NCBI GenBank assembly: GCA_017532155.1
Contig: JAFXJP010000005.1
Location: forward strand, 1-62,528
Reading direction: 5' to 3'
Length of the DNA: 62,528 nt
Origin: Clostridia bacterium
Lineage (GTDB): Bacteria; Bacillota; Clostridia; Christensenellales; Aristaeellaceae
Shown here in pieces: positions 1 through 62,528 of this stretch (its first letter is position 1; the number at the start of each line of letters is the position of its first letter). Made by a program: the position numbers and the translations under genes. The notes under the pieces are model-generated. The model was not told the origin of the DNA, did not search any database, and saw only the letters and a list, made by a program, of their open reading frames with translations.

Positions 1-52
1 GCCGTGAATACGGCGACAGCCAAGGCGAGATCGGCGAAGGGAGGGAAAACAA

Positions 53-226
53 GTGTCTGAAGTACGCGTCAAGGAAAACGAGTCTCTGGAAAGCGCCCTC
101 AAGCGTTTCAAGCGTCAGTGCGCGCGCGCCGGCGTTATGGCCGAGGTTCGTAAGCGTGAGCATTATGAAAAGCCCAGCGTAAAGCGCAAGAAGAAGGCGG
201 AAGCCGCACGTAAGCGCCGCTATTAA
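53..226 (+). CDS. rpsU: 30S ribosomal protein S21
   Basis: This 57-residue basic protein starts [10 protein letters not shown] and ends in a Lys/Arg-rich tail ([14 protein letters not shown]), which is the typical sequence and length of S21, a small-subunit protein that acts during translation initiation. The start is a GTG preceded by a purine-rich GGGAGG about ten bases upstream. The 52 bases before it hold no recognisable gene: frame 1 is open from the window edge to a TGA at 58-60 and could be the tail of an upstream gene, but it resembles no family I know. An intrinsic terminator follows 10 bases after the stop, so rpsU ends its transcription unit. Confidence 0.95.
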
Positions 227-236
227 GCATGGCAAG

Positions 237-269
237 AAAAAGCTCTGAGCGAAAGCTTGGAGCTTTTTT
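237..269 (+). terminator. intrinsic terminator after rpsU
   Basis: The arms AAAAAGCTC (237-245) and GAGCTTTTT (260-268) pair perfectly. An inner AGC/GCT pairing extends the stem, and the hairpin ends in a T run. Confidence 0.85.
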
Positions 270-309
270 CTGTATCGAAAAGCGAGGCATTCCATTTTGG
301 CGCATCTCA

Positions 310-318
310 TGCTATAAT
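310..318 (+). promoter_or_regulatory. extended -10 promoter for the DUF368 gene
   Basis: TGcTATAAT is an extended -10 element about 70 bases upstream of the start at 387. There is no good -35 box at the usual distance, which is common for extended -10 promoters. Confidence 0.6.
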
Positions 319-386
319 ATAATTTAGTGCGCATGCTATGGCATACACAGCCGTGAGCAGACGTAAATACAACGAGGTGATTCATC

Positions 387-1220
387 ATGAAATTAGCAAT
401 GACTCCCATGCAGTTCGTTCTCAAGCTCCTGCAGGGTGCGCTGATCGGCCTGGGTGCGGTGCTGCCCGGCATCTCCGGCGGCGTGCTGTGCGTGGTGTTT
501 GGTATTTATACCACCATCATGGAGTTCCTGGCCAATCCCTTCAAAAATTTCAAAACGCACATCGCGCGCCTGCTGCCCGTGCTGCTGGGTATTGTGATCG
601 GCTTCCTGGGTGTGGCAAACATCCTTTCCTTCTTCCTGGATCGTTTCCCCAGCCAGTCGGTGTGCCTGTTCATCGGCCTGATCGGCGGCATGCTGCCCTC
701 GCTCTTTGAGGAAGCCGGCCAGCAGGGCCGCAGCAAGGGCTCCTTCATTTCGCTGGGCGTGGCGCTGGCGCTGACCTTTGCGCTGCTTATCAGCCTGCGC
801 GTATTCTCTGTGCAGATTGCGCCCAACTTCATCTGGTATCTGTTCTGCGGCTTCTGCCTGGCGCTGAGCATCATCGCTCCCGGCATGAGCTTTTCCACGC
901 TGCTGATGCCTCTGGGCCTGTACGAGCCCTTTGTGGCGGGCATTGGCCACATGGATTTCGGTGTGCTGATTCCCGGCGGCATCGGTGCGGTTCTCACTGT
1001 TATCCTGTTTGCCAAGGCTGTGAACATGCTCTTTGACAAGCATTATTCTCTGGCCTTCCATGCGATCCTGGGCGTGGTGATTGCAGCGACGGTCATTATC
1101 ATTCCCTTCGACAGTTTCACGGGCGTGGGCATTGGCCTGATCAACATCGTGTGCATTGTGGTGGGTGTGATTGCCGCGCTGCTGCTGGACAAATTCAATA
1201 AAAAGCACGCGGTGGACTAA
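387..1220 (+). CDS. DUF368 membrane protein, PopT-like polyprenyl-phosphate translocase
   Basis: The 277-residue protein is almost entirely hydrophobic, with roughly eight to nine membrane segments. It carries the DUF368 N-terminal signature GAVLPGISGG (around residues 23-32) and a second Pro/Gly-rich motif, LSIIAPGMSFS (around 160), from the internal duplication. DUF368 members (PopT) have been shown to recycle undecaprenyl phosphate across the membrane for cell-wall synthesis; that role is inferred here from family membership. The start ATG has a GAGGTGATT ribosome site. The gene stands alone between its own promoter and a strong terminator. Confidence 0.88.
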   Translation: MKLAMTPMQFVLKLLQGALIGLGAVLPGISGGVLCVVFGIYTTIMEFLANPFKNFKTHIARLLPVLLGIVIGFLGVANILSFFLDRFPSQSVCLFIGLIGGMLPSLFEEAGQQGRSKGSFISLGVALALTFALLISLRVFSVQIAPNFIWYLFCGFCLALSIIAPGMSFSTLLMPLGLYEPFVAGIGHMDFGVLIPGGIGAVLTVILFAKAVNMLFDKHYSLAFHAILGVVIAATVIIIPFDSFTGVGIGLINIVCIVVGVIAALLLDKFNKKHAVD

Positions 1221-1231
1221 GCCGCGGCAGG

Positions 1232-1264
1232 AAAAGGGGGAACGCAAATTGCGTTCCCCCTTTT
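1232..1264 (+). terminator. intrinsic terminator after the DUF368 gene
   Basis: A 16-base perfect inverted repeat (AAAAGGGGGAACGCAA at 1232-1247 against 1249-1264) ends in TTTT. Confidence 0.9.
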
Positions 1265-1271
1265 AGCGTGT

Positions 1272-1300
1272 AAAAAAGCGCCCATCTTTCGATGGGCGCT
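1272..1300 (-). terminator. intrinsic terminator after the sugar ABC ATPase gene (minus strand)
   Basis: Read on the minus strand, AGCGCCCATC pairs with GATGGGCGCT around a four-base loop and is followed by six Ts. It lies 14 bases past the stop codon of the ATPase gene. Confidence 0.88.
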
Positions 1301-1313
1301 ATCCTTATACCAA

Positions 1314-2435
1314 TTAGCGGTTGAGGATGGTTTCTTCGGTTTCCTTATCGAAGAAGTGCAGGCGGGCGGTGTCCAGAGCGACCTTGGTATCGTCGCCAGC
1401 GCGGGTGACGGTACGAGGATCAACACGGGCGATAACGTTCTCTTCCTTGCCGGAAGTGGTGAAGTACAGATAGGTTTCGGAACCCATCAGCTCGGTAACT
1501 TCAACGTGAACGTTCATGGTGCTTTCGGGATGGGCAGCCACGTATTCGGGAGCGTCGTCCATGTTTTCGGGACGGATACCCATGATGACTTCCTTGCCGA
1601 TGTAGCTTTCATCCTTGAACTTGGCGATCTTCTCGGCGGGCACCAGGATCTTGTTGTCGCCGAAGCAGGCATAAACCTTGCCGTCAGCCTTCTCGAGCTT
1701 AACATCGAAGAAGTTCATCTGGGGAGAACCGATGAAGCCGGCAACGAACTTGTTGGTGGGATAGTCGTAGTTGTTCTGGGGAGTATCGACCTGCTGGATG
1801 AAGCCATCCTTCATGATAACGATACGGGAACCCATGGTCATGGCCTCGGTCTGGTCATGGGTAACGTAGATGAAGGTGGTCTGCAGCTTCTGATGCAGCT
1901 TGGTGATTTCGGTACGCATCTGCACGCGCAGCTTGGCGTCCAGGTTGGACAGAGGTTCGTCCATCAGGAAGACCTTGGGCTCACGAACGATAGCACGGCC
2001 CAGGGCAACGCGCTGACGCTGACCACCGGACAGAGCCTTGGGCTTACGGTTGAGCAGGAACTCGATGCCCAGGATGCGGGCAGCTTCTTCCACGCGGCGC
2101 TTGATCTCATCCTTGGGGGTCTTGCGCAGCTTCAGACCGAAGGCCATGTTGTCATAAACGGTCATATGGGGATACAGAGCGTAGTTCTGGAATACCATGG
2201 CGATGTCGCGATCCTTGGGAGCGACGTCGTTGACCAGCTTGTCGCCGATGAACAGTTCGCCGTCGGAGATTTCTTCCAGACCGGCGACCATGCGCAGGGT
2301 GGTGGACTTACCGCAGCCGGAAGGACCGACCAGAACGATAAATTCCTTGTCTTCGATATCCAGGCAGAAATCGCTTACCGCGGTAACGCCGCCCTGATAG
2401 ATCTTGTAAATGTGCTTGAGGGTTACACTTGCCAT
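1314..2435 (-). CDS. ugpC: Sugar ABC transporter ATP-binding protein, UgpC/MsmX type
   Basis: The 373-residue ATPase has Walker [10 protein letters not shown] (around 37), the Q-loop, the ABC signature LSGGQRQR, Walker [13 protein letters not shown] and a C-terminal OB-fold (TOBE) regulatory domain typical of CUT1 sugar importers. In Gram-positives such ATPases energise several sugar importers encoded elsewhere; no permease or binding protein adjoins it, so it is probably a shared orphan ATPase. I chose the ATG at 2435 over one at 2444 because AGGAGG sits nine bases before the former and abuts the latter. A symbol of msmX or msmK would be equally defensible. Confidence 0.92.
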
Positions 2436-2527
2436 TGGAAACATCCTCCTTCAAATTATGGGAACAATGTCAGAAAAATGCGGCCCTCGTTGGATGCACA
2501 GACAGACCGCTCCTTTTCAGTGCCTCT

Positions 2528-2557
2528 ATTATATAGAAAAAATGGTAAAAAAACCAT
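2528..2557 (-). promoter_or_regulatory. promoter region of the sugar ABC ATPase with a small inverted repeat
   Basis: On the minus strand a TATAAT (2528-2533) lies about 95 bases before the ATPase start. The -35 region (TGGTTT, 2551-2556) is poor. ATGGT (2542-2546) and ACCAT (2553-2557) form an inverted repeat across an A run that overlaps the -35 position and could be an operator. The rest of 2436-2773 holds no gene I can support. Confidence 0.45.
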
Positions 2558-2773
2558 CCTCAAAACTCCACAAATATTTGCATAAAACAAGCGCTGTTTC
2601 TTGTGTTGTTTGGATAAAAATGTACCAAATGCGGCACAAATGACGGAAAAATGCAGGATGAGTGGGCAAGGCCGCAGTATTTGATGCAAAAAATGACGGT
2701 TTTCCCTGCAAAAATACAGTGTAATCTGCGTTACGGGCCTTTTGAGAGCGGGGCGGTTTTTGTGCATGCTGTG

Positions 2774-2807
2774 CAAAGAAAACAGGAAGCTGATAGGAGC
2801 TTCCTGT
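2774..2807 (-). terminator. intrinsic terminator after the LtaS-like gene (minus strand)
   Basis: ACAGGAAGCT (2782-2791) pairs with AGCTTCCTGT (2798-2807). On the minus strand the stem is followed by TTTTCTTT. Confidence 0.8.
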
Positions 2808-2819
2808 CTGTTTTGATGA

Positions 2820-4472
2820 TTATTTCAGCGCATCCGCGCCGCCGGGCAGGGTAACGCCCGTTTCGGCGAAGGTTTGCCCGCGGCCGACATTGTATTCCGT
2901 CAAAAGCGGCAGCGTGCCGCCGTTTTCCCTGGTGGTGGGGTAATAGAGATAGCGGCGGGTGCGCTCTTCGCTTTCGTCCAGATCAAACACGCTTGTACCT
3001 TCATAGGGCAGATTGCACAGTTTGAGGATCGCCGCGTGCATATCGCTTACATGCGCCATGGCGTGGTTATCAATGATATCGCCTGTGCTGCCGGCCGGCT
3101 TGATCAGCAGAATCGGCGAGGACGGGCCTTCGTCAAAGCGGCCGTGGTCGGCGGTGATGATGATGTTGGCGCTATCATACAGGCCGGCTTTTTTCATATC
3201 ATCTAAAATGCGGCCCAGGAAGCGGAACACGCCGCGCGTCTGCTCAACAGCCGTGGCGTTCCAGCTGCCTACATAATTTCCGTAGGCGTCCATATCGCAG
3301 GGCAGATGCGAGCCGTTGATATGGTACACCGAGAAGGACTTGTCATATTCGTCGCTGACGGTCAGGCCCTTTTCGTCATAGCTGCGGATGACGGCGAAAT
3401 TGTCCTTGAGGAAGGGGATGGCCTCGCCGTCGGAGGACTTGTAATCACCAAATTCACCCGAATAGAAGGTGAAGGCGGGCTTGAGAAGATGCGGCATATA
3501 GCGGAAGGAAACGAACTCCAGCATCTTGCTCCACACGCCCATATGGGAGCCGATGGTCAGGTTTGCTTCTATTATATTGCTGGCACGGCCGACCAGGCTG
3601 CGGGAGACGTAGGTTTCCGAGGTATAGATGCGCGTGTTCCAGCCGTTCTCAATCAGCGTATCATACAGCGCTACGTTGTCGTAGGCGCGGTCGATATAGC
3701 CCTCTATGGTTTCATCATTATTATACCATTCGCCGGTGAGCAGATACACCAGGCCCATTTTGGTCTTGGAGTAGGAGCCGGCGTAATCGGCAAAATAGGT
3801 GAAGCCGTCAAAGGCTTTGAGTGCTTCAGGGTCGGTATCGCGGATCTGGGGCAGATACGTCAGATCGCAGGCGTCCACCACAAACATGACGGTGTTTTCC
3901 TGCGGGGCCATTTTGAAGGCGTCTTTTTCGGATACAATCCAGTCCAGCGATTTGTCCTCCACCGGGCGGGTGAGGAAAACCGTCGAGAGCGTGATGACCT
4001 GGATGAGCACCATCACCAGCGCGATAAAACGCGTGCACTTGTGGAAGAGCTTGCGCTTTTTGAAAGCAAAGATCAGCAGGCCAATGGGCACGAGCAGCCA
4101 AAAGAGCGTGTCGAGCGCGGCGTAGAGCTTGTAATTCTGCCAGAGGATGGCGCGGCCGTCCAATTCGCCGTAGTCGGCATTGAGGAAATTGCCCTGCAGG
4201 TAAAAGCACAGCGCCAGGGAAATGAGCACAGCGCTCATGGCGCGGCGCATTTTGACGGGCAGCAGATAGCCGATCAGACACAGCACGACCATCGCTACGG
4301 CGAAGGTCAATAGCGCCTGGGGCACAATGCCCCACAGCGAAAACCACATCTCGCTCTGATTGAGCATGTACTGCTCGGCGGGCGCGAAGATGAAATAGGT
4401 AAAGCACAGGGCCAGGGCGGCGGGGACGAGCGTTTTCATGCCGCCGCGCTTTTTCTTCTTGGTTGCAGTCAT
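2820..4472 (-). CDS. Membrane-anchored sulfatase-fold protein, LtaS-like
   Basis: The 550-residue protein has five predicted membrane helices in its first 170 residues, then an extracellular alkaline-phosphatase/sulfatase fold. Metal-site motifs are visible: VVDA near 195, a candidate nucleophile Thr in SKTKMG near 240, and ITADHG near 465. This topology (five helices plus a sulfatase domain) matches lipoteichoic acid synthases and phosphoglycerol transferases, so it may modify a wall or membrane glycopolymer, but it lacks the canonical GQGKT context of LtaS and its substrate is unknown. GGAGG precedes the ATG by about ten bases. It is monocistronic, divergent from the GlpA-like gene. Confidence 0.75.
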   Translation of the reverse strand: MTATKKKKRGGMKTLVPAALALCFTYFIFAPAEQYMLNQSEMWFSLWGIVPQALLTFAVAMVVLCLIGYLLPVKMRRAMSAVLISLALCFYLQGNFLNADYGELDGRAILWQNYKLYAALDTLFWLLVPIGLLIFAFKKRKLFHKCTRFIALVMVLIQVITLSTVFLTRPVEDKSLDWIVSEKDAFKMAPQENTVMFVVDACDLTYLPQIRDTDPEALKAFDGFTYFADYAGSYSKTKMGLVYLLTGEWYNNDETIEGYIDRAYDNVALYDTLIENGWNTRIYTSETYVSRSLVGRASNIIEANLTIGSHMGVWSKMLEFVSFRYMPHLLKPAFTFYSGEFGDYKSSDGEAIPFLKDNFAVIRSYDEKGLTVSDEYDKSFSVYHINGSHLPCDMDAYGNYVGSWNATAVEQTRGVFRFLGRILDDMKKAGLYDSANIIITADHGRFDEGPSSPILLIKPAGSTGDIIDNHAMAHVSDMHAAILKLCNLPYEGTSVFDLDESEERTRRYLYYPTTRENGGTLPLLTEYNVGRGQTFAETGVTLPGGADALK

Positions 4473-4509
4473 AGATCAAAGACCTCCGGTCGCAGGCACA
4501 GTTTTTTCT

Positions 4510-4518
4510 ATTATAACA
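4510..4518 (-). promoter_or_regulatory. extended -10 promoter for the LtaS-like gene
   Basis: Read on the minus strand, TGtTATAAT lies about 38 bases before the start codon. No convincing -35 box is seen. Confidence 0.5.
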
Positions 4519-4665
4519 TGCGTTGCGCCATAGCGCCAGCAAAAGTGTATGGAAGGGAATGGAAGAGTTTGCAAGAACTTCCGCAAAAAGAAGAAAGAAT
4601 GTGCACGTTGCCGAAAAATATAGATAATGAAGGTGAAAATTTGTTGCAGATGGCAAGTGTTTGGC

Positions 4666-4695
4666 TTGAAATGCACAGAGAGGGTGTGCTATAAT
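4666..4695 (+). promoter_or_regulatory. SigA-type promoter for the GlpA/GlpB-like operon
   Basis: TTGAAA (4666-4671), an 18-base spacer and TATAAT (4690-4695) with an upstream TGc extension form a good housekeeping promoter. The transcript would have a leader of about 60 bases. Confidence 0.65.
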
Positions 4696-4721
4696 AAATT
4701 CGTCTGTAAAAATACCCGCTT

Positions 4722-4737
4722 CGTCCGCTTGCGGACG
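4722..4737 (+). other. leader hairpin upstream of the GlpA-like gene
   Basis: CGTCCGC and GCGGACG are perfect seven-base arms around TT in the 5' leader. It is not followed by a T run, so it may stabilise the mRNA or be a protein-binding site rather than a terminator. Confidence 0.35.
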
Positions 4738-4764
4738 GCGGCAGTACTTGAAAGGGATGAAATC

Positions 4765-6231
4765 ATGTACGACGCAATTATCATCGGCGCGGGCGTGATC
4801 GGCTGTGCTGTGGCGCAGCAGCTGGCCAAGTACAGCGGCAAAATCGCTGTGATCGACCGCATGGAAGACGTGGCTGACGGCGCCAGCAAGGCCAACAGCG
4901 GCATCGTGCACGCCGGCTTCGACGCGCATCCTGGCACTGAAAAGGCTCGCCTGAACGTAAAGGGCAGCAAGATGTACGGCAAGCTCGCGAAGGAGCTGGG
5001 CGTTCCTTATGGCCAGCCCGGCGCTCTGGTTCTGGGCTTCTCCGAAGAAGACCGTCCCACCATCGAAAAGCTGCTGGCTCAGGCCGTGGCCAACGATGTG
5101 GAAGGCTGCCGCATCATCGAGCGTGAAGAAATTCTGAAGATGGAACCCAACACCAACCCCGAGGTTGTGTGCGCGCTGTATGCGCCCACCAGCGGTCTGG
5201 TGTCTCCCTACGAAATGACCTGTGCTCTGGCTGACAGCGCTGCCGAAAACGGCGCCGAGTTCATTCTGGACAACCCCGTTCTCGAGGTTAAGCCCACCAT
5301 GGACGGCAACTGGCTGGTCATCACCGAACGCGATGAGTACAAGACCCGCGCGGTTGTCAACTGCGCCGGCATGGGCTCTGGCGTGATCCACAACATGATC
5401 TCCACCCGCAAGGTGAAGATGATCGCCCGCCGCGGCGAATACTATCTGCTGGACCACATGGCCGAGATCCCCTTCACCATGACCATGTTCCAGTGCCCCA
5501 CCAAGATGGGTAAGGGCGTTCTGGTTTCTCCCACCACCCACGGCAATACCCTCCTGGGCCCCACCGCGGATGATATCGACAACGGCTATGACGTTGCCAC
5601 CACCCGCAAAGCGCTGGACACCGTGCTTGAAAAGGTGAAGCTCACCTGGAAGAACGTCAACCTCCGCCCCGTTATCACCACCTTCTCCGGCATCCGTGCC
5701 CATGAAGAAAACGGCGACTTCATCATCGGTGAAGTTGAAGGCGCGCCCGCCGGTGCGTTCGAGGCCGTTGGCGTGGAAAGCCCCGGTCTGTCCGCCGCTC
5801 CTGCCATTGGTCAGGAACTGGGCGATCAGGTTGCCGCCTTCCTGAAGGCCGAACTGAAGACCGATTGGGTGAAGCCCACTCCCGTTCCCAAGTCCTTCCG
5901 CAACATGACCGATGAAGAGCGCCAGGCTGCTTACGAAAAGGATCCTGAATACGGCGTGCTGGTTTGCCGCTGCGAGCAGGTAACCGAAGCCGAAATCCGC
6001 GCTGCCATCCGTCGTCCCGTTGGCGCCCGCTCCATCGACGCTGTTAAGCGCCGCACCCGCGCCGGCATGGGTCGTTGCCAGGGTGGCTTCTGCAGCCCCC
6101 GCGTGCTGGAGATCCTGTGCGAAGAACTGGGCGTAAGCCCCCTGGAAATCACCAAGTGCGGCGGCGCCAGCAAGCTGCTGGTTGGTACCCTTACGCAGAT
6201 CGCAAAGGAGGCGCGCCCCGATGAAAACTGA
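4765..6231 (+). CDS. FAD-dependent oxidoreductase with BFD-type [2Fe-2S] domain, GlpA-like
   Basis: The 488-residue protein opens with a DAO-type FAD-binding fold (dinucleotide motif GAGVIGCAVA near residue 8). It ends in a BFD-like domain whose cysteines CRC (near 405) and GRCQGGFC (near 444) would bind an iron-sulfur cluster. This is the architecture of anaerobic glycerol-3-phosphate dehydrogenase subunit A and related Firmicutes dehydrogenases that oxidise a 2-hydroxy substrate. The start ATG is preceded by AAAGGG. It overlaps the next gene by 11 bases, so the two are translationally coupled. Codon use is strongly C-ending, suggesting high expression. The substrate is inferred, not proven. 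Confidence 0.82.
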   Translation: MYDAIIIGAGVIGCAVAQQLAKYSGKIAVIDRMEDVADGASKANSGIVHAGFDAHPGTEKARLNVKGSKMYGKLAKELGVPYGQPGALVLGFSEEDRPTIEKLLAQAVANDVEGCRIIEREEILKMEPNTNPEVVCALYAPTSGLVSPYEMTCALADSAAENGAEFILDNPVLEVKPTMDGNWLVITERDEYKTRAVVNCAGMGSGVIHNMISTRKVKMIARRGEYYLLDHMAEIPFTMTMFQCPTKMGKGVLVSPTTHGNTLLGPTADDIDNGYDVATTRKALDTVLEKVKLTWKNVNLRPVITTFSGIRAHEENGDFIIGEVEGAPAGAFEAVGVESPGLSAAPAIGQELGDQVAAFLKAELKTDWVKPTPVPKSFRNMTDEERQAAYEKDPEYGVLVCRCEQVTEAEIRAAIRRPVGARSIDAVKRRTRAGMGRCQGGFCSPRVLEILCEELGVSPLEITKCGGASKLLVGTLTQIAKEARPDEN

Positions 6232-7513
6232 AAACATGATCAATGTTGATATTCTGATTGTTGGCGCCGGCCCTGCGGGCCTGGCTGCCGCTATCTCCGC
6301 CAAGGAGAATGGCATCGATAACATGATCGTCCTCGAGCGTGAGGACAACGCCGGCGGCATCCTGCGCCAGTGCATCCACAACGGTTTCGGCCTGCATCGC
6401 TTCAAGGAAGAGCTGACCGGCCCCGAATACGCCCAGCGCGACATCGACAAGGCCAAGGAAATGGGCATTGACGTGCGCACCGGCGTGACCGTTCTGAACG
6501 TGACCGAAGACAAGGTTGTCACCGCCATCTCCCGCGAGTGGGGCCTGCAGGTCTTCAAGGCCAAGGCTGTCGTGCTCGCCATGGGCTGCCGTGAGCGTCC
6601 CCGCGGCGCGCTGGCCATCCCCGGCACCCGCTGCGCCGGCATCTACAGCGCCGGTACCGCGCAGAAGTTCGTTAACCTGGAAGGCTTCATGCCCGGCCGC
6701 AAGTGCGTCATCCTGGGCTCCGGCGATATCGGCCTGATCATGGCCCGCCGCATGACCCTGCAGGGCGCCAAGGTTCTGGCCTGCGTTGAGCTGATGCCCT
6801 ACTCCTCCGGCCAGAATCGTAACATCGTTCAGTGCCTGCAGGACTACAACATCCCCCTGTACCTCAGCCACACCGTGGTTGACATCCAGGGTAAGGAACG
6901 CGTCACCGGCGTGACCGTTGCCAAGGTTGACGAAAACCGCAAGCCCATCCCCGGCAGCGAAATCCAGTTCGACTGCGATACCCTGCTGCTGTCTGTCGGT
7001 CTGCTGCCCGAAAACGAGCTGACCATCGGCGCTGGCGTTGAAATGAGCAACGTCACCTCTGGTGCCATCGTTGACGACTGCCTGCAGACCTCCATCCCCG
7101 GCATCTTCGCCTGCGGCAACGTGCTGCACGTGCATGACCTGGTTGACCACGTGTCCAACGAGTCCTTCAAGGCCGGTAAGGCTGCGGCGGACTTCGTCAA
7201 GGGCATCGTGCATACCGGCCGCGAAGTGCCCGTCAAGGACGGCGCTGGCGTGCGCGGCTGCGTGCCCCAGACCATCAAGCTGGAAAAGGGCGCTGAGCAT
7301 GCTCCCGTTTCCGTGATGTTCCGTTCCGATCGCGTGTACCAGAACCACTTCATCGTGGTGAAGGCTGACGGCAAGGCCATCTTCGCTCAGAAGAAGATGA
7401 TCTGCACTCCCGGTGAAATGGCTGACATTTCCCTGAAGGCCGAAGCCCTGGCTGCCTGCGAAGACGCGGCGGAAATCGTCGTTTCCATCGAGGCCGAAAA
7501 GCCCGCGATGTAA
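6221..7513 (+). CDS. FAD/NAD-dependent oxidoreductase partner, GlpB-like
   Basis: The 430-residue flavoprotein has two dinucleotide-binding motifs, GAGPAGLAAA (near 12) and GSGDIGLIMA (near 165). It also has a C-terminal region with ACGNVLHVHDLVDHV typical of the FAD/NAD(P)-binding partner encoded after GlpA-like genes in Firmicutes. It probably passes electrons between the upstream subunit and NAD or another carrier. AAAGGAGG sits nine bases before the chosen ATG, whereas an upstream in-frame ATG lacks a ribosome site. The usual third gene, a DUF1667 iron-sulfur protein, is missing: a terminator follows at once. Confidence 0.82.
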   Translation: MKTENMINVDILIVGAGPAGLAAAISAKENGIDNMIVLEREDNAGGILRQCIHNGFGLHRFKEELTGPEYAQRDIDKAKEMGIDVRTGVTVLNVTEDKVVTAISREWGLQVFKAKAVVLAMGCRERPRGALAIPGTRCAGIYSAGTAQKFVNLEGFMPGRKCVILGSGDIGLIMARRMTLQGAKVLACVELMPYSSGQNRNIVQCLQDYNIPLYLSHTVVDIQGKERVTGVTVAKVDENRKPIPGSEIQFDCDTLLLSVGLLPENELTIGAGVEMSNVTSGAIVDDCLQTSIPGIFACGNVLHVHDLVDHVSNESFKAGKAAADFVKGIVHTGREVPVKDGAGVRGCVPQTIKLEKGAEHAPVSVMFRSDRVYQNHFIVVKADGKAIFAQKKMICTPGEMADISLKAEALAACEDAAEIVVSIEAEKPAM

Positions 7514-7522
7514 TCGCTTAGC

Positions 7523-7561
7523 AAAAAAGCGGACGCTCTGAAAAGAGCGTCCGCTTTTTTT
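7523..7561 (+). terminator. intrinsic terminator after the GlpA/GlpB-like operon
   Basis: AAAAAAGCGGACGCTCT pairs with AGAGCGTCCGCTTTTTT, a 17-base stem ending in a T run. Confidence 0.93.
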
Positions 7562-7648
7562 GCGTGAAATTCGCCTGCAGGCGGATGAAGTTCCAATGAG
7601 GCGCAGAGTGCAGCAAGTATTAGCGCAGCTGCACGACAATGTCGAATT

Positions 7649-7690
7649 GAGGGTAGGATTTGAGCTCCAAAGCCGCCCTCTCGAATGTCC
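7649..7690. repeat. solo terminal hairpin of the large structured repeat family
   Basis: GAGGGTAGGATTT, then GAGCTCC, then AAAGCCGCCCTC, followed by CGAATGTCCTCC, matches the last hairpin of the structured repeats at 17116-17155, 48733-48772 and 53036-53080, including the AACGT-like tail and the position just before the stop codon of a gene. The rest of 7562-7648 has degenerate inverted repeats and no gene. Confidence 0.5.
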
Positions 7691-7696
7691 TCCCCG

Positions 7697-8482
7697 TTAC
7701 TTTCCCAGTTCTTTATTCCGCGCATCTGCCGCGCAAACCGCCTGCATTACCGCGCCGCGGAAGCCCTTTTCTTCCAGCTTCGCTACGCCCGCAATGGTGC
7801 TGCCGCCGGGAGAGCAAACATTGTCCTTCATCTGGCCGGGATGCTCGCCACCCTCGATGGCCAGCTTGGCTGTGCCCAGCAGCATCTGCTGCGCGTATTG
7901 AAGCGCCTTTTTGCGCGGCAGGCCGCACTGCACACCGCCGTCCGCCAGCGCCTCCATAAACATGGCTGCAAAGGCCGGACCGCAGCCTGCCACAGCGCTG
8001 GCCGCATCGATGAGATGCTCGGCAATCTCGTCAAACGCGCCGGCAGCCGCCATCAGGCGCAGAAACTCCTCTGCCGCCACGCGCGGGCAATGCGCGCCAA
8101 GACAATAGGTAATCATGCCAGCGCCCACCGCGCAGGGGGTGTTGGGCATGATGCGGATCACCGCCGCTTCCTTCAGCGCCGTTTCAATGCGGCCGACGTC
8201 CACGCCCGCCGCCATGGATACAAACACCTGGCCCGGTCGCACCATGGGCTGCAGCTGCGCGCACATATCCATCACCTGATGCGGCTTCACACCCAGCACC
8301 ACATAGCGGCTTTCCTGCATCAAAAACTCCAGCGACACCGCCATCGCGCCGGTTTGTGCGCACAGGGCGTTCACTTTTTCTTCATCGATATCATGCAGCG
8401 CAATGCGCGCGCCGCCGCGAGCCGCGGCCCGGACCAGCGCACCGCCCATATTTCCGCAGCCGATAAACCCCAGATCGAACAT
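7697..8482 (-). CDS. proC: Pyrroline-5-carboxylate reductase
   Basis: The 261-residue protein starts MFDLGFIGCGNMGGAL, the NADPH-binding motif of ProC. It retains the C-terminal dimerisation region with the conserved PGGSTIAG (near residue 225). It reduces pyrroline-5-carboxylate to proline, the last step of proline synthesis. The start at 8482 has GGAGGG five bases upstream; a longer frame to 8503 has no such site. It lies downstream of degV on the same strand, but a terminator separates them. Confidence 0.93.
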   Translation of the reverse strand: MFDLGFIGCGNMGGALVRAAARGGARIALHDIDEEKVNALCAQTGAMAVSLEFLMQESRYVVLGVKPHQVMDMCAQLQPMVRPGQVFVSMAAGVDVGRIETALKEAAVIRIMPNTPCAVGAGMITYCLGAHCPRVAAEEFLRLMAAAGAFDEIAEHLIDAASAVAGCGPAFAAMFMEALADGGVQCGLPRKKALQYAQQMLLGTAKLAIEGGEHPGQMKDNVCSPGGSTIAGVAKLEEKGFRGAVMQAVCAADARNKELGK

Positions 8483-8501
8483 GCAATCCCTCCGTTTTTT
8501 C

Positions 8502-8529
8502 AAAAATAGCCCCGGGAAACCCGAGGCTA
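8502..8529 (-). terminator. intrinsic terminator between degV and proC (minus strand)
   Basis: On the minus strand TAGCCTCGGG pairs with CCCGGGGCTA around a three-base loop and is followed by TTTTT. It lies only about 20 bases before the proC start, so proC needs read-through or an undetected promoter. Confidence 0.85.
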
Positions 8530-8545
8530 TGCACGTTATGATATA

Positions 8546-9424
8546 TCAGATGGTGCGTTCGCGTCCCATGAAGCACGCCGCCAGCGTGCCCGGGCCGCAG
8601 TGCGCGCCGATAACCGGGCCTATCATCTGGAAGCGAATGCCGCCCAGATCCGGCACCTTGCGGCGGATGAAACTGGCCAGCTGCTCAGCTTCTTCCAACG
8701 CATCGGCATGCAGAATCACCAATTCCTGATCGGCAGCGTTTTCAATGTTATCCGCAACGCGGTCGGCGATGGTGCGCAGCGCCTTCTTGCGGCCCTGCAC
8801 CTTTTCGGCGGGATCGATCTTGCCGCCGCGGCCCTCGGTGAGAATGGGCTTGATATCAAGAAGCGAGCCCACAAACGCGCTGGTGGAGGAGATGCGGCCG
8901 CCGCGCTTCAAATATTTGAGATCGTCGACCGTGAACCACGCCTGCGCGCGCAGACGATTGTCGCGGATCCACTGCTCAATTTCTTCCATCGTAGCGCCCT
9001 TTTCATATTCCTTCATGGCGCCGATAACCAGCAGTGCCATGGGCGCGGAGATGGTCAGCGTGTCGCATACGATCATCTTGCGCTCGGGATACTTTTCCAG
9101 CAGCTCCTCACGGGCCGCATAGATATTATTGATGGTAGAGGACATCTGCGAAGAAAATGCGATGAACAGCAGATCCTTTTCCTTGAGCACGGGCTCAAAG
9201 TACTCCAGATACGCTTCCTTGCTCAGCAGCGAGGTGCTGGGCGTAGCGCCGGCGCGCATTTTATCGAAGAATTCCTTCTCCGTGCCCGCGCGGCCGTTAT
9301 CATCATAATACTCTACACCATCGAGGATGTAGGGCATCTTTACAACCTGGATCTTGAGTTCATCGGCAATGCTATACAGCAGATCGCTGTCGCTATCCGT
9401 CATAATGACGTAATTTTGATTCAT
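8546..9424 (-). CDS. DegV family fatty-acid-binding protein
   Basis: The 292-residue protein shows the DegV pattern: TDSDSDL near residue 9, the GATPSTSL segment near 60 that lines the fatty-acid carboxylate site, FSSQMSST near 90 and KYLKRGGRIS near 170. Members (FakB) carry a fatty acid for phosphorylation by the kinase FakA, feeding phospholipid synthesis; the kinase is not in this window. The ATG has GGAGGG upstream and a consensus promoter beyond it. Confidence 0.9.
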   Translation of the reverse strand: MNQNYVIMTDSDSDLLYSIADELKIQVVKMPYILDGVEYYDDNGRAGTEKEFFDKMRAGATPSTSLLSKEAYLEYFEPVLKEKDLLFIAFSSQMSSTINNIYAAREELLEKYPERKMIVCDTLTISAPMALLVIGAMKEYEKGATMEEIEQWIRDNRLRAQAWFTVDDLKYLKRGGRISSTSAFVGSLLDIKPILTEGRGGKIDPAEKVQGRKKALRTIADRVADNIENAADQELVILHADALEEAEQLASFIRRKVPDLGGIRFQMIGPVIGAHCGPGTLAACFMGRERTI

Positions 9425-9457
9425 GTTAATTCCCTCCAGAGAAAGGATGATATCGTC

Positions 9458-9486
9458 ATTATATTACAATTCATTCATCTTCGCAA
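9458..9486 (-). promoter_or_regulatory. SigA-type promoter for degV
   Basis: On the minus strand TTGCGA (9481-9486), a 17-base spacer and TATAAT (9458-9463) lie about 34 bases before the degV start. Confidence 0.7.
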
Positions 9487-9612
9487 GCGTTTACATGGCC
9501 CAGCCACACAGATGACGCAATTCTAATGGAAAAATAATGCAATTCAAGTGCGTGAAAGAGAATAGAAAAGGTGAAATTTAACGGAATTGTTACATAAATG
9601 GACGGGAGATTA

Positions 9613-9641
9613 TTGACATTGTTAAGAATATGTCATAAAAT
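9613..9641 (+). promoter_or_regulatory. SigA-type promoter for the first SH3b/PG-binding protein
   Basis: TTGACA (9613-9618), exactly 17 bases, then TAAAAT (9636-9641). It is nearly identical in design to the promoter of the paralogue at 21935. Confidence 0.82.
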
Positions 9642-9675
9642 AACACTGTATAGGTATGTATTCAGGAGGCTGCTC

Positions 9676-12588
9676 ATGCATTTTTCGCATTTTAAGCGCG
9701 CGATGGCTCTTTGGCTGTGCGTGATGACAATTTTCAGTATTTTTCCCAGCGCCGTGGCGGCGGATTACCCTTGCACGGGTTTCACCACGGATGATTTGAA
9801 TATGCGCAAGCGCGCCTCTACGAGCGGAGAATTGATCAAGGTCATTCCCAAGGGCGATGCTGTGTATATCACCGGCGAGAGCGGCCTGTTTTATATTGTT
9901 GAGTACGAAGGCCGCAGCGGCTATGCGATGAAGAGCTTCATTACGCTCAAGGAAACGGAAAAGGAAAGCAATTCCGCTTCTCAGGAGGCGGCGGATCGTT
10001 ATGCGCCGCTGCGCAAGGGCATGAGCGGTGATGCGGTGAAGGTGCTGCAAAAGGCGCTGAAGGAGCTGGGCTTCCTCTCCGGCTCGGCCGATGGCAAGTA
10101 TGGCGATAAGACAGCGGACGCTGTTGCCGCCTTCCAGAAAAAGAACAGCCTGAAGGATTCGGGCTATGCCGATGCCGCCACGCAGCAAAAGCTCTTTGAA
10201 GAAAAAGTAAAAAACAGCAAGGGCAAGACCAAAACGGTATCTGTACTGCCGCTGGTGGAGGGTTTCCCCATTTCCAACGGCAAAGAAGGCGAGGCTGTTG
10301 AAAAACTGCAAAGAGCGCTCAAGGATCTGGGCTTCTATTCCGGCAAAGTAGATGGCGACTGCGGCAGCGGTACGGTCAGCGCCATTAAGAAATTTCAGAA
10401 AAAGAATAACCTGAAGCAAACGGGCGTTGCCGATGCGGATATGCAGGCGCTTTTGTACTCCGGCAAGGCGCTTTCCTCTAAGGCGACCGCTACGCCCAAG
10501 CCTGTTGTTACGCCCACGCCTTATGTCATTGGTTCGGACGCGACTGCGGCGCCGGCTACCTTCCCCTTTGTGACCATCACGCTGGATTCCGTCAATCTGC
10601 GCAAGGGCCCCAGCACCTCCTCGGCGCGCCTTACCACCGTGCCCAAGGGTGCGTCGATCACCGTGGAAAAGATTCAGGGCGATTTCCTCTATATTCAGTA
10701 TCAGAGCAGCAAAAAAGCCTATACGGGCTATGTCATGCTCAAATATGTGGATGTGCCTGTCGTTTATTTTGGCGGCGAGCAGCTCAAGAGCGATGCAGAC
10801 GCGCAGCAGAAATACAAGAGCCTCTCTCAGGGTGCAGCGGGCAGCGCTGTAAACACCCTGCAGGAAGCGCTCACGGAGCTGGGCTTCTATACCGGCAAAA
10901 TCTCGGGCAGCTATGATGCGGCTACGGTCAAAGCAGTCAAGGCCTTCCAGAGCAAGAACGGCATCCTGCAGACGGGCACAGCTACGGCAGAATTGCAAAA
11001 GCTGATCTATGAGGGCAAGCCGCTCAACAGCAAGGGCAAAAAATATGATGTAAAAGCGCTTCCGCCGATTGTCGGCGTTACCATGCGCCTGAACGACAAG
11101 GGCTATCAGGTGACCGAGCTGCAGGAAGCGCTCAAGGAACTGGGCTATTACAAAGCTGCTGTGAATGGCGTGTATGACCAGAACACCGTCAAGGCGGTCA
11201 AGGCCTTCCAGAAAGCCAATAAGCTGACGGCGGACGGCATTGCCGGCGCCAAAACGCAGCAGATGCTGGGCGATAAGCTGACCACGCCCACGCCCACCAT
11301 CAAGATTGTTACGCCTACGCCCGCACCCATTACTGCGGATAACGTCATCGTTATCCACAGCGGTACGCGCGGCCTGGCGGTCACGCGCATGCAGGAACGC
11401 CTGGTAGCGCTGGGCTATTATAATGTTGAGCCTGACGGCATTTACGACAGCAATGATATCGTGGCTGTACGCGCGTTCCAGAAAAAGCACAGCCTGAAGG
11501 TGGATGGCATCGCCGGTCTGGAAACGCAGCTGCTGCTGTATTCGGATAACGCGCTGCCGGCCTCGGCGACCGCTACGCCCAAGCCTGCCGCTACGCCTGT
11601 GCCCGATCTGGACGAAACGCTCAGAATCGGCTCTTCGGGCAATAATGTGACGCTGGTGCAGGCGCGCCTGGTGCATCTCAAGTACCTGAACGACACCATC
11701 GACGGCCGCTACGGCACCAAGACAGCCAAGGCTGTGGCTGCCTTCCAGGAGAGGCACGATCTCAAGGCTGACGGCATTGCCGGCAAGCAGACGCTGACGC
11801 TGCTGTTCTCCTCCTCGGCCAAGGAATACGGTCAGGAGACGGAGGATTCCAGTACGATCCTGACGACCGAACTGCTGAAAAAAGGCAGCACGGGCGAGGC
11901 CGTCAAGGCGGCGCAGCAGGCGCTCAAGACGCTGGGCTATCTGACCGGCGCGGCGGACGGCGTATTTGGTCCCAAGACGTACCTTGCGGTCAAGGCCTTC
12001 CAGAAAGCCAACAGGCTCAGCCAGGACGGCATCATCGGCCCCAAGACGCTCGAACGCCTGATTGCCATGGCGGAAGAGGATCAGAATGCGCTGGGCGCTA
12101 CCGGTACGGGCGGCGGCGTGACCGGCTCGGTCTTCAAGCAGCCCACGGCGGCGGAGGTGCGCTTTGCCAACTGGTATAGCGAGATTCGTACGCTGGCGCG
12201 CTCCATGCCCGATGCGATCATCTATGATTATGAGACGGGCCTGTACTACAATGTAAACATGTTCTCCTTTGGCAAGCACTGCGACGCCGAACCCATCACT
12301 GCCAGCGATACCGCTATCATGCGTCAGATCATGGGCCGTGATAACTGGACGCCGCATGCCGTGTGGGTGATTCTCTCCGACGGCAAGGTGTATATGGCCT
12401 CCACGCATTCGATGGGCCATACGGTGGATCATAATTCTCAGAACGATCTGGTGGGCCATATCTGCATTCATTTCCCGCGCGAGCTTTCCGAGGCGGAGCA
12501 GACCGGTCCCTACGCGCTGCGTCATCAGTATGAAATCCTCAACGGCTGGGAAGAAACGCAGCAGCTGATTTACAAATCCTATCAGTAA
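9676..12588 (+). CDS. Secreted multidomain SH3b/peptidoglycan-binding protein with Cys/His C-terminal domain
   Basis: The 970-residue protein has a signal peptide ending near VAA-DYPC (residue 28). It then has an SH3b domain, two PG_binding_1 repeats, a second SH3b domain and five more PG_binding_1 repeats, seven in all, each about 40 residues ending in AFQ-x-x-x. Thr/Pro linkers (TATPKP, TPTPAP) join them. The last 150 residues hold a conserved domain with KHCDAEP, TPHAVWVIL, TMGH-like HSMGH and a final GHICIHF. That spacing of His and Cys recalls L,D-transpeptidases (His then SHGC) without matching them. It probably binds, and perhaps modifies, the cell wall. The ATG has AGGAGG six bases upstream; a longer frame from 9598 lies inside the promoter. 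Confidence 0.85.
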   Translation: MHFSHFKRAMALWLCVMTIFSIFPSAVAADYPCTGFTTDDLNMRKRASTSGELIKVIPKGDAVYITGESGLFYIVEYEGRSGYAMKSFITLKETEKESNSASQEAADRYAPLRKGMSGDAVKVLQKALKELGFLSGSADGKYGDKTADAVAAFQKKNSLKDSGYADAATQQKLFEEKVKNSKGKTKTVSVLPLVEGFPISNGKEGEAVEKLQRALKDLGFYSGKVDGDCGSGTVSAIKKFQKKNNLKQTGVADADMQALLYSGKALSSKATATPKPVVTPTPYVIGSDATAAPATFPFVTITLDSVNLRKGPSTSSARLTTVPKGASITVEKIQGDFLYIQYQSSKKAYTGYVMLKYVDVPVVYFGGEQLKSDADAQQKYKSLSQGAAGSAVNTLQEALTELGFYTGKISGSYDAATVKAVKAFQSKNGILQTGTATAELQKLIYEGKPLNSKGKKYDVKALPPIVGVTMRLNDKGYQVTELQEALKELGYYKAAVNGVYDQNTVKAVKAFQKANKLTADGIAGAKTQQMLGDKLTTPTPTIKIVTPTPAPITADNVIVIHSGTRGLAVTRMQERLVALGYYNVEPDGIYDSNDIVAVRAFQKKHSLKVDGIAGLETQLLLYSDNALPASATATPKPAATPVPDLDETLRIGSSGNNVTLVQARLVHLKYLNDTIDGRYGTKTAKAVAAFQERHDLKADGIAGKQTLTLLFSSSAKEYGQETEDSSTILTTELLKKGSTGEAVKAAQQALKTLGYLTGAADGVFGPKTYLAVKAFQKANRLSQDGIIGPKTLERLIAMAEEDQNALGATGTGGGVTGSVFKQPTAAEVRFANWYSEIRTLARSMPDAIIYDYETGLYYNVNMFSFGKHCDAEPITASDTAIMRQIMGRDNWTPHAVWVILSDGKVYMASTHSMGHTVDHNSQNDLVGHICIHFPRELSEAEQTGPYALRHQYEILNGWEETQQLIYKSYQ

Positions 12589-12601
12589 GGAAGGTGCGCT
12601 T

Positions 12602-13276
12602 ATGATTACAATCGCCATGGACGGCCCTGTGGGAGCTGGCAAATCCACCATCGCAGATGAGGTTGCCAAGCGGCTGAATATTTTGCATCTAGACACCGGC
12701 GCGATGTACCGTGCGGTGGGCCTGGCAGTGAATAAAGCCGGCGTTGATATGCACGATGAAGCGGCTGTTACCGCGCTGTGCGAAGCAGGAAAGGCGCATG
12801 TGGACGTAAAGTATGAGGACGGCGCGCAGAAAACCTTCGTCAACGGCGAGGACGTGACGCCCTTCATCCGCACGCAGGAGGCCGGCACCGCTGCATCCTG
12901 CATTTCCCGCTATGCCGCTGTGCGCCGCATGCTGGTAGCCCGTCAGCGCGAGATCGCTGCCACGCAGCCCATGCTGATGGACGGCCGTGATATCGGCACG
13001 GTGGTGCTCAAGGATGCGCCGGTCAAGATTTATCTGACCGCCAGCGCTGAGGCCCGCGCGCAGCGCCGCATGAAGCAATTGCAGGAAAAGGGCGAGAATC
13101 CCGACTTTGAAGAGATCCTGCGCGAGGTGAATGCCCGCGATTATCAGGACATGAACCGCGAAGTGGATCCCCTGCGCTGTGCGGAGGATGCGGTGGTTGT
13201 GGATTCGTCCGATATCAATTTTGAAGAAACCGTGCAGGCCATCCTGCGCATCGTGGAGGAAAAGCATGTCGGATAA
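12602..13276 (+). CDS. cmk: Cytidylate kinase
   Basis: The 224-residue kinase starts MITIAMDGPVGAGKST (P-loop), with the CMP-binding LDTGAMYRAV near 32 and MDGRDIGTVV near 125, all hallmarks of Cmk. It phosphorylates CMP and dCMP. It begins 13 bases after the upstream gene and overlaps plsC by 11 bases, in the conserved cmk-plsC-ispH/S1 order of Firmicutes. Confidence 0.96.
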   Translation: MITIAMDGPVGAGKSTIADEVAKRLNILHLDTGAMYRAVGLAVNKAGVDMHDEAAVTALCEAGKAHVDVKYEDGAQKTFVNGEDVTPFIRTQEAGTAASCISRYAAVRRMLVARQREIAATQPMLMDGRDIGTVVLKDAPVKIYLTASAEARAQRRMKQLQEKGENPDFEEILREVNARDYQDMNREVDPLRCAEDAVVVDSSDINFEETVQAILRIVEEKHVG

Positions 13277-13898
13277 GGCACATCGCGAGCGTACGCTGTT
13301 TTACAGCGTGGCTGTGGCGGTTGTCCGCGTCATCGCTGCGGTCATTTTCCCCATGCGCTTTCATGACCGTGCGCGCGTGGACGCCCTCAATGCACCCTAT
13401 ATCATCATCGGCAACCATAAAAGCTTTATGGATCCCATCGCGGTGGCGTTGGGCGTGCGCTATGATGAAGTGCACTTTGTTGGCAAAAAAGAGCTATCCA
13501 AATACAAGGTGTTTAACTGGCTGTTCAATCATCTGCATGCCATCATGATTGGCCGCGGTGAAACGGATATGGCGGCCATGCGCAAGTGCATGCAGACCCT
13601 CAAGGACGGCCATGTGCTGGGCATTTTCCCGGAGGGCACGCGTCATCAGAAGGAAATGATGGAGCATGTGGAATCCGGGGCGGGGCTGATTGCCCTGCGT
13701 AGCAAGGCGCCGGTCATTCCTGTATACATTCATGGCAAGATCCGTCCCTTCCACGTCAATCATATCTATTTTGGCGAGGTGATGGACCTGAATGATCTGT
13801 ATCAGGAGGGCATCAACAGCGACACCGTCAACAAGCTGGGCGAGCGTATCCGCGACACATTCTATGCCATGCGTGATGCGGCGAATGGTAAGAAATAA
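13266..13898 (+). CDS. plsC: 1-acyl-sn-glycerol-3-phosphate acyltransferase
   Basis: The 210-residue protein has an N-terminal membrane helix, the catalytic NHKSFMDP (HX4D motif, near 45) and the phosphate-binding FPEGTR (near 120) of the PlsC family. It makes phosphatidic acid from lysophosphatidic acid at the membrane. The ATG at 13266 has GGAGG just upstream and lies inside the end of cmk, indicating coupled translation. A longer frame starting at 13179 is unlikely. Confidence 0.93.
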   Translation: MSDKAHRERTLFYSVAVAVVRVIAAVIFPMRFHDRARVDALNAPYIIIGNHKSFMDPIAVALGVRYDEVHFVGKKELSKYKVFNWLFNHLHAIMIGRGETDMAAMRKCMQTLKDGHVLGIFPEGTRHQKEMMEHVESGAGLIALRSKAPVIPVYIHGKIRPFHVNHIYFGEVMDLNDLYQEGINSDTVNKLGERIRDTFYAMRDAANGKK

Positions 13899-14042
13899 CC
13901 AAGTTTTACTGTCAAGTGGAAATAAAAATTGTGAAATGTGCGAAAACTTGCATATTTTCAAAAAAATATTTCCCTTCCGGCAGGAAAAAAAGGAAAAACG
14001 GCGAATTACTATCTATTCGCCATAATTGGCGGAGGGCTGATT

Positions 14043-16049
14043 ATGCCGCTTGAGATTGCACAGCACGCCGGCTTTTGCATGGGCGTGAAGAGGGCTGTCG
14101 CCATGGCCGAAGAGGCCGCCCTGGAGGCAAAGGCGCAGGGATTGCGCTGCTGCTCGCTGGGCGAGGTGGTGCACAATCCGCTGGTCACAAGGCGCCTTGA
14201 GGATATGGGCGTTGAGGTGGTCAAAAGCGTGGCCGAGGCCAAGGGCGCGCTGCTGATATTGCGCAGCCATGGCGTTGGGCCAGAGATAATGGACGCCTGC
14301 AGGGCGCTTGATATTCCGGTCAAGGATTGCACGTGCAAGCATGTATCGGCGCTGCATGAAGCAGTCAAGGCCTACAGCGCAGCGGGAGAAACCGTGGTGC
14401 TGGTGGGCGATAAGGATCATCCGGAGGTGAAAGGCACCGCCGGCTGGTGCCAGGGGGAAGTTTATGTGGTGTCTTCCCGGGAGGATGTGAACGCACTGCC
14501 TCCTATCAAGAAGGCGATGATCGCCTCGCAAACCACGCTCCAGGCAGAAAAATGGGAAGAACTCATTCCCTGCCTGACTGAAAAGATTGAAACGCCTACT
14601 TTTCATCGATCCATCTGTGCGGCGACCCGCATGCGTCAGCAGGCGGCGCGCGAAATGGCGCAGCGCTGCGATAGGGTGATTGTGGTCGGCGGGCGTTCAA
14701 GCGCCAATACCCGCAAGCTGTACGAAGCCTGTAAGGAATTGTGCGCATATACCATTCTGGTGGAATGTGCGGCGGAGATCCCGCCTCACTTTGCAAATAT
14801 CCACACCCATTACATAGGAATAGCCGCCGGCGCATCCACACCGGATTGGTCACTTAAGGAGGTTGTCAACGCAATGAACGACATGGAAATCAAAGACCAG
14901 GTGATCGAAAACGAGAACCAGGTCAACGCAGAAGCTGCTGAGCAGGACTTTTTGGCTGGCATCGAAGCCTCGATGCGCCGTATCCACACCGGCCAGACCG
15001 TAACCGGCACCGTAGTGCAGGCTACTGAGGACGAAGTGTGCGTGAACATCGGCTACAAGTCTGATGGTCTCATCAAGCGCTCTGATCTGGTCGACCAGGA
15101 TGTGAAAATCGGCGACGAGATCGAAGTAGAAGTAGTCAAGGTCAACGACGGCGAAGGCAATGTCATCCTCTCGCAGCGCAATATCGTCAACCGCAAGGCC
15201 TGGGAAGCTCTCATGGCTAAGCACGAGGCGGGCGAATATGTCGAGGGCGTTGGCAAGGAAGCTGTCAAGGGCGGTCTGATCTGCATGGTCGACGGCATTC
15301 GTGCTTTCGTGCCTGCGTCCCGTCTTGCCAAGCACTTTGTTGAAAAGATCGATCAGTTCGTGGGCCAGACCATGAAGCTGAAGATCATCGACGTCGATAA
15401 GACCAAGAAGCGCATCGTCTGCTCCCGCAAGGATGTTATCCTCGAGGAAGAAGCCACCAAGAAGGCGGCTGCCTGGGAGAAGATCGAAGAAGGCGCCATC
15501 ATCGTGGGTGTCGTTCGCCGCTTTGCCGATTTCGGCGCTTTCGTCGATCTGGGCGGCGTGGACGGTCTGATCCACATCACCGATATGGCCTGGTACCGCG
15601 TGGGTCATCCCTCCGAAGTCCTGGAAATCAACCAGGAAGTCGAAGTCAAGATCCTGTCTGTGGACCGCGAGCGCGAACGCATCCAGCTGGGCTACAAGCA
15701 GCTGCAGGCCAAGCCCTGGGACAACATCGAAGAGAAGTATCCCGTGGGCCTGGTGCTCGAGCGCAAGGTCGTCCGCATCCGTCCCTTCGGCGCTTTCATC
15801 GCGCTGGAGCCCGGTGTTGACGGTCTGGTGCACATCAGCCAGGTTGCCCTCACCCGCGTGAACAAGGTGGAAGATGTTCTGACCGTTGGTCAGGATGTCA
15901 CCGTCGAAGTGCTGGGCGTCGATCCCGAAGCCAAGCGCATCTCCCTGAGCATCCGCAAGGTGCTGGAAGACAATGCCTTCGAGTACGAAGCCATCGAGGG
16001 CGATGAGTTCCCCGCGGAAGAAGCTCCCGCTGAGGAACCCGAAGCCTAA
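14043..16049 (+). CDS. IspH (HMBPP reductase) fused to ribosomal protein S1
   Basis: The 668-residue fusion starts with IspH (residues 1-275). Its three cluster cysteines are in GFCMGVKRAV, DCTCKHV and SICAATRMR; it reduces HMBDP to IPP and DMAPP. After an acidic linker come four S1 RNA-binding repeats (about 310-640) with motifs such as FGAFVDLGGVDGLIH and FGAFIALEPGVDGLVH. This fusion is known from Clostridia. GGAGGG lies six bases before the ATG at 14043. Codon use becomes clearly more C-ending in the S1 half, and a good internal ribosome site with an in-frame ATG lies at the junction (14855-14876). A terminator ends the cmk-plsC-ispH/S1 unit. Confidence 0.93.
   Translation: MPLEIAQHAGFCMGVKRAVAMAEEAALEAKAQGLRCCSLGEVVHNPLVTRRLEDMGVEVVKSVAEAKGALLILRSHGVGPEIMDACRALDIPVKDCTCKHVSALHEAVKAYSAAGETVVLVGDKDHPEVKGTAGWCQGEVYVVSSREDVNALPPIKKAMIASQTTLQAEKWEELIPCLTEKIETPTFHRSICAATRMRQQAAREMAQRCDRVIVVGGRSSANTRKLYEACKELCAYTILVECAAEIPPHFANIHTHYIGIAAGASTPDWSLKEVVNAMNDMEIKDQVIENENQVNAEAAEQDFLAGIEASMRRIHTGQTVTGTVVQATEDEVCVNIGYKSDGLIKRSDLVDQDVKIGDEIEVEVVKVNDGEGNVILSQRNIVNRKAWEALMAKHEAGEYVEGVGKEAVKGGLICMVDGIRAFVPASRLAKHFVEKIDQFVGQTMKLKIIDVDKTKKRIVCSRKDVILEEEATKKAAAWEKIEEGAIIVGVVRRFADFGAFVDLGGVDGLIHITDMAWYRVGHPSEVLEINQEVEVKILSVDRERERIQLGYKQLQAKPWDNIEEKYPVGLVLERKVVRIRPFGAFIALEPGVDGLVHISQVALTRVNKVEDVLTVGQDVTVEVLGVDPEAKRISLSIRKVLEDNAFEYEAIEGDEFPAEEAPAEEPEA
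14855..14876 (+). promoter_or_regulatory. possible internal ribosome-binding site and start for a separate S1 protein
   Basis: TAAGGAGG (14855-14862) precedes an in-frame ATG at 14874 by 11 bases, exactly where the IspH domain ends. Initiation there would give a 391-residue stand-alone S1. The GGAGG also encodes Lys-Glu-Val, so it may be fortuitous. Confidence 0.35.
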
Positions 16050-16060
16050 TTGCGCAAAAT

Positions 16061-16094
16061 AAAAAGGAAGTCGCGAAAGCGGCTTCCTTTTTTT
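16061..16094 (+). terminator. intrinsic terminator after ispH/S1
   Basis: AAAAAGGAAGTCGC pairs with GCGGCTTCCTTTTT around GAAA and ends in seven Ts. Confidence 0.93.
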
Positions 16095-16135
16095 GCTTGA
16101 ATGCTTTATAATAGATAAAAAACACGGAGGTAATT

Positions 16136-16516
16136 ATGATGGAAATCAAAGCGGTTAGCACTGTTAATGCGCCGGCTGCCATTGGCCCCTATTCTCAGGC
16201 CATCGCGGCGGGCGAATTTGTGTATCTTTCCGGTCAGCTGGGCGTGGATCCTGCTACCGGCAATATGGAAAATGGCGTGGAGGCGCAGGCGGAGCGCGCT
16301 ATCAGCAATATGAAGGCGATCCTTGCCGAGGCGGGCCTTGACATTTCCCGCGTGATCAAGACCACCGTTTTCCTCAAGGACATGGGCGATTTTGCCGCTG
16401 TGAACGCGATTTACGCCAAGCACTTCCAGCAGCCCTATCCCGCGCGCTCCTGCGTGCAGGTGGCGGAATTGCCCAAGGGCGGCCTGGTTGAGATTGAGGC
16501 TGTATGCGTGAAGTAA
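16136..16516 (+). CDS. ridA: RidA family reactive enamine/imine deaminase
   Basis: The 126-residue protein has the whole RidA fold, with IGPYSQA near 17 and the signature PARSCVQVAELPKGG near 102 that includes the substrate-binding Arg. It hydrolyses reactive enamines released by PLP enzymes. The start could be the ATG at 16136 or the next codon at 16139, as GGAGG at 16126 suits both. A TATAAT at 16107-16112 is the likely -10 box. Confidence 0.93.
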   Translation: MMEIKAVSTVNAPAAIGPYSQAIAAGEFVYLSGQLGVDPATGNMENGVEAQAERAISNMKAILAEAGLDISRVIKTTVFLKDMGDFAAVNAIYAKHFQQPYPARSCVQVAELPKGGLVEIEAVCVK

Positions 16517-17155
16517 CGAGGGGGGAGACGTTTCTCTTTTGCGTCAAAAGAGAAACAGAAAACCTGCGTTGGCATTGGAAGCTGGCTGCGTGATTGACGC
16601 GGCAGTCTATATGAAAAAGGGGTTGGAATCCGGTGTGCGAGCAAGCTCGCCCTTGGCTTCCAAGCCCCTTTTTCAGTTTGCTTCGCAAACCCGCAGGGCG
16701 CTGCCCTGCGGACTGCCGCTTTGGTGCGGGATGCGTTTGGCGGCGCCGTTTTTGCTGCGGCAAAAATGAGCGGGTTTCGCGCTGCGGCGCGGAGTGGAAT
16801 AACGCCGCCTGCGGGCGGCTACACCTCATCTTCCCCTTGAGGGGAAGCTCCGCCGAAGGCGGTGATGAGGTGTAGCGCTCCGCAGAGCGCGTTATCCTCG
16901 TTCTTCTCCCACTCGTTTCGCCGCAGCGAAACGGCGTTCCTCCGCGGGCATGTACAAACAGCAGACCGATGGCGCAGCCATCGCGCGCGTGAAACGCGCA
17001 GAAAAAGAGCCGGAAATCTGAGGAGCAAGCTTGCTTGCACTATCAGATTTTCCGACTCTTTTTCGTATAGCCTGCGTCAAACATTTACGCAGACAGGATT
17101 GGTTTTCGGGGGAGCTCGAGGGGTGCTTTTACCTTAAAAGCAGCCCCTCGAACGT
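16517..17155. repeat. structured intergenic repeat, copy A (chain of stem-loops)
   Basis: This whole gap between ridA and the ABC exporter is one copy of a repeat also found at 48217 and 52533. In order it holds a hairpin GTTTCTCTTTTG/CAAAAGAGAAAC with loop CGT, a long hairpin whose arms are GAAAAAGGGG and CCCCTTTTTC, then GTTTGC/GCAAAC, CGCAGGGC/GCCCTGCG, CGTTTCGC/GCGAAACG, GATGGC/GCCATC and GCGCGT/ACGCGC. A second long A/T-bounded hairpin (about 17009-17063) and a terminal hairpin (17116-17150) follow. Arms differ from the other copies but keep pairing. Short open frames across it are not conserved. It carries a nested MITE at 16799-16895. No protein gene is supported. Confidence 0.85.
16799..16895. 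mobile_element. MITE-like element nested in repeat copy A
   Basis: It is 97 bp long with 32-base terminal inverted repeats, from ATAACGCC through CTACACCTCATC at the left and GATGAGGTGTAG through GTTAT at the right. Each end can also fold into its own hairpin (GCCGCCTGCGGGCGGC at left, GCGCTCCGCAGAGCGC at right). The inside holds TTCCCCTTGAGGGGAAG and a second small hairpin, with no coding capacity. It relates to the element at 27042. Confidence 0.75.
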
Positions 17156-17159
17156 TTCC

Positions 17160-19010
17160 TTAATGGAACTGCGCGTCATACATCTCGCGATAGAAGCCGC
17201 CCATCTGCATCAGCTCTTTGTGCGTGCCGCTCTCCACCACGTTGCCGTCACGAACAACGAGGATCATGTCGGCATTCTGAATGGTGGACAGGCGGTGGGC
17301 GACGACAAAGCAGGTCTTGTCCTGCATCAGGTGGCGCATGGCCTGCTGAATGTGTGCCTCGGTGCGCGTATCCACGTTGCTGGTCGCCTCGTCGAGGATC
17401 AGCATGTTGGCGTCGGCCAGCATGGCGCGGGCGATGGTCATCAATTGTTTCTGACCCTTGGAAATGTTCGCGCCGTCGTCAGTGATCACCGTGTCATAGC
17501 CATCCGGCAGGCTCATGATATAGCGATGAATGCGCGCTGCCTTGGCGGCCGCCTCCACTTCCTCGCGGGTGGCGTCGGGCTTGGCGTAGGCAATGTTTTC
17601 GTAAATGGTGCCCGAGAACAGCCAGGTATCCTGCAGCACCATGGAGTACGCGCCGCGCAGGCTGCTGCGCGTGACCTGCTGAATATCGTGACCATCCACC
17701 GTAATTTTGCCGGAATTGATGTCATAAAAGCGCATCAGCAGATTGATCAGCGTGGTTTTGCCTGCGCCTGTCGGGCCGACGATGGCAATCAGGCTGCCGC
17801 GGCGGGCGGTGAGGGAGAGGTTCTTGAGCACCGTTTTGCCCGGCACATAGCCAAAGCACACGTCCTTCAGCTCCACATCGCCCTTCACATCGGTCAACAC
17901 AAGCGCATTTTCGGCGTCCGCCGCTTCCAGAGGCTCGTCCAGCAGCGTGAACACACGGTCGGCTGCCGCCAGCGCGGACTGCAATTCGCCATAGATATTG
18001 GCAATCTCGTTGATCGGGCCGGCAAATTTGCGGCTGTACTGAATGAAGGAGGAAATGCCGCCGATGGTCATGCCCGCGATGGCGATCGGGCCAATCTGCA
18101 CGCCGCCGGTCATGTACAAAATGCCGCCCAGCACGCTGATGAGCGAGAGCGAAAGGTTATTAATGAAGCTTACCGACGGGCCCATGATGGAGGAGTAATA
18201 CTCGCTCTTGTAATAGGCCTGCACCACTTCTTCGTTGATGCTGTCCAGCTGATCGATGACGTTTTCCTCCTGATGATAGGCCTTGAGCGTCTTCATGCCG
18301 GAGATCTTTTCCTCGGCAAAGCCGTTGAGCTCGCCCATCTTGCGCGAGCGCTTGCGGAACAGCGGCGCGGTATGGCTGGTGATAAAGCGCGTGATGAGTA
18401 CGGACAGGGGGATGGTGATGACAAACACCAGCACCAGCACCTTGGACAGACGCAGCATCATGCCCAGCGAGCCGATGATGGTAATGGACGAAGCGAGGAT
18501 GGAAACGATATCCGTCGACAGCGAGGTGTTAATGGTATCGGTATCGTAGAACAAGCGGCTGATAACGTCGCCTACGGGATGCGTGTCAAAATAGCCCACC
18601 GGCATGTCGGACAGGCGGTTGAACATATCCCTTCGCATGCGCAGGGTGACGTTGCGGCTGATGTAAACCATCAGGATGGAGAGCAGATAGCTCATCACTG
18701 CCGAGCCAAGATAGAAAAGCAGCATCAGCAGCGCGTAATGCGAAACGCCCTTGAAATCTACCTGGCCAACCTCGGTGCCGATGCAGTCAATGGCCTTGCC
18801 CGAAAGCGTGGGGCCCACCAGCGCAAAGGAATTGCTGCCGATGGTGAGGAGAAGCGCCAGCAGCATCAGCCACTTGAAGTGCCAGATGTACTTGCCAAGG
18901 CGGATGAGCACGCCCTTGTGAGGCTTTTTGAATTCTTCCTGAATGCGGGGATTGGCTGTGTTGTTGCGGCCGCCGAATCTGCCGCCGCCTCCGCCCATGG
19001 GACCCATCAT
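17160..19010 (-). CDS. ABC exporter subunit (permease-ATPase), second of a heterodimer
   Basis: The 616-residue half-transporter has a Gly-rich N-terminus (MMGPMGGGGGRFGG), six membrane helices and a nucleotide-binding domain with Walker A GPTGAGKTT and Walker B ILDEATSNVD with its catalytic Glu. Its signature, ISKGQKQ, is a variant of LSGGQ. This pattern is common in one partner of heterodimeric multidrug or peptide exporters of the BmrCD/YheIH type. The start has GGAGG eight bases upstream and overlaps the previous gene as ATGA. The exported substrate is unknown. Confidence 0.9.
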   Translation of the reverse strand: MMGPMGGGGGRFGGRNNTANPRIQEEFKKPHKGVLIRLGKYIWHFKWLMLLALLLTIGSNSFALVGPTLSGKAIDCIGTEVGQVDFKGVSHYALLMLLFYLGSAVMSYLLSILMVYISRNVTLRMRRDMFNRLSDMPVGYFDTHPVGDVISRLFYDTDTINTSLSTDIVSILASSITIIGSLGMMLRLSKVLVLVFVITIPLSVLITRFITSHTAPLFRKRSRKMGELNGFAEEKISGMKTLKAYHQEENVIDQLDSINEEVVQAYYKSEYYSSIMGPSVSFINNLSLSLISVLGGILYMTGGVQIGPIAIAGMTIGGISSFIQYSRKFAGPINEIANIYGELQSALAAADRVFTLLDEPLEAADAENALVLTDVKGDVELKDVCFGYVPGKTVLKNLSLTARRGSLIAIVGPTGAGKTTLINLLMRFYDINSGKITVDGHDIQQVTRSSLRGAYSMVLQDTWLFSGTIYENIAYAKPDATREEVEAAAKAARIHRYIMSLPDGYDTVITDDGANISKGQKQLMTIARAMLADANMLILDEATSNVDTRTEAHIQQAMRHLMQDKTCFVVAHRLSTIQNADMILVVRDGNVVESGTHKELMQMGGFYREMYDAQFH

Positions 19011-20719
19011 ACAGCCTCACCTCCGATCTGCAGCGATGCAATCTCGCGGTAGAGATCGCAGGTCTTCATCAGCTCTTCGTGTGTGCCAAGGCCCACGCAT
19101 TCACCTTCGTCCATCACCAGGATTTTATCGCAGTGCATGACGGCGCTGATGCGCTGAGCCACGATGAGGGTGGTGATGTTCTGGCTCTTTTCCCGCAGTG
19201 CCTTGCGGAAGGCAGCCTCGGTTTTAAAGTCCAGCGCGCTGGTAGCGTCATCCAGCAGCAGGATATCCGGCGTGCCGGCAAGTGCGCGGGAGAGAAGCAA
19301 TCGCTGCTGCTGTCCGCCGGAGAAATTGGAGCCGTGGGAGTGCACTTCGCTGTCGACGCCGCCCTTTTCCTGAACAAAGGCTTCCGCCTGCGCACGGGAG
19401 AGTGCATCGGCGACCTCCTCCAGGGAAATTTCACGGCCCAGACGGATGTTTTCTTCAATGGTGCCGCGGAAGAGTGCATCGTTTTGGAAGACTGCGCCGA
19501 CACAGCCGCGCAGATCCTTGAGCGGCAGGGCGCGCACATCGCAGCCATTGATGCAAATGCTGCCTTCGTCAACGTCGTAGAAACGCAGCAGCAGACGAAT
19601 GAGGGTGGATTTGCCGGCGCCTGTGGGGCCAAGGATGCCCAGCGTTTCGCCGCGGCCCAGGGTGAAGGAGATGTTTTCCACGCTCGGCTGCACGCCGTTA
19701 TAGGAGAAGGTGACGTTTTTAAATTCGATATGCGGCGCACCGGGCGTGGCGCTGCCTTGCAGGCTTGCCTCGCTTTCGATGGGTGTTGCAAGCACCTCAT
19801 CCACGCGGTTGGCCGAGGCCAGGGCCTTGGAGAACATCGTCAGAAAGCGGGTAATGGAGAGCATTGCGTGCAAAATGATGGTGAAATAGCTCAGAAACGC
19901 CACGATCTTGCCGGGCTGGGTGAGGCCGGAATTGACGCGGCGCGCGCCGAAGAGCACCACCAGCACCAGGCCTGCATTGAGCAGAAACTGCATCGTGGGA
20001 TTATTGATGGCCATGATGGCCGAGGCGTGCGTTTCCTGCTGGGCTACGCCGCGGCTGATTTCATGGAAACGCTTTTTTTCGTCCTCGCTTTTGCTCAGCG
20101 CCTTGATGATGCGCACGCCCGAGGCATTTTCGCGCACCACGCGCACAAGGTTATCTACGCGCTTTTGCAAATTTTCATACAGCGGCACGCCTTTGCGGGA
20201 GATAAATACCACAATGCCCACCATGAAAGGCAGAATGGCTACGAGGATCAGCGACAAAACGGGATCGAGGGTGAGGGTGATGCAGATGCCGCCGATGAGC
20301 ATGATGGGCGCGCGCACGCCCATGCGCTGCGTCATGCCAAGCGTGCGGTAAATATAGAAGGTATCCGTCGTCATGCGGGAGATCAGCGACGGGATGGTGA
20401 TTTTGTCCATGTCGCGGGAATGCATGTGCACGATGTGATCAAACAGATCGTGCCGGAGCGTGCGCGTGCAGTCGCGCGATACGCTGGCGGCCGTGCGGTT
20501 GGCCAGCACATTGAATACAAGCGCCAGCGCCGAGCAGAGGATCATCAGGCCGCCCCATAAAAGCACGCGGTTTACTTCGCCCATGGGCGTGACGGTATCG
20601 ATGATATAGGCCAGGATGTAGGGGATCAGCAGATCCATCACCGTGCCCAGGAGCTTGACGGACATGCCCACAGCCACACGGCCCCAGTAGGGCTTGAGAT
20701 AGCGCAATATCAATTGCAA
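19007..20719 (-). CDS. ABC exporter subunit (permease-ATPase), first of a heterodimer
   Basis: The 570-residue half-transporter has six membrane helices, Walker A GPTGAGKST and a canonical signature FSGGQQQR. Walker B reads LLLDDATSALD, with Asp where the catalytic Glu should be, so its composite ATP site is probably degenerate. That complements the second subunit's intact Glu and variant signature, as expected of an asymmetric heterodimer. The start appears to be TTG at 20719, preceded by AAGGAGG about ten bases upstream; no ATG fits. Family knowledge suggests drug, lipid or peptide export. Confidence 0.9.
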   Translation of the reverse strand: MQLILRYLKPYWGRVAVGMSVKLLGTVMDLLIPYILAYIIDTVTPMGEVNRVLLWGGLMILCSALALVFNVLANRTAASVSRDCTRTLRHDLFDHIVHMHSRDMDKITIPSLISRMTTDTFYIYRTLGMTQRMGVRAPIMLIGGICITLTLDPVLSLILVAILPFMVGIVVFISRKGVPLYENLQKRVDNLVRVVRENASGVRIIKALSKSEDEKKRFHEISRGVAQQETHASAIMAINNPTMQFLLNAGLVLVVLFGARRVNSGLTQPGKIVAFLSYFTIILHAMLSITRFLTMFSKALASANRVDEVLATPIESEASLQGSATPGAPHIEFKNVTFSYNGVQPSVENISFTLGRGETLGILGPTGAGKSTLIRLLLRFYDVDEGSICINGCDVRALPLKDLRGCVGAVFQNDALFRGTIEENIRLGREISLEEVADALSRAQAEAFVQEKGGVDSEVHSHGSNFSGGQQQRLLLSRALAGTPDILLLDDATSALDFKTEAAFRKALREKSQNITTLIVAQRISAVMHCDKILVMDEGECVGLGTHEELMKTCDLYREIASLQIGGEAV

Positions 20720-20763
20720 AGCAGCTACGCCTCCTTATGCTTCTTTCTTCTACAAACATTTCC

Positions 20764-20772
20764 ATTATATCA
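20764..20772 (-). promoter_or_regulatory. extended -10 promoter for the ABC exporter operon
   Basis: On the minus strand TGaTATAAT lies about 45 bases before the TTG start. No clear -35 box or regulator gene adjoins it. Confidence 0.5.
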
Positions 20773-20879
20773 TATATTGATTGCTTGTGCACAATGAAAT
20801 GTTTGATTTTCTATTGTATTCCTGCGCTGCGGAGCGGAAGATGTGGTATACTTTCTGTAGCTTTTTTATGCGGAGGCGA

Positions 20880-21611
20880 ATGATTGTGCGGATGAATCGC
20901 AGGCAGGTTTTTCTGCGCGGCATGAAAGATGGCGTGCCCATCGCGCTGGGGTATTTTGCGGTGGCTTTTACGCTGGGCATCCATGCCCGCAACGCCGGGC
21001 TGAGTGTATTTGAGGCGACGCTCTCCAGCCTGCTCACCAATGCTTCGGCGGGCGAGTATGCCGCTTTTTCTCTGATCCGGCAGGCGGCGGGCGTGATAGA
21101 AGTGATCATCATGACGGTGGTGATCAACGCGCGCTATCTGCTGATGAGCTGCGCGCTGAGCCAGAAATTAACGCCCGATGTGCCGCTGTGGCAGCGGATG
21201 CTGCTGGGGCAGTGCGTGACGGATGAAATCTTTGGCATTTCGGCAGCGTATCCGGGAAATCTTGACCCGGTTTATTCCTACGGCGCGTTTTCTGTCGCTT
21301 CGCCCGGCTGGGCGCTGGGCACGGCGCTGGGCGTAATGCTGGGCAATGTGCTGCCGGGCAATGCTGTCAGCGCGCTGAGCGTGGGACTGTACGGCATGTT
21401 CATTGCCGTGATTATCCCGCCGACCAGAACCAACAAGGTGCTGACGGGCGTTGTTATCCTCAGCATGGCGCTGTCCTGCCTGATGGCTGCGGCGCCGCTG
21501 TTTGATTTTATCAGCGAGGGCATGCGCACCATTCTTCTGACGGTGCTGATTGCGGGCGGCGCGGCGGCGCTTTTCCCCGTGAAGGATGAGCAAAAGGAGG
21601 CGGCGGCATGA
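20880..21611 (+). CDS. azlC: AzlC family branched-chain amino acid exporter, large subunit
   Basis: This membrane protein of about 243 residues has several hydrophobic helices and the AzlC motifs GVPIALGY near the start and NARYLLMS near residue 88. With AzlD it exports branched-chain amino acids or their analogues. Three in-frame starts are close together: ATG 20880 (three bases after GGAGG), GTG 20886 (nine bases) and ATG 20892. I give the longest; GTG 20886 has the best ribosome-site spacing. A TGgTATACT extended -10 lies at 20844-20852. Confidence 0.88.
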   Translation: MIVRMNRRQVFLRGMKDGVPIALGYFAVAFTLGIHARNAGLSVFEATLSSLLTNASAGEYAAFSLIRQAAGVIEVIIMTVVINARYLLMSCALSQKLTPDVPLWQRMLLGQCVTDEIFGISAAYPGNLDPVYSYGAFSVASPGWALGTALGVMLGNVLPGNAVSALSVGLYGMFIAVIIPPTRTNKVLTGVVILSMALSCLMAAAPLFDFISEGMRTILLTVLIAGGAAALFPVKDEQKEAAA

Positions 21612-21910
21612 GCCATATAAGCTACATTTTGCTGGTGGCGCTGGTGACGTATCTTTTGCGCGCGCTGCCGCTGACGCTGATCAGAAAGCCCATCCGCAGC
21701 CGTTTTATCCGCTCGTTCCTGTATTATGTGCCCTACGTTACGCTGGCGGTGATGACCTTCCCGGCCATGGTGCAGGCGACGAATGTGCCTCTGGCGGGCG
21801 GCATTGCCATGGCAGCGGCGATTATACTGGCGCTGATGGGACAAAAGCTGCTCACGGTCTCGGTGGCAGCCTGCGCGGTGGTATTTGTGCTGGAACTATT
21901 CATCAAATAA
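21608..21910 (+). CDS. azlD: AzlD family branched-chain amino acid exporter, small subunit
   Basis: This 100-residue protein with about four membrane helices has the family's TYLLRALPL motif near residue 14. It overlaps azlC by four bases (ATGA), as the obligatory second subunit usually does. Confidence 0.9.
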   Translation: MSHISYILLVALVTYLLRALPLTLIRKPIRSRFIRSFLYYVPYVTLAVMTFPAMVQATNVPLAGGIAMAAAIILALMGQKLLTVSVAACAVVFVLELFIK

Positions 21911-21934
21911 TGCGTAACAAAAATGTAATAAGTA

Positions 21935-21963
21935 TTTACATAAATGAAATAACGTGATAAAAT
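21935..21963 (+). promoter_or_regulatory. SigA-type promoter for the second SH3b/PG-binding protein
   Basis: TTTACA (21935-21940), exactly 17 bases, then TAAAAT (21958-21963). The -10 box and spacing equal those of the paralogue's promoter at 9613. Confidence 0.78.
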
Positions 21964-21991
21964 AGAGTGCAGTACATAAGGAGGGTGATTT

Positions 21992-24610
21992 ATGCGCTCT
22001 GTTTTGCGACGGATTTTTGCAGCCGTATTATGCCTGATGTTGCTCATGCAGGCGGCTTTTGCTTACACAACTTTGGAAAAGGGAGACGACGGCAGCGACG
22101 TAAAGAAAATGCAGCAGGCGCTGACGAAGATTGGCTATGCCGTGGAATGCGACGGCAAATACGGCACGGATACGGTCAATGCCGTCAAGCTCTTCCAGAA
22201 GGATTATGATCTGCAGGTGGATGGCAAGGCCGGCGATGAAACGCTGACGCTGCTGTATTACCTGGCGGAGAACAGCGCATCTGCGCCCGATGCGGAAGAA
22301 AAAGAGGAAGAGCCTGCCGATTCCTCCGTGCAGGCGACGGTATACTGCGCCGACGGCGGCAAGCTCAATCTGCGCAAGCGCGCTTCTACCAGCGCGACGG
22401 TGCTCGAGCAGATTCCCACCGGCGAAGTGCTGACCATCTATGAAAAGGGCAGCAAGTGGTGCTATACCAATTACGGCGGCGAGTGGGGCTATGTGATGAC
22501 CTCCTTCCTGCGCTTTGAGGAAACCAGCGCGCCGGAGGAAGAGGATAAGGAGGAAGATTCCTCCGCGCTCAAGGCGACGGTGTATTGCGCCGACGGCGGC
22601 AAGCTCAATCTGCGCAAGACGGCCTCCTCCTCGGCAAGCGTGATCACCCGCATTCCCAACGGCACCACGCTCACGCTCCTTGATAAGGGCAGCCGCTGGT
22701 GCAAGGTAACCTATAAAGACAAAACCGGTTATGTGATGACCAAGTTCCTGGTGTTCGATACGGTCGTTACTCCGCCTGCCGAGGACGACAAGGAAGATAC
22801 CACAAAGCCCGAGGAAGATACCGCCACGCTCAAAGCGACGGTATATTGTTCCGACGGCGGCAAGCTGAACCTGCGCAAGCGCGCCAGCGCCAGCGCCAGC
22901 GTGCTCAAGCAGATTCCCACCGGTACGGTTCTTCCCATCTATGAAAAGGGCAGCACCTGGTGCAAAACCTCCTATGCCGGCAAGGACGGCTATGTGATGA
23001 CCAAGTACCTGCGCTTTGACAGCACGGGTACGACCACGCCCGAAACAAAGCCTGAGGAAAAGCCCGATGACGATAACGCTCAGGTAGGCATGGCGCAGGT
23101 TACCTGCGATAACGGCGGCAAGCTCAATTTGCGCACCGGCCGCGGCACGGGGTATAAGACGCTTTATCAGATTCCCAATCTCTCCTATGTCACGGTGCTT
23201 GAAAATCACGGCAGCTGGTGCGAGGTCAGCATCGGCAAATACACCGGCTATGTGATGACCAAGTATCTCACCTTTGTGGCGCCTGAGGCGCCCGATCCGG
23301 AGGATCCGGAAGAGGACAAGGAGGATCAGCCTTCTGTTCCGCCGGCCGGCGGCGGAGATACGTCCGATGCAAACGCCATGCGCTTTGGCGAGTACCGCTA
23401 TGCGACCGTCCAGACCGAGAGCGGCGGCACGCTCAATCTGCGCAAGAGCCAGAGCACGGATTCCGGCAAGGTGACGGAGATTCCCAACGGTGCGCGCATT
23501 GTGGTGCGCGCCATCGACGGCGAATGGTGCAGCGTATATTACGGTGAAAAAGAAGGCTATGTGATGACCAAGTATCTGGTCATCGACGCGGGCAAGGGCG
23601 ATTATGTGGATGAAGCGTCCAAGTATGACACCTCCATTCTCACCCGCAACCTCAAGGACGGCTACACCGGCAAGGATGTGGAGATGGTGCAGGAGCGCCT
23701 GGTGGAGCTTAAGTTCCTCTCCTCTGCTTCCGGTACCTATGACAGCAATACCAAGAAGGCGGTTGAAGTCTTCCAGACGCAGCACAACCTGAAAAAGGAC
23801 GGCATAGCCGGCCCGAATACCTTCGCGGTGCTGTTCTCCACCGGCGCGCATGAGTATATGGACAACTTTGCCAATTACAAGTCGTACAACGTCCGTTATA
23901 ATTCCGCAGAGGATTTGGGCGATGCAACGCGCGTTGCGACTGTTACCAAGGTGCAAAAGCGCCTGCGCGAGCTGGGCTATCTGTGCCCCATCGACGGCGA
24001 CTTTGAGGAATATACCCATGATGCGATCGTTGACTTCCAGCTGCGCAACGGCCTGGTGGCCGACGGCGTGCTGGATGTGCAGACGCAGCTGATGCTCGAA
24101 TCGGACAAGGCCAAGGATGTGTCCTCTCCCGCCAGATACTATCTGGAGGAGAATGCGGGATTGAACGAAGTGGCGCCCAGCGACATTAAGCTGGTGCACT
24201 GGTATGATGTGAAGGAGCAGATTAACGCCGATTCCATCCTCACTGTGTATGATCCCGCCACAGGCCTGAGCTTCAAGCTCAATCACATGTCCGAGGGCCG
24301 TCACTGGGATGTGGAGCCCGATTCCCTGCGCGACACGCTGATCATGCGCAAGGCCTTTGGCACAATCAGCTGGGATATTCAGGTGGTATACGTGCTGCTG
24401 CCTGACGGCACCTGGACGATGGCTACCATGCACAACCGTGCGCACGGCTATAACGTCATTCCGGATAACGGCTTTGGCGGCCAGAACTGCGTGCATTTCC
24501 TGCGCGATATGGACGAGGCCCAGAAGAACGACCCCAGCTACGGCGTGAACAACCAGGAAGTGCTGCGCGAGGCGTGGCTGAAGCTCACCGGCGAAACCAT
24601 TACGAAATAA
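21992..24610 (+). CDS. Secreted SH3b-repeat/peptidoglycan-binding protein with Cys/His C-terminal domain
   Basis: The 872-residue protein has a signal peptide (to about residue 25) and one PG_binding_1 repeat, then five SH3b domains (each with GGKLNLR or GGTLNLR near its start and GYVMTKYL or similar at its end), joined by acidic linkers rich in EED. Two further PG_binding_1 repeats follow. The last 150 residues match the C-terminal domain of the protein at 9676: RHWDVEP, a VYVLLPDG strand, TMHNRAHG and GGQNCVHFLRDM. The conserved His and Cys suggest a catalytic site. AAGGAGG precedes the ATG by seven bases. It is flanked by its own promoter and terminator. Confidence 0.85.
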   Translation: MRSVLRRIFAAVLCLMLLMQAAFAYTTLEKGDDGSDVKKMQQALTKIGYAVECDGKYGTDTVNAVKLFQKDYDLQVDGKAGDETLTLLYYLAENSASAPDAEEKEEEPADSSVQATVYCADGGKLNLRKRASTSATVLEQIPTGEVLTIYEKGSKWCYTNYGGEWGYVMTSFLRFEETSAPEEEDKEEDSSALKATVYCADGGKLNLRKTASSSASVITRIPNGTTLTLLDKGSRWCKVTYKDKTGYVMTKFLVFDTVVTPPAEDDKEDTTKPEEDTATLKATVYCSDGGKLNLRKRASASASVLKQIPTGTVLPIYEKGSTWCKTSYAGKDGYVMTKYLRFDSTGTTTPETKPEEKPDDDNAQVGMAQVTCDNGGKLNLRTGRGTGYKTLYQIPNLSYVTVLENHGSWCEVSIGKYTGYVMTKYLTFVAPEAPDPEDPEEDKEDQPSVPPAGGGDTSDANAMRFGEYRYATVQTESGGTLNLRKSQSTDSGKVTEIPNGARIVVRAIDGEWCSVYYGEKEGYVMTKYLVIDAGKGDYVDEASKYDTSILTRNLKDGYTGKDVEMVQERLVELKFLSSASGTYDSNTKKAVEVFQTQHNLKKDGIAGPNTFAVLFSTGAHEYMDNFANYKSYNVRYNSAEDLGDATRVATVTKVQKRLRELGYLCPIDGDFEEYTHDAIVDFQLRNGLVADGVLDVQTQLMLESDKAKDVSSPARYYLEENAGLNEVAPSDIKLVHWYDVKEQINADSILTVYDPATGLSFKLNHMSEGRHWDVEPDSLRDTLIMRKAFGTISWDIQVVYVLLPDGTWTMATMHNRAHGYNVIPDNGFGGQNCVHFLRDMDEAQKNDPSYGVNNQEVLREAWLKLTGETITK
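22330..23590 (+). repeat. five tandem SH3b-coding repeats
   Basis: Five in-frame units of about 230-270 bases code for SH3b domains. Short near-identical DNA blocks recur, such as GACGGCGGCAAGCTCAATCT and GGCTATGTGATGACCAAGTA, so the block could recombine and change copy number. Confidence 0.8.
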
Positions 24611-24617
24611 ATCATGT

Positions 24618-24647
24618 ATCCCCGCAGCAGTTGCTGCGGGGATTTTT
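24618..24647 (+). terminator. intrinsic terminator
   Basis: ATCCCCGCAGCA pairs with TGCTGCGGGGAT across a two-base gap and is followed by TTTT, just after the SH3b gene. Confidence 0.92.
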
Positions 24648-24693
24648 GCAGGAAATTTTTGCGAATATTTGTTCGTATTTCGGCGCGGGCATC

Positions 24694-24722
24694 TTGTCCG
24701 TGCCGTTTGTTTATGCTATAAT
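24694..24722 (+). promoter_or_regulatory. SigA-type promoter for rimO-pgsA-cinA
   Basis: TTGTCC (24694-24699), 17 bases, then TATAAT (24717-24722) preceded by TGc, 33 bases before the rimO start. Confidence 0.75.
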
Positions 24723-24754
24723 AAAATGAATTATGATCATCGGAGGACACGCCT

Positions 24755-26056
24755 TTGAAAATCGGTGTGATTTCGCTGGGGTGCGTAAAAAATCGCGTGG
24801 ATACAGAGCAGATGCTTTCTATCCTTACCCAGCATGGACATACAATCATTCAGGATCCTGCGCAGGCGGAGGTGCTGCTGGTGAATACCTGCGGCTTTAT
24901 CGACCCCGCCAAGGAGGAGTCTATCGAGACCATCCTGGAGATGGCGCAGTATAAGCAGACAGGCAAGTGCTTAAAGCTCATCGTCACCGGCTGCCTTGCG
25001 CAGCGCTACGGCGATGCGCTCAAGGAAGAAATGCCTGAGATTGACGCGCTGGTGGGCGTCAGCCAGTGCGATAAAATCGCCGAGGCGCTGGAGAGGGCCA
25101 TGCAAGGAGAGCGGCCTGATTTCCGCGCCCGCCACAATGAAATGCTCGAGTGCGGCCGCGTGCTGACTACGCCCGCATATTCTGCCTATGTGCGCATTGG
25201 CGAGGGCTGCAATAACCGCTGCGCTTATTGCGCCATTCCGCTCATCCGCGGCGACTACCGCTCGCGCAATAAAGAAATGATTCTGGACGAAATGCGCGAA
25301 TTGTCCCGGCACGGCGCCAGAGAGCAGATCCTCATTTCGCAGGATACCACGCGCTACGGCTCGGATACGGGCAGCAGCCTGCGCGAGCTTGTGCAGGAAG
25401 CTGCGCAGGTGCCCGGCGTTGAATGGCTGCGCGTATTGTATATGTATCCTGATGAAACGGATATGGCGCTGCTGGAGGAAATGGCTGCGCACGACAATGT
25501 GTGCAAGTATCTGGATCTGCCCCTGCAGCATGCCTCGATGAAAATGCTCAAGCGCATGAACCGCCGCGGTCATATTGACGATGCAAAGAAGATGCTGCTC
25601 CGCGCCCGCGAGATGGGCTTTACGCTGCGCACCACCTTCATCGTCGGCTTCCCCGGCGAGACGGAAGAGGACTTTGAAGAATTGATGGATTTCACGCGTG
25701 CGGTGCGCTTTGACCGCATGGGCGCGTTTGCCTATTCCGCCGAGGAGGATACCCCCGGCGCTGAAATGCCCGATCAGATTCCCGAAGAAATCAAGCAGGA
25801 GCGCCTGGATCGCCTGATGGCGCTGCAGGCGGAGATCAGCCGGGAGCTGAACGAAGCGCGCGTGGGCAAAACCTACAAAACGCTGGTGACCGGCCACGAT
25901 GGGCTGACCTATATCGGCCGCACCGAGATGGAAGCGCCGGACTCTGACGGCGAGGTGCATTTCTTTGCTGAGCGCGAGCTGATCCCCGGTACATTTGTGA
26001 ATGTGCGCATCACCCGCGCTGATACATACGACCTGTACGGCGAGATGGCCGACTGA
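24755..26056 (+). CDS. rimO: Ribosomal protein S12 methylthiotransferase
   Basis: The 433-residue radical-SAM enzyme starts MKIGVISLGCVKNRVDTE, the RimO form of the N-terminal cluster motif. The SAM-cluster motif CNNRCAYC, with the RimO-type sequel AIPLIRGDYRSR, lies near 150, and a C-terminal TRAM domain follows. It adds a methylthio group to an Asp of ribosomal protein S12. The start is TTG, eight bases after GGAGG. It opens the conserved rimO-pgsA-cinA-recA string. Confidence 0.94.
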   Translation: MKIGVISLGCVKNRVDTEQMLSILTQHGHTIIQDPAQAEVLLVNTCGFIDPAKEESIETILEMAQYKQTGKCLKLIVTGCLAQRYGDALKEEMPEIDALVGVSQCDKIAEALERAMQGERPDFRARHNEMLECGRVLTTPAYSAYVRIGEGCNNRCAYCAIPLIRGDYRSRNKEMILDEMRELSRHGAREQILISQDTTRYGSDTGSSLRELVQEAAQVPGVEWLRVLYMYPDETDMALLEEMAAHDNVCKYLDLPLQHASMKMLKRMNRRGHIDDAKKMLLRAREMGFTLRTTFIVGFPGETEEDFEELMDFTRAVRFDRMGAFAYSAEEDTPGAEMPDQIPEEIKQERLDRLMALQAEISRELNEARVGKTYKTLVTGHDGLTYIGRTEMEAPDSDGEVHFFAERELIPGTFVNVRITRADTYDLYGEMAD

Positions 26057-26071
26057 TAAGGAGGAATGAGC

Positions 26072-26590
26072 GTGAATCTGCCCAACAAGCTGACCCTCAT
26101 TCGCATTGCGCTGGTGCCCGTGTGCCTGATTTTGCTGGCAGTGGGCTGGGATATCCCGGCGGCGGTGCTGTTCGCTATCGCTTCTATTACCGATTTTGTG
26201 GATGGGTATCTGGCCCGCCGCGATCATCTGGTGACAAATTTCGGCAAGTTTGCCGATCCGATTGCCGATAAAATCCTGACGCTGACCATGATGATTCTCA
26301 TGGCGGCAAAGGGCTATCTGCCTGTGTGGCTGCCGGTCATTGTGGCTGTGCGCGAATTGGCGGTGGACGGCCTGCGCCTGATTGCCGTGGAGCAGGGCAG
26401 GGTGGTAGCCGCCGGCATGAGCGGCAAGGTGAAGACGGCGCTGCAGATGACCACCATCATTTACTGCTGCGTGTTCCATAACGTACTGGGCCTGATTCTC
26501 AGCATTGCCGTCGCGGCGATCACGATCTACTCGGGCGTTGTGTATTTCTGGCAGCTGAAGGATCTGTTTACAAAGGATCTCAAGGGCTGA
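26072..26590 (+). CDS. pgsA: CDP-diacylglycerol-glycerol-3-phosphate 3-phosphatidyltransferase
   Basis: The 172-residue membrane protein starts MNLPNKLTLIRI, the classic PgsA N-terminus. The CDP-alcohol transferase motif runs from DGYLARR to ADPIADK, with the spaced Asp residues intact. It makes phosphatidylglycerol phosphate. I chose GTG at 26072 because AGGAGG is seven bases upstream; the ATG at 26066 is only one base from it. Confidence 0.94.
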   Translation: MNLPNKLTLIRIALVPVCLILLAVGWDIPAAVLFAIASITDFVDGYLARRDHLVTNFGKFADPIADKILTLTMMILMAAKGYLPVWLPVIVAVRELAVDGLRLIAVEQGRVVAAGMSGKVKTALQMTTIIYCCVFHNVLGLILSIAVAAITIYSGVVYFWQLKDLFTKDLKG

Positions 26591-27045
26591 TGGACGCGCA
26601 GGAGATTGTGCGCAGCCTCACGCTGCGCGGACAAACGCTCTGCGTGGCAGAGAGCCTGACGGGCGGAAAAATGAGCGACAGCATTGTTTCGGTGCCCGGC
26701 GCCAGCAAGGTGTTTCTGGGCGGCGTAGTCAGCTACGCTGAAAGCGTCAAACAAAAAGTGCTGGGTGTGCAGGCGGAAACGCTGCAGCAGTTCACCGCGG
26801 TAAGCGGCCAGACAGCCTGCGAAATGGCTGCGGGCGTAAGACGGCTCATGGGCGCGGATTATGCGCTGTCCGCCACGGGCTATGCCGGGCCGGACGGCGA
26901 GGACGTAGGGCTGGTGTATATCGGCTTTGCGGATGCAAACATGTGCGAGAGCGTGGAATGCCGTTTCGCCGGAGATCGCGCGGAGATACGCAGGCAAAGC
27001 GTGGAAAAGGCGCTGGAAGTGCTGAGCAGGCATTTGATGGGATGA
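26590..27045 (+). CDS. CinA C-terminal domain protein (nicotinamide-nucleotide amidase)
   Basis: The 151-residue protein corresponds to the stand-alone CinA C-terminal (PncC) domain, with VAESLTGGKMSD near 19 and GGVVSYAESVK near 46. It likely deamidates NMN in pyridine nucleotide salvage. Its ATG overlaps the pgsA stop by one base (TGATG). Its stop codon falls inside the left terminus of a MITE-like element, so the insertion may define its present C-terminus. Confidence 0.9.
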   Translation: MDAQEIVRSLTLRGQTLCVAESLTGGKMSDSIVSVPGASKVFLGGVVSYAESVKQKVLGVQAETLQQFTAVSGQTACEMAAGVRRLMGADYALSATGYAGPDGEDVGLVYIGFADANMCESVECRFAGDRAEIRRQSVEKALEVLSRHLMG

Positions 27046-27233
27046 CGCGCTCTGCGGAGCGCTACACCTCATCAGTCACCTTTGGTGACAGCTTCCCCTC
27101 AAGGGGAAGCCAAGCGGTGGTGTGCGACAATACCAGTCAACATGGAAAGTGCCGACGTTGCCTTCCCCGTGAGGGGAAGGTGTCACGATGAAATCGTGAC
27201 GGATGAGGTGTAGCGCATCGCAATGCGCATTAT
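27042..27233. mobile_element. MITE-like element between cinA and recA
   Basis: It is 192 bp long with about 32-base imperfect terminal inverted repeats. The innermost 15 bases are perfect (GCGCTACACCTCATC at 27059-27073, reversed at 27202-27216), and the outer parts form end hairpins (GCGCTCTGCGGAGCGC and GCGCATCGCAATGCGC). Inside are GTCACCTTTGGTGAC, CTTCCCCTCAAGGGGAAG, CCTTCCCCGTGAGGGGAAGG and a TCACGATGAAATCGTGA hairpin. It has no open frame of its own and fills most of the cinA-recA gap. Confidence 0.8.
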
Positions 27234-27284
27234 CTTAGAACAAGTAAATCAATCAAACATTCAGATAAAGAGAGGAACATAACA

Positions 27285-28388
27285 ATGGCTAAGGCAAAGG
27301 CAAAAGAAACTGCGGCGGCGCAGAAGGTGATGGACGAGCGCGCCCGCGCGCTGGAAACCACGCTGGCTTCGCTGGAAAAGCAGTTTGGCAAAGGCACCGT
27401 GATGAAGCTGGGCGAGCAGGCCCATATGAAGGTGGACGTGATCCCCACCGGCTGCCTGGAGCTGGATATGGCGCTGGGCGTAGGCGGCATCCCCAAGGGC
27501 CGCATCATTGAGGTTTTCGGCCCTGAATCCTCCGGTAAAACCACCGTTGCGCTGCATCTGGTGGCAGAATGTCAGAAGCGCGGCGGCATTGCGGCCTTTA
27601 TCGACGCCGAGCATGCCCTGGATCCTGCCTATGCGCAGAAGCTGGGCGTGAACATTGAAGAGCTTTACGTCAGCCAGCCCTCCACGGGTGAGGATGCGCT
27701 GGAAATCGCCGAGGCGCTGGTGCGCTCTGGCGCGGTGGATATTCTGGTGGTGGACTCCGTGGCTGCCCTCGTTCCGCGCGCTGAAATCGACGGCGAAATG
27801 GGCGACAGCTTTGTGGGCCTGCAGGCGCGACTGATGAGCCAGGCCATGAGAAAGCTGGCGGGCGTAGTCAACAAGACCAACGCCGTAGCCGTGTTTATCA
27901 ACCAGCTGCGTGAAAAGGTGGGCGTGATGTACGGCAACCCCGAAGTCACCACCGGCGGCCGCGCGCTGAAGTTCTATGCCTCCGTGCGATTGGATGTGCG
28001 CCGCGGCGAGCAGCTCAAGAACGGCCCCACCGTGATCGGCAACCGCACCAAGATCAAGGTGGTCAAGAATAAGGTAGCCCCGCCCTTCCGCGTGGCGGAG
28101 TTTGACCTGCTCTATGGCGAGGGCATCAGCAAGGAAGGTACGATCCTGGATATGGCCGTGGAGCGTGACATCATCCACAAGAGCGGCGCGTGGTTTAGCT
28201 ATAAGGACGAGCGCATCGCCCAGGGCCGCGAGAATGCCCGCCTGTACCTCAAGGAGCATGAAGCCATGCGCGATGAGGTGGAGGAGGCCATCCGCATGAC
28301 CTTCCAGCCCACCGAGGCGCAGGAGGATGACGGCGAAATTCCCGAAATGCCCGAAGATTTTGACGACGAGTTGGACGATATCAAGTAA
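27285..28388 (+). CDS. recA: Recombinase A
   Basis: The 367-residue protein has Walker [10 protein letters not shown] (near 86), the VPTGC-like IPTGCLELD segment and the DNA-binding loop region [17 protein letters not shown] near 205, all standard for RecA. It drives homologous recombination and the SOS response. The start has AGAGGA upstream. Only about 50 bases separate it from the MITE-like element, and neither a consensus promoter nor a recognisable LexA box is seen there. Confidence 0.97.
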
Positions 28389-28399
28389 TCAGGCTTATT

Positions 28400-28437
28400 A
28401 CCCGGCAGCAGGCTTATCCCTTTGCCGGGTTTTTTTT
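28400..28437 (+). terminator. intrinsic terminator after recA
   Basis: ACCCGGCA pairs with TGCCGGGT over a 15-base loop and runs into eight Ts. Confidence 0.88.
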
Positions 28438-28515
28438 ATGGCATTTTCGCCCAATACACGTAATATATATAGAAAAAAACCGTGTTGGATTTGCATTTCG
28501 GTACCGCTTGTGCCA

Positions 28516-28543
28516 TTGACAGTGCAAAAAACGATGGTATAAT
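28516..28543 (+). promoter_or_regulatory. SigA-type promoter for glgCD
   Basis: TTGACA (28516-28521), 16 bases, then TGg plus TATAAT (28538-28543) is the closest match to consensus in the window. It leaves a leader of about 78 bases with a small ACGTG/CACGT hairpin. Confidence 0.85.
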
Positions 28544-28628
28544 ACTATTAATGGGTAAATTGGTCGAAATTTGCCAAACGAAATACAAAATAACGTGCAA
28601 GTCACGTATCAGGAAGGAAGGATTCACC

Positions 28629-29804
28629 ATGCTTCATAAAAAGCAGTGCGTTGCTATGCTCTTGGCCGGTGGTCAGGGCAGCCGTCTGGGCGTGCTGACC
28701 AAGAACATGGCCAAGCCCGCCGTGCCTTTCGGCGGAAAATACCGCATCATCGATTTCCCGCTGTCCAACTGCGCCAACAGCGCCATTGATACCGTGGGCG
28801 TGCTCACGCAGTATCGTCCGCTGGAACTCAATGCCTACATCGGCTCTGGCGCTCCGTGGGATCTGGACCTGAACAACGGCGGGGTGTGCGTTCTGCCCCC
28901 TTATCAGACCGGCGCGTCGGGCGAGTGGTATTCCGGTACCGCCAACGCCATTTATCAGAACATGCCCTTCATCCAGCAGTATGATCCCGATTACGTGCTG
29001 GTGCTCTCCGGCGACCATATCTATAAGATGGACTATGCCGCCATGCTGCGCTACCACATCGAAAAGGGCGCCGATACCACCATCGCCGTGCGTCAGGTGC
29101 CGTGGGAAGAAGCCAGCCGCTTTGGCATTATGAATACCGATGAAGAGGACCGCATCCTCGAATTCGAAGAAAAGCCCAAGCAGCCCAAGTCCAATAACGC
29201 TTCCATGGGCGTGTATGTATTCACCTGGAAGGTGCTTAAGGAATACCTCACCCGCGATGAAGCCGATCCCAACAGCCACAAGGACTTCGGCAAGAACGTT
29301 ATTCCCGCCATGCTGGGCGACGGCCTGAAGATGTATGCCTTCTCCTTCAATGATTACTGGAAGGACGTTGGTACCATCGAGAGCCTGTGGGAAGCCAATA
29401 TGGACCTGCTGACTACGCCCCTGCCCATCGACCTGCACGACAAGAAGTGGCGCGTGTTTGCGCGCAATGTCGGCGCCGGCCCGCAGTATGTGTCGGAAAC
29501 GGCCGAGATTGACAACAGCCTCATTTCCGAGGGCTGCGAAGTGTGCGGCAAGGTGCATCACTCCATCCTCTCCACCGGCGTTGTAGTGGAAGAGGGCGCT
29601 GAAGTGGTGGACAGCGTGATCATGCCCGGTTCCCGTATCTGCGCGGGCGCCAAGGTGTATCGCGCCATCGTGGCGGAAAATGTCGTGATCAGCGAAAACG
29701 CCGTTGTCGGCGCGGCTGACGGCGACATCGCCGTAGTTGGCAATAATACTGTCGTTCCGCAGGGCGATACGGTGAACCCCGGCGAGCAGCGGGCGGCGGA
29801 GTAA
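28629..29804 (+). CDS. glgC: Glucose-1-phosphate adenylyltransferase, catalytic subunit
   Basis: The 391-residue enzyme has the nucleotidyltransferase loop [20 protein letters not shown] near its start, [14 protein letters not shown] after it, and a C-terminal left-handed beta-helix. It makes ADP-glucose for glycogen. The ATG follows AGGAAGGAAGGA. A longer frame begins inside the promoter and is not used. glgD follows after 13 bases. Confidence 0.95.
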
Positions 29805-29817
29805 GGAGGCGGCAGCA

Positions 29818-30939
29818 ATGAATGATATGATGGGTTTGATTTATACCACTGCAGTAGATTCACTGGGCGAATTGACCACTCAGCGCGGCACGGCTGCCGT
29901 TCCGGTGTGCGCGCGTTATCGCGTGATTGACTTTATGCTCTCTTCGCTCGTCTCCAGCGGCGCGCGCAATGTGGGCATCATTATGCAGAAGAACTACCAC
30001 AGCCTGATGGAGCATCTGGGCTCTGGTAAGGAATGGGACCTGCACGGCAAGAATCAGGGCCTGGCGATCCTGCCGCCCTTCCTCACCCGTGATAACGTGG
30101 GTGTGTACGGCGGCTTTATGGATGCCGTCAAGAGCAACCTGACTTACCTGCGTCAGTGCCGCGAGCGCTATGTGCTGGTGACCGAAACCGGCATGGTGTA
30201 TAGTGCCCGCTATGACGATATGCTGAAGCAGCATGTCAAGACCGGCGCGGATGTTACGCTGATGTATACCGATGACCCCGGCGTGGTTCGCTCGGGCAAT
30301 TCCGGCCGTTATCTGGATGTGGATGTGAGCGGCCGCGTGAAGGATATTGAAGTGGAGCCTTCTCTGGCGCACTATCGCAACACCTTCATGGAATGCTTCC
30401 TGATCCGCCGCGAGCTGCTGATTGATCTGGTGGATCGTGCGCTGGCCCGTGCGCAGCATCACTTTGTGCGCGATGTGCTCATCGGCGCGCTGCGTGACGG
30501 CAGCCTCAAGGTGTATGGCTGGCACAATCCCGGCAAGGTGTGGAAGCTGGACAGCGTGCAGGCGTATTTCAACTGCTCGATGGATTTGCTCAAGCCCGAT
30601 GTACGCAAGGAGCTGTTCAATACCGAGCGTCCGGTGTGGGGCAAGCAGCGTGACGATATGCCCACCCGCTATTCGCCCAATGCGGTGGTGAAGAACTCTC
30701 TGCTGGCTGACGGCTGCGTGATCGAGGGCACGGTGGAAAATTCCATCCTGTTCCGCGGTGTGCGCGTGCAGAAGGGTGCGGTCGTCAGAAATGCGATCGT
30801 TCTGCAGGATGGCTACATCATGAGCAACACGCATCTTGAATGCTGCATTCTGGATAAGGGCGTGATTGTGCGCGAGGGCACCAAGCTGATCGCTCCGGCC
30901 ACTTATCCGACAGTGATTGGCAAGAACATGATCATCTGA
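29818..30939 (+). CDS. glgD: Glucose-1-phosphate adenylyltransferase, GlgD subunit
   Basis: This 373-residue GlgC homologue lacks the glycine-rich GGxGxRL loop: its N-terminus goes from MGLIYTT directly to RGTAAVPVCARYRVIDF. That identifies the GlgD subunit, which in Firmicutes raises the activity of GlgC in a heterotetramer. AAGGAGG is eight bases before the ATG. A small secreted-protein gene follows in 24 bases. Confidence 0.94.
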   Translation: MNDMMGLIYTTAVDSLGELTTQRGTAAVPVCARYRVIDFMLSSLVSSGARNVGIIMQKNYHSLMEHLGSGKEWDLHGKNQGLAILPPFLTRDNVGVYGGFMDAVKSNLTYLRQCRERYVLVTETGMVYSARYDDMLKQHVKTGADVTLMYTDDPGVVRSGNSGRYLDVDVSGRVKDIEVEPSLAHYRNTFMECFLIRRELLIDLVDRALARAQHHFVRDVLIGALRDGSLKVYGWHNPGKVWKLDSVQAYFNCSMDLLKPDVRKELFNTERPVWGKQRDDMPTRYSPNAVVKNSLLADGCVIEGTVENSILFRGVRVQKGAVVRNAIVLQDGYIMSNTHLECCILDKGVIVREGTKLIAPATYPTVIGKNMII

Positions 30940-30963
30940 TAAAAATTAAAAGAGGAAATAATG

Positions 30964-31644
30964 ATGAAACGTATTCTTTGCTGGCTTCTGGTGATGATGC
31001 TGAGCCTGGGCTGCGTATGCGCCGAGGAAATTGGCGAAATGAAGACGGAGACGCAGGATCCCAACGAGATCAGCGAGCAGGGCGCGCCCGCACAGCAGAA
31101 AGAACAGTATGAAACTGCGGGCCTGGACTGGGTTACGGAATCTGCTCCGGCGCCTGCGACCGAGCCGATTGAAAATCCGGCGATTGCGATCACGGGCACG
31201 GTGGTTGAGATGGGCAGCGTGAAGCTGCAGATCCCCGAGGGCTGGACGGTTGCGGCGGATTCTCAGGAGGAAGGCACGCGTACGATCTCCGCTTCCAAGG
31301 ATATGCTGCAGCTGCAGATTCAGTCGCAGTCGATCGGCACTGCGGAAGAGGTTGAGGCCTCTGTGCAGGTGATGGGCAAGGAAGGCCTGCTGGAAAGCAT
31401 CGTGGGCGGCACGATGAACGGCTTTGGCATTACGGAATTTGAGCATACCTTTACCGAGTACAATGGCGTTGCCTGCATGACGGTGAACACGGACATCACC
31501 ATGGGCGAAATGCCCTGCGGCATGGGCCTGGCTGTGATGCTGGAAGGCGGCGTGATGACCCTGGCGATGGTCATGTCCATTTTCGGCACGGCTGCGGACA
31601 CGGCGCCGGTACTGGCTGCGGTGCTCGCTCCCATGATGCAATAA
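30964..31644 (+). CDS. Secreted protein with an IPxGW motif, unknown function
   Basis: The protein of about 226 residues has a signal peptide (MKRILCWLLVMMLSLG, cut near VCA-EE), then a Pro/Glu-rich low-complexity stretch. A domain starting VKLQIPEGWTV (near 92) follows, and the C-terminus is hydrophobic. The IPxGW start resembles the PsbP/DcrB-like (Mog1p) fold seen in lipoprotein DUF1795 and recurs in the gene at 31752. I use the second ATG (30964), which has AGAGGA seven bases upstream. It sits 24 bases after glgD and probably shares its transcript. Confidence 0.65.
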   Translation: MKRILCWLLVMMLSLGCVCAEEIGEMKTETQDPNEISEQGAPAQQKEQYETAGLDWVTESAPAPATEPIENPAIAITGTVVEMGSVKLQIPEGWTVAADSQEEGTRTISASKDMLQLQIQSQSIGTAEEVEASVQVMGKEGLLESIVGGTMNGFGITEFEHTFTEYNGVACMTVNTDITMGEMPCGMGLAVMLEGGVMTLAMVMSIFGTAADTAPVLAAVLAPMMQ

Positions 31645-31657
31645 AAGATTTTCAAAG

Positions 31658-31685
31658 AGGCGGCGGAGCAATCCGTCGCCTTTTT
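31658..31685 (+). terminator. intrinsic terminator
   Basis: AGGCGGCGGA pairs with TCCGTCGCCT (one G-T pair) around GCAA and ends in TTTTT. Confidence 0.85.
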
Positions 31686-31691
31686 GCATGC

Positions 31692-31720
31692 TTGCAAATC
31701 CCGGATAATTCTATTATACT
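31692..31720 (+). promoter_or_regulatory. SigA-type promoter for the 31752 secreted-protein gene
   Basis: TTGCAA (31692-31697), 17 bases, then TATACT (31715-31720). Confidence 0.65.
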
Positions 31721-31751
31721 GAGGATAACAAAAAATCCCGGAGGCGTTAGG

Positions 31752-33524
31752 ATGAAAAGGCTTGTTTGTCTGCTGCTTGCGATGATGCTGTGCATGGGCG
31801 TTGCCTGTGCAGATGCGTTGGAAATGAACGGCATTACGCTGAATATTCCTGCCGGCTGGCGTGTGGAGGATTCTTGGCAGGATGCGGAGCTGTGCGGTAT
31901 GACGTTGTCGCCTATTTTGGATGAGGCGCCGCAGAACATTTTTGTGTCCCGTTCGAATTTCGACAATTGGGATAGCATGGCCAGCGTTGGAAATGGGCTG
32001 AAGGGTCTGCTGAAAGCGATGATGATGGATGAGCTGGAGGAAGGGGACCCCTGCGTTCAGGAATATGTTACGCTGCGTGACGGCGGTCTTGCGCTGAAGG
32101 TGGTATACACCACGAATGATATTTCACGCGGTGTTGTGAATGTGCTTTCCAAGGACGGAATGGCGATTTTGAGCGTAAATGCGGCCAAAGACCAGGCAGC
32201 TCAGTGTGATGCGTGGCTGTCTGAGATGCTGCTGCCCCTGCAAGTGCAGGAAACGATCGAAGTTGGCGGCCTGCTTGTCGGCTTGCCGGCGGGCTTTGTG
32301 AAAAACGATGAAAACGGGCTGTACTTTAGCGAATACAACGAAGCAATCAAGCTTTTTACTCTGGATATGACCCAGGAAGACGTGTCGAAGCTCGTTGCAA
32401 ATATGTCGGACGAAGAGGTGCTTTTGCTGATGTTGCTGAGCCAGATCGGCGATCTTGAATACAGCAACATACAGTCGGAGAGCCTGGAACGCGAGGGGCT
32501 GAGTGCGCTGATCAGCAGCATGGATGTTACGGTGAACGGCAACAGCGGCTGCATGGGCGCGCTGACGGCGCTGAGCGGCGATGCAGTGGTGGGCGTTTCG
32601 TATATTGGCAATCAGGGCGGTCAGCAGGCTGCGGCGGATCTGATGAAAGTGATCACTGCTCCTCTGCAGGAGAACGTCTTTTCTATCAACGGTATGAAGT
32701 TTTTGTGTCCCGAGGGCTTCAAAATTGCTGATTACGAAAAAAGTGGAGAAACGGTCAGCGTCATGATCAGCGACCAGCTGCTGCCGGAGATGGCGGTGGT
32801 TAGTACGCCCTTGACCGAAGAAGAAAAGCAGATGGACGTTAGAACGCTTCTTTCTACGAAAATACAGGAAGAATTTAGCGATGTGTATGGCAGTGAAGCA
32901 AAAATAAAAATAGTAGAGTATGACGAGGCGACGGCGTTCCATATCACGTGGTATATGGAGGATATTGGCATTAAATATGCAAACGGCATTGCTTTTGTGG
33001 CGACAAAGGATCATCTGATCCGTATCTATTCGAAATGGCCAAACGCCGATACAGAATATGTGGGCAGCGTGCTCGACGGTATGTTGCCTGCTCCTGCGGG
33101 TGGCGAAACGGTATCGAAGGGCAATGTGACGCTGAATATCCCCGGAGATTGGCAGCTTGAGGAGAGCGTGCAGGAAGATGGAAGGACAAAATATGCAGCA
33201 CAGGGAGCGAAGGGGGAGCTGTTTATACATTATTGGAGTGCTGTACCTGATGATCTGCGCGGGATGATTGAAGGCATGGACGTGCAGACAGCGCTGGAAA
33301 TATATCTGTCGATATTAGGCGGCGTGGAAGGCATCACGATTGATTACGCGCAGAATGAAAACGGCGTGCATATGGTCACCTCTGCGTTCACGCATCCGCA
33401 GTATGCCGTGGGCGGGGCGCTCCTGCTCGATGGCGACGCGTTCTGGATCATAGAGATTGACAGCAGTGCGAATGAAGAAGAAGCGCGCGTGCTGCTGGAC
33501 AGCGTGCTGGAGCAGGTGCGTTAA
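31752..33524 (+). CDS. Secreted repeat protein with four IPxGW-type domains, unknown function
   Basis: The 590-residue protein has a signal peptide (MKRLVCLLLAMMLCMGVACA) and four related segments that begin ITLNIPAGWRV, LLVGLPAGFVK, MKFLCPEGFKI and VTLNIPGDWQL, spaced about 140 residues apart. Each is about the size of a PsbP/DcrB-like domain, and the first is close to the domain in the protein at 30964. The function is unknown; it may be a surface-binding protein. GGAGG lies seven bases before the ATG. The ribulokinase gene follows after 15 bases with only a weak ribosome site. Confidence 0.7.
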   Translation: MKRLVCLLLAMMLCMGVACADALEMNGITLNIPAGWRVEDSWQDAELCGMTLSPILDEAPQNIFVSRSNFDNWDSMASVGNGLKGLLKAMMMDELEEGDPCVQEYVTLRDGGLALKVVYTTNDISRGVVNVLSKDGMAILSVNAAKDQAAQCDAWLSEMLLPLQVQETIEVGGLLVGLPAGFVKNDENGLYFSEYNEAIKLFTLDMTQEDVSKLVANMSDEEVLLLMLLSQIGDLEYSNIQSESLEREGLSALISSMDVTVNGNSGCMGALTALSGDAVVGVSYIGNQGGQQAAADLMKVITAPLQENVFSINGMKFLCPEGFKIADYEKSGETVSVMISDQLLPEMAVVSTPLTEEEKQMDVRTLLSTKIQEEFSDVYGSEAKIKIVEYDEATAFHITWYMEDIGIKYANGIAFVATKDHLIRIYSKWPNADTEYVGSVLDGMLPAPAGGETVSKGNVTLNIPGDWQLEESVQEDGRTKYAAQGAKGELFIHYWSAVPDDLRGMIEGMDVQTALEIYLSILGGVEGITIDYAQNENGVHMVTSAFTHPQYAVGGALLLDGDAFWIIEIDSSANEEEARVLLDSVLEQVR

Positions 33525-33539
33525 CAGAAGGGAAACACG

Positions 33540-35189
33540 ATGGACAAGTATACTCTGGGCGTCGATTTTGGCTCGCTTTCGGCGCGCGCGGTGATTTGCC
33601 GCGTCAGCGACGGAAGCGTGATTGCGCAGTATGAGCAGAGCTATCCGCATGCCGTGATGACGGATTTTTTGCCGGACGGCACACGCATTCCGGCGGGATT
33701 TTTTCTGCAGCATCCCATGGATTATCCCTTTGCGCTGGAGGAAAGCGTGCGCGGCGCGCTGGCAGCGGCCAAGATATTAAGAGAGCAGATCATAGGCCTG
33801 TCGCTGGATTTTACGGGCTGCACCATCCTGCCGCTGAATCAAAAGGGCGAGCCGCTATGCGTTGATGCGGCGTTTGAGAGCCATCCGTATGCCTATGTGA
33901 ATATGTGGAAGCAGCGCAATGCTCAGCGTGAGGCGCAGGAAATTGAAGCGGTCATTCGGCGGCATGATCCGGCGATGCTCAAGCGCTATGGCGGGCATGT
34001 GGCGCCTGAAATGCTGCAGTGCAAGGTGCTCAAAACCCTGCGCGAGGATCCGGAGGTGTTTGCGGCGGCTGACCGTTTCATCGAAGCGCAGGAATATATG
34101 CTGCAGCTGCTGACCGGCAACGCGGTGCGCAATACCTCCATGGCGGCGGTTAAATCCTTCTGGGATGCGGAAAAGGGGTATCCGGAGTATCTTGGGGAAG
34201 TGCATCCGGTTTTTGAACATCCGGAAAAGACCTTCCTGCGCGGGCGGATGGTGCGCCCCTACGAAAGCGCAGGCGGCTTGACAGAGAGGATGGCGGCGCG
34301 GCTGGGCCTGTGCGCGGGCATTCCCGTAGCGGGCGGGCATTACGATGCGCATGCCGCAATGTATGCGCTCAATGTGCAGGGCGGCGAGGCGCTGATGACG
34401 CTGGGTACGTCCTCGGGGCTGGTATGCAGCGACGCCTCCTTCCGGGAGGTGGAGGGCGCGGCCAGCGCCATGTGGGATACCATCCTGCCGGGAAGATACG
34501 CCTATGCTTCCGGCCAGCCGGCCTTTGGCGATACGCTCAGCTGGTATGTGCAAAATGCCGTGCCGCAAAGCGTGCAGGAGGCGGCAGAAAAGGAAAATAT
34601 CAGCGTGCATCAGTATCTTACGCGCGAGGCGGCAAAGCTGTCGCCCGGCGAATGCGGCATGGTGGCGCTGGATTGGTGGAACGGCAATCGCTCCTGCTTG
34701 CAGAACGGCAATCTCAGCGGCATGCTGCTGGGCATGACGCTGACGACTGGGGCGGCGGATATATACCGCGCGCTGCTGGAGGGCATTTCCTTTGGCATGC
34801 GGCGCATGGTGGATTCCTACCGCGAGCAGGGCTTTGATATTCGCGTGCTGAATACCTGCGGCGGCATTTCATTTAAGAATCAGCTGCTGATGCAGATTCT
34901 CAGCGATGTGATCAATCTGCCTGTGCGCAGGAGCCGCAATGTGCCGGCCCCGGCGGTGGGCGCATGCATGCTTTCGGCCGTGGCAGCGGGCGCGTATGAT
35001 ACCATCTATGACGCCATGGCGCATATGCACTGCCTGGAGGATGAGGTGATCTATCCGAACAGCGCGCAGGCCGAAACACATGAAACGCTGTACCGGGAAT
35101 ATCTGCTTTTGCATGATACCTTTGGGCGCGGGGTGAATCCTGTGATGAATACGCTGCGCGACATTACGAAGAAAGCGAAGGAGCAATGA
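33540..35189 (+). CDS. araB: L-ribulokinase-like FGGY carbohydrate kinase
   Basis: The 549-residue kinase starts with the ATP-binding GVDFGSLSARA. It carries ribulokinase hallmarks: QHPMDYPFALEESV, FTGCTILPL, HPYAYVNMWK and DWWNGNRSCL-NGNLSG. It likely phosphorylates L-ribulose or a related ketopentose in the cytoplasm. No isomerase (araA) or epimerase (araD) of the arabinose pathway is adjacent, but an isomerase/epimerase-type TIM barrel follows directly, so the true sugar may differ. Confidence 0.85.
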   Translation: MDKYTLGVDFGSLSARAVICRVSDGSVIAQYEQSYPHAVMTDFLPDGTRIPAGFFLQHPMDYPFALEESVRGALAAAKILREQIIGLSLDFTGCTILPLNQKGEPLCVDAAFESHPYAYVNMWKQRNAQREAQEIEAVIRRHDPAMLKRYGGHVAPEMLQCKVLKTLREDPEVFAAADRFIEAQEYMLQLLTGNAVRNTSMAAVKSFWDAEKGYPEYLGEVHPVFEHPEKTFLRGRMVRPYESAGGLTERMAARLGLCAGIPVAGGHYDAHAAMYALNVQGGEALMTLGTSSGLVCSDASFREVEGAASAMWDTILPGRYAYASGQPAFGDTLSWYVQNAVPQSVQEAAEKENISVHQYLTREAAKLSPGECGMVALDWWNGNRSCLQNGNLSGMLLGMTLTTGAADIYRALLEGISFGMRRMVDSYREQGFDIRVLNTCGGISFKNQLLMQILSDVINLPVRRSRNVPAPAVGACMLSAVAAGAYDTIYDAMAHMHCLEDEVIYPNSAQAETHETLYREYLLLHDTFGRGVNPVMNTLRDITKKAKEQ

Positions 35190-35190
35190 T

Positions 35191-36030
35191 ATGGATAGTT
35201 TGCTTTGTATGAACATCAGCAAGGCCTTTGATGCGCCTTACAAGCAGCAGATGGATATGCTTAAGGCTGCCGGCTTTGACGGCTTTTTCATGAGCTATAA
35301 GGATAATGAGGATGCTATCCGCGATTGCGCTGCATATGCGCGGGAGTGCGGCATGATTTTTCAGTCGCTGCATGCGCCGTTTGACAAGATGAGAATCATG
35401 TGGTACGGCGGCGAGGAAGAAGCGCAGGAAGCGCTGGATGAATTGCTGAAGTGTCTGGAGATTTGTGCGCAGGAGGATATTCCGCTGCTGGTGGTGCATG
35501 CGTTCATCGGCTTTGAGGATCATACGCCCACGGCGGCGGGCATTGAGCGCTTTGGCAAGCTGGTGGCTGCAGCGGAAAAGACAAACGTGCTGCTGGCCTT
35601 TGAAAATACAGAGGGCGAAGAATATCTGGATGCGCTGCTGCAGTTCTTCCGCCGCAGCCCGGCGGTGGGCTTTTGCTGGGACAGCGGGCATGAGCAGTGC
35701 TATAACCACGGTCAGGATCTGATTAAAAAATACGGCGACCGGCTGCTTTGCACGCACATCAATGATAACCTGGGCATCCGTGATCATGACGGCAAGATCA
35801 CCTGGCTGGATGATTTGCATCTGTTGCCCTTTGACGGCGTCATTGACTGGCAGGATGCGGCCAATCGTCTGCGCAAGTGCGGCTATCAGGGCGCGCTGAC
35901 GATGGAGATGAACATCAAATCCAAGCCCGGCCGCCACGATAACGACAAATATGCTTCCATGCCGCTGGAGCAATACTTTGCCGAGTGCTATGCGCGGCTG
36001 TGCAAAATTGCCCGGCTATTAGAAAAATAA
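35191..36030 (+). CDS. Sugar phosphate isomerase/epimerase family TIM barrel
   Basis: The 279-residue protein has the xylose-isomerase-like/AP endonuclease 2 pattern of metal ligands: SLHAPFD near 56, VVHAFIG near 100, ENTEGEEY near 140, CWDSGH near 165 and CTHINDN near 188. Such enzymes epimerise or isomerise sugars or their phosphates. It begins one base after the ribulokinase stop with GAAGGAG seven bases upstream, so the two act in one pathway. Confidence 0.8.
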   Translation: MDSLLCMNISKAFDAPYKQQMDMLKAAGFDGFFMSYKDNEDAIRDCAAYARECGMIFQSLHAPFDKMRIMWYGGEEEAQEALDELLKCLEICAQEDIPLLVVHAFIGFEDHTPTAAGIERFGKLVAAAEKTNVLLAFENTEGEEYLDALLQFFRRSPAVGFCWDSGHEQCYNHGQDLIKKYGDRLLCTHINDNLGIRDHDGKITWLDDLHLLPFDGVIDWQDAANRLRKCGYQGALTMEMNIKSKPGRHDNDKYASMPLEQYFAECYARLCKIARLLEK

Positions 36031-36036
36031 AACAGT

Positions 36037-36070
36037 AAACAGGCCCGGAAATGCACGGGTCTGTTTTTTT
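36037..36070 (+). terminator. intrinsic terminator
   Basis: AAACAGGCCCG pairs with CGGGTCTGTTT over an eight-base loop and ends in seven Ts. Confidence 0.9.
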
Positions 36071-36081
36071 GCGACGAAATA

Positions 36082-36090
36082 TGATATAAT
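36082..36090 (+). promoter_or_regulatory. extended -10 promoter for the first MATE gene
   Basis: TGaTATAAT lies 36 bases before the start codon; the -35 region falls in the preceding terminator's T run. Confidence 0.5.
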
Positions 36091-36126
36091 TATCAGGTTC
36101 ACTATTTTTGAAGGAAGTGCAATTGT

Positions 36127-37488
36127 ATGTCTCAAGTAAAACGCGATATGGGCAGCGGCAGCATTAAAAAACTGATGCTGCAGCTGGCGCTGCCTGCGCT
36201 GGTCGGTCAGGTGGTCAATCTTTTATATAATATTGTTGACCGCATTTATATCGGCCATATTCCGGAAATTGGCGGCACGGCGCTGACGGGCGTGGGCCTG
36301 TTTACGCCGCTGCTGATGCTCATCACCGCCTTTGCCATGCTGGCTGGCGCCGGCGGCGCGCCGCGCGCGGCCATTGCGATGGGGCAGAAGGACCGCGACC
36401 GGGCGGAGAAGATCGTGGGCAATTGCTTTACGATGCTGCTGATTTTTGCGCTGCTGCTGACGGTGGTGCTGTTTACGGCTGCGCCCGCGCTTCTGCGCGT
36501 ATTTGGCGCCAGCGATGCAACGCTGCCCTATGCGCTGACCTACGGCCGCATTTATATTGCCGGCAGCGCGTTTGTGCTGGTTGTGATGGGCATGAATCCC
36601 TTTATCACCACCCAGGGCTTTGCTAAAATCAGCATGCTGACCACGCTGATTGGCGCGGGCATCAATATTGTGCTGGATCCCATCTTTATTTTCCTTTTTG
36701 ACATGGGCGTAGCCGGCGCGGCGCTGGCCACGGTGATCAGCCAGGCGGTGAGCGCTATGTGGATTATGCGCTTCCTTACGGGCAATAAAACGGTATTGAA
36801 GCTCAAGCGCAGCAACATGAAGCTGCAAAAGCAGATCATTCTGCCGTGCCTGGCGCTGGGCATTTCCAGCTTTGTGATGGTTTCGACCGAAAGCCTGCTC
36901 TCCGTCAGCTTCACCTCTTCCCTGGCGCGCTTTGGCGGCGATGTGGCGGTGGGCGCGATGACGGTCATGACCTCGCTCAATCAGCTGATCACCATGCCGC
37001 TGCAGGGTATTTGCCAGGGCGGCCAGCCGCTGATCAGCTATAACTACGGCGCGGGCAAGCTGCAGCGCGTGAAGGAAGCCTTCTTCTGTCAGTTCATTGT
37101 GTGCGTTGCGTACACGACGGTTTTCTGGCTGCTGATTCAGTTCTTCCCGGGCTTTTTCGCGGGCATTTTCACCAGCGATCAGCAGCTGGTTTCCTATACG
37201 GCCTGGGCGCTGCGCATCTTCCTGGCGTGCGCGTTTTCCGTGGGCTTCCAGATCAGCTGTCAGCAGGCCTTCATGGCGCTGTCTCAGGCCAAGATCAGCC
37301 TGCTGATGGCCTGCCTGCGCAAGATTGTGCTGCTGATTCCCCTCATTTTTATTCTGCCGCATTTCTTTGAAAATAAGGTAATGGCGGTGTTCCTGGCCGA
37401 GCCCGTCAGTGATTTGATCGCGGCGGCGGTGACGACGGGCTGCTTCTTTGCTTTCTTCACAAAGCTGATGAAAAAGCAGGAAAAATAA
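36127..37488 (+). CDS. MATE family multidrug/metabolite exporter
   Basis: The 453-residue protein has about 12 membrane helices and the MATE duplicated-half layout, opening PALVGQVVNLLYNIVDRIYIG with a matching second half from residue 235. It would expel cationic compounds using a Na+ or H+ gradient. The substrate is not predictable. A ribosome site (AAGGAAG) lies about ten bases upstream. Confidence 0.9.
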   Translation: MSQVKRDMGSGSIKKLMLQLALPALVGQVVNLLYNIVDRIYIGHIPEIGGTALTGVGLFTPLLMLITAFAMLAGAGGAPRAAIAMGQKDRDRAEKIVGNCFTMLLIFALLLTVVLFTAAPALLRVFGASDATLPYALTYGRIYIAGSAFVLVVMGMNPFITTQGFAKISMLTTLIGAGINIVLDPIFIFLFDMGVAGAALATVISQAVSAMWIMRFLTGNKTVLKLKRSNMKLQKQIILPCLALGISSFVMVSTESLLSVSFTSSLARFGGDVAVGAMTVMTSLNQLITMPLQGICQGGQPLISYNYGAGKLQRVKEAFFCQFIVCVAYTTVFWLLIQFFPGFFAGIFTSDQQLVSYTAWALRIFLACAFSVGFQISCQQAFMALSQAKISLLMACLRKIVLLIPLIFILPHFFENKVMAVFLAEPVSDLIAAAVTTGCFFAFFTKLMKKQEK

Positions 37489-37521
37489 GCGCTGGGTCGT
37501 TGTATTTGCGGAGGTGGAAGT

Positions 37522-38151
37522 ATGAAAAAATATCTGGCAATCCTGCTGCTTTTGTGCCTGCTGCTGCCCGCGCAGGCAGAGATTGTAGGCAAAACCAGCA
37601 ATGGCGAGCATATCCATGCCTACACGGCGGACAACGGACAGACAATTTACTTTACAGCGCTGGAGCCGGATCCCTTCATCATGCGGCAAGACGTGAATTT
37701 TGACGGACGGGAGGATCTGCTTGTGTGCGTGTCCGCAGGCGCCAGCAACGGGTATTTTGAATTTTTCGTCCGGGAGGACGAACGCTATGTGCAATCTTCA
37801 CACGATGGGCTTGGCTATGGCGTCTGCAATTATCAGTTGTTTCCCGATAAAGGCTTGGTGCTGTCCCAGGCAAACAACGGTTTTGCCGGAATGCTGCATG
37901 AATGGTGCTTATTCCGCTGGGAAGGAACAGAGTTGAAAATGATTCGCCGCGCGGTATCGGACCTGGACAGCGAATACATCTGGTATGATGACGGTTATGC
38001 GCTGCGCAGCTATGACAGTCGCCTGCGTGTGGAGGTGCGCTGCTGGAATGCGGCGACGGACGAATGGGAGACGGCCCTGGAAGAGCGCGTATCACTGCAG
38101 GACGAAAGCTGGATGAGCCGCGAAGAGGCGGCCTTCTGGCAGGGAATATAA
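37522..38151 (+). CDS. Secreted protein of unknown function with a DVNFDGREDLL motif
   Basis: The 209-residue protein has a clear signal peptide (MKKYLAILLLLCLLLPAQA). Near residue 57 a DVNFDGREDLLV motif recalls the calcium-binding loops of FG-GAP or XAC2610-type proteins. No catalytic residues are recognisable. GGAGG lies upstream of the ATG, and it follows the MATE gene by 33 bases, probably in one transcript. Confidence 0.7.
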   Translation: MKKYLAILLLLCLLLPAQAEIVGKTSNGEHIHAYTADNGQTIYFTALEPDPFIMRQDVNFDGREDLLVCVSAGASNGYFEFFVREDERYVQSSHDGLGYGVCNYQLFPDKGLVLSQANNGFAGMLHEWCLFRWEGTELKMIRRAVSDLDSEYIWYDDGYALRSYDSRLRVEVRCWNAATDEWETALEERVSLQDESWMSREEAAFWQGI

Positions 38152-38157
38152 AAATAG

Positions 38158-38190
38158 AAACATCCGAAGAATCCCTTCGGATGTTTTTTT
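38158..38190 (+). terminator. intrinsic terminator
   Basis: AAACATCCGAAG pairs with CTTCGGATGTTT around a five-base loop and runs into Ts. Confidence 0.93.
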
Positions 38191-38216
38191 CGGACGATAT
38201 TTTCTGCTGAGCAGCA

Positions 38217-38245
38217 TATACACAGGCTTTGATATATTGTATAAT
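38217..38245 (+). promoter_or_regulatory. SigA-type promoter for the amidohydrolase operon
   Basis: TATACA (38217-38222), 17 bases, then TATAAT (38240-38245), 28 bases before the start. Confidence 0.55.
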
Positions 38246-38272
38246 AGGAGCATTCTACCAAAGGAGCTTGCC

Positions 38273-39871
38273 ATGAAACAGCTATTTGTAAACGGACAGG
38301 TATTTACCGGCACGGGCGTGATGCGCTCTGCCTTTGCTGAAGAAAACGGAAAATTTATCGCCGTGGGCAGCACGGAGGAAATTTTGTCGCTGAAGGAAGA
38401 AAATGATCAGGTGATCGATCTGGCGAACAGATTTGTCTGCGCCGGCTTTATTGATTCGCACATGCATCTGGTCAATTACGGCAATGTGATGGGCTGCTGC
38501 AACCTGATGGAGCATACCACTTCCGTTGCCGATATCCAGCAGGCGCTGCGCGATTTTATCGCAGCGGAAAAGATCCCTGCGGGCAGCTGGGTGCGCGGCC
38601 GCGGCTGGAATCAGGATTATTTTGTGGATAACCACGATTTGCCCACCCGCGCGCAGCTGGATGCGGTGTCGACCGAGCATCCCATCTGCATCACCCGCTG
38701 CTGCGGCCACTCTCTGGTGGTAAACAGCAAGGCGCTGGAGGTGCTGGGCATTGATACCGTGGAAAAGATCGACGGCGGCGCGTATGATCTTGCCACCGGC
38801 GCTTTCTTTGACAGCGCCATGACGCTGGTGTATGCCCGCCTGCCGCAGCCCGATCGTGCGGAAATCAAGAAGATGATCCTGCGCGCCTGCAAGGGCCTGA
38901 ATGCGCTGGGCGTGACAGGCTCGCATACCGACGACCTGTGCGCCTTTGAAAATACGCCCTGGCAGGAAGTGATTGCGGCATATCATGAGCTGGAGGCGGA
39001 AAATAAGCTGACCGTGCGCGTATACGAGCAGAGTCAATTGACCACGCCCGAAGCGCTGCGCGAATTTCTGGCGGCGGGCTATAAGACGGGCGTCGGCTCG
39101 GATATGTTCAAGATTGGCCCGCTCAAGCTCCTGGGCGACGGCTCGCTGGGCGCGCGCACGGCATACATGCGCAAGGGCTATGCCGATCAGCCGGATGAGC
39201 GCGGCCTGGCTATTTTCACGCAGGAGCAGTTTGATGAAATGATCTGCCTGGCGCATGAAAACGGCATGCAGATTGCCATTCATGCCATTGGCGACGGCAT
39301 TTTGGATCGCATCCTTTTGTCCTATGAAAAGGCTTTTGCCCTTTGCCCGCGAGAGGATCATCGCAGCGGCATCGTGCATGTGCAGCTCACGCGCCCTGAG
39401 CAGCTGAAAAAGATGCAAAGGCTCAATCTGCACGCCTATATCCAGAGCATTTTCCTGGATTATGATATCAATATTGTGGAAGCGCGCGCCGGCAAGGAGC
39501 TTGCCTCCACCAGCTATGCTTTCCATACGCTGAAGCAGATGGGCCTGCATGTGTCCAACGGCACCGATTGTCCGGTGGAGATGCCGCGCGCGCTGCATGG
39601 CATCCAGTGCGCCGTGACGCGCTGCACGCTGTCCGGCAAGGGCCCGTATCGCCCGGAAGAGGCCATGGATGTGAGCGAAGCGCTGCTGTCCTATACCGCG
39701 GAGAGCGCGCATGCTTCCTTTGATGAAAATGTGAAGGGCAAGATTCAGCCGGGCATGCTGGCGGACTTTGTGGTGCTGTCTGACAGCCCCTTCCGCGTGC
39801 CGGCCAATAAAATCAGCGCCATTCAGGTGAAAAAGACCTTCCTGGGCGGCGCGTGCGTATACGAAAGGTAA
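38273..39871 (+). CDS. YtcJ-like amidohydrolase family protein
   Basis: The 532-residue metal-dependent hydrolase carries the HxH motif in GFIDSHMHL (near 65), then GSHTDD near 222, IAIHAIGDG near 340 and NGTDCPVEMP near 435. This is the amidohydrolase-3 (YtcJ) pattern. The substrate is unknown. AAAGGAGC precedes the ATG. It is followed at 3 bases by a flavin reductase and then a nitroreductase, a likely three-gene operon for turnover of an unidentified compound. Confidence 0.85.
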   Translation: MKQLFVNGQVFTGTGVMRSAFAEENGKFIAVGSTEEILSLKEENDQVIDLANRFVCAGFIDSHMHLVNYGNVMGCCNLMEHTTSVADIQQALRDFIAAEKIPAGSWVRGRGWNQDYFVDNHDLPTRAQLDAVSTEHPICITRCCGHSLVVNSKALEVLGIDTVEKIDGGAYDLATGAFFDSAMTLVYARLPQPDRAEIKKMILRACKGLNALGVTGSHTDDLCAFENTPWQEVIAAYHELEAENKLTVRVYEQSQLTTPEALREFLAAGYKTGVGSDMFKIGPLKLLGDGSLGARTAYMRKGYADQPDERGLAIFTQEQFDEMICLAHENGMQIAIHAIGDGILDRILLSYEKAFALCPREDHRSGIVHVQLTRPEQLKKMQRLNLHAYIQSIFLDYDINIVEARAGKELASTSYAFHTLKQMGLHVSNGTDCPVEMPRALHGIQCAVTRCTLSGKGPYRPEEAMDVSEALLSYTAESAHASFDENVKGKIQPGMLADFVVLSDSPFRVPANKISAIQVKKTFLGGACVYER

Positions 39872-39874
39872 AAA

Positions 39875-40399
39875 ATGCAGATCAATAAGGATAATTTCCG
39901 GCAGGCGAGCTATGACGTGTTTCGGAAATTCAACGATCAGTACGCCATCGTGACAGCGGGCGATCTGCAGGATTTTAACTGCATGACGCTGGGCTGGGGC
40001 ATGATGGGCAATGTATGGGGCCATCCCGGCCCGGCGCTGACCATTTATGTGCAGCCCAGCCGCTATACCTTTGAATATATGCAGAAGAACGAATACTTCA
40101 CGGTGTGTTTTTTGCCCAGGGAATATCACGACGATGCGCTGACGCTGGGCCGTATATCGGGCCGCGACGGCGATAAAATAGCGCATACGGCGCTGCATCC
40201 TGTGGCACTCAGCCAGGGCGTTGGGTATCAGGAAGCGGAATTGACCTTTGTGTGCAAAAAGATCTGCGCGCAGCAGTTTGATATGGACTGCGTGCCGGAT
40301 TTCATGAAAGAAGGCATGTACAGCAAGCTGGCGCCGCATTATTTCTACATCGGTGCGGTGGAGGATGCTTTCGGCGAGGTAAAGGAGTGGAATGGATGA
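39875..40399 (+). CDS. Flavin reductase-like FMN-binding protein
   Basis: This 174-residue protein has the flavin-reductase-like split-barrel pattern, with DFNCMTLGWGMMGNVWG near 28 and FEYMQKNEYFTVCFLP near 65. It probably binds FMN and reduces it or passes electrons. It overlaps the nitroreductase gene by four bases (ATGA). Confidence 0.82.
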   Translation: MQINKDNFRQASYDVFRKFNDQYAIVTAGDLQDFNCMTLGWGMMGNVWGHPGPALTIYVQPSRYTFEYMQKNEYFTVCFLPREYHDDALTLGRISGRDGDKIAHTALHPVALSQGVGYQEAELTFVCKKICAQQFDMDCVPDFMKEGMYSKLAPHYFYIGAVEDAFGEVKEWNG

Positions 40400-40923
40400 A
40401 TTTTGCTGAAATTGCGCAAGCGCGCCAGTCCTGCCGCAGCTATGACGAAGCGCGCGCCGTGGAAGCAGAAAAGCTTGAGGCCATTTTGGAATCTGCGCGC
40501 CTGGCGCCCTCGGCCTGCAACGGGCAGCCGTATCATATTACCGTGTGCCGCGGCCAGGCAGCAAAGGACGTAGCGGCGCTTACCGTCGGCATGGGCGGCA
40601 TGAATAAATTTGCCGCGCAGGCGCCCATCCTGCTGGTGATTTCCGAAATGCCCTATGTGGCCACGGCGGCCTTTGGCGCCAAGCATAAGCATAATGATTA
40701 CCGCTCGATGGACATTGGCCTCGCGGCGGCGCACATTTGCTTTGAGGCGACGGCGCAGGGGCTGGGCACGTGCATGCTGGGCTGGTTTGACGATGAAAAG
40801 GTGCGCAATATCTGCGGCTTAAAGTATCCGGTGCGGCTGATTATCACGCTGGGCTATCCGAACGACAAGCCGCGCGGGAAAAAGCGCAAGGCGCTGGAGG
40901 AACTGGTCAGCTACGTGGAATGA
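40396..40923 (+). CDS. Nitroreductase family protein
   Basis: The 175-residue protein has the FMN-binding RQSCRSYD near its start and LAPSACNGQPYH near 35, typical of nitroreductases, and ends in an RLIITLGYP strand. It reduces nitro or other electron-poor groups with NAD(P)H. The ATG at 40396 has AAAGGAG eight bases upstream; an earlier in-frame GTG lacks one. Confidence 0.87.
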   Translation: MNFAEIAQARQSCRSYDEARAVEAEKLEAILESARLAPSACNGQPYHITVCRGQAAKDVAALTVGMGGMNKFAAQAPILLVISEMPYVATAAFGAKHKHNDYRSMDIGLAAAHICFEATAQGLGTCMLGWFDDEKVRNICGLKYPVRLIITLGYPNDKPRGKKRKALEELVSYVE

Positions 40924-40925
40924 AC

Positions 40926-40966
40926 AAAAAAAGGGACGCTTTGGGATCAAAGCGCCCTTTTGTTTT
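40926..40966. terminator. bidirectional terminator between convergent genes
   Basis: AAAAGGGACGCTTTG pairs with CAAAGCGCCCTTTT and has an A run on one side and T-rich sequence on the other, serving the nitroreductase operon and the converging coiled-coil gene. Confidence 0.85.
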
Positions 40967-40971
40967 ATGGG

Positions 40972-41895
40972 TTACGCCTCTTTGATGGCATGATCCATCA
41001 TGCGGCGCACGTTTTCTTCCTCCTGCCGGGTATTTTTCATTTCCTCGCGCAGACGGGAAAGGATACGCTCGATCTGCGCTTGGGTATTCTGCGCGGATGA
41101 AAGCGCGCGGCTGATGCGGCTTTTCATCATCCAGTCGGCGATCAGCCCGTCAAAGAGAAAATCGGCAACGGACAAAAAACTGTCTACGGGGATATCGGCG
41201 TCCAGATGCACGTCCTTTAGCTCGGTGCGGAAACGGCGCAGCTGATGCTGCAATTGCTCGATCAGCCCCTGCGCGGTGTTGAGCTCCGAGTGCTTGGCCA
41301 TATCCGCTAGCAGGCCACCGCCCAGCACATCCCAGGTAGCAAAGCCGCCGGCGTTTTTGAGGCAATCGACGATTTCGGCGGCGATGTGCAGCGCGGCGCC
41401 GCCTTCATCCAGCGCTTCGCTGATTTCTTTTTGCCTGCTTTGCAGCTTTGCGGCTTTTTCCTCCAGCTTGCGCAGTGCATCTCCCTCGGGCGAGGCGGCG
41501 AGCAGCGCGCGCTTTTGCGCAAGAAGGTCGTTGTATTTGCGCTCGCTGTAGCTCAGATCACTGAGCTTTGCACGGCGCGCGGCAATTTCCTGCCGGATTT
41601 CGCTTAGTTCTTTTTCGGCGGCGGCGCATTTGAGCGCGGCGGCGTCTACATCCGCCTGCTCGCGGCGCAGCACCTCCTCATGCGTGCCGCAGATGCGCAG
41701 CCAGACGGACGAGAGCGTGACGCGGGAGAGCGCATCTACGTCGCGCTGTTCATGCTGCAAAATCCCCTGCAGCTCGCGCAGCTTCTGCTGCAGCTTTTCG
41801 CTTTGCCCTTCGAGTGCCGCTACCTCGCGCTTGAGGCGGGCGTGTTCGTTGATATCGGCAAGCAGCGCGCGCATTTCTTCCCGGATCTGTTGCAT
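40972..41895 (-). CDS. Coiled-coil protein of unknown function
   Basis: The 307-residue protein is largely Leu/Glu/Arg/Gln heptad repeat in residues 1-165 and again at 265-305. A less charged segment (GGFATWDVLGGGLLADMAKHS) between them may be a small globular domain. No signal peptide or membrane helix is seen. AGGAGGG seven bases upstream fixes the ATG at 41895. It lies 137 bases downstream of dnaX on the same strand, where ybaB and recR usually follow. I do not recognise the family with certainty. Confidence 0.7.
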   Translation of the reverse strand: MQQIREEMRALLADINEHARLKREVAALEGQSEKLQQKLRELQGILQHEQRDVDALSRVTLSSVWLRICGTHEEVLRREQADVDAAALKCAAAEKELSEIRQEIAARRAKLSDLSYSERKYNDLLAQKRALLAASPEGDALRKLEEKAAKLQSRQKEISEALDEGGAALHIAAEIVDCLKNAGGFATWDVLGGGLLADMAKHSELNTAQGLIEQLQHQLRRFRTELKDVHLDADIPVDSFLSVADFLFDGLIADWMMKSRISRALSSAQNTQAQIERILSRLREEMKNTRQEEENVRRMMDHAIKEA

Positions 41896-42008
41896 GTCAG
41901 TCCCTCCTTTATAGTTATAGAATACCACAGGCAAGGAGGCTTGTGTGTTTTTTTGCTGAAAAGATACAGGCGCGTGTCTGAATTGTCAGCTTTACGCGCC
42001 GAAACAGC

Positions 42009-42034
42009 AAAAAAGGAGCCGTTTGGCTCCTTTT
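42009..42034 (-). terminator. intrinsic terminator at the dnaX stop codon (minus strand)
   Basis: AAAAGGAGCC and GGCTCCTTTT pair around GTTT, followed by Ts on the minus strand. The dnaX stop codon lies within the hairpin foot. Confidence 0.88.
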
Positions 42035-43628
42035 AATCGTTATCGATCTGCACCTTGTCGCGGCCCAGCACGTCGATGAGCAGGTCTTCGTCCTTTTTTT
42101 GCTTATCGAGCTGCAGCTGATTGGCAACGCCTTCGAGTTGCGCTTCAAACTGCGCAGGCGCGCCGCCCTCTTCGGTGAGGATTTTCTCAATCAGCGCTTT
42201 GCGTTCGGGCGCGTTGACAAAGTCGCGGCTGATGCCGTTGCTGGCTTCAAAGACCAGCGTATAGCGGCCGTCGCGATAGCCGCCGAAATGCCCCTGATTG
42301 ATGATGGCGTAGGCCGCTACCGCCTCCTTGCCCAATCGCTTGAGCGCGGCGTTCCACACTTCACTTGGCTTGCGGCCGCCGGGGGCTTCGGTTTCTGCCG
42401 AGGGCACGGCGGGCGCTTTTTTGACGGCGGGAGCGGGCTTAACGGGCGCGGCGGTAGGCGCGCTTTGCGCAACAACCACGCCGTTTTTCTTCAGAAGTTC
42501 AATCTGATGGCTGAGATCCTCCACCTGCGCGATCAGCGCTTCGGTATCGTTGCCATCCGTCACGCGGCAGGCGCGCAGGGCAAACAGCTCCAATACGCCG
42601 CGCGGCGAGGAAGTAAAGCGCGTATCGGCCTCCGCCTGCATGGCAAGCTCCAGCATGCGAAGCAATCGCGGGAGTGAGATTTCCTCGCCCTGCGCGCGGT
42701 AGCGCTCGGCGCTTGCGCCTGTCATTTCCAGCGCGGGCTGCGCACCCAGACGGAAGGCAGCCACCTGGCGCACGTGAGCGGCGAAATCGCGCAGGAAAAC
42801 CTGCACATCGCGGCCGGCACGCATGAGGGTATCGATCATATTGAGCGCGCCCGTGCCGTCGCCCGATGCGATGACAGAAGCAAACTCAAACAGAAAATCG
42901 CTGTCTGCCGTGCCGAGGGCCTCGCGCACGGTCTTTTCGGTCAATTGCTCGCCTGAGCCAATGCACATATCCAGAAGGCTCCACGCATCGCGCATACTGC
43001 CGTCTGCCGCGCGGGCAATCAGCGAAAGCGCGCCGGGCTCGGCGTCTTTGAGCTCCGGCATGGCGCCCACAATGCGGGAGATCATCTGCTCCTCCGTCAG
43101 GCGGCCAAAGTCAAACCGCTGGCAGCGGGAGAGGATGGTGGCGGGGATTTTCTGCGGCTCGGTGGTGGCGAGAATGAACACCATGTAGCTGGGCGGCTCT
43201 TCCAGCGTTTTAAGCAGTGCATTGAAGGCCGAATTGGAGAGCATGTGCACTTCGTCGATGATGTATACTTTATATTTGCTGAACTGCGGCGGGTATTCCA
43301 CCTTTTCCAGCAGATCGCGCATTTCCTCCACACGGCTGTTGCTGGCCGCGTCCATTTCAAATACATCCAGCGAGGCGTCGCCTTCCAGCGCCTTGCAGGA
43401 AGGACACTCAAGGCAGGGATCGCCGTTGATGGGATGCTCGCAGTTGATGGCGCGGGCCATGATTTTGGCCGAGCTTGTTTTGCCTGTGCCGCGGCTGCCG
43501 CAGAACAGATAGGCATGCGCAATACGCCCCGTGGCAACCTGCCGGCGGAGTGTGCGGATGACGGCGTCCTGGCCGACCATCTCGGAAAAGGTGCGGCTGC
43601 GCCATTTGCGGTAAAGGGCCTGATACAA
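42033..43628 (-). CDS. dnaX: DNA polymerase III subunit gamma/tau
   Basis: The 531-residue clamp-loader ATPase has Walker A GSRGTGKTS (near 44), a four-Cys zinc module (CEHPINGDPCLECPSC) and the sensor region DEVHMLSNSAFNALLKTLEEPP. A C-terminal tau-like part follows a Pro/Ala linker. The start is TTG, with AGGAGG eight bases upstream; no ATG fits the conserved MYQALYRKWR N-terminus. Confidence 0.95.
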   Translation of the reverse strand: MYQALYRKWRSRTFSEMVGQDAVIRTLRRQVATGRIAHAYLFCGSRGTGKTSSAKIMARAINCEHPINGDPCLECPSCKALEGDASLDVFEMDAASNSRVEEMRDLLEKVEYPPQFSKYKVYIIDEVHMLSNSAFNALLKTLEEPPSYMVFILATTEPQKIPATILSRCQRFDFGRLTEEQMISRIVGAMPELKDAEPGALSLIARAADGSMRDAWSLLDMCIGSGEQLTEKTVREALGTADSDFLFEFASVIASGDGTGALNMIDTLMRAGRDVQVFLRDFAAHVRQVAAFRLGAQPALEMTGASAERYRAQGEEISLPRLLRMLELAMQAEADTRFTSSPRGVLELFALRACRVTDGNDTEALIAQVEDLSHQIELLKKNGVVVAQSAPTAAPVKPAPAVKKAPAVPSAETEAPGGRKPSEVWNAALKRLGKEAVAAYAIINQGHFGGYRDGRYTLVFEASNGISRDFVNAPERKALIEKILTEEGGAPAQFEAQLEGVANQLQLDKQKKDEDLLIDVLGRDKVQIDND

Positions 43629-43713
43629 GCTGTTCGCCTCCTTATAGGTGATTTATTATAGCATAGGATGCAAGAGGAAAGCAAGCGAAGGGAAGGGCGC
43701 GACAGGGGATGAA

Positions 43714-43745
43714 TAGATAACGCTGCCTGCGGACGGCGTTGTATC
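43714..43745. repeat. possible solo end hairpin of the TACACCTCATC element
   Basis: ATAACGCTGCCTGCGGACG and a following GCGTTGTAT resemble the outer end hairpin of the MITE-like elements (ATAACGCCGCCTGCGGGCGGC). The CACCTCATC part is absent, so this may be a decayed remnant. Nothing else is seen in 43629-43779. Confidence 0.3.
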
Positions 43746-43779
43746 TGCCGCCATTTTCGTTCTTCTATTGTTCCTTGTA

Positions 43780-43808
43780 TTGTCGTATAGTTGCACTTGT
43801 GGTATAAT
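43780..43808 (+). promoter_or_regulatory. SigA-type promoter for the aldo/keto reductase gene
   Basis: TTGTCG (43780-43785), 17 bases, then TATAAT (43803-43808) with an upstream TGg, 37 bases before the start. Confidence 0.75.
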
Positions 43809-43845
43809 TGATTACAATCAAAAGAAATATAAGGAGCCGATCAAT

Positions 43846-44988
43846 ATGCAGTATGTTCCTTTTGGCAAACATGGCTTTGAAGTATCCCGCCTGGGCTTTG
43901 GCGCGATGCGTATTCCGATGATCGAAGAAAACGGCGAGCGCCATCCGGATGTGCAGCGCGGCGTGGAATTGATTCGCCATGCCATCGATCAGGGCGTAAA
44001 TTATGTGGACACCGCGTATGTGTATTCCGGCAAGCAGAATGAGGATATGGTCGGCGAGGCGCTAAAGGGCGGCTACCGCGAAAAGGTGAAGATTGCTACC
44101 AAGCTGGCCTGTCCCTATATCGAGAGCCGCGCGGACATGGATAAAATGCTGGACGAGCAGCTGAAAAAGCTGGGAACCGACCATATCGATTTTTATCTTT
44201 TGCATGCGCTCAATAAGGATCGCTGGGCGAAGATGAAGGAGCTGGGCGTGCTTTCCTTCCTGGATGAGGCCGTGAAGGACGGACGCATCAAGTATCCCTC
44301 CTTCTCCTTCCATGATAAGTACGATGTGTTTGAGGATATTCTGACTTCCTACGACTGGCAGATGGCGCAGATCCAGTTTAATTATCTGGATATCAACGAG
44401 CAGGCGGGCCTGCGCGGATTGCGTCTGGCGGGTCGCCGGGGCGTGCCGATCGTTGTGATGGAGCCCTTGCGCGGCGGCGCGCTGGCTTCGCCTCCGCCGG
44501 AAGTGAAAAAGATCCTGGAGCGCTACCCTGAAAAGCATTCCGCGCATGACTGGGCCTTCCGCTATGTGGGTCATTTCAAGGAAGTGGCTGTGCAGCTTTC
44601 CGGCATGAGCACGCGCGAAATGGTGGATGATAACCTCAAAATCTTTGATGAGATCACCCCCGGCTGCCTTTCCGAGCGCGACCAGCGCATGATCGGCCGT
44701 CTGCGCGCCGCCTATAAAAAGCGCATGCCCATTCCTTGCACGGGCTGTGCGTATTGCGTGCCCTGTCCCAAGGGCGTGCGCATCCCCAAGCTTTTTTCGA
44801 TCTATAATGAAAGCAAGATGTTTGACAAGCCCGAAGAGCTGCCGCGCGATTGCGGCTACTATGTGAAGGAGGGCGTGGATGCCTCCAAGTGCGTGGGCTG
44901 CGGCCTGTGCGAAAAGCAGTGCCCGCAGTCGCTGCCCATCCGCGAGTGGCTGAAAACCGTGCATAAGGAAGCTACGGAAAACAAATAA
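43846..44988 (+). CDS. Aldo/keto reductase with C-terminal ferredoxin-like domain
   Basis: The 380-residue protein joins an aldo/keto reductase barrel to two [4Fe-4S] motifs near the C-terminus. The barrel shows catalytic Asp and Tyr in DTAYVYSG, Lys in KIATKLACP and His in YLLHAL; the cluster motifs are CTGCAYCVPCP and CVGCGLCEKQCP. Such fusions are common in anaerobes and may use ferredoxin rather than NADPH. The ATG has AAGGAG nine bases upstream. lgt starts 8 bases after the stop, so the two are cotranscribed. Confidence 0.9.
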   Translation: MQYVPFGKHGFEVSRLGFGAMRIPMIEENGERHPDVQRGVELIRHAIDQGVNYVDTAYVYSGKQNEDMVGEALKGGYREKVKIATKLACPYIESRADMDKMLDEQLKKLGTDHIDFYLLHALNKDRWAKMKELGVLSFLDEAVKDGRIKYPSFSFHDKYDVFEDILTSYDWQMAQIQFNYLDINEQAGLRGLRLAGRRGVPIVVMEPLRGGALASPPPEVKKILERYPEKHSAHDWAFRYVGHFKEVAVQLSGMSTREMVDDNLKIFDEITPGCLSERDQRMIGRLRAAYKKRMPIPCTGCAYCVPCPKGVRIPKLFSIYNESKMFDKPEELPRDCGYYVKEGVDASKCVGCGLCEKQCPQSLPIREWLKTVHKEATENK

Positions 44989-44996
44989 TTGAGGAT

Positions 44997-45860
44997 ATGA
45001 AAGCAAAGATTTTTGGCTTTATTCCGGTATACGGCCTGCTGATCGCCTGCGCGATTGGCATGGCCGTTGCCTTATGCGAAAAAGAATGCCGCCGCCGGGG
45101 CATGAAGGAAGATACGGGCATCGACATGGCGCTGTACGCTGTGCCGGCGGCGATTATCGGCGCGCGGCTGTATTATGTGATTTTTCAGTGGGCCTATTTT
45201 GCGCGTGATCCCTGGGCTATCCTGCGCGTGTGGGAGGGCGGTCTGGCCATTTACGGCGCGGTAATCGGCGGCGCAATTGGCCTAGCGATTCTTGCTGCAC
45301 GGCGAAAAATGCGCTATCTTATGCTGCTGGATATCGTCGCGCCTGTGGTGCTGCTGGGTCAGGCCATTGGCCGCTGGGGCAATTTCTTTAACGGCGAGGC
45401 GTACGGCTATCAGGTGACAAACGCCGCGCTGCAGTTTTTCCCGCTGAGCGTGCAGGTGGACGGAAGCTGGCATCTGGCGACATTTTTTTATGAATCTGTC
45501 TGGAATGCGCTGGGCTTTGTGCTTTTGTGGCGCTATCGCAAGCGTATAAGGCTGGACGGCGATGTATTTTTCGGCTATCTCCTCTGGTACGGCGCGGGAC
45601 GGCTGTTTATTGAAGGCCTGCGCACGGACAGTCTGATGCTTTTCAATCTGCGCGTATCGCAGCTGTTGAGCCTTGGCATGTGCGCGGCTGCGGCTTTTGT
45701 GCAGGGCAGGCGGCATCGGGATAAAATGCTGCTTGTGCTGGGCGGCCTTGGCGTGTTACAGGCGGTCGTGTATCTTTGGATTGGGCAGACGTATATGATG
45801 CTGTTGCCATCCTGCATTTTTGCAGCGCTTATGCTGCGCATGCAAAAAGCCCGCCGATAA
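44997..45860 (+). CDS. lgt: Prolipoprotein diacylglyceryl transferase
   Basis: The 287-residue membrane enzyme has the Lgt motifs GGLAIYGAVIGG (near 81), GQAIGRWGNFFNGEAYG (near 121) with the essential Arg and Asn, FFYESVWN, and GRLFIEGLRTD near 200. It transfers diacylglycerol to the lipobox Cys of prelipoproteins. The ribosome site (GAGGA) is weak and close, so translation may be coupled to the upstream reductase. Confidence 0.93.
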   Translation: MKAKIFGFIPVYGLLIACAIGMAVALCEKECRRRGMKEDTGIDMALYAVPAAIIGARLYYVIFQWAYFARDPWAILRVWEGGLAIYGAVIGGAIGLAILAARRKMRYLMLLDIVAPVVLLGQAIGRWGNFFNGEAYGYQVTNAALQFFPLSVQVDGSWHLATFFYESVWNALGFVLLWRYRKRIRLDGDVFFGYLLWYGAGRLFIEGLRTDSLMLFNLRVSQLLSLGMCAAAAFVQGRRHRDKMLLVLGGLGVLQAVVYLWIGQTYMMLLPSCIFAALMLRMQKARR

Positions 45861-45869
45861 GCGGGCTTT
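45844..45869. terminator. bidirectional terminator overlapping the lgt stop
   Basis: AAAGCCCGC pairs with GCGGGCTTT around the stop codon of lgt. The A run on the left makes it a good terminator for the converging coat genes. Confidence 0.82.
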
Positions 45870-45874
45870 AAGGG

Positions 45875-46183
45875 TTACAGCGTATTGCGCATCTGCTGGA
45901 ATTTCTGCTTGGCAGATTGCACATCCTGCGGCTGGGCGGGCTTTGTCTGATACCAGCCCTGCGCGTTCATGCATTCAAAGATCTTCAGCTGATCCTGGCC
46001 GATCTGCATAAAACAGTCGTTGAGCACGGTGCGCAGGCCCATGTGGCTCAATTCCACAACCTCGGAGGAGAGGTTGTTCATCAGCGCTTTTTCCTGAAAG
46101 AGCAGGTCGTAGGCCAGTTCCTGATCGCTCAGCTGCACGGGATTGGCCGCCTGGGTATTCTGCCATACCTGATTATTCTGCAT
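45875..46183 (-). CDS. CotF-like spore coat protein
   Basis: The 102-residue helical protein has LSDQELAYDLLFQEKALMN followed by LRTVLNDCF and KIFECMNAQGWY, the pattern of the Coat F domain of endospore coat proteins. The ATG at 46183 has AGGAGG eight bases upstream; a longer frame is not used. It follows a second small coat-like gene by 14 bases. Confidence 0.8.
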   Translation of the reverse strand: MQNNQVWQNTQAANPVQLSDQELAYDLLFQEKALMNNLSSEVVELSHMGLRTVLNDCFMQIGQDQLKIFECMNAQGWYQTKPAQPQDVQSAKQKFQQMRNTL

Positions 46184-46197
46184 GGGATGATCCTCCT

Positions 46198-46404
46198 TTA
46201 CTGACAACCGTTCAGAAACGCGCACAGCGCGTCGTACTGCTGGGTGTGGTGCTGCGCCACGGCAGCGGCAAGATCCCTCATCTGCGGCGACTGAAACTGC
46301 GCGCTGCAATTTTGCGCCGCACGGCAGGCGGTGGCCAGGTGCGTGAGCTGATCTTCGATCACGGTCAGATCCTTGCTGGTGAGATGACAGCATTGAGAAG
46401 CCAT
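46198..46404 (-). CDS. Small CotF-associated coat protein
   Basis: The 68-residue helical protein (TSKDLTVIEDQLTHLATACR near the start, HHTQQYDALCAFL near the end) resembles the N-terminal half of CotF-type proteins. GGAGGG precedes its ATG. With the gene behind it this looks like a two-gene coat operon. Upstream, on the minus strand, CATACTGAT could be a sporulation-sigma -10 element, but no -35 can be set with confidence. Confidence 0.65.
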   Translation of the reverse strand: MASQCCHLTSKDLTVIEDQLTHLATACRAAQNCSAQFQSPQMRDLAAAVAQHHTQQYDALCAFLNGCQ

Positions 46405-46474
46405 ATTTACTTCCCTCCTTTTTATTGGTACATGATCAGTATGACCGGATATGGCCGGGATTATGAGGTGTTTT

Positions 46475-47590
46475 ATGGAAAACTGGAAGGCAAAAATCTA
46501 TCGCTTGTCGCTGCATGCGCAGCCGCTGCCGGCCTATACGCAGCATAATGCGCTGACGGGCGCAGTGCCGGATGCGGAGGGCGTTGTGCGCACCTTGCGT
46601 GCGCAGCGCGCGCTGGGCGCGACGGTGGCGCTTTTTGACGGCAAGGGCGTGACGGGTGCGCTGGCGGCCGGACATATTGGCCGCGGCAGGGAAGAAGCGC
46701 AGATCGACACGGTGTATCGCATTGCGTCCATCACCAAGCATGTGGTGGCCATGGCATGCTATCGGCTGCATGAGGCGGGCAGGATTGATCTGAATGCCGA
46801 TGTGGACGCCTTTTTGCCCTGCTCGCTCAGGCATCCCAAGGCGCCGGATTTACCGGTAACGCTCAGGCGCCTGCTGTCGCACACCGCAGGCATTCATGAC
46901 GGCACGCTGTACAATACCTCGCTGATGAAGGGATTATCGCTGACGGAAATGCTGCAGGGCGATTCCTTCACGGAAAATCCCACGGCCTTTGAGTATTCCA
47001 ATCTGGGCGCGGGCATTGTAGCCTGTGTGCTGGAGGGCATGCTGCAAAAAGGCTTTGAGGAAATCATGCAGGAGGCGCTCTTTAAGCCGCTGAAGGTGAC
47101 GGCGACCTTCTATCCGCAAAAGGTGCAGGGCGAGCTGGCGGACGCCTGGCGCATTCTGCCCCGCAGCCGTCAGGCCAATTATGACGCTGCCGCGCGCCGT
47201 GCGCAGCCGCTGCCCAAGGAGGGCGTGGATACGCAGCATCATTATTTGCTGGCGCAGGGCAATTTGTGCATTTCTGCGCCTGATCTGGCAAGGATCGGCG
47301 CCGAGCTGATGAAAGAGCGCTACGCGCCCATGCGAAAGATGATTGCATCCTTTGGCGCGCGGGCGTATAATCTAAGCGAAGGGCTTGGTACCTTCATTGT
47401 GGAGGATAAGGAAATTTGCCCGCAGAAGCTGTACGGGCATCAGGGCCTGGCCTATGGCGCGGTACACGGGATCTTTTACGATCCGGCAGCGCAAAAGGGC
47501 GTGGTAATCCTCACCTCCGGCTGCAGCGAGGCGCGCAACGGCGTGCTGGCTGACATCAACAAGGCAATCATGAAAAAGGTATTCAGATGA
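46475..47590 (+). CDS. Serine hydrolase of the beta-lactamase/penicillin-binding fold
   Basis: The 371-residue protein carries the SxxK motif in IASITKHV (near 87), the YxN motif in FEYSNLG (near 170) and an HxG motif in GHQGLAYG (near 315), the catalytic set of class C-like esterases and D-peptidases. No signal peptide is seen, so it may be cytoplasmic. GAGGTG precedes the ATG. It overlaps recX by four bases. Confidence 0.85.
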   Translation: MENWKAKIYRLSLHAQPLPAYTQHNALTGAVPDAEGVVRTLRAQRALGATVALFDGKGVTGALAAGHIGRGREEAQIDTVYRIASITKHVVAMACYRLHEAGRIDLNADVDAFLPCSLRHPKAPDLPVTLRRLLSHTAGIHDGTLYNTSLMKGLSLTEMLQGDSFTENPTAFEYSNLGAGIVACVLEGMLQKGFEEIMQEALFKPLKVTATFYPQKVQGELADAWRILPRSRQANYDAAARRAQPLPKEGVDTQHHYLLAQGNLCISAPDLARIGAELMKERYAPMRKMIASFGARAYNLSEGLGTFIVEDKEICPQKLYGHQGLAYGAVHGIFYDPAAQKGVVILTSGCSEARNGVLADINKAIMKKVFR

Positions 47591-48216
47591 ACGAAAAGAT
47601 CATTGAGATTAAAAAGGTCAAGGGCTGCGCCTTTGTGCAGCTGGAAAACGGCGAAAAGATCCGCGTGCCCGGGGCGCTTTTGCGCGAGCGTCCGGTCAAG
47701 GTGGGCGAGAGCATTGAGCCTGTTTTGTATCGTGAGTATATCATTAGACGCGGATATCCGCATGCGATTGATAAGGCGGTCAAGCTGCTGGCCATGCGTG
47801 ATCACAGCGAGGGCGAGCTGCGCGACAAGCTGTATCAGGCAGGCTATCCGGATGCGGTGATTGACAAGGTGATTGAAAAGCTGACGCTCATGGAGCTGGT
47901 GGATGACGAGCACTTTGCTGAGGAATGGGCGCAGAGCCGCGCGCACAAGCACGGTCGTCGCCGCATTGAGCAGGAGCTGACGCATAAGGGCGTGGATCGC
48001 GAAGTGGCGCGTCGCGCGGTGGGCAATCTCACGGATGAGGATCAATTGCAGGACGCCGTCCGCCTGGTGGGCAAATTTCTGTCCCGCACGCATGGGGATA
48101 TGGATCGTTCGCTGTATCAGCGCACGCTGGCGATGCTGGCGCGTCATGGCTATGACGCGGACATTGCCCGCAAGGCGCTGATGAGCATTGCGCGCGGTGC
48201 GGATGCGGAAGAGTGA
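47587..48216 (+). CDS. recX: Regulatory protein RecX
   Basis: The 209-residue protein has tandem three-helix RecX repeats, with AVKLLAMRDHSEGELRDKL (near 60), VDDEHFAEEWAQSR (near 108) and RRIEQELTHKGV (near 128). RecX modulates RecA filaments. It lies 19 kb from recA, coupled by ATGA to the serine hydrolase gene. Repeat copy B begins right after its stop. Confidence 0.88.
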   Translation: MNEKIIEIKKVKGCAFVQLENGEKIRVPGALLRERPVKVGESIEPVLYREYIIRRGYPHAIDKAVKLLAMRDHSEGELRDKLYQAGYPDAVIDKVIEKLTLMELVDDEHFAEEWAQSRAHKHGRRRIEQELTHKGVDREVARRAVGNLTDEDQLQDAVRLVGKFLSRTHGDMDRSLYQRTLAMLARHGYDADIARKALMSIARGADAEE

Positions 48217-48780
48217 CGAAGGGGGACGAGGGGAGGACGGTACTTTCTTGCGTCAAGAAAGTACCAAAGAACCTGCGTTTGCGTTGGAAGGTGGCTGCGG
48301 TTTTGTCGCGGCAGTTGATTGAAAAAGGGTTTGGAATCGTTTGGGAAAGCAAGCTTTCCCCACGCTTCCAAGTCCTTTTTCAGTTTGCTGCGCAAACCCG
48401 CGGAGCATAGCTCCGCGGACTGCCGCTTTGGTACGGAGTGCGATTGTGTCGCCGTTTTTGCTGCGGCAAAAACGAGCGGGAGGATACGCCGCTGCGGCGG
48501 CGCGATAGTGATGGCCCGCTCGTTTCGCCGCAGCGAAACGGCGATCCTCCGAGAGCGCTGCCACACAAGTCGGCGGCAGGCCCGGACGGCTGTGCCGTCC
48601 GGGCGCGCGAAGCGCGCAGAAAAAGGGGCCTGGAAGATGGAGGGCAAGCTTGCTTGCAATCCAGATTCCAGACCCCTTTTTCGTATAGCCTGCCGAAACA
48701 AGCCAACCAAAGATTGCTTTTCGGGTGGGTTTTAGGGAGGGGCTTTGGGCTCCAAAGCCGCCTCCCTAACGTCTCCCTTT
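48217..48780. repeat. structured intergenic repeat, copy B (chain of stem-loops)
   Basis: It has the same order of stem-loops as copies A and C. The first hairpin is GTACTTTCTTG/CAAGAAAGTAC with loop CGT; then come the long hairpin with inner GGGAAAGC/GCTTTCCC, GTTTGC/GCAAAC, CGCGGAGC/GCTCCGCG, CGTTTCGC/GCGAAACG, CCGGACGGC/GCCGTCCGG and GCGCGC/GCGCGC. A second long hairpin (AAAAAGGGG to CCCCTTTTT) and a terminal hairpin at 48733-48769 close it. A degraded GGATACGCCGCTGCGGCGGC marks the place where copies A and C hold the MITE-like element. No gene is supported. Confidence 0.85.
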
Positions 48781-48793
48781 CGTTCCTCCCCCC

Positions 48794-48822
48794 TTGTACA
48801 TCCCGCCAATTTGCCTTATAAT
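48794..48822 (+). promoter_or_regulatory. putative promoter for pepV
   Basis: TATAAT (48817-48822) lies 28 bases before the start. A weak TTGTAC sits 17 bases further upstream. Confidence 0.5.
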
Positions 48823-48850
48823 ATCTCTATCAAATCAAAGGAGACATACC

Positions 48851-50299
48851 ATGCAGGAAAAATATATTGCTTTACAAAAACAGATTGAAAAATGGATCAG
48901 CGACCATAAAGACGAATTTGTGACCGAGCTGCAGGGGTTTGCGTGCATCCCGTCTGTCAGCCGGGCGGATCTGGCTGCGCCCGGCGCGCCCTTTGGCCCG
49001 GATTGCCGCAAGGTGCTGGATTATGCGCTGACGCGTGCGGAGCATTATGATTTTGCGGGCCGGGATCTTGACGGCTGCGCGGCGGAGATCACCTGGGGCG
49101 ATAGCGACAACGCGATTGGCGTGGTGGCGCATCTGGACGTGGTGCCCGTGGGCGACGGCTGGAAGTATCCTGTCTTTGGCGCAACGTATCTGCCGGAACA
49201 TGACATGATGGTAGGCCGCGGCGTGAGCGACAACAAAAGCGCTGCCGTTATGACGCTGTTTGCCATGCGCATGCTGCGGGAATTCAAATGGCCCATGAAG
49301 CACGGTGTAAAGCTTTTGTGCGGCATGAGCGAGGAAACGGGCATGCAGGATATGCAATTGCTGCGCGACAAGGGCTATCCATTTCCTAAAATGTCGCTGG
49401 TGCCGGATTCTGCCTTCCCGGTGAACTTTGCGCAAAAGGGCTCGGTGGACGCCGATCTTTCCTGCCCGTGCGAGGGCAATCTGACACAGTTTGACGCTGG
49501 CAGTGTGCGCAATGTGATTCCGGATTATGCCGTCTGCACGGTGCATATGGATATTGCCGACGTGAAGGCTGCGCTTGATAAGCTGCCCGCAGAGGACGCT
49601 TGTATGCTGACCGTGACCGCACTGGAAGGCGGCACGCAGATTGCCGCGCACGGCCGCAGCGGTCACGCGGCGCGTCCCGAAAACAGCGATAACGCGATCC
49701 AGCGCCTGTGCAAAGCGCTGACGGATGCGCAAATCCTCACCGGCAGCTGCGAAAAGGCCATCCGCGAACTGAATCATCTGACGGCTGACAGCTTTGGCGA
49801 GAGCGAAGGCGTGGCCTTTGAAGATGAAGTATCCGGCAAAACGACGCTGGTGTACGGCGTGGCGCACCTCAGGGACGGCCGTCTGCACGTGTGCGCTGAC
49901 AGCCGCTATGCCATCAGCCAGCAGGGCGAAGCACTGACGGCTGCCCTGAAGGCGGATTGGGAAGGCCGCGGCTTTGCGGTAGAGAAGATGGAATACACAA
50001 ATCCCTTCTATATTCCCAAGGACGATGCGCGCGTAACTGCGCTGCAGGAGATTTATCATGAAATTACCGGCCGCGAGGATCAGCCCTATACTATGGGCGG
50101 CGGCACGTATTCGCGCGTGGTGCCGGGCGCTGTCACCTTCGGCCCCAGCATCATGGGTGTGGAAAGGGATCTGAGCTTCCTGCCCGAGGGCCACGGCGGC
50201 GCGCATGGACGCGACGAGGTGGTATCGATGGAGAGCCTCCGCACGGCCTGCATGATTTATACGCTGGCGCTGGCTTCGCTGGATGAGATAATGGAATAA
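48851..50299 (+). CDS. pepV: Dipeptidase PepV, M20 family
   Basis: The 482-residue enzyme shows the M20 metal ligands in AHLDVVPVG (near 95), VSDNKSA (near 127), SEETG (near 162), VPDSAFP (near 185) and a C-terminal His in GHGGAHG (near 457). It also has the lid-domain HGRSGHAARPE. PepV cleaves dipeptides with an N-terminal hydrophobic or beta-alanyl residue. AAAGGAG precedes the ATG. Confidence 0.92.
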   Translation: MQEKYIALQKQIEKWISDHKDEFVTELQGFACIPSVSRADLAAPGAPFGPDCRKVLDYALTRAEHYDFAGRDLDGCAAEITWGDSDNAIGVVAHLDVVPVGDGWKYPVFGATYLPEHDMMVGRGVSDNKSAAVMTLFAMRMLREFKWPMKHGVKLLCGMSEETGMQDMQLLRDKGYPFPKMSLVPDSAFPVNFAQKGSVDADLSCPCEGNLTQFDAGSVRNVIPDYAVCTVHMDIADVKAALDKLPAEDACMLTVTALEGGTQIAAHGRSGHAARPENSDNAIQRLCKALTDAQILTGSCEKAIRELNHLTADSFGESEGVAFEDEVSGKTTLVYGVAHLRDGRLHVCADSRYAISQQGEALTAALKADWEGRGFAVEKMEYTNPFYIPKDDARVTALQEIYHEITGREDQPYTMGGGTYSRVVPGAVTFGPSIMGVERDLSFLPEGHGGAHGRDEVVSMESLRTACMIYTLALASLDEIME

Positions 50300-50308
50300 A
50301 ACTGAATA

Positions 50309-50344
50309 ATTGCCGCTCTGATTTCTTGCAGGGCGGCAATTTTT
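50309..50344 (+). terminator. intrinsic terminator after pepV
   Basis: ATTGCCGCTCTG pairs with CAGGGCGGCAAT and ends in TTTTT. Confidence 0.88.
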
Positions 50345-50393
50345 GCGTTATACTGGATGCATTGAATGTGAATACGGGTGGGAGGAAGCGCAC

Positions 50394-51749
50394 TTGAAGA
50401 AGACAAGTATGGATTTGACCCGGGGCAGTATTGTTAAGATGATATTGCTGTTTGCGCTGCCGATTTTTGTCGGGCAGGTGTTTCAGAATCTGTATAACAG
50501 CGCGGATGCAATTATCGTGGGCAAGTTTGTGGGCACTACGGCGCTGGCGTCGGTGAGCTCGTGCACGGATATTTCCTTTTTGCTGACGGGCTTTTTTACG
50601 GGGCTTTCGACGGGCGCGGGCGTGCTCTTTTCGCGGCATTTCGGTGCGAAGGATCATCAGAAATTGCACGATACCATCCATACCGCCGTGCTGTTTTCAA
50701 TCATCCTGGGCCTGATCATGGCGACGCTGGGCATTGTGCTTACGCCCGTACTGCTGAAAATTATCGGCTGCCCGGAGGATGTGTATCCGCTCTCCAGCCA
50801 GTATCTGCGCGTTTATCTGATTGGCGTGCTGTTTACCGCCATGTATAATGTGGGCAGCGGCATCCTGCGCGCGGTGGGCGATTCAAAAAGCCCGTTTATT
50901 TACCTTGTGATTTCCAGCTTTGTCAATGTGGCGCTCAATCTTTTGTTTGTGGTGGTGTTCCGCATGGGCGTGATTGGCGTGGCGGTGGCGACGATTATCT
51001 CTCAGGGCATGAGCGTGATACTGGTTTTCCGTCAGCTGATGCATGCGAATGACGTGTACCGGCTGAATCTGAAGGAACTGAAAATCAACCGGGAAATTCT
51101 CTTGCAGGTAATGGATCTGGGCCTGCCGGCGGCGCTGCAAAGCTGCATGCTGTCTGTTTCCAATTTGTTTGTGCAGCGCTATGTCAACGCCTTTGGATCG
51201 CTGGCGATGGCGGGCGTTGGCGCGGCCAAGAAGATTGATAAATTTGTGGGCCTTATCGGCCAGTCGCTGGGCCAGGCTTCGGCCACGTTTGTGAGCCAGA
51301 ATCTGGGCGCCAAGCGCGCGGACCGCGCCTTCAAGGGCATCCGCGCCTGCCTGATCATGGCGTTTATATCTGTGGCGGTGCTGGGTATTCCGGTGTATTA
51401 CAACGCCGAAATCTTTGTCAATCTCTTTACCAGCGACGCGGCGGCGATAGGCTTTGGCGTGGCAATGGTGCATGTGATGATGCCCTGCTTCTATGTGCAG
51501 TCGGTCAATCAGGTGATGAGCAATGCTGTGCGCGGTTTTGGTAAATCTCGCATGGTGATGCTCTGCTCGCTCAGCGGTATGATCGGCGTTCGTCAATTGT
51601 ATCTGGCAATCAGCACGCATTTTTCGAGTGATATCCGCTTTATCTATGCGGGTTATCCCATCGGCTGGTTCTTCTCGGCGCTGTTTGTGTGCATTTACTA
51701 TTTTGCCGTCATTCATCCCATGAAAAAAACGCTTGTGGCGCAAGCGTAA
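50394..51749 (+). CDS. MATE family exporter (second)
   Basis: The 451-residue protein has about 12 membrane helices, with PIFVGQVFQNLYNSADAIIVG near the start and a matching half from about residue 235. I chose TTG at 50394, which lies eight bases after GGAGG; the first ATG (50409) has no ribosome site. A TATACT (50349-50354) in the tail of the pepV terminator may be its -10 box. It is followed after 12 bases by a phosphodiesterase gene. The substrate is unknown. Confidence 0.9.
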   Translation: MKKTSMDLTRGSIVKMILLFALPIFVGQVFQNLYNSADAIIVGKFVGTTALASVSSCTDISFLLTGFFTGLSTGAGVLFSRHFGAKDHQKLHDTIHTAVLFSIILGLIMATLGIVLTPVLLKIIGCPEDVYPLSSQYLRVYLIGVLFTAMYNVGSGILRAVGDSKSPFIYLVISSFVNVALNLLFVVVFRMGVIGVAVATIISQGMSVILVFRQLMHANDVYRLNLKELKINREILLQVMDLGLPAALQSCMLSVSNLFVQRYVNAFGSLAMAGVGAAKKIDKFVGLIGQSLGQASATFVSQNLGAKRADRAFKGIRACLIMAFISVAVLGIPVYYNAEIFVNLFTSDAAAIGFGVAMVHVMMPCFYVQSVNQVMSNAVRGFGKSRMVMLCSLSGMIGVRQLYLAISTHFSSDIRFIYAGYPIGWFFSALFVCIYYFAVIHPMKKTLVAQA

Positions 51750-51761
51750 CAGGAGGGGCTT

Positions 51762-52532
51762 ATGGAAAAGGTTGTTATGATTCTGGTGGACGGCATGCGT
51801 CCCGACGGAATGCTGCAATGCGGACATCCTTTTGTCGAGGAGCTTTTGAAAAAATCCACATATGATCTCAATACGCGGACGATGTATCCCTGCATTACGT
51901 TGCCATGTCATATGTCGCTGTTCCATAGCGTGGAGCCAAGTCGCCATGGCATTTTAAGTAATACTTATGTGCCACAGGTTAGACCGGTGGATAGTATTGT
52001 TGATCAACTGAATAAATTCGACAAAAAGTGCGCAATGTTCATCACCTGGGAAAATCTGCGCGATTTGAGCCGGCCGGATCATTTGCATACCTGCCTGTGC
52101 ATGAATCTGCACAAGATGGAGGATACCGACCGCAAGATCACCGATAAGGCAATCGCATATATTCAGGAAGAATCGCCTGATTTTCTCTTCCTGTATCTGG
52201 GTGATACTGACGAGGCCGGCGGCCACGACAACGGCTGGATGAGCGATATTTATCTGCAGGTGGTCAATCGCGCGATGGGCTGCATTGAAAAGGTATACCG
52301 CAGCCTGCCTGAGGGATACACAATGATCGTGCTGGCGGATCATGGCGGCCACGACCGCAGCCACGGCACCGATACGCCGGAAGATATGACGATTCCCGTG
52401 TGTATTTGCGGCCCGAAGTTTGCTGAGGGCAAGGAACTGCAGGGCACGTCCATTCTGGATATCGCGCCGACGGTGGCGAAGCTGCTGGAGGTGCCGAAAG
52501 TAAAGGAATGGGAAGGTAAGGAACTGGTATAA
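51762..52532 (+). CDS. Alkaline phosphatase superfamily nucleotide pyrophosphatase/phosphodiesterase
   Basis: The 256-residue protein has the metal-site pattern of type I phosphodiesterases: LVDGMRPD near 8, the nucleophile Thr in YPCITLPCH near 43, LGDTDEAGGHD near 147 and ADHGGHDRSHG near 192. It is shorter than secreted NPPs and lacks a signal peptide, so it is likely a cytoplasmic phosphodiesterase of unknown substrate. AGGAGG precedes the ATG. Repeat copy C follows its stop. Confidence 0.85.
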   Translation: MEKVVMILVDGMRPDGMLQCGHPFVEELLKKSTYDLNTRTMYPCITLPCHMSLFHSVEPSRHGILSNTYVPQVRPVDSIVDQLNKFDKKCAMFITWENLRDLSRPDHLHTCLCMNLHKMEDTDRKITDKAIAYIQEESPDFLFLYLGDTDEAGGHDNGWMSDIYLQVVNRAMGCIEKVYRSLPEGYTMIVLADHGGHDRSHGTDTPEDMTIPVCICGPKFAEGKELQGTSILDIAPTVAKLLEVPKVKEWEGKELV

Positions 52533-53080
52533 GGGAAGACGCGGGGGAGGGGAGAACGGTACTTTCTTGCGTCAAGAAAGTACCAAAGAACCTGCGTTTG
52601 GGTTGAAAGTTGGCTGCGTTTTTGTCGCGGCAGTCTATATGAAAAAGGGTTTGGAATCGTTTGGAAAAGCAAGCTTTCCCCACGCTTCCAAGCCCCTTTT
52701 TCAGTTTGCTTCGCAAACCCGCGGAGCGCAGCTCCGCGGACTGCCGCTTTGGTGCGGGGTGCGTTTGAAATCGCCGTTTTTTCTGCGGAAAAAACGAGCG
52801 GGAGGCATAACGCCAGCTGCGGCTGGCTACACCTCATCCGCTGAGCGCGTTATCCTATCCCCGCGGGCGCTGCACACAGCAGGCCGATGGCGCAGCCATC
52901 GCGCCCGTGAAACGGGCAAGAAAAAGAGAGGCAAAAGCGGAGGGAAAGCTTGCTTTCACATCCGGTTTTACCTCTCTTTTTCGATAAGCCTGCCGCAACA
53001 TTTACGGCGACAAAAACTGGTTTTCGGGTGGGTTTTAGGGAGGAGCTTTGGGCTCCAAAGCTGCCTCCCTAACGGCCCTC
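52533..53080. repeat. structured intergenic repeat, copy C (chain of stem-loops)
   Basis: This is the third full copy, filling the gap between convergent genes. Hairpins in order include GTACTTTCTTG/CAAGAAAGTAC, the long hairpin GAAAAAGGG to CCCCTTTTTC, GTTTGC/GCAAAC, CGCGGAGC/GCTCCGCG, CGTTTTTTC/GGAAAAAACG, GATGGC/GCCATC and GCCCGT/ACGGGC. A second long hairpin (AAAAAGAGAGG to CCTCTCTTTTT) and a terminal hairpin (53036-53072) follow. The CGTTTCGC/GCGAAACG module of A and B is missing, replaced by a deletion remnant of the MITE-like element. No gene is supported. Confidence 0.85.
52807..52853. mobile_element. MITE-like element remnant in repeat copy C
   Basis: A complete left end (ATAACGCCAGC, then TGCGGCTGG, then CTACACCTCATC, 52807-52838) is joined directly to a right-end fragment CGCTGAGCGCGTTAT. 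The interior and the GATGAGGTGTAG part are deleted. Confidence 0.65.
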
Positions 53081-53082
53081 CA

Positions 53083-54147
53083 TCACAGCCACTTGGCCAC
53101 TTCTTTGCCAATCTTCTCAGCCATAAACATAAAGCCCATATCATTGGGATGGCAGCCGTCCACCGTGCAGTCGTTCTTGAAGAAGCCCTCAAAGAGCGTG
53201 CGGCCGTCAATGAACGCCACCTTCTTGTCGCCAGCCGCCAGCGCGTTCTGGTACGTGCGCCAGATCACGTCGTAGCAGGGCGTGCGCTGCGCTTCGTGCA
53301 GATAGAAATCCGGGCAGGTGACGAAAATGATCGGCAGCTCGGGGCGCGCCGCGCGCAGAATGCGGAAGAAGGGCTCGTGCGTCTTGGCCAGGAACTCCGC
53401 GTCCGGCGCGTTGTGATCGTAATCGTAAACGAACACGCTCATGGGCAGCTTGGCAAAGAAATGCGCCATTTCCTCTTCAGCCTTGCAGCTGCCGGAAAAG
53501 CCCATGTTGATGTGATCGCAGTCCAGCATGCGGCTGATCATGGCCGTGTATGCATTGCCGGGGCGCGAGGCGCAGCCGCCCTGGGTAATGGACGAGCCGT
53601 AGAATACCACGGGATTGGCATGCGTGTAAGGCGCGGGCGCGAGCACCTCGCTGCCTTCCTTTACGCCCACAAACAGCTTGTCCACGCCATTGTACAGGGG
53701 GAAGTGAATGGTCACTTCCTGCGTACCCTCAGGCAGCATCACGCGGCCCTCAAATACGCGCTCGCGCTTGGTGGAGGGGCGGAAGGTGCCGCGGTAGAAG
53801 TATTCGCCGTTCACGCGGATGTACAGGTCAAAGCCGTAAATGCCCGTGAGCGCCATGTGATCCATGGGATGCAGCGTGCCAAGCTCCGCGTGCAGCGCCA
53901 CATAGGGCGAATTGGTCTTGAAGCGCACGCGGCCGCCGGCGGTGTATTCATTGAGAAGCTGCACATGCTCGCTGAAGGAGGCGGCCACATCCTGCGGGAA
54001 GCGGCGGAAAATTTCGCCCGCCTTCTGCGGCATGCAAAAGCCGTGCAGCGAGAAGGGCTCGCCATGCACATCGTGCCATACAACGTCGGGATCCTCGATG
54101 CGGGTGACAACCGCCATATTGCGGTCAATCTGCTCAATGGTTTTCAT
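53083..54147 (-). CDS. SGNH/GDSL-family hydrolase, two-domain
   Basis: The 354-residue protein has an N-terminal beta-sandwich-like region (to about 170). An SGNH hydrolase domain follows, with the nucleophile in VFYGSSITQGG, the oxyanion Gly in GFSGSCK, and the catalytic Asp/His in DCTVDGCHPNDMG near the end. This resembles carbohydrate-ester or acyl esterases. It overlaps the upstream HAD gene by four bases, and its ribosome site is weak, which suggests coupling. Confidence 0.85.
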   Translation of the reverse strand: MKTIEQIDRNMAVVTRIEDPDVVWHDVHGEPFSLHGFCMPQKAGEIFRRFPQDVAASFSEHVQLLNEYTAGGRVRFKTNSPYVALHAELGTLHPMDHMALTGIYGFDLYIRVNGEYFYRGTFRPSTKRERVFEGRVMLPEGTQEVTIHFPLYNGVDKLFVGVKEGSEVLAPAPYTHANPVVFYGSSITQGGCASRPGNAYTAMISRMLDCDHINMGFSGSCKAEEEMAHFFAKLPMSVFVYDYDHNAPDAEFLAKTHEPFFRILRAARPELPIIFVTCPDFYLHEAQRTPCYDVIWRTYQNALAAGDKKVAFIDGRTLFEGFFKNDCTVDGCHPNDMGFMFMAEKIGKEVAKWL

Positions 54148-54908
54148 AAGGCCAGGTTCCTTTCGAGAATATTTTCTTCGATGAAGCGGGCTACGCCGTC
54201 GGAATCGTTATCGGGCGCAATCCGATCCGCTGCCGCAAGCGCTGCGGGGATGGCGTTTTGTACGGCAACGCCCAGGCCGCATTGCTGGAGGGCTTCGACG
54301 TCGTCGTTGTCATCGCCGAAATAAACGGCGTCTTTCGGCGACAGCTGAAAATGCGCGAGCATGTGCCGGATGGCCTTCCATTTGGTCGCTTCGGTGCTCA
54401 TGATCTGAATGAGGCTTTCTCCGGCGACAGTGTGGTAGGCGTCGGGCGGCAGCAGCGCGGCAATTTCCTCATACAGCTGCCGGTGCGGGCTGCTGGCCAG
54501 AATTTTATAGGGGATCACGTGCGCAGGCAAGCGCGGAAAATCATGGTAAATGACAGGATCCCATTCGGGGATATCGCCGTTTGCGAACAGCCCGCCGCTG
54601 GTTTCGGCGGAAAGGAGCACGTCGGGATACCGCATGAGGGCAGCGAGCGCCTGCTGCGCGCTTTCGCGGCGGAGCCCGTGGATCAGCTGCCGGCCGGGCA
54701 GCTGGATGATCACGCCGTTGGTGGCGGCGATGGCGTCAAAGCCGATCTGCGCGTGGTAGGGCGCGATGGTCCGCAGCGGGCGCGCACTGGCAACCAATAG
54801 CAGCATGCCCTTTTCCCGGCACCTTTTCAGCACCGAAAGCGTGTAGGCTGAAACTGTCTTATCCGTGCGCAGCAGCGTGCGGTCAAGATCGGTGATAATG
54901 GCCTTCAT
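54144..54908 (-). CDS. HAD superfamily Cof-type phosphatase
   Basis: The 254-residue protein has the HAD nucleophile motif DLDRTLLRTD near residue 7, motif II VASARP near 39, a C2-type cap, and motif IV GDDNDDVEAL near 197, which define the Cof subfamily of sugar-phosphate or nucleotide phosphatases. AAAGGAG precedes the ATG. Confidence 0.9.
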   Translation of the reverse strand: MKAIITDLDRTLLRTDKTVSAYTLSVLKRCREKGMLLLVASARPLRTIAPYHAQIGFDAIAATNGVIIQLPGRQLIHGLRRESAQQALAALMRYPDVLLSAETSGGLFANGDIPEWDPVIYHDFPRLPAHVIPYKILASSPHRQLYEEIAALLPPDAYHTVAGESLIQIMSTEATKWKAIRHMLAHFQLSPKDAVYFGDDNDDVEALQQCGLGVAVQNAIPAALAAADRIAPDNDSDGVARFIEENILERNLAL

Positions 54909-54920
54909 AGCGCTCCTTTG

Positions 54921-54947
54921 AAAAAAGGCCGCATGCAGCGGCCTTTT
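54921..54947 (-). terminator. intrinsic terminator after the 76-residue gene (minus strand)
   Basis: AAAAGGCCGC pairs with GCGGCCTTTT around a five-base loop, and the minus-strand continuation is T-rich. Confidence 0.88.
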
Positions 54948-54956
54948 AAAACGAGA

Positions 54957-55187
54957 TTATTTACCAAACAGGCCGCCCAGTTTACCCAGTACGTCGCCGA
55001 CCTTGTCCAGATCGATCTTGGCCTTCACACCCTTGACGATGGATTCCAGCGCTTCGTCGGGCAGATCAATATTCAGCAGCTTTTCAATGGTTTTGATGGG
55101 CTCTTTCTTGAAGCTTTCCATCAGGTTTTCATCTTTTGTCAGCAGTTCCACTGCTTTTTCAATCAGTTCCTTTACATCAATCGCCAT
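54957..55187 (-). CDS. Small helical protein of unknown function
   Basis: The 76-residue acidic protein is predicted all-helical: it starts MAIDVKELIEKAVELL, has KKEPIKTIEKLLNIDLPDE in the middle and ends in a Gly/Leu tail (KLGGLFGK). Its first half loosely recalls Nif11-type leader peptides, but no RiPP enzymes adjoin it and the Gly-Gly lies near the very end, so I treat it as a conserved small protein. GGAGG eight bases before the ATG and a terminator support it as a real gene. Confidence 0.7.
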   Translation of the reverse strand: MAIDVKELIEKAVELLTKDENLMESFKKEPIKTIEKLLNIDLPDEALESIVKGVKAKIDLDKVGDVLGKLGGLFGK

Positions 55188-55235
55188 GGTATAAGCCTCC
55201 TGTTAGTTGGGATACAATATTTTACCATAAAGAAA

Positions 55236-55829
55236 TCAGGGTTGCAATGTCTTTTTGATGGCGTCGCCGATCACCTGCGCGAGGAGCTGGTGCCCCTTTT
55301 CATTGGGATGGATGCCGTCAACGAACAATTCGCGCTTCGCGTTGCCCCGCTCATCCAGGAAGGGCGTGCGGGTGTCGATGAGCGTCACCTCCGTGCGGCC
55401 TTCGCAGAAATGCGTGAGGAAATGCGCATACTTGCCGATGAGATACTTGGTCCGCTCATAGTCGCGGTCTGTATCCCAGTCGCGGCGGGGCATATCCTTA
55501 GGCTCGATGGGCAGCGGCAGGCACAGGAAAAGCGGCACCTGCTGATCCTTGGCAATGCGGATGACCGACACGATATTGGCGCAGGTGGGGCGGTACAGGC
55601 CCGTGAGGTTAATGTCATTGACGCCGCCTAAAAAGACCATCGCATCGGGCGACTGCGTGAACACCTCGGGGAAGAGGCGGATCATCATGCCGTTTGTGGT
55701 GTCGCCGCCAAGACCGCGGTTGACGCAATCGACGGGAAGCTCATTTGCAATCAGATCGGTAAAACGGCTGGATTTGTCCTTCAGGCCGGCGCCTTCAGTG
55801 ATGGAATCGCCCATGAATATAATTTTCAT
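55236..55829 (-). CDS. SGNH/GDSL-family esterase
   Basis: The 197-residue protein is a minimal SGNH hydrolase: nucleophile in FMGDSITEGAG (residue 8 region), Gly in RGLGGDTT, Asn in GGVNDINL and the catalytic pair in FVDGIHPNEKGH. No signal peptide is seen. AAAGGAG lies upstream. It diverges from the GH2 gene, and both may handle acylated carbohydrates. Confidence 0.9.
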   Translation of the reverse strand: MKIIFMGDSITEGAGLKDKSSRFTDLIANELPVDCVNRGLGGDTTNGMMIRLFPEVFTQSPDAMVFLGGVNDINLTGLYRPTCANIVSVIRIAKDQQVPLFLCLPLPIEPKDMPRRDWDTDRDYERTKYLIGKYAHFLTHFCEGRTEVTLIDTRTPFLDERGNAKRELFVDGIHPNEKGHQLLAQVIGDAIKKTLQP

Positions 55830-55872
55830 TTGTATTTTTCTCCTTTATGGATTTGTAAAAAGTATAGCGCGT

Positions 55873-55901
55873 TTGCTTTTTCCTGTCAATTCGATTATAC
55901 T
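55873..55901 (+). promoter_or_regulatory. putative promoter for the GH2 gene
   Basis: TTGCTT (55873-55878), 17 bases, then TATACT (55896-55901). Confidence 0.5.
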
Positions 55902-55930
55902 GGTATCAGCATCAGAAGGAGGCGCTTTTC

Positions 55931-57559
55931 ATGCAATCCTGGAATGAATATTATCCGCGGCCGCAGCTGCGCCGCAATAGCTTTATATCTTTGAACGGCG
56001 AATGGCTGCTGAACGGCAGCCGCATTACGGTACCCTTCCCGCCGGAGAGCCGCGCGGCAGCGTATCAGGGCGAATTAAATGAGCTGATGAGCTACGAGCG
56101 CGCGTTTGAACTGCCCAGAGGATTTTATCAGGGACGGCAGCGCGTGATGCTGCACTTTGGCGCGGTGGATCAAAAGTGTCATGTGTATGTCAATAACCAT
56201 CTGGTTATCCGCCACGAGGGCGGCTATCTGCCCTTCAGCGCGGATATTACAGATGATCTGTGCCTGGGCGAAAATCAGCTGCGCGTGGAGGCGGAGGATA
56301 CGCTTTCGCATGACTATCCCTATGGCAAGCAGCGCAAGGATCGCGGCGGCATGTGGTACACGCCGGTATCGGGCATCTGGCAGAGCGTTTGGCTGGAGGC
56401 TGTGCCGGAAAAGCATGTGGAGAACTTGAAAATTACACCTGATATGAATGGCGTAACCTTGAATGTAAAAACCGTGCAAGAGAATTGCACGGTAACCATT
56501 GAAGGCGTGCAGCATACCATCGCAGCCAACTGTGATGTGCGCATTGCTGTGGAAAATCCGCACCTGTGGTCGCCGGAGGATCCGTATCTTTATGATCTGC
56601 GCATCACGGCGGGAGAGGATACGGTGGACAGCTATTTTGCCTTGCGCACGGTGGATATCCGCGACGTGCATGGCGTGCAGCGCGTATGCCTCAACGGCAA
56701 GCCCATTTTTATGAATGGATTGCTGGATCAGGGCTATTTTGTGGAGGGCATTTATCTGCCCCAATCGCCCGAGGGCTACGCGCAGGATATAGCCAATATG
56801 CAGCAGCTGGGCTTTAATCTTTTGCGCAAGCATATCAAGATTGAGCCGGAAATCTTCTATTATGAGTGCGACCGGCGCGGCATGCTGGTGATGCAGGATA
56901 TGGTCAACAGCGGGGATTACAGCTTTTTCCGTGATACGGCGCTGCCCACAGTGGGCTTCAAGTGGTGGCCCGATCATCGGAGGGGCGGTCAGGCGCGCAA
57001 AGCTTTCTTTGAACAGCATTGCCGCGATACCATTGCGCATCTGCACAATCATCCCTGCGTGATTGCCTACACCATTTTCAACGAGGGCTGGGGGCAGTAT
57101 GATTCCGACCGCATCTATAAAATGCTCAAGGAGATGGATCCCACCCGTTTTTATGATTCCACCTCGGGTTGGTTCCATAAAAAACACAGCGATGTGGACA
57201 GCCTGCACATTTATTTCCGCAACAAGGTGCTTAAGCCCGGGAAGCGTCCCATGCTGCTGAGCGAGTGCGGCGGTTACACCCGCGCCATTGAAGGGCATAT
57301 GTTTGTGGGGGAGGGTAACTACGGATATGGCAAGACGGACAGCGAGGAAGCGCTGACCGAAAAAATCGAAGAAATGTACGATGTGATGGTTTTCCCGGCC
57401 ATCGAAAAGGGGCTGTGCGGCGTAATTTATACGCAGGTGTCCGATGTGGAGGATGAGATCAACGGCCTGTATACCTTTGATCGGGCGGTGTGCAAGGTGA
57501 ACGGGGCGCGCATGCGGGCAATCGCGGAAAAAATCAAGCGGATAATTACCAAAGAATGA
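55931..57559 (+). CDS. Glycoside hydrolase family 2 enzyme
   Basis: The 542-residue enzyme has the GH2 layout: sugar-binding jelly-roll (to about 160, with FGAVDQKCHVYVNN), a short Ig-like domain, then a catalytic barrel. The acid/base Glu is in IFNEGWGQ (near 380) and the probable nucleophile Glu is in LLSECGG (near 437). It is short for a beta-galactosidase and has no signal peptide, so it likely acts on imported oligosaccharides. GGAGG precedes the ATG by eight bases. No intrinsic terminator is evident in 57560-57662, which holds only a CATGAAA/TTTCATG palindrome and a TAACCTG direct repeat. Confidence 0.88.
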   Translation: MQSWNEYYPRPQLRRNSFISLNGEWLLNGSRITVPFPPESRAAAYQGELNELMSYERAFELPRGFYQGRQRVMLHFGAVDQKCHVYVNNHLVIRHEGGYLPFSADITDDLCLGENQLRVEAEDTLSHDYPYGKQRKDRGGMWYTPVSGIWQSVWLEAVPEKHVENLKITPDMNGVTLNVKTVQENCTVTIEGVQHTIAANCDVRIAVENPHLWSPEDPYLYDLRITAGEDTVDSYFALRTVDIRDVHGVQRVCLNGKPIFMNGLLDQGYFVEGIYLPQSPEGYAQDIANMQQLGFNLLRKHIKIEPEIFYYECDRRGMLVMQDMVNSGDYSFFRDTALPTVGFKWWPDHRRGGQARKAFFEQHCRDTIAHLHNHPCVIAYTIFNEGWGQYDSDRIYKMLKEMDPTRFYDSTSGWFHKKHSDVDSLHIYFRNKVLKPGKRPMLLSECGGYTRAIEGHMFVGEGNYGYGKTDSEEALTEKIEEMYDVMVFPAIEKGLCGVIYTQVSDVEDEINGLYTFDRAVCKVNGARMRAIAEKIKRIITKE

Positions 57560-57662
57560 CAAATAAAATGCATGAAAACTTTCATGAGTAACCTGTATGT
57601 AACCTGATTTGTCTTAAATTGGGATTTATAATACCGTTTTTAACAAATAAGTGAAAATGTGG

Positions 57663-57691
57663 TTGACAATATTGTTGCAATCGTGTATGAT
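57663..57691 (+). promoter_or_regulatory. SigA-type promoter for the c-di-GMP riboswitch operon
   Basis: TTGACA (57663-57668), exactly 17 bases, then TATGAT (57686-57691). The spacer holds a palindrome ACAATATTGT that could be an operator. Confidence 0.85.
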
Positions 57692-57715
57692 ATGCATGGA
57701 TGGGCAGTGCCGATC

Positions 57716-57798
57716 CCCACGTTGAGGCAAAACCTGTGAAAACGGGCGACGCGAAGCTACAGGGCCTAAGGCAAAAGCTATGGCAGCCAGCTACCGAA
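57716..57798 (+). ncRNA. Cyclic di-GMP-I (GEMM-I) riboswitch
   Basis: The segment carries the GEMM-I core in order: GAGGCAAAACC, a GAAA-capped hairpin (CCTGT/ACGGG), CGACGCGAAGCTAC, GGGCCTAAGGC and GGCAGCCAGCTACCG. These match the conserved bases of the class I c-di-GMP aptamer, including the tetraloop and its receptor side. It begins about 25 bases after the promoter and ends about 130 bases before the first gene. The expression platform is unclear: there are inverted repeats in 57845-57925, and TCCAA/TTGGGA pairing (57900-57921) could mask the GGGAGG ribosome site, which suggests control of translation, but I see no clear terminator hairpin. Confidence 0.9.
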
Positions 57799-57931
57799 TA
57801 CCGATTACCGACATGTGAACGCACGCCGGCACATTGGCCGCATGGGGCTGCTGTCCTTCTGGGAAAGGTGCAGCTCCTTTGGTGCGCTTTTCCAATACTT
57901 TCCAAACTGGATCGATTGGGAGGAATTTTGT

Positions 57932-58288
57932 ATGAAGAAGATGCTCTGCCTGCTGCTGATGATGGTGGCGCTGATGCTGCTGTGCTGCACGGCTGCGATG
58001 GCTGAAACTGCCAGCGAAAAGGAAATGGACAAGCTCTACCAGATGGTCGACCAGGCCAACGAGAAGATCGAAGGCTATGTAGAGCATGCGCAGGCCACGG
58101 AAAAGAATGACATTGACTGGCTGCAGGAAAAGGTAGACAAGGTTGTCACGCGCGTTGTGGAATACGGCGAGAAGATCGGCGTAACCGTTGAATGCGAAAT
58201 GGTCGACTATGAAATCGACGGCCAGATCGTGTCGATTGATCCGCTGAAGGTGATCAATTCGGACAAGGATAACGAAAACAAAGAATAA
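57932..58288 (+). CDS. Small secreted protein, first of a paralogous pair under the riboswitch
   Basis: The 118-residue protein has a signal peptide (MKKMLCLLLMMVALMLL, cut near AMA-ET). The mature protein is a helical segment and a C-terminal motif TVECEMVDYEIDGQIVSIDP, then LKVIN. The next gene's product shares that C-terminal motif. I recognise no known family; it may be a surface or matrix component. GGGAGG eight bases before the ATG fixes the start; the open frame continues upstream through the riboswitch leader. Confidence 0.75.
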   Translation: MKKMLCLLLMMVALMLLCCTAAMAETASEKEMDKLYQMVDQANEKIEGYVEHAQATEKNDIDWLQEKVDKVVTRVVEYGEKIGVTVECEMVDYEIDGQIVSIDPLKVINSDKDNENKE

Positions 58289-58310
58289 TCAATCTGACAG
58301 CTGATTGATT
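58287..58310 (+). other. inverted repeat between the two secreted-protein genes
   Basis: AATCAATC and GATTGATT are perfect eight-base arms around TGACAGCT. They begin in the first gene's stop codon and end right before the GGAGGG ribosome site of the second, so the weak stem could tune translation. Confidence 0.4.
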
Positions 58311-58322
58311 GGAGGGATACCT

Positions 58323-58697
58323 ATGAAGAACATGCTCCGTAAACTGCTGCTTGTATGCCTGGTGCTGATGCTGCTGTGCTCTTCCGCCATGGCTTGCACT
58401 TCTGGCGAGGCCATGCAGAATAAGCTGAACAACACGCTGTATGCCATGGTTGAGGCTGCCAATGTTTCTGTAAAAGCGCAGGTGCTGATCGCGCAGGCCA
58501 CGCCCTATAACGACGTTGCCTGGCTGCTGGCCAGCACGCAGGCCACAGTGGCGCCCGTCTTTGCCTATGCAAAGAAGATCGGCGCGACGGTCGAATGCGA
58601 ATATAAGTATTACTGGGTAGATGGCCAGTGGGTTGCCATTGATCCGCTGAAGGTGATCAACGTAAGAAAAACGCTTGATCTCATGTACGATGACTGA
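58323..58697 (+). CDS. Small secreted protein, second of the paralogous pair
   Basis: The 124-residue protein has a signal peptide (MKNMLRKLLLVCLVLMLLCSS, cut near AMA-CT), a helical middle with VEAANVSVKAQVLIAQATP and the shared C-terminal motif KKIGATVECEYKYYWVDGQ, then VAIDPLKVIN. The Cys after the signal region might be a lipobox remnant. GGAGGG lies six bases before the ATG. Its end overlaps the nucleotidyltransferase gene by eight bases. Confidence 0.75.
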   Translation: MKNMLRKLLLVCLVLMLLCSSAMACTSGEAMQNKLNNTLYAMVEAANVSVKAQVLIAQATPYNDVAWLLASTQATVAPVFAYAKKIGATVECEYKYYWVDGQWVAIDPLKVINVRKTLDLMYDD

Positions 58698-59040
58698 TGC
58701 AAAGTGGCTCCGCGCTTTTGCGGAGAATGACAGCGTCCGGCAGCAAGTGATTGCCTGTTTGGACGCTGTTTGTGCGTATCCGGGCGTTGCGCGCGTGATG
58801 GTCTTTGGCTCTTATGCCAAGGGCACGCAGACGGCGGGCAGCGATCTGGATGTGGCAGCTTTTATGAGCGCGGCGGCGGGAGAAAACCTGCTGCCCCCTT
58901 TTCGCGCTCTGACAAAAATCTGCCTGCAGGCGCCTATTGAAATTCAGGTACAGGTGTTTTCCGAGACGGAGCTTTTATTCCCCTGCGGAATTATTGAAGA
59001 GATTGTCAAATACGGCGTAGTATACGAAAAAAACACGTAA
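58690..59040 (+). CDS. MNT-type minimal nucleotidyltransferase
   Basis: The 116-residue protein has the nucleotidyltransferase active-site motif GSYAKGTQTAGSDLDV (near residue 38), an exact GSx10DxD as in MntA antitoxins, which transfer AMP to a HEPN partner. The start ATG lies within the end of the secreted-protein gene and has no clear ribosome site, so translation is probably coupled. Its usual HEPN partner is not adjacent but lies one gene downstream. Alternative roles in nucleotide transfer to other targets are possible. Confidence 0.85.
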   Translation: MTDAKWLRAFAENDSVRQQVIACLDAVCAYPGVARVMVFGSYAKGTQTAGSDLDVAAFMSAAAGENLLPPFRALTKICLQAPIEIQVQVFSETELLFPCGIIEEIVKYGVVYEKNT

Positions 59041-59050
59041 GAGGTAGTGC

Positions 59051-59977
59051 ATGGAAGGCTTTTACGCGCGGCGTGCGGGCGACGGCAGCCTGCAGGGCAT
59101 GGCAGACGGGCTGCTGCTGCTGGCCAAACACAAAAATCTGGAGATTATGACCCAGCGTGTGGATAAAAATGCCACGGTCTGGCTCACGCCCGGCACGGAC
59201 GAAGATGATTTTGAGTTTTTCTTTGTGCATGAGGGTGAAATGGAAATTGATATCGACGGCGAGAAAGTTTCTTTCCGCGCGGGCGATTCTTTCTATATCC
59301 ACCGGCTGAAGAACAATACGCTGATGCGCTGCACGCAGTCGGCCTTGATATTGTATGTGTCCACCTGCCCGGTGTTTTCCGGCGAGGCTTATTGGCAGGA
59401 GGAGCTGCGCGGGATGCTGCGCCGTATCAATGAAAAGGATCATTACACCCGCCGCCATTCGCGGGCGGTGATGCGCTATGCCGTGCGGCTGTATGAGGAG
59501 CTCAAGGAGTATTGCCCGGGCCTGACGCTGGAAGACTATGTGCTGGGCGCGCTGTTCCATGACGTTGGCAAGTGCAATGTGCCGGGCGAGATTCTGCGCA
59601 AGAAGGATCGCCTGACTAATGACGAATACCGCGTGATCATGCATCATCCGGTAGACAGCGGCCGTATTCTGGAGCCCATTTACGGCAAGCGCATTGCGGA
59701 ACTGGCGCGCACGCATCACGAGCGCATGGACGGCAGCGGCTATCCCTGCGGCCTGATGGGTGAGGAAATCCCCTTTGAGGCGCGTATTCTGGCGGTGGCA
59801 GATGTGTTTGACGCAATGACCAGCGACCGCGGCTACAACAAGGTAAAAAGCTTTGAGGAAGCCGCGCAGGAATTGTATGACCTGGACCGTATATTCGACC
59901 GCCGTGTGACGGAAACACTGGTGCGCCTGGTGCAGGCCGGTGAAATTACCGTGGCGGAGGATGAAGAAGATGAATAA
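59051..59977 (+). CDS. Cupin plus HD-GYP domain protein, predicted c-di-GMP phosphodiesterase
   Basis: The 308-residue protein has an N-terminal cupin barrel (about 45-110, with FVHEGEMEIDIDGEKVSFRAGD) that lacks the usual metal-binding His pair. A full HD-GYP domain follows: LFHDVGKCNVPGEI near 178, MHHPVDSGRIL near 197, and HHERMDGSGYPCGLMGEE near 221. HD-GYP proteins hydrolyse c-di-GMP to pGpG or GMP. The cupin may sense a small molecule. It sits 10 bases after the MNT gene and overlaps the HEPN gene by eight bases, in an operon led by a c-di-GMP riboswitch, which implies feedback. Confidence 0.9.
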   Translation: MEGFYARRAGDGSLQGMADGLLLLAKHKNLEIMTQRVDKNATVWLTPGTDEDDFEFFFVHEGEMEIDIDGEKVSFRAGDSFYIHRLKNNTLMRCTQSALILYVSTCPVFSGEAYWQEELRGMLRRINEKDHYTRRHSRAVMRYAVRLYEELKEYCPGLTLEDYVLGALFHDVGKCNVPGEILRKKDRLTNDEYRVIMHHPVDSGRILEPIYGKRIAELARTHHERMDGSGYPCGLMGEEIPFEARILAVADVFDAMTSDRGYNKVKSFEEAAQELYDLDRIFDRRVTETLVRLVQAGEITVAEDEEDE

Positions 59978-60431
59978 AGCGCAAAAATATGGCTACTGGC
60001 TGATGCTTTCGGACTATGATCTGGGCACGATTGACTGCCTCATTCAGGGCGAGCGCTGGGTATATGTGGCGTATCTGTGCCAGCAGGCGGTGGAGCGCCA
60101 GCTCAAGGGCATGTACGTGTATTACATGGGCGCCGAAGCGCCCAAGACGCATAACCTGAACTTCCTGTTTAAAAAGGTGACAGACAGCGAAAAATTCCAG
60201 CAGGAGGCGGATATGGAGCGCTTTGCCGCGCGTCGCGCCGAGGCGGAGGATTTCCTGATTGACCTGATGTTCTATTACATGTCGGATTATCCCTTCTCCT
60301 ACAAGAATATTTCCTCGCGCTTTGTCGGGCGCGAGCTGGCGCTGCAGTTGTACGAAAATGCCAAGAAGGCTGTTGCCTGGCTGCGCTCCTTCCAGCCGGA
60401 GACAGCAATCCCCAGGATGGACGAAAAGTGA
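59970..60431 (+). CDS. HEPN domain protein
   Basis: The 153-residue helical protein has the HEPN signature CQQAVERQLKGMYVYYMG (near 28), PKTHNLNFLFKKV (near 50) and a SDYPFSYKNIS segment near 98, as in nucleotidyltransferase-associated HEPN proteins. I do not see a clear Rx4-6H RNase motif, so toxicity is uncertain. CGGAGG lies nine bases before the ATG at 59970. It ends the operon just before a terminator. Confidence 0.85.
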   Translation: MNKAQKYGYWLMLSDYDLGTIDCLIQGERWVYVAYLCQQAVERQLKGMYVYYMGAEAPKTHNLNFLFKKVTDSEKFQQEADMERFAARRAEAEDFLIDLMFYYMSDYPFSYKNISSRFVGRELALQLYENAKKAVAWLRSFQPETAIPRMDEK

Positions 60432-60442
60432 AAATCAGCATA

Positions 60443-60472
60443 AAAAATCCCCTCTGTTTTGAGGGGATTTTT
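60443..60472 (+). terminator. intrinsic terminator of the c-di-GMP riboswitch operon
   Basis: AAAAATCCCCTC pairs with GAGGGGATTTTT around a six-base loop. Confidence 0.93.
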
Positions 60473-60516
60473 GGTGAACATTTATGCTTGAATTTTGTAA
60501 TCAAGAGGAGTAAGAT

Positions 60517-60555
60517 ATGGCCTGTTGCGAAAAAATACGCAGCGATTCTATTTGA
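60517..60555 (+). CDS. Possible 12-residue leader peptide upstream of the antiporter
   Basis: An ATG preceded at six bases by AAGAGGAG opens a 13-codon frame (MACCEKIRSDSI) that stops 17 bases before the antiporter start. Its ribosome site is stronger than the antiporter's own. It could be a translated leader that regulates the downstream gene, or a chance feature. Confidence 0.4.
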   Translation: MACCEKIRSDSI

Positions 60556-60572
60556 CAGAAGAAGGCTTTATC

Positions 60573-61853
60573 ATGGAAACTTATCTGATTTGTCTGGCGT
60601 CGGCCCTGATTGGCGGACTGATGCTGTCCCGACTGACCAAGCGTTTGAAACTTCCCGCAGTGACTGCCTATCTGATTGCCGGACTCTTGCTGGGGCCCTT
60701 TGTGCTGGGCCGGCTGAATGTTCCGGGTCTGGGTTTTCAGTCGCTGCATCAGGTGGAGCTGCTGAGCATTATTACCCAGACGGCGCTGGGCTTCATCGCT
60801 TTTACGATCGGCAATGAATTTCGCCTTTCTCAGCTGAAATCCATGGGCAGCAGCGCCATTATCATCGGTATCCTGCAGGCGCTCGTCACGACGATCGTGG
60901 TGGACGTTGTACTGATCGCGTTGCATTTCTGCTTCCCGCAGATCATCTCCATTCCTGTCGCCATTGTGCTGGGCGCCATTGCATCCGCCACGGCGCCGGC
61001 GGCCACGCTGATGGTTGTGCGCCAGTATAAGGCGAAGGGTCCGCTGACCCGGCTGCTGATGCTGGTTGTGGCCATTGACGATGCGGTGGGTCTGGTGCTG
61101 TTCAGCGTATCCTTCGGCATTGCGACGGCGCTTTCTCAGGGCGAATTGAGCGTCCTGGCTGTTGTGGTGGAGCCCATTCTGGAGATCGTGCTATCTCTGA
61201 TGCTTGGCAGCCTGATGGGCTGGCTGCTCAACTGGGTGGAGCAGTTTTTCCACTCCCGCAGCAAGCGACTGACGATTTCAGTGGCGTTTGTGCTGCTGAC
61301 GGTTGGCTTGTCCAGCGTCAGCTTTGAAGTGGCCGGCCTTCACTGCGGTTTTTCGCTGCTGCTGGTGTGCATGATGACGGGTACGATCTTCTGCAATATC
61401 TGCTCCACGTCTGAGGAACTGATGGAGCGTATTGACAACTGGGTCATGCCGCTGCACGTGCTGTTCTTTGTCATTTCGGGCGCGGAGCTGGATCTGGAGA
61501 TTCTGGCGCATCCCGTGACCATCATCGTGGGCGTCATCTACATTCTGGCGCGCTCCGCCGGCAAGTATTACGGCGCGGCTGTCAGTTGCAAAATGACGGG
61601 CCAGAGCAAGGCGATTACCGACAATCTGGGCATTACGCTGCTGCCGCAGGCGGGCGTGGCGCTGGGCATGGCGATGACGGCCGCCACGCTGGAAAATGGC
61701 GCTCTGGCACGCAACGTGGTGCTGTTTGGGGTGCTGGTATACGAGCTGGTCGGCCCCACGCTGACCAAGCGCTCGCTGCTGGCGGTAGGGGAAATCCGCC
61801 CCGAAGGACGTATTAGCGCGCGTCGTCAGAATCAGCCCGAGGAAAAGAAATAA
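60573..61853 (+). CDS. CPA2 family cation:proton antiporter
   Basis: The 426-residue protein has about 12 membrane helices and the Kef/NapA-type Na_H_exchanger fold: KLPAVTAYLIAGLLLGP near 26, ATAPAATLMVVRQY near 150 and VAIDDAVGLVLF near 168 with the paired Asp residues. It lacks a TrkA-N domain. It would exchange K+ or Na+ for protons. GAAGG lies seven bases before the ATG; a frame from 60525 is unlikely. Confidence 0.88.
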   Translation: METYLICLASALIGGLMLSRLTKRLKLPAVTAYLIAGLLLGPFVLGRLNVPGLGFQSLHQVELLSIITQTALGFIAFTIGNEFRLSQLKSMGSSAIIIGILQALVTTIVVDVVLIALHFCFPQIISIPVAIVLGAIASATAPAATLMVVRQYKAKGPLTRLLMLVVAIDDAVGLVLFSVSFGIATALSQGELSVLAVVVEPILEIVLSLMLGSLMGWLLNWVEQFFHSRSKRLTISVAFVLLTVGLSSVSFEVAGLHCGFSLLLVCMMTGTIFCNICSTSEELMERIDNWVMPLHVLFFVISGAELDLEILAHPVTIIVGVIYILARSAGKYYGAAVSCKMTGQSKAITDNLGITLLPQAGVALGMAMTAATLENGALARNVVLFGVLVYELVGPTLTKRSLLAVGEIRPEGRISARRQNQPEEKK

Positions 61854-61854
61854 T

Positions 61855-61890
61855 CAAAAAATCCCCGTATCCTTGTATGGATGCGGGGAT
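61855..61890 (-). terminator. terminator between convergent genes, strongest on the minus strand
   Basis: ATCCCCGTATCC pairs with GGATGCGGGGAT. On the minus strand six Ts follow, ending the aminopeptidase gene; on the plus strand the T run is weak. Confidence 0.82.
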
Positions 61891-61903
61891 CTTTGATGGT
61901 TTA

Positions 61904-62528
61904 TCAGCCGTTGATCATGAAAGCCTTGTACGCCTTGACGGCTTCGTACAGGTCGGCCTTGCTGATGATTTCCTGCGGGGCGTGCATGCTAAGCACCGGC
62001 ACGCCGCTGTCGATCACTTCCATGCCGTACAGCGCGCAGATATAGGCGATGGTGCCGCCGCCGCCCACGTCTACCTTGCCCAGCTCGGCGGTCTGCCAGT
62101 TGACGTTATTGTCGTCCATGATCTTGCGCAGACGGGCGATGAACTCGGGATTGGCGTCGTTGGAGCCGGATTTACCGCGGGAGCCCGTGAACTTATTGTA
62201 GCATACACCGCGGCCCAGGAAGGCGGCGTTCTTCTTTTCAAAGGCAGAAGCGTACAGCGGATCAAAGCCCGCGCTCACGTCGCAGGAGAGCATGCGGCAG
62301 GCGGCCAGCGCGCGGCGGAGGTTGAGATCGGAGTAATTGCCTTCGAGGTTCATCAGTTCGGCCAGCGCATTTTCAAAGTAATGCGCGCGCATGCCGGTAG
62401 CGCCCACAGAGCCGATTTCTTCCTTGTCCGCCAGCAGGCAGCAGCAGGTGTACTGGGGCACATCGGGCAGATCAAACAGCGCTTCGAGGGAGGCATAGGC
62501 GCAGACGCGGTCGTCATGACCGTAGCCC
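61904..62528 (-). CDS. M18 family aminopeptidase, partial (N-terminus beyond window)
   Basis: The last about 208 residues of an M18 metallo-aminopeptidase are present. GYGHDDRVCAY, with a metal-binding Asp, lies at the window edge, followed by LADKEEIGSVGATG with the catalytic Glu pair, and SMHAPQEIISKADL near the end with a metal-binding His. These enzymes remove N-terminal acidic or neutral residues. The frame is open to the right edge of the window, so the start lies outside. Confidence 0.9.
   Translation of the reverse strand, partial: GYGHDDRVCAYASLEALFDLPDVPQYTCCCLLADKEEIGSVGATGMRAHYFENALAELMNLEGNYSDLNLRRALAACRMLSCDVSAGFDPLYASAFEKKNAAFLGRGVCYNKFTGSRGKSGSNDANPEFIARLRKIMDDNNVNWQTAELGKVDVGGGGTIAYICALYGMEVIDSGVPVLSMHAPQEIISKADLYEAVKAYKAFMING

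Follow-up and report, generated by a model that had tools for sequence, protein, structure and literature searches.

A candidate c-di-GMP OFF switch ahead of an operon encoding a predicted c-di-GMP phosphodiesterase between MNT and HEPN genes

The window, meaning the whole stretch of DNA analysed here, is the 62,528-nt forward strand of contig JAFXJP010000005.1 from assembly GCA_017532155.1 (Clostridia bacterium, Aristaeellaceae). The source organism is a gut bacterium. The features that concern us are these:

57663..57691, + strand: promoter TTGACA-17-TATGAT, 11 of 12 consensus bases
57716..57798, + strand: c-di-GMP-I (GEMM-I) aptamer, Rfam RF01051, 65 bits against a cut-off of 35
57839..57886, + strand: terminator-like leader hairpin (expression platform), then CUUUUCC; 0 of 200 shuffles as good
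57918..57923, + strand: Shine-Dalgarno-like GGGAGG of the first gene, from the sequence
57932..58288, + strand: sec1, small exported protein 1, 118 aa, with a hydrophobic N-terminus and the conserved tail IDGQxVxIDPL
58323..58697, + strand: sec2, small exported protein 2, 124 aa, likewise with a hydrophobic N-terminus, a sec1 paralogue (45% identity)
58690..59040, + strand: MNT minimal nucleotidyltransferase, GSx10DxD, PF01909 at 7e-9
59051..59977, + strand: cupin plus HD-GYP protein, predicted c-di-GMP phosphodiesterase, PF07883 at 3e-8 and PF13487 at 2e-32
59961 or 59970..60431, + strand: HEPN protein, PF05168 at 2.4e-9
about 60443..60473, + strand: operon terminator hairpin with T-run; the scan gives 60451-60466, the wider A-T stem was seen by eye

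The original prediction described a single unit made of a consensus promoter, a GEMM-I aptamer, five closely packed or overlapping genes and a terminator, and all of these parts were found. The promoter ranks best among seven sites in 57500-60600, where shuffles give 2.9 expected, and all six GEMM loci that we compared have promoter sites matching 10-12 of 12 bases, with the end of the -10 box 20-45 bases 5' of the aptamer. sec1 and sec2 are separated by 34 bases and MNT and HD-GYP by 10; sec2 overlaps MNT by 8 bases, and HD-GYP overlaps HEPN by 8 or 17, depending on the HEPN start. From this spacing we infer that all five genes are co-transcribed, and a terminator-like hairpin does lie 3' of the HEPN gene. 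Two things went unmentioned in the prediction: the HD-GYP gene is flanked by the MNT and HEPN genes, and the leader has a terminator-like hairpin of its own. No Pfam or NCBIfam model matches sec1 or sec2 above cut-off, and the exported protein has chance-level sequence matches only in the PDB. Base composition (operon G+C 0.544 versus 0.564 for the window, sd 0.020 in 2.5 kb pieces) gives no sign that the operon is of foreign origin.

The aptamer passed the covariance-model test by a wide margin, the match covering the full model (1-87), and it is the sole RF01051 match at gathering score in the 62.5 kb window. GEMM-I aptamers with A at the specificity position, 20 in Vc2 numbering, are of the cGAMP type. 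The corresponding position in the window aptamer, read off the printed alignment, is G57726, which rules out the cGAMP type here and suggests a c-di-GMP type aptamer with c-di-GMP as its predicted ligand. One relative, L092, has an A at this position. G20, A47 and C92 of the Vc2 aptamer are named as important in the available text of PMC11218506.

The fourth gene was said to carry a complete HD-GYP domain, and the PF13487 match is borne out by its motifs. H136, H170-D171, H199, H222-H223 and D251 do not vary across the 11 sequences aligned (the window protein and 10 relatives), and the same holds for the DG.GYP stretch apart from a D227 to N change in L088; we take these to be the metal-ligand residues and GYP motif of HD-GYP proteins. 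The HD domain matches 4mcw, 4r8z and 5z7c by sequence (E 1e-15 to 1e-24). The putative activity is degradation of c-di-GMP, although among solved structures the closest in sequence is that of a 3'3'-cGAMP phosphodiesterase, which counts against c-di-GMP as a settled substrate. What other c-di-GMP genes does this bacterium have? Its genome has one GEMM-I, one GGDEF, one HD-GYP (HD_5 match) and no EAL match, and since the assembly is 82.5% complete, more cyclases or phosphodiesterases may be missing from this count. The sole GGDEF protein detected reads GHNVGD...GGDEF, as c-di-GMP cyclases presumably do, and so looks like an ordinary one.

The PF05168/PF01909 pair around the phosphodiesterase gene appears class-II-like among HEPN/MNT modules. 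Four of the loci compared carry both genes with the HD-GYP gene between them; in all four the MNT has GSx10DxD and the HEPN protein lacks Rx4-6H. The absence of any such motif (class I HEPN proteins carry RX4HXY) from 4 of 4 loci, and an MntA model match (2.4e-8) that falls below the model's cut-off, led us to reject a classical type VII HepT/MntA toxin-antitoxin system (class I). We did not adopt a defence-system reading: with PADLOC the MNT matches nucleotidyltransferase models of candidate systems (PDC-S09, best 1.2e-7), the HD-GYP protein gives one Cas3 match (8e-4), and HEPN is without any match. Nor did the HEPN protein match the PDB by sequence at 1e-3.

How widespread is the arrangement? 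We examined 14 loci, picked by exported-protein or HD-GYP match, and the small exported protein and the cupin-HD-GYP protein occur together in all 14. GEMM-I lies upstream in six (the window, L036, L088, L089, L092 and L098), and in each of the six the aptamer is followed first by the exported-protein gene. In the set of 11 close loci, GEMM-I is present at all four that have MNT and HEPN and at none of the seven that lack them. These four do not form one clade. Wherever MNT and HEPN accompany the HD-GYP gene (4 of 4 loci), the order is GEMM-I, sec, MNT, HD-GYP, HEPN. HEPN is the best conserved protein: in three loci its identity to the window protein is 59-64%, against 40-49% for the HD-GYP protein there.

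In broader searches, 105 of 297 genomes had an HD-GYP match; among the matches listed, four genomes (own included) match across cupin and HD-GYP. Exported-protein matches occur in 17 of the 297, strong in the same four (E 7e-18 or better) and weak in 13 (3e-4 or worse). A second exported-protein search found 11 of 391 genomes, own included; of the other ten, L091, L092 and L098, whose matches reach the C-terminal tail, were examined, and the remaining seven, which match at the N-terminal start only (3e-5 to 1e-3), were left out. HEPN relatives also occur in 11 of 391 genomes, own included. Ten of the 11 non-own HEPN loci were compared (L109 was left out), and all ten have an MNT match nearby while none has a nearby HD-GYP match. 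Within the genus, a search of 11 genomes at E <= 1e-40 found the HD-GYP protein at full length in the source genome alone. The exchanger gene downstream of the operon is matched in 7 of these 11 genomes (6 non-own, 47-58% identical), and the six non-own exchanger loci, with up to 1.5 kb on each side, contain neither the upstream gene nor the operon genes, so that no empty site was found. Five IMG/VR loci match at 35-39% identity, and these matches are confined to the HD-GYP domain.

What is the sign of the switch? A terminator-like hairpin with a T-tract precedes the first gene or next aptamer in 6 of 6 GEMM-I leaders, counting the first of the two aptamers of L098. The number of shuffles per 200 giving as good a hairpin is 0 for the window, 13 for L036, 3 for L088, 0 for L089, 10 for L092 and 1 for L098. 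Pairing of the aptamer 3' strand with the terminator 5' arm is equalled by only 1 and 9 of 500 shuffles in L089 and L098, respectively; the antiterminator duplex of the window does not stand out, with 282 of 500 shuffles as good, and likewise L092, L088 and L036 give 361, 115 and 92. Assigning each aptamer to its own terminator ranks 131 among 720 assignments. When the window RNA ending at 57877 is folded in the model, the terminator stem has a probability of 0.29 free and 0.98 with the aptamer strand withheld; for RNA through 57893, a rival hairpin removes the terminator (0.002 free, 0.085 withheld). The window's T-tract is short. Withholding the aptamer strand acts in the same direction in all six leaders, but taking away a competing strand usually favours the terminator anyway, so the common direction is weak evidence. 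On the whole the six leaders look like terminator-based OFF switches, and for the window itself the folding model argues only weakly for the OFF sign.

The feedback loop of the original prediction is well founded, as the aptamer passed its covariance test and GEMM-I precedes genes of this phosphodiesterase family at six of the 14 loci. The prediction did not state the sign; leaders of the OFF type, which these resemble, would make the loop positive rather than homeostatic.

We lean towards the reading that the operon is a c-di-GMP OFF switch on its own phosphodiesterase, forming a positive feedback latch, and the arrangement that recurs in relatives probably works as a switch. Transcription would start immediately 5' of the aptamer. 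At high c-di-GMP the aptamer would retain its 3' strand, the hairpin at 57839-57886 would form, and RNA polymerase would halt before sec1. At low c-di-GMP the 3' strand would vie for the 5' arm of the hairpin, and read-through would yield the two exported proteins, the cupin-HD-GYP phosphodiesterase, MNT and HEPN. The phosphodiesterase would then cut c-di-GMP further, giving a double-negative, that is positive, loop that latches the low-c-di-GMP state. The cupin could let a small molecule act as a second input. Since the genome shows just one GGDEF and one HD-GYP protein, the loop may set the whole-cell c-di-GMP level.

Could c-di-GMP instead turn the operon on, by freeing the ribosome-binding site or breaking the terminator, and so induce the phosphodiesterase in a homeostatic negative loop? 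We consider this unlikely. When the whole leader of the window is folded, the ribosome-binding site is unpaired at 0.016 without ligand and 0.098 with the aptamer strand withheld, a change in the right direction but a small one. Switches of the ON type exist among GEMM aptamers: homologous aptamers can act ON or OFF according to the title of PMC9262584, and Bc1 is reported to have activated a reporter in B. subtilis (PMC11218506, available part); against this, all six leaders have terminator-like hairpins after the aptamer, and L089 and L098, the leaders with significant antiterminators, are wired OFF. The idea that the aptamer controls sec1 and sec2 only, with the downstream genes served by their own promoters in a chance neighbourhood, can point to further promoter-like sites in the region. 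These match just 9 of 12 bases, neighbouring genes overlap or are at most 34 bases apart, and the conserved gene order in 4 of 4 loci speaks for a unit, so we regard a chance neighbourhood as very improbable.

It might also be that the exported proteins and HEPN/MNT are what the riboswitch chiefly controls, the HD-GYP protein acting on cGAMP or as a sensor or scaffold. The leading position of the exported protein at the GEMM loci and the strong conservation of HEPN would fit, as would the cGAMP phosphodiesterase structure and the A in the L092 aptamer. This too seems rather improbable to us, for the catalytic residues show no variation among the 11 sequences, G occupies the specificity position of the window aptamer, and the one GGDEF protein resembles an ordinary c-di-GMP cyclase. 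A separate matter is the role of MNT and HEPN alongside the OFF-switch latch. The riboswitch, MNT and HEPN occupy three separate positions in the operon, yet are kept or lost together among close relatives. This joint presence and absence points to a functional link, which we did not find in the literature searched; a search for HEPN with HD-GYP found no paper among 5.39 million. A tentative proposal is that the HEPN/MNT pair is gated by the second messenger and works with the phosphodiesterase encoded between its members, the MNT, for example, modifying the HEPN or HD-GYP protein.

A GEMM-I aptamer over a phosphodiesterase, with one detected cyclase, would make a simple natural test bed for bistable second-messenger circuits built with riboswitches. 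If the HEPN/MNT module is second-messenger-gated, a toxin-antitoxin-like effector and a family of small exported proteins that has no name would both be coupled to a bistable state of low c-di-GMP.

How does the operon compare with known systems? The HD-GYP phosphodiesterases 4mcw, 4r8z and 5z7c, which presumably have input domains other than cupin, are alike across the HD domain, and the window protein adds an N-terminal cupin. Cd1, before flgB in C. difficile, belongs to the same aptamer family (RF01051) and has a terminator-type leader; the window operon differs in holding a predicted c-di-GMP phosphodiesterase. The class I riboswitches of C. difficile are reported as OFF in the available text of PMC6366702 and as uniformly OFF in the part of PMC6200980 available to us, which also describes one gene behind a class I switch that rises >30-fold with c-di-GMP, an effect ascribed to its promoter. 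Bc1 of B. thuringiensis binds c-di-GMP with expression hardly changed (PMC11218506, same part). As these two cases show, a class I leader need not be OFF, or respond at all.

CD630_07570 of C. difficile is likewise a phosphodiesterase gene, GGDEF-EAL rather than HD-GYP, and its transcript drops 5.1-fold under raised c-di-GMP; the available portion of PMC6200980 assigns it no riboswitch, whereas GEMM-I lies upstream here. c-di-GMP riboswitches are said to control c-di-GMP enzymes rarely (PMC6366702, available text); many GEMM-associated genes are tied to c-di-GMP production, degradation or signalling in the available text of PMC7266159, so that coupling of a riboswitch to a c-di-GMP enzyme is not new as such. 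Class II HEPN/MNT modules combine the same family pair, with GSx10DxD in the MNT and a HEPN protein without Rx4-6H, and the part of PMC7641770 that we cite gives the motif features of class II and leaves open whether such pairs are toxin-antitoxin systems; the riboswitch link offers a physiological handle on such pairs. Class II modules are encoded side by side, whereas here the two genes flank the HD-GYP gene, behind a riboswitch.

A promoter, a GEMM-I aptamer, five genes and a terminator lie together as one unit in the window, as the original prediction held, and the observation is confirmed, since every one of these parts is present:

Promoter, + strand, 3' end 24 bases ahead of the aptamer: TTGACA-17-TATGAT, from a sequence scan
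57716-57798, + strand: GEMM-I (c-di-GMP-I) aptamer, RF01051, scoring 65 bits (cut-off 35)
57932-58288, + strand: sec1, small exported protein, first gene behind the aptamer
58323-58697, + strand: sec2, small exported protein, second gene
58690-59040, + strand: MNT, PF01909 nucleotidyltransferase gene, third gene
59051-59977, + strand: cupin-HD-GYP, predicted c-di-GMP phosphodiesterase, fourth gene
59961 or 59970 (start) to 60431, + strand: HEPN, PF05168 gene, fifth gene
60451-60466, + strand: terminator hairpin 3' of HEPN, from a hairpin scan

The match to the Rfam c-di-GMP-I covariance model is significant, and it is the sole Rfam match at gathering score within the window. The exported-protein gene is tandemly duplicated here (57932-58697; sec1 and sec2 are 45% identical), and a single copy is seen beside the HD-GYP gene in the other loci.

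A recurring riboswitch operon that encodes its own predicted phosphodiesterase is real. A match spanning cupin and HD-GYP occurs in at least 4 of the 297 genomes of the order, the window's own included, among the matches listed, and the strong exported-protein matches fall in the same four genomes. A scan of named genomes gave seven further loci, from gut MAGs of goat, sheep and roe deer plus two more genomes, and a class-wide profile search with an alignment of the exported protein reached the three distant loci examined, L091 (8e-8), L092 (6e-7) and L098 (7e-4). Because single-sequence tblastn (E <= 1) recovers the exported protein in L091 alone of these three, the call in L092 and L098 rests on profile, position and tail. 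In all 14 loci the gene immediately before HD-GYP, or before MNT in loci that have it, codes for a small protein whose N-terminus is hydrophobic and whose tail resembles I-D-G-Q-x-V-x-V-D-P-L; the corresponding count of 15 of 15 sequences is only descriptive, as the pattern was written from those sequences. Neither sec1 nor sec2 scores above the cut-off of any model in Pfam or NCBIfam. This unnamed exported protein, accompanying the cupin-HD-GYP protein in all loci examined, is among the freshest parts of the system. In L091, whose genome has 34 GGDEF matches, a GGDEF gene (95-1264) lies directly ahead of the exported protein and cupin-HD-GYP pair, so that cyclase and phosphodiesterase genes adjoin.

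Also among the freshest parts is the co-occurrence of the riboswitch with the HEPN/MNT pair. Six of the 14 loci (window, L036, L088, L089, L092 and L098) carry GEMM-I ahead of the exported-protein gene. Among the 11 close loci, the four with MNT and HEPN (window, L036, L088, L089) all have it and the seven without (L034, L035, L083-L087) all lack it (Fisher p = 0.003, with loci taken as independent despite their relatedness). The L035 contig offers just 151 bases upstream of the gene, but a 12-of-12 promoter beginning 91 bases before the gene leaves no space for an aptamer behind it. Two distant loci count against a strict rule: L092 has GEMM-I with neither MNT nor HEPN detected, and L098 has GEMM-I without MNT, on a contig that ends after HD-GYP, short of the HEPN position.

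What accounts for the joint pattern? The four loci are not one clade, since on a tree of the HD-GYP proteins from all 14 loci it is with five GEMM-I-less loci that the window groups (98/98); the GEMM label changes four times on that tree, at least three changes being forced by well-supported branches, and is unclustered (172 of 500 shuffles equally low). Nor can a single simple insertion or deletion explain it, because the three features occupy three places, in the leader, between sec and HD-GYP, and after HD-GYP. Recombination replacing the entire operon could. Upstream of the exported-protein gene, L083, L084, L085 and L087 carry a window-like 11-of-12 promoter and no aptamer. The promoter-region bases they have in common with the window would fit a riboswitch gained or lost behind a retained promoter, though the consensus by itself makes up much of the resemblance.

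The sign of the switch is a further question. Behind the aptamer a hairpin with a T-tract stands in all six GEMM-I leaders (in L098, behind the first of two aptamers), and of 200 shuffles those as good number 0 for the window, 13 for L036, 3 for L088, 0 for L089, 10 for L092 and 1 for L098. An OFF switch requires that the aptamer's 3' strand compete with the terminator. Such competition stands out in L089, where 1 of 500 shuffles is as good, and in L098 (9), and does not in L036 (92), L088 (115), L092 (361) or the window (282); the leaders' own aptamer-terminator pairings rank 131 of 720 assignments. When the growing window RNA is folded, the terminator core stem forms at 0.29 free versus 0.98 with the aptamer strand withheld (end 57877), and at 0.62 versus 0.95 (end 57891); once the RNA reaches 57893 and a competing hairpin is complete, the entire terminator hairpin stands at 0.002 versus 0.085. 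ON-type class I switches are also known (PMC9262584), Bc1 being one example (PMC11218506). The window switch is probably OFF, a reading helped by the class I switches of C. difficile, which PMC6200980 reports as uniformly OFF in reporters, though one downstream gene rose overall. An OFF switch governing a phosphodiesterase would give positive feedback, a latch holding the low-c-di-GMP state.

Other aptamers vary in arrangement. L098 has two in tandem (1041-1125 and 1215-1299) ahead of the exported protein, the first with a terminator and with an antiterminator that few shuffles equal. The second stops 12 bases short of the start codon, with no space for a terminator. L089 has two near-identical, divergent ones (4477-4561, - strand; 4825-4909, + strand), the minus-strand copy preceding a gene that looks like a prepilin peptidase. 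The L092 aptamer (1020-1110), ahead of the distant cupin-HD-GYP pair, has A where the window has G (G20 of Vc2), as in cGAMP-type variants, and its ligand may be another dinucleotide.

Which dinucleotide would the window's predicted phosphodiesterase cleave? All 11 aligned sequences keep every HD-GYP ligand residue. The closest solved chains are 5z7c, 4mcw and 4r8z; as 5z7c is named 3'3'-cGAMP-specific, the substrate cannot be read from sequence alone. The type of the aptamer and the form of the GGDEF protein both favour c-di-GMP. In the window's own assembly (2.02 Mb in 62 contigs, 82.5% complete) there are one RF01051 match, one HD_5 domain, that of this operon, and one GGDEF protein (contig C16), whose motif, GHNVGD...GGDEF, we take to be the ordinary c-di-GMP form rather than the Hypr form with Ser; no EAL was found in this 82.5% complete assembly. 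Since the 13 other genomes holding compared loci have 2 to 34 GGDEF matches each, this genome ranks among the most sparsely equipped, as long as its missing portion contains no further ones.

In the loci sampled the coupling is unusual. Among 29 other GEMM-I loci of the order (of 78 listed; up to 1.5 kb downstream, several cut by contig ends), searched with one HD-GYP and one GGDEF query at E <= 1e-3, one has HD-GYP downstream (L014, itself the L036 operon) and one has GGDEF nearby (L030, upstream of the aptamer). In the literature collection searched we found no paper treating HEPN together with HD-GYP, nor one joining a c-di-GMP riboswitch, a phosphodiesterase gene and positive feedback.

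MNT has GSx10DxD in four of four sequences, and no Rx4-6H was found in any of the four HEPN sequences. Compared with the window across the same three loci, HEPN has changed least of the three proteins (59-64% identity; MNT 41-45%, HD-GYP 40-49%). These features agree with the class II HEPN/MNT pairs (PF05168/PF01909) described in PMC7641770, a paper that leaves their toxin status undecided. For the proposed positive direction of the feedback there is a precedent in the C. difficile phosphodiesterase gene CD630_07570, 5.1-fold lower when c-di-GMP is raised, for which the relevant passages of PMC6200980 name no riboswitch. PMC6366702 describes c-di-GMP riboswitches as seldom in control of c-di-GMP enzymes, and PMC7266159 ties many GEMM-associated genes to c-di-GMP production, degradation or signalling, so the coupling of GEMM-I to a c-di-GMP enzyme is unusual yet not unheard of.
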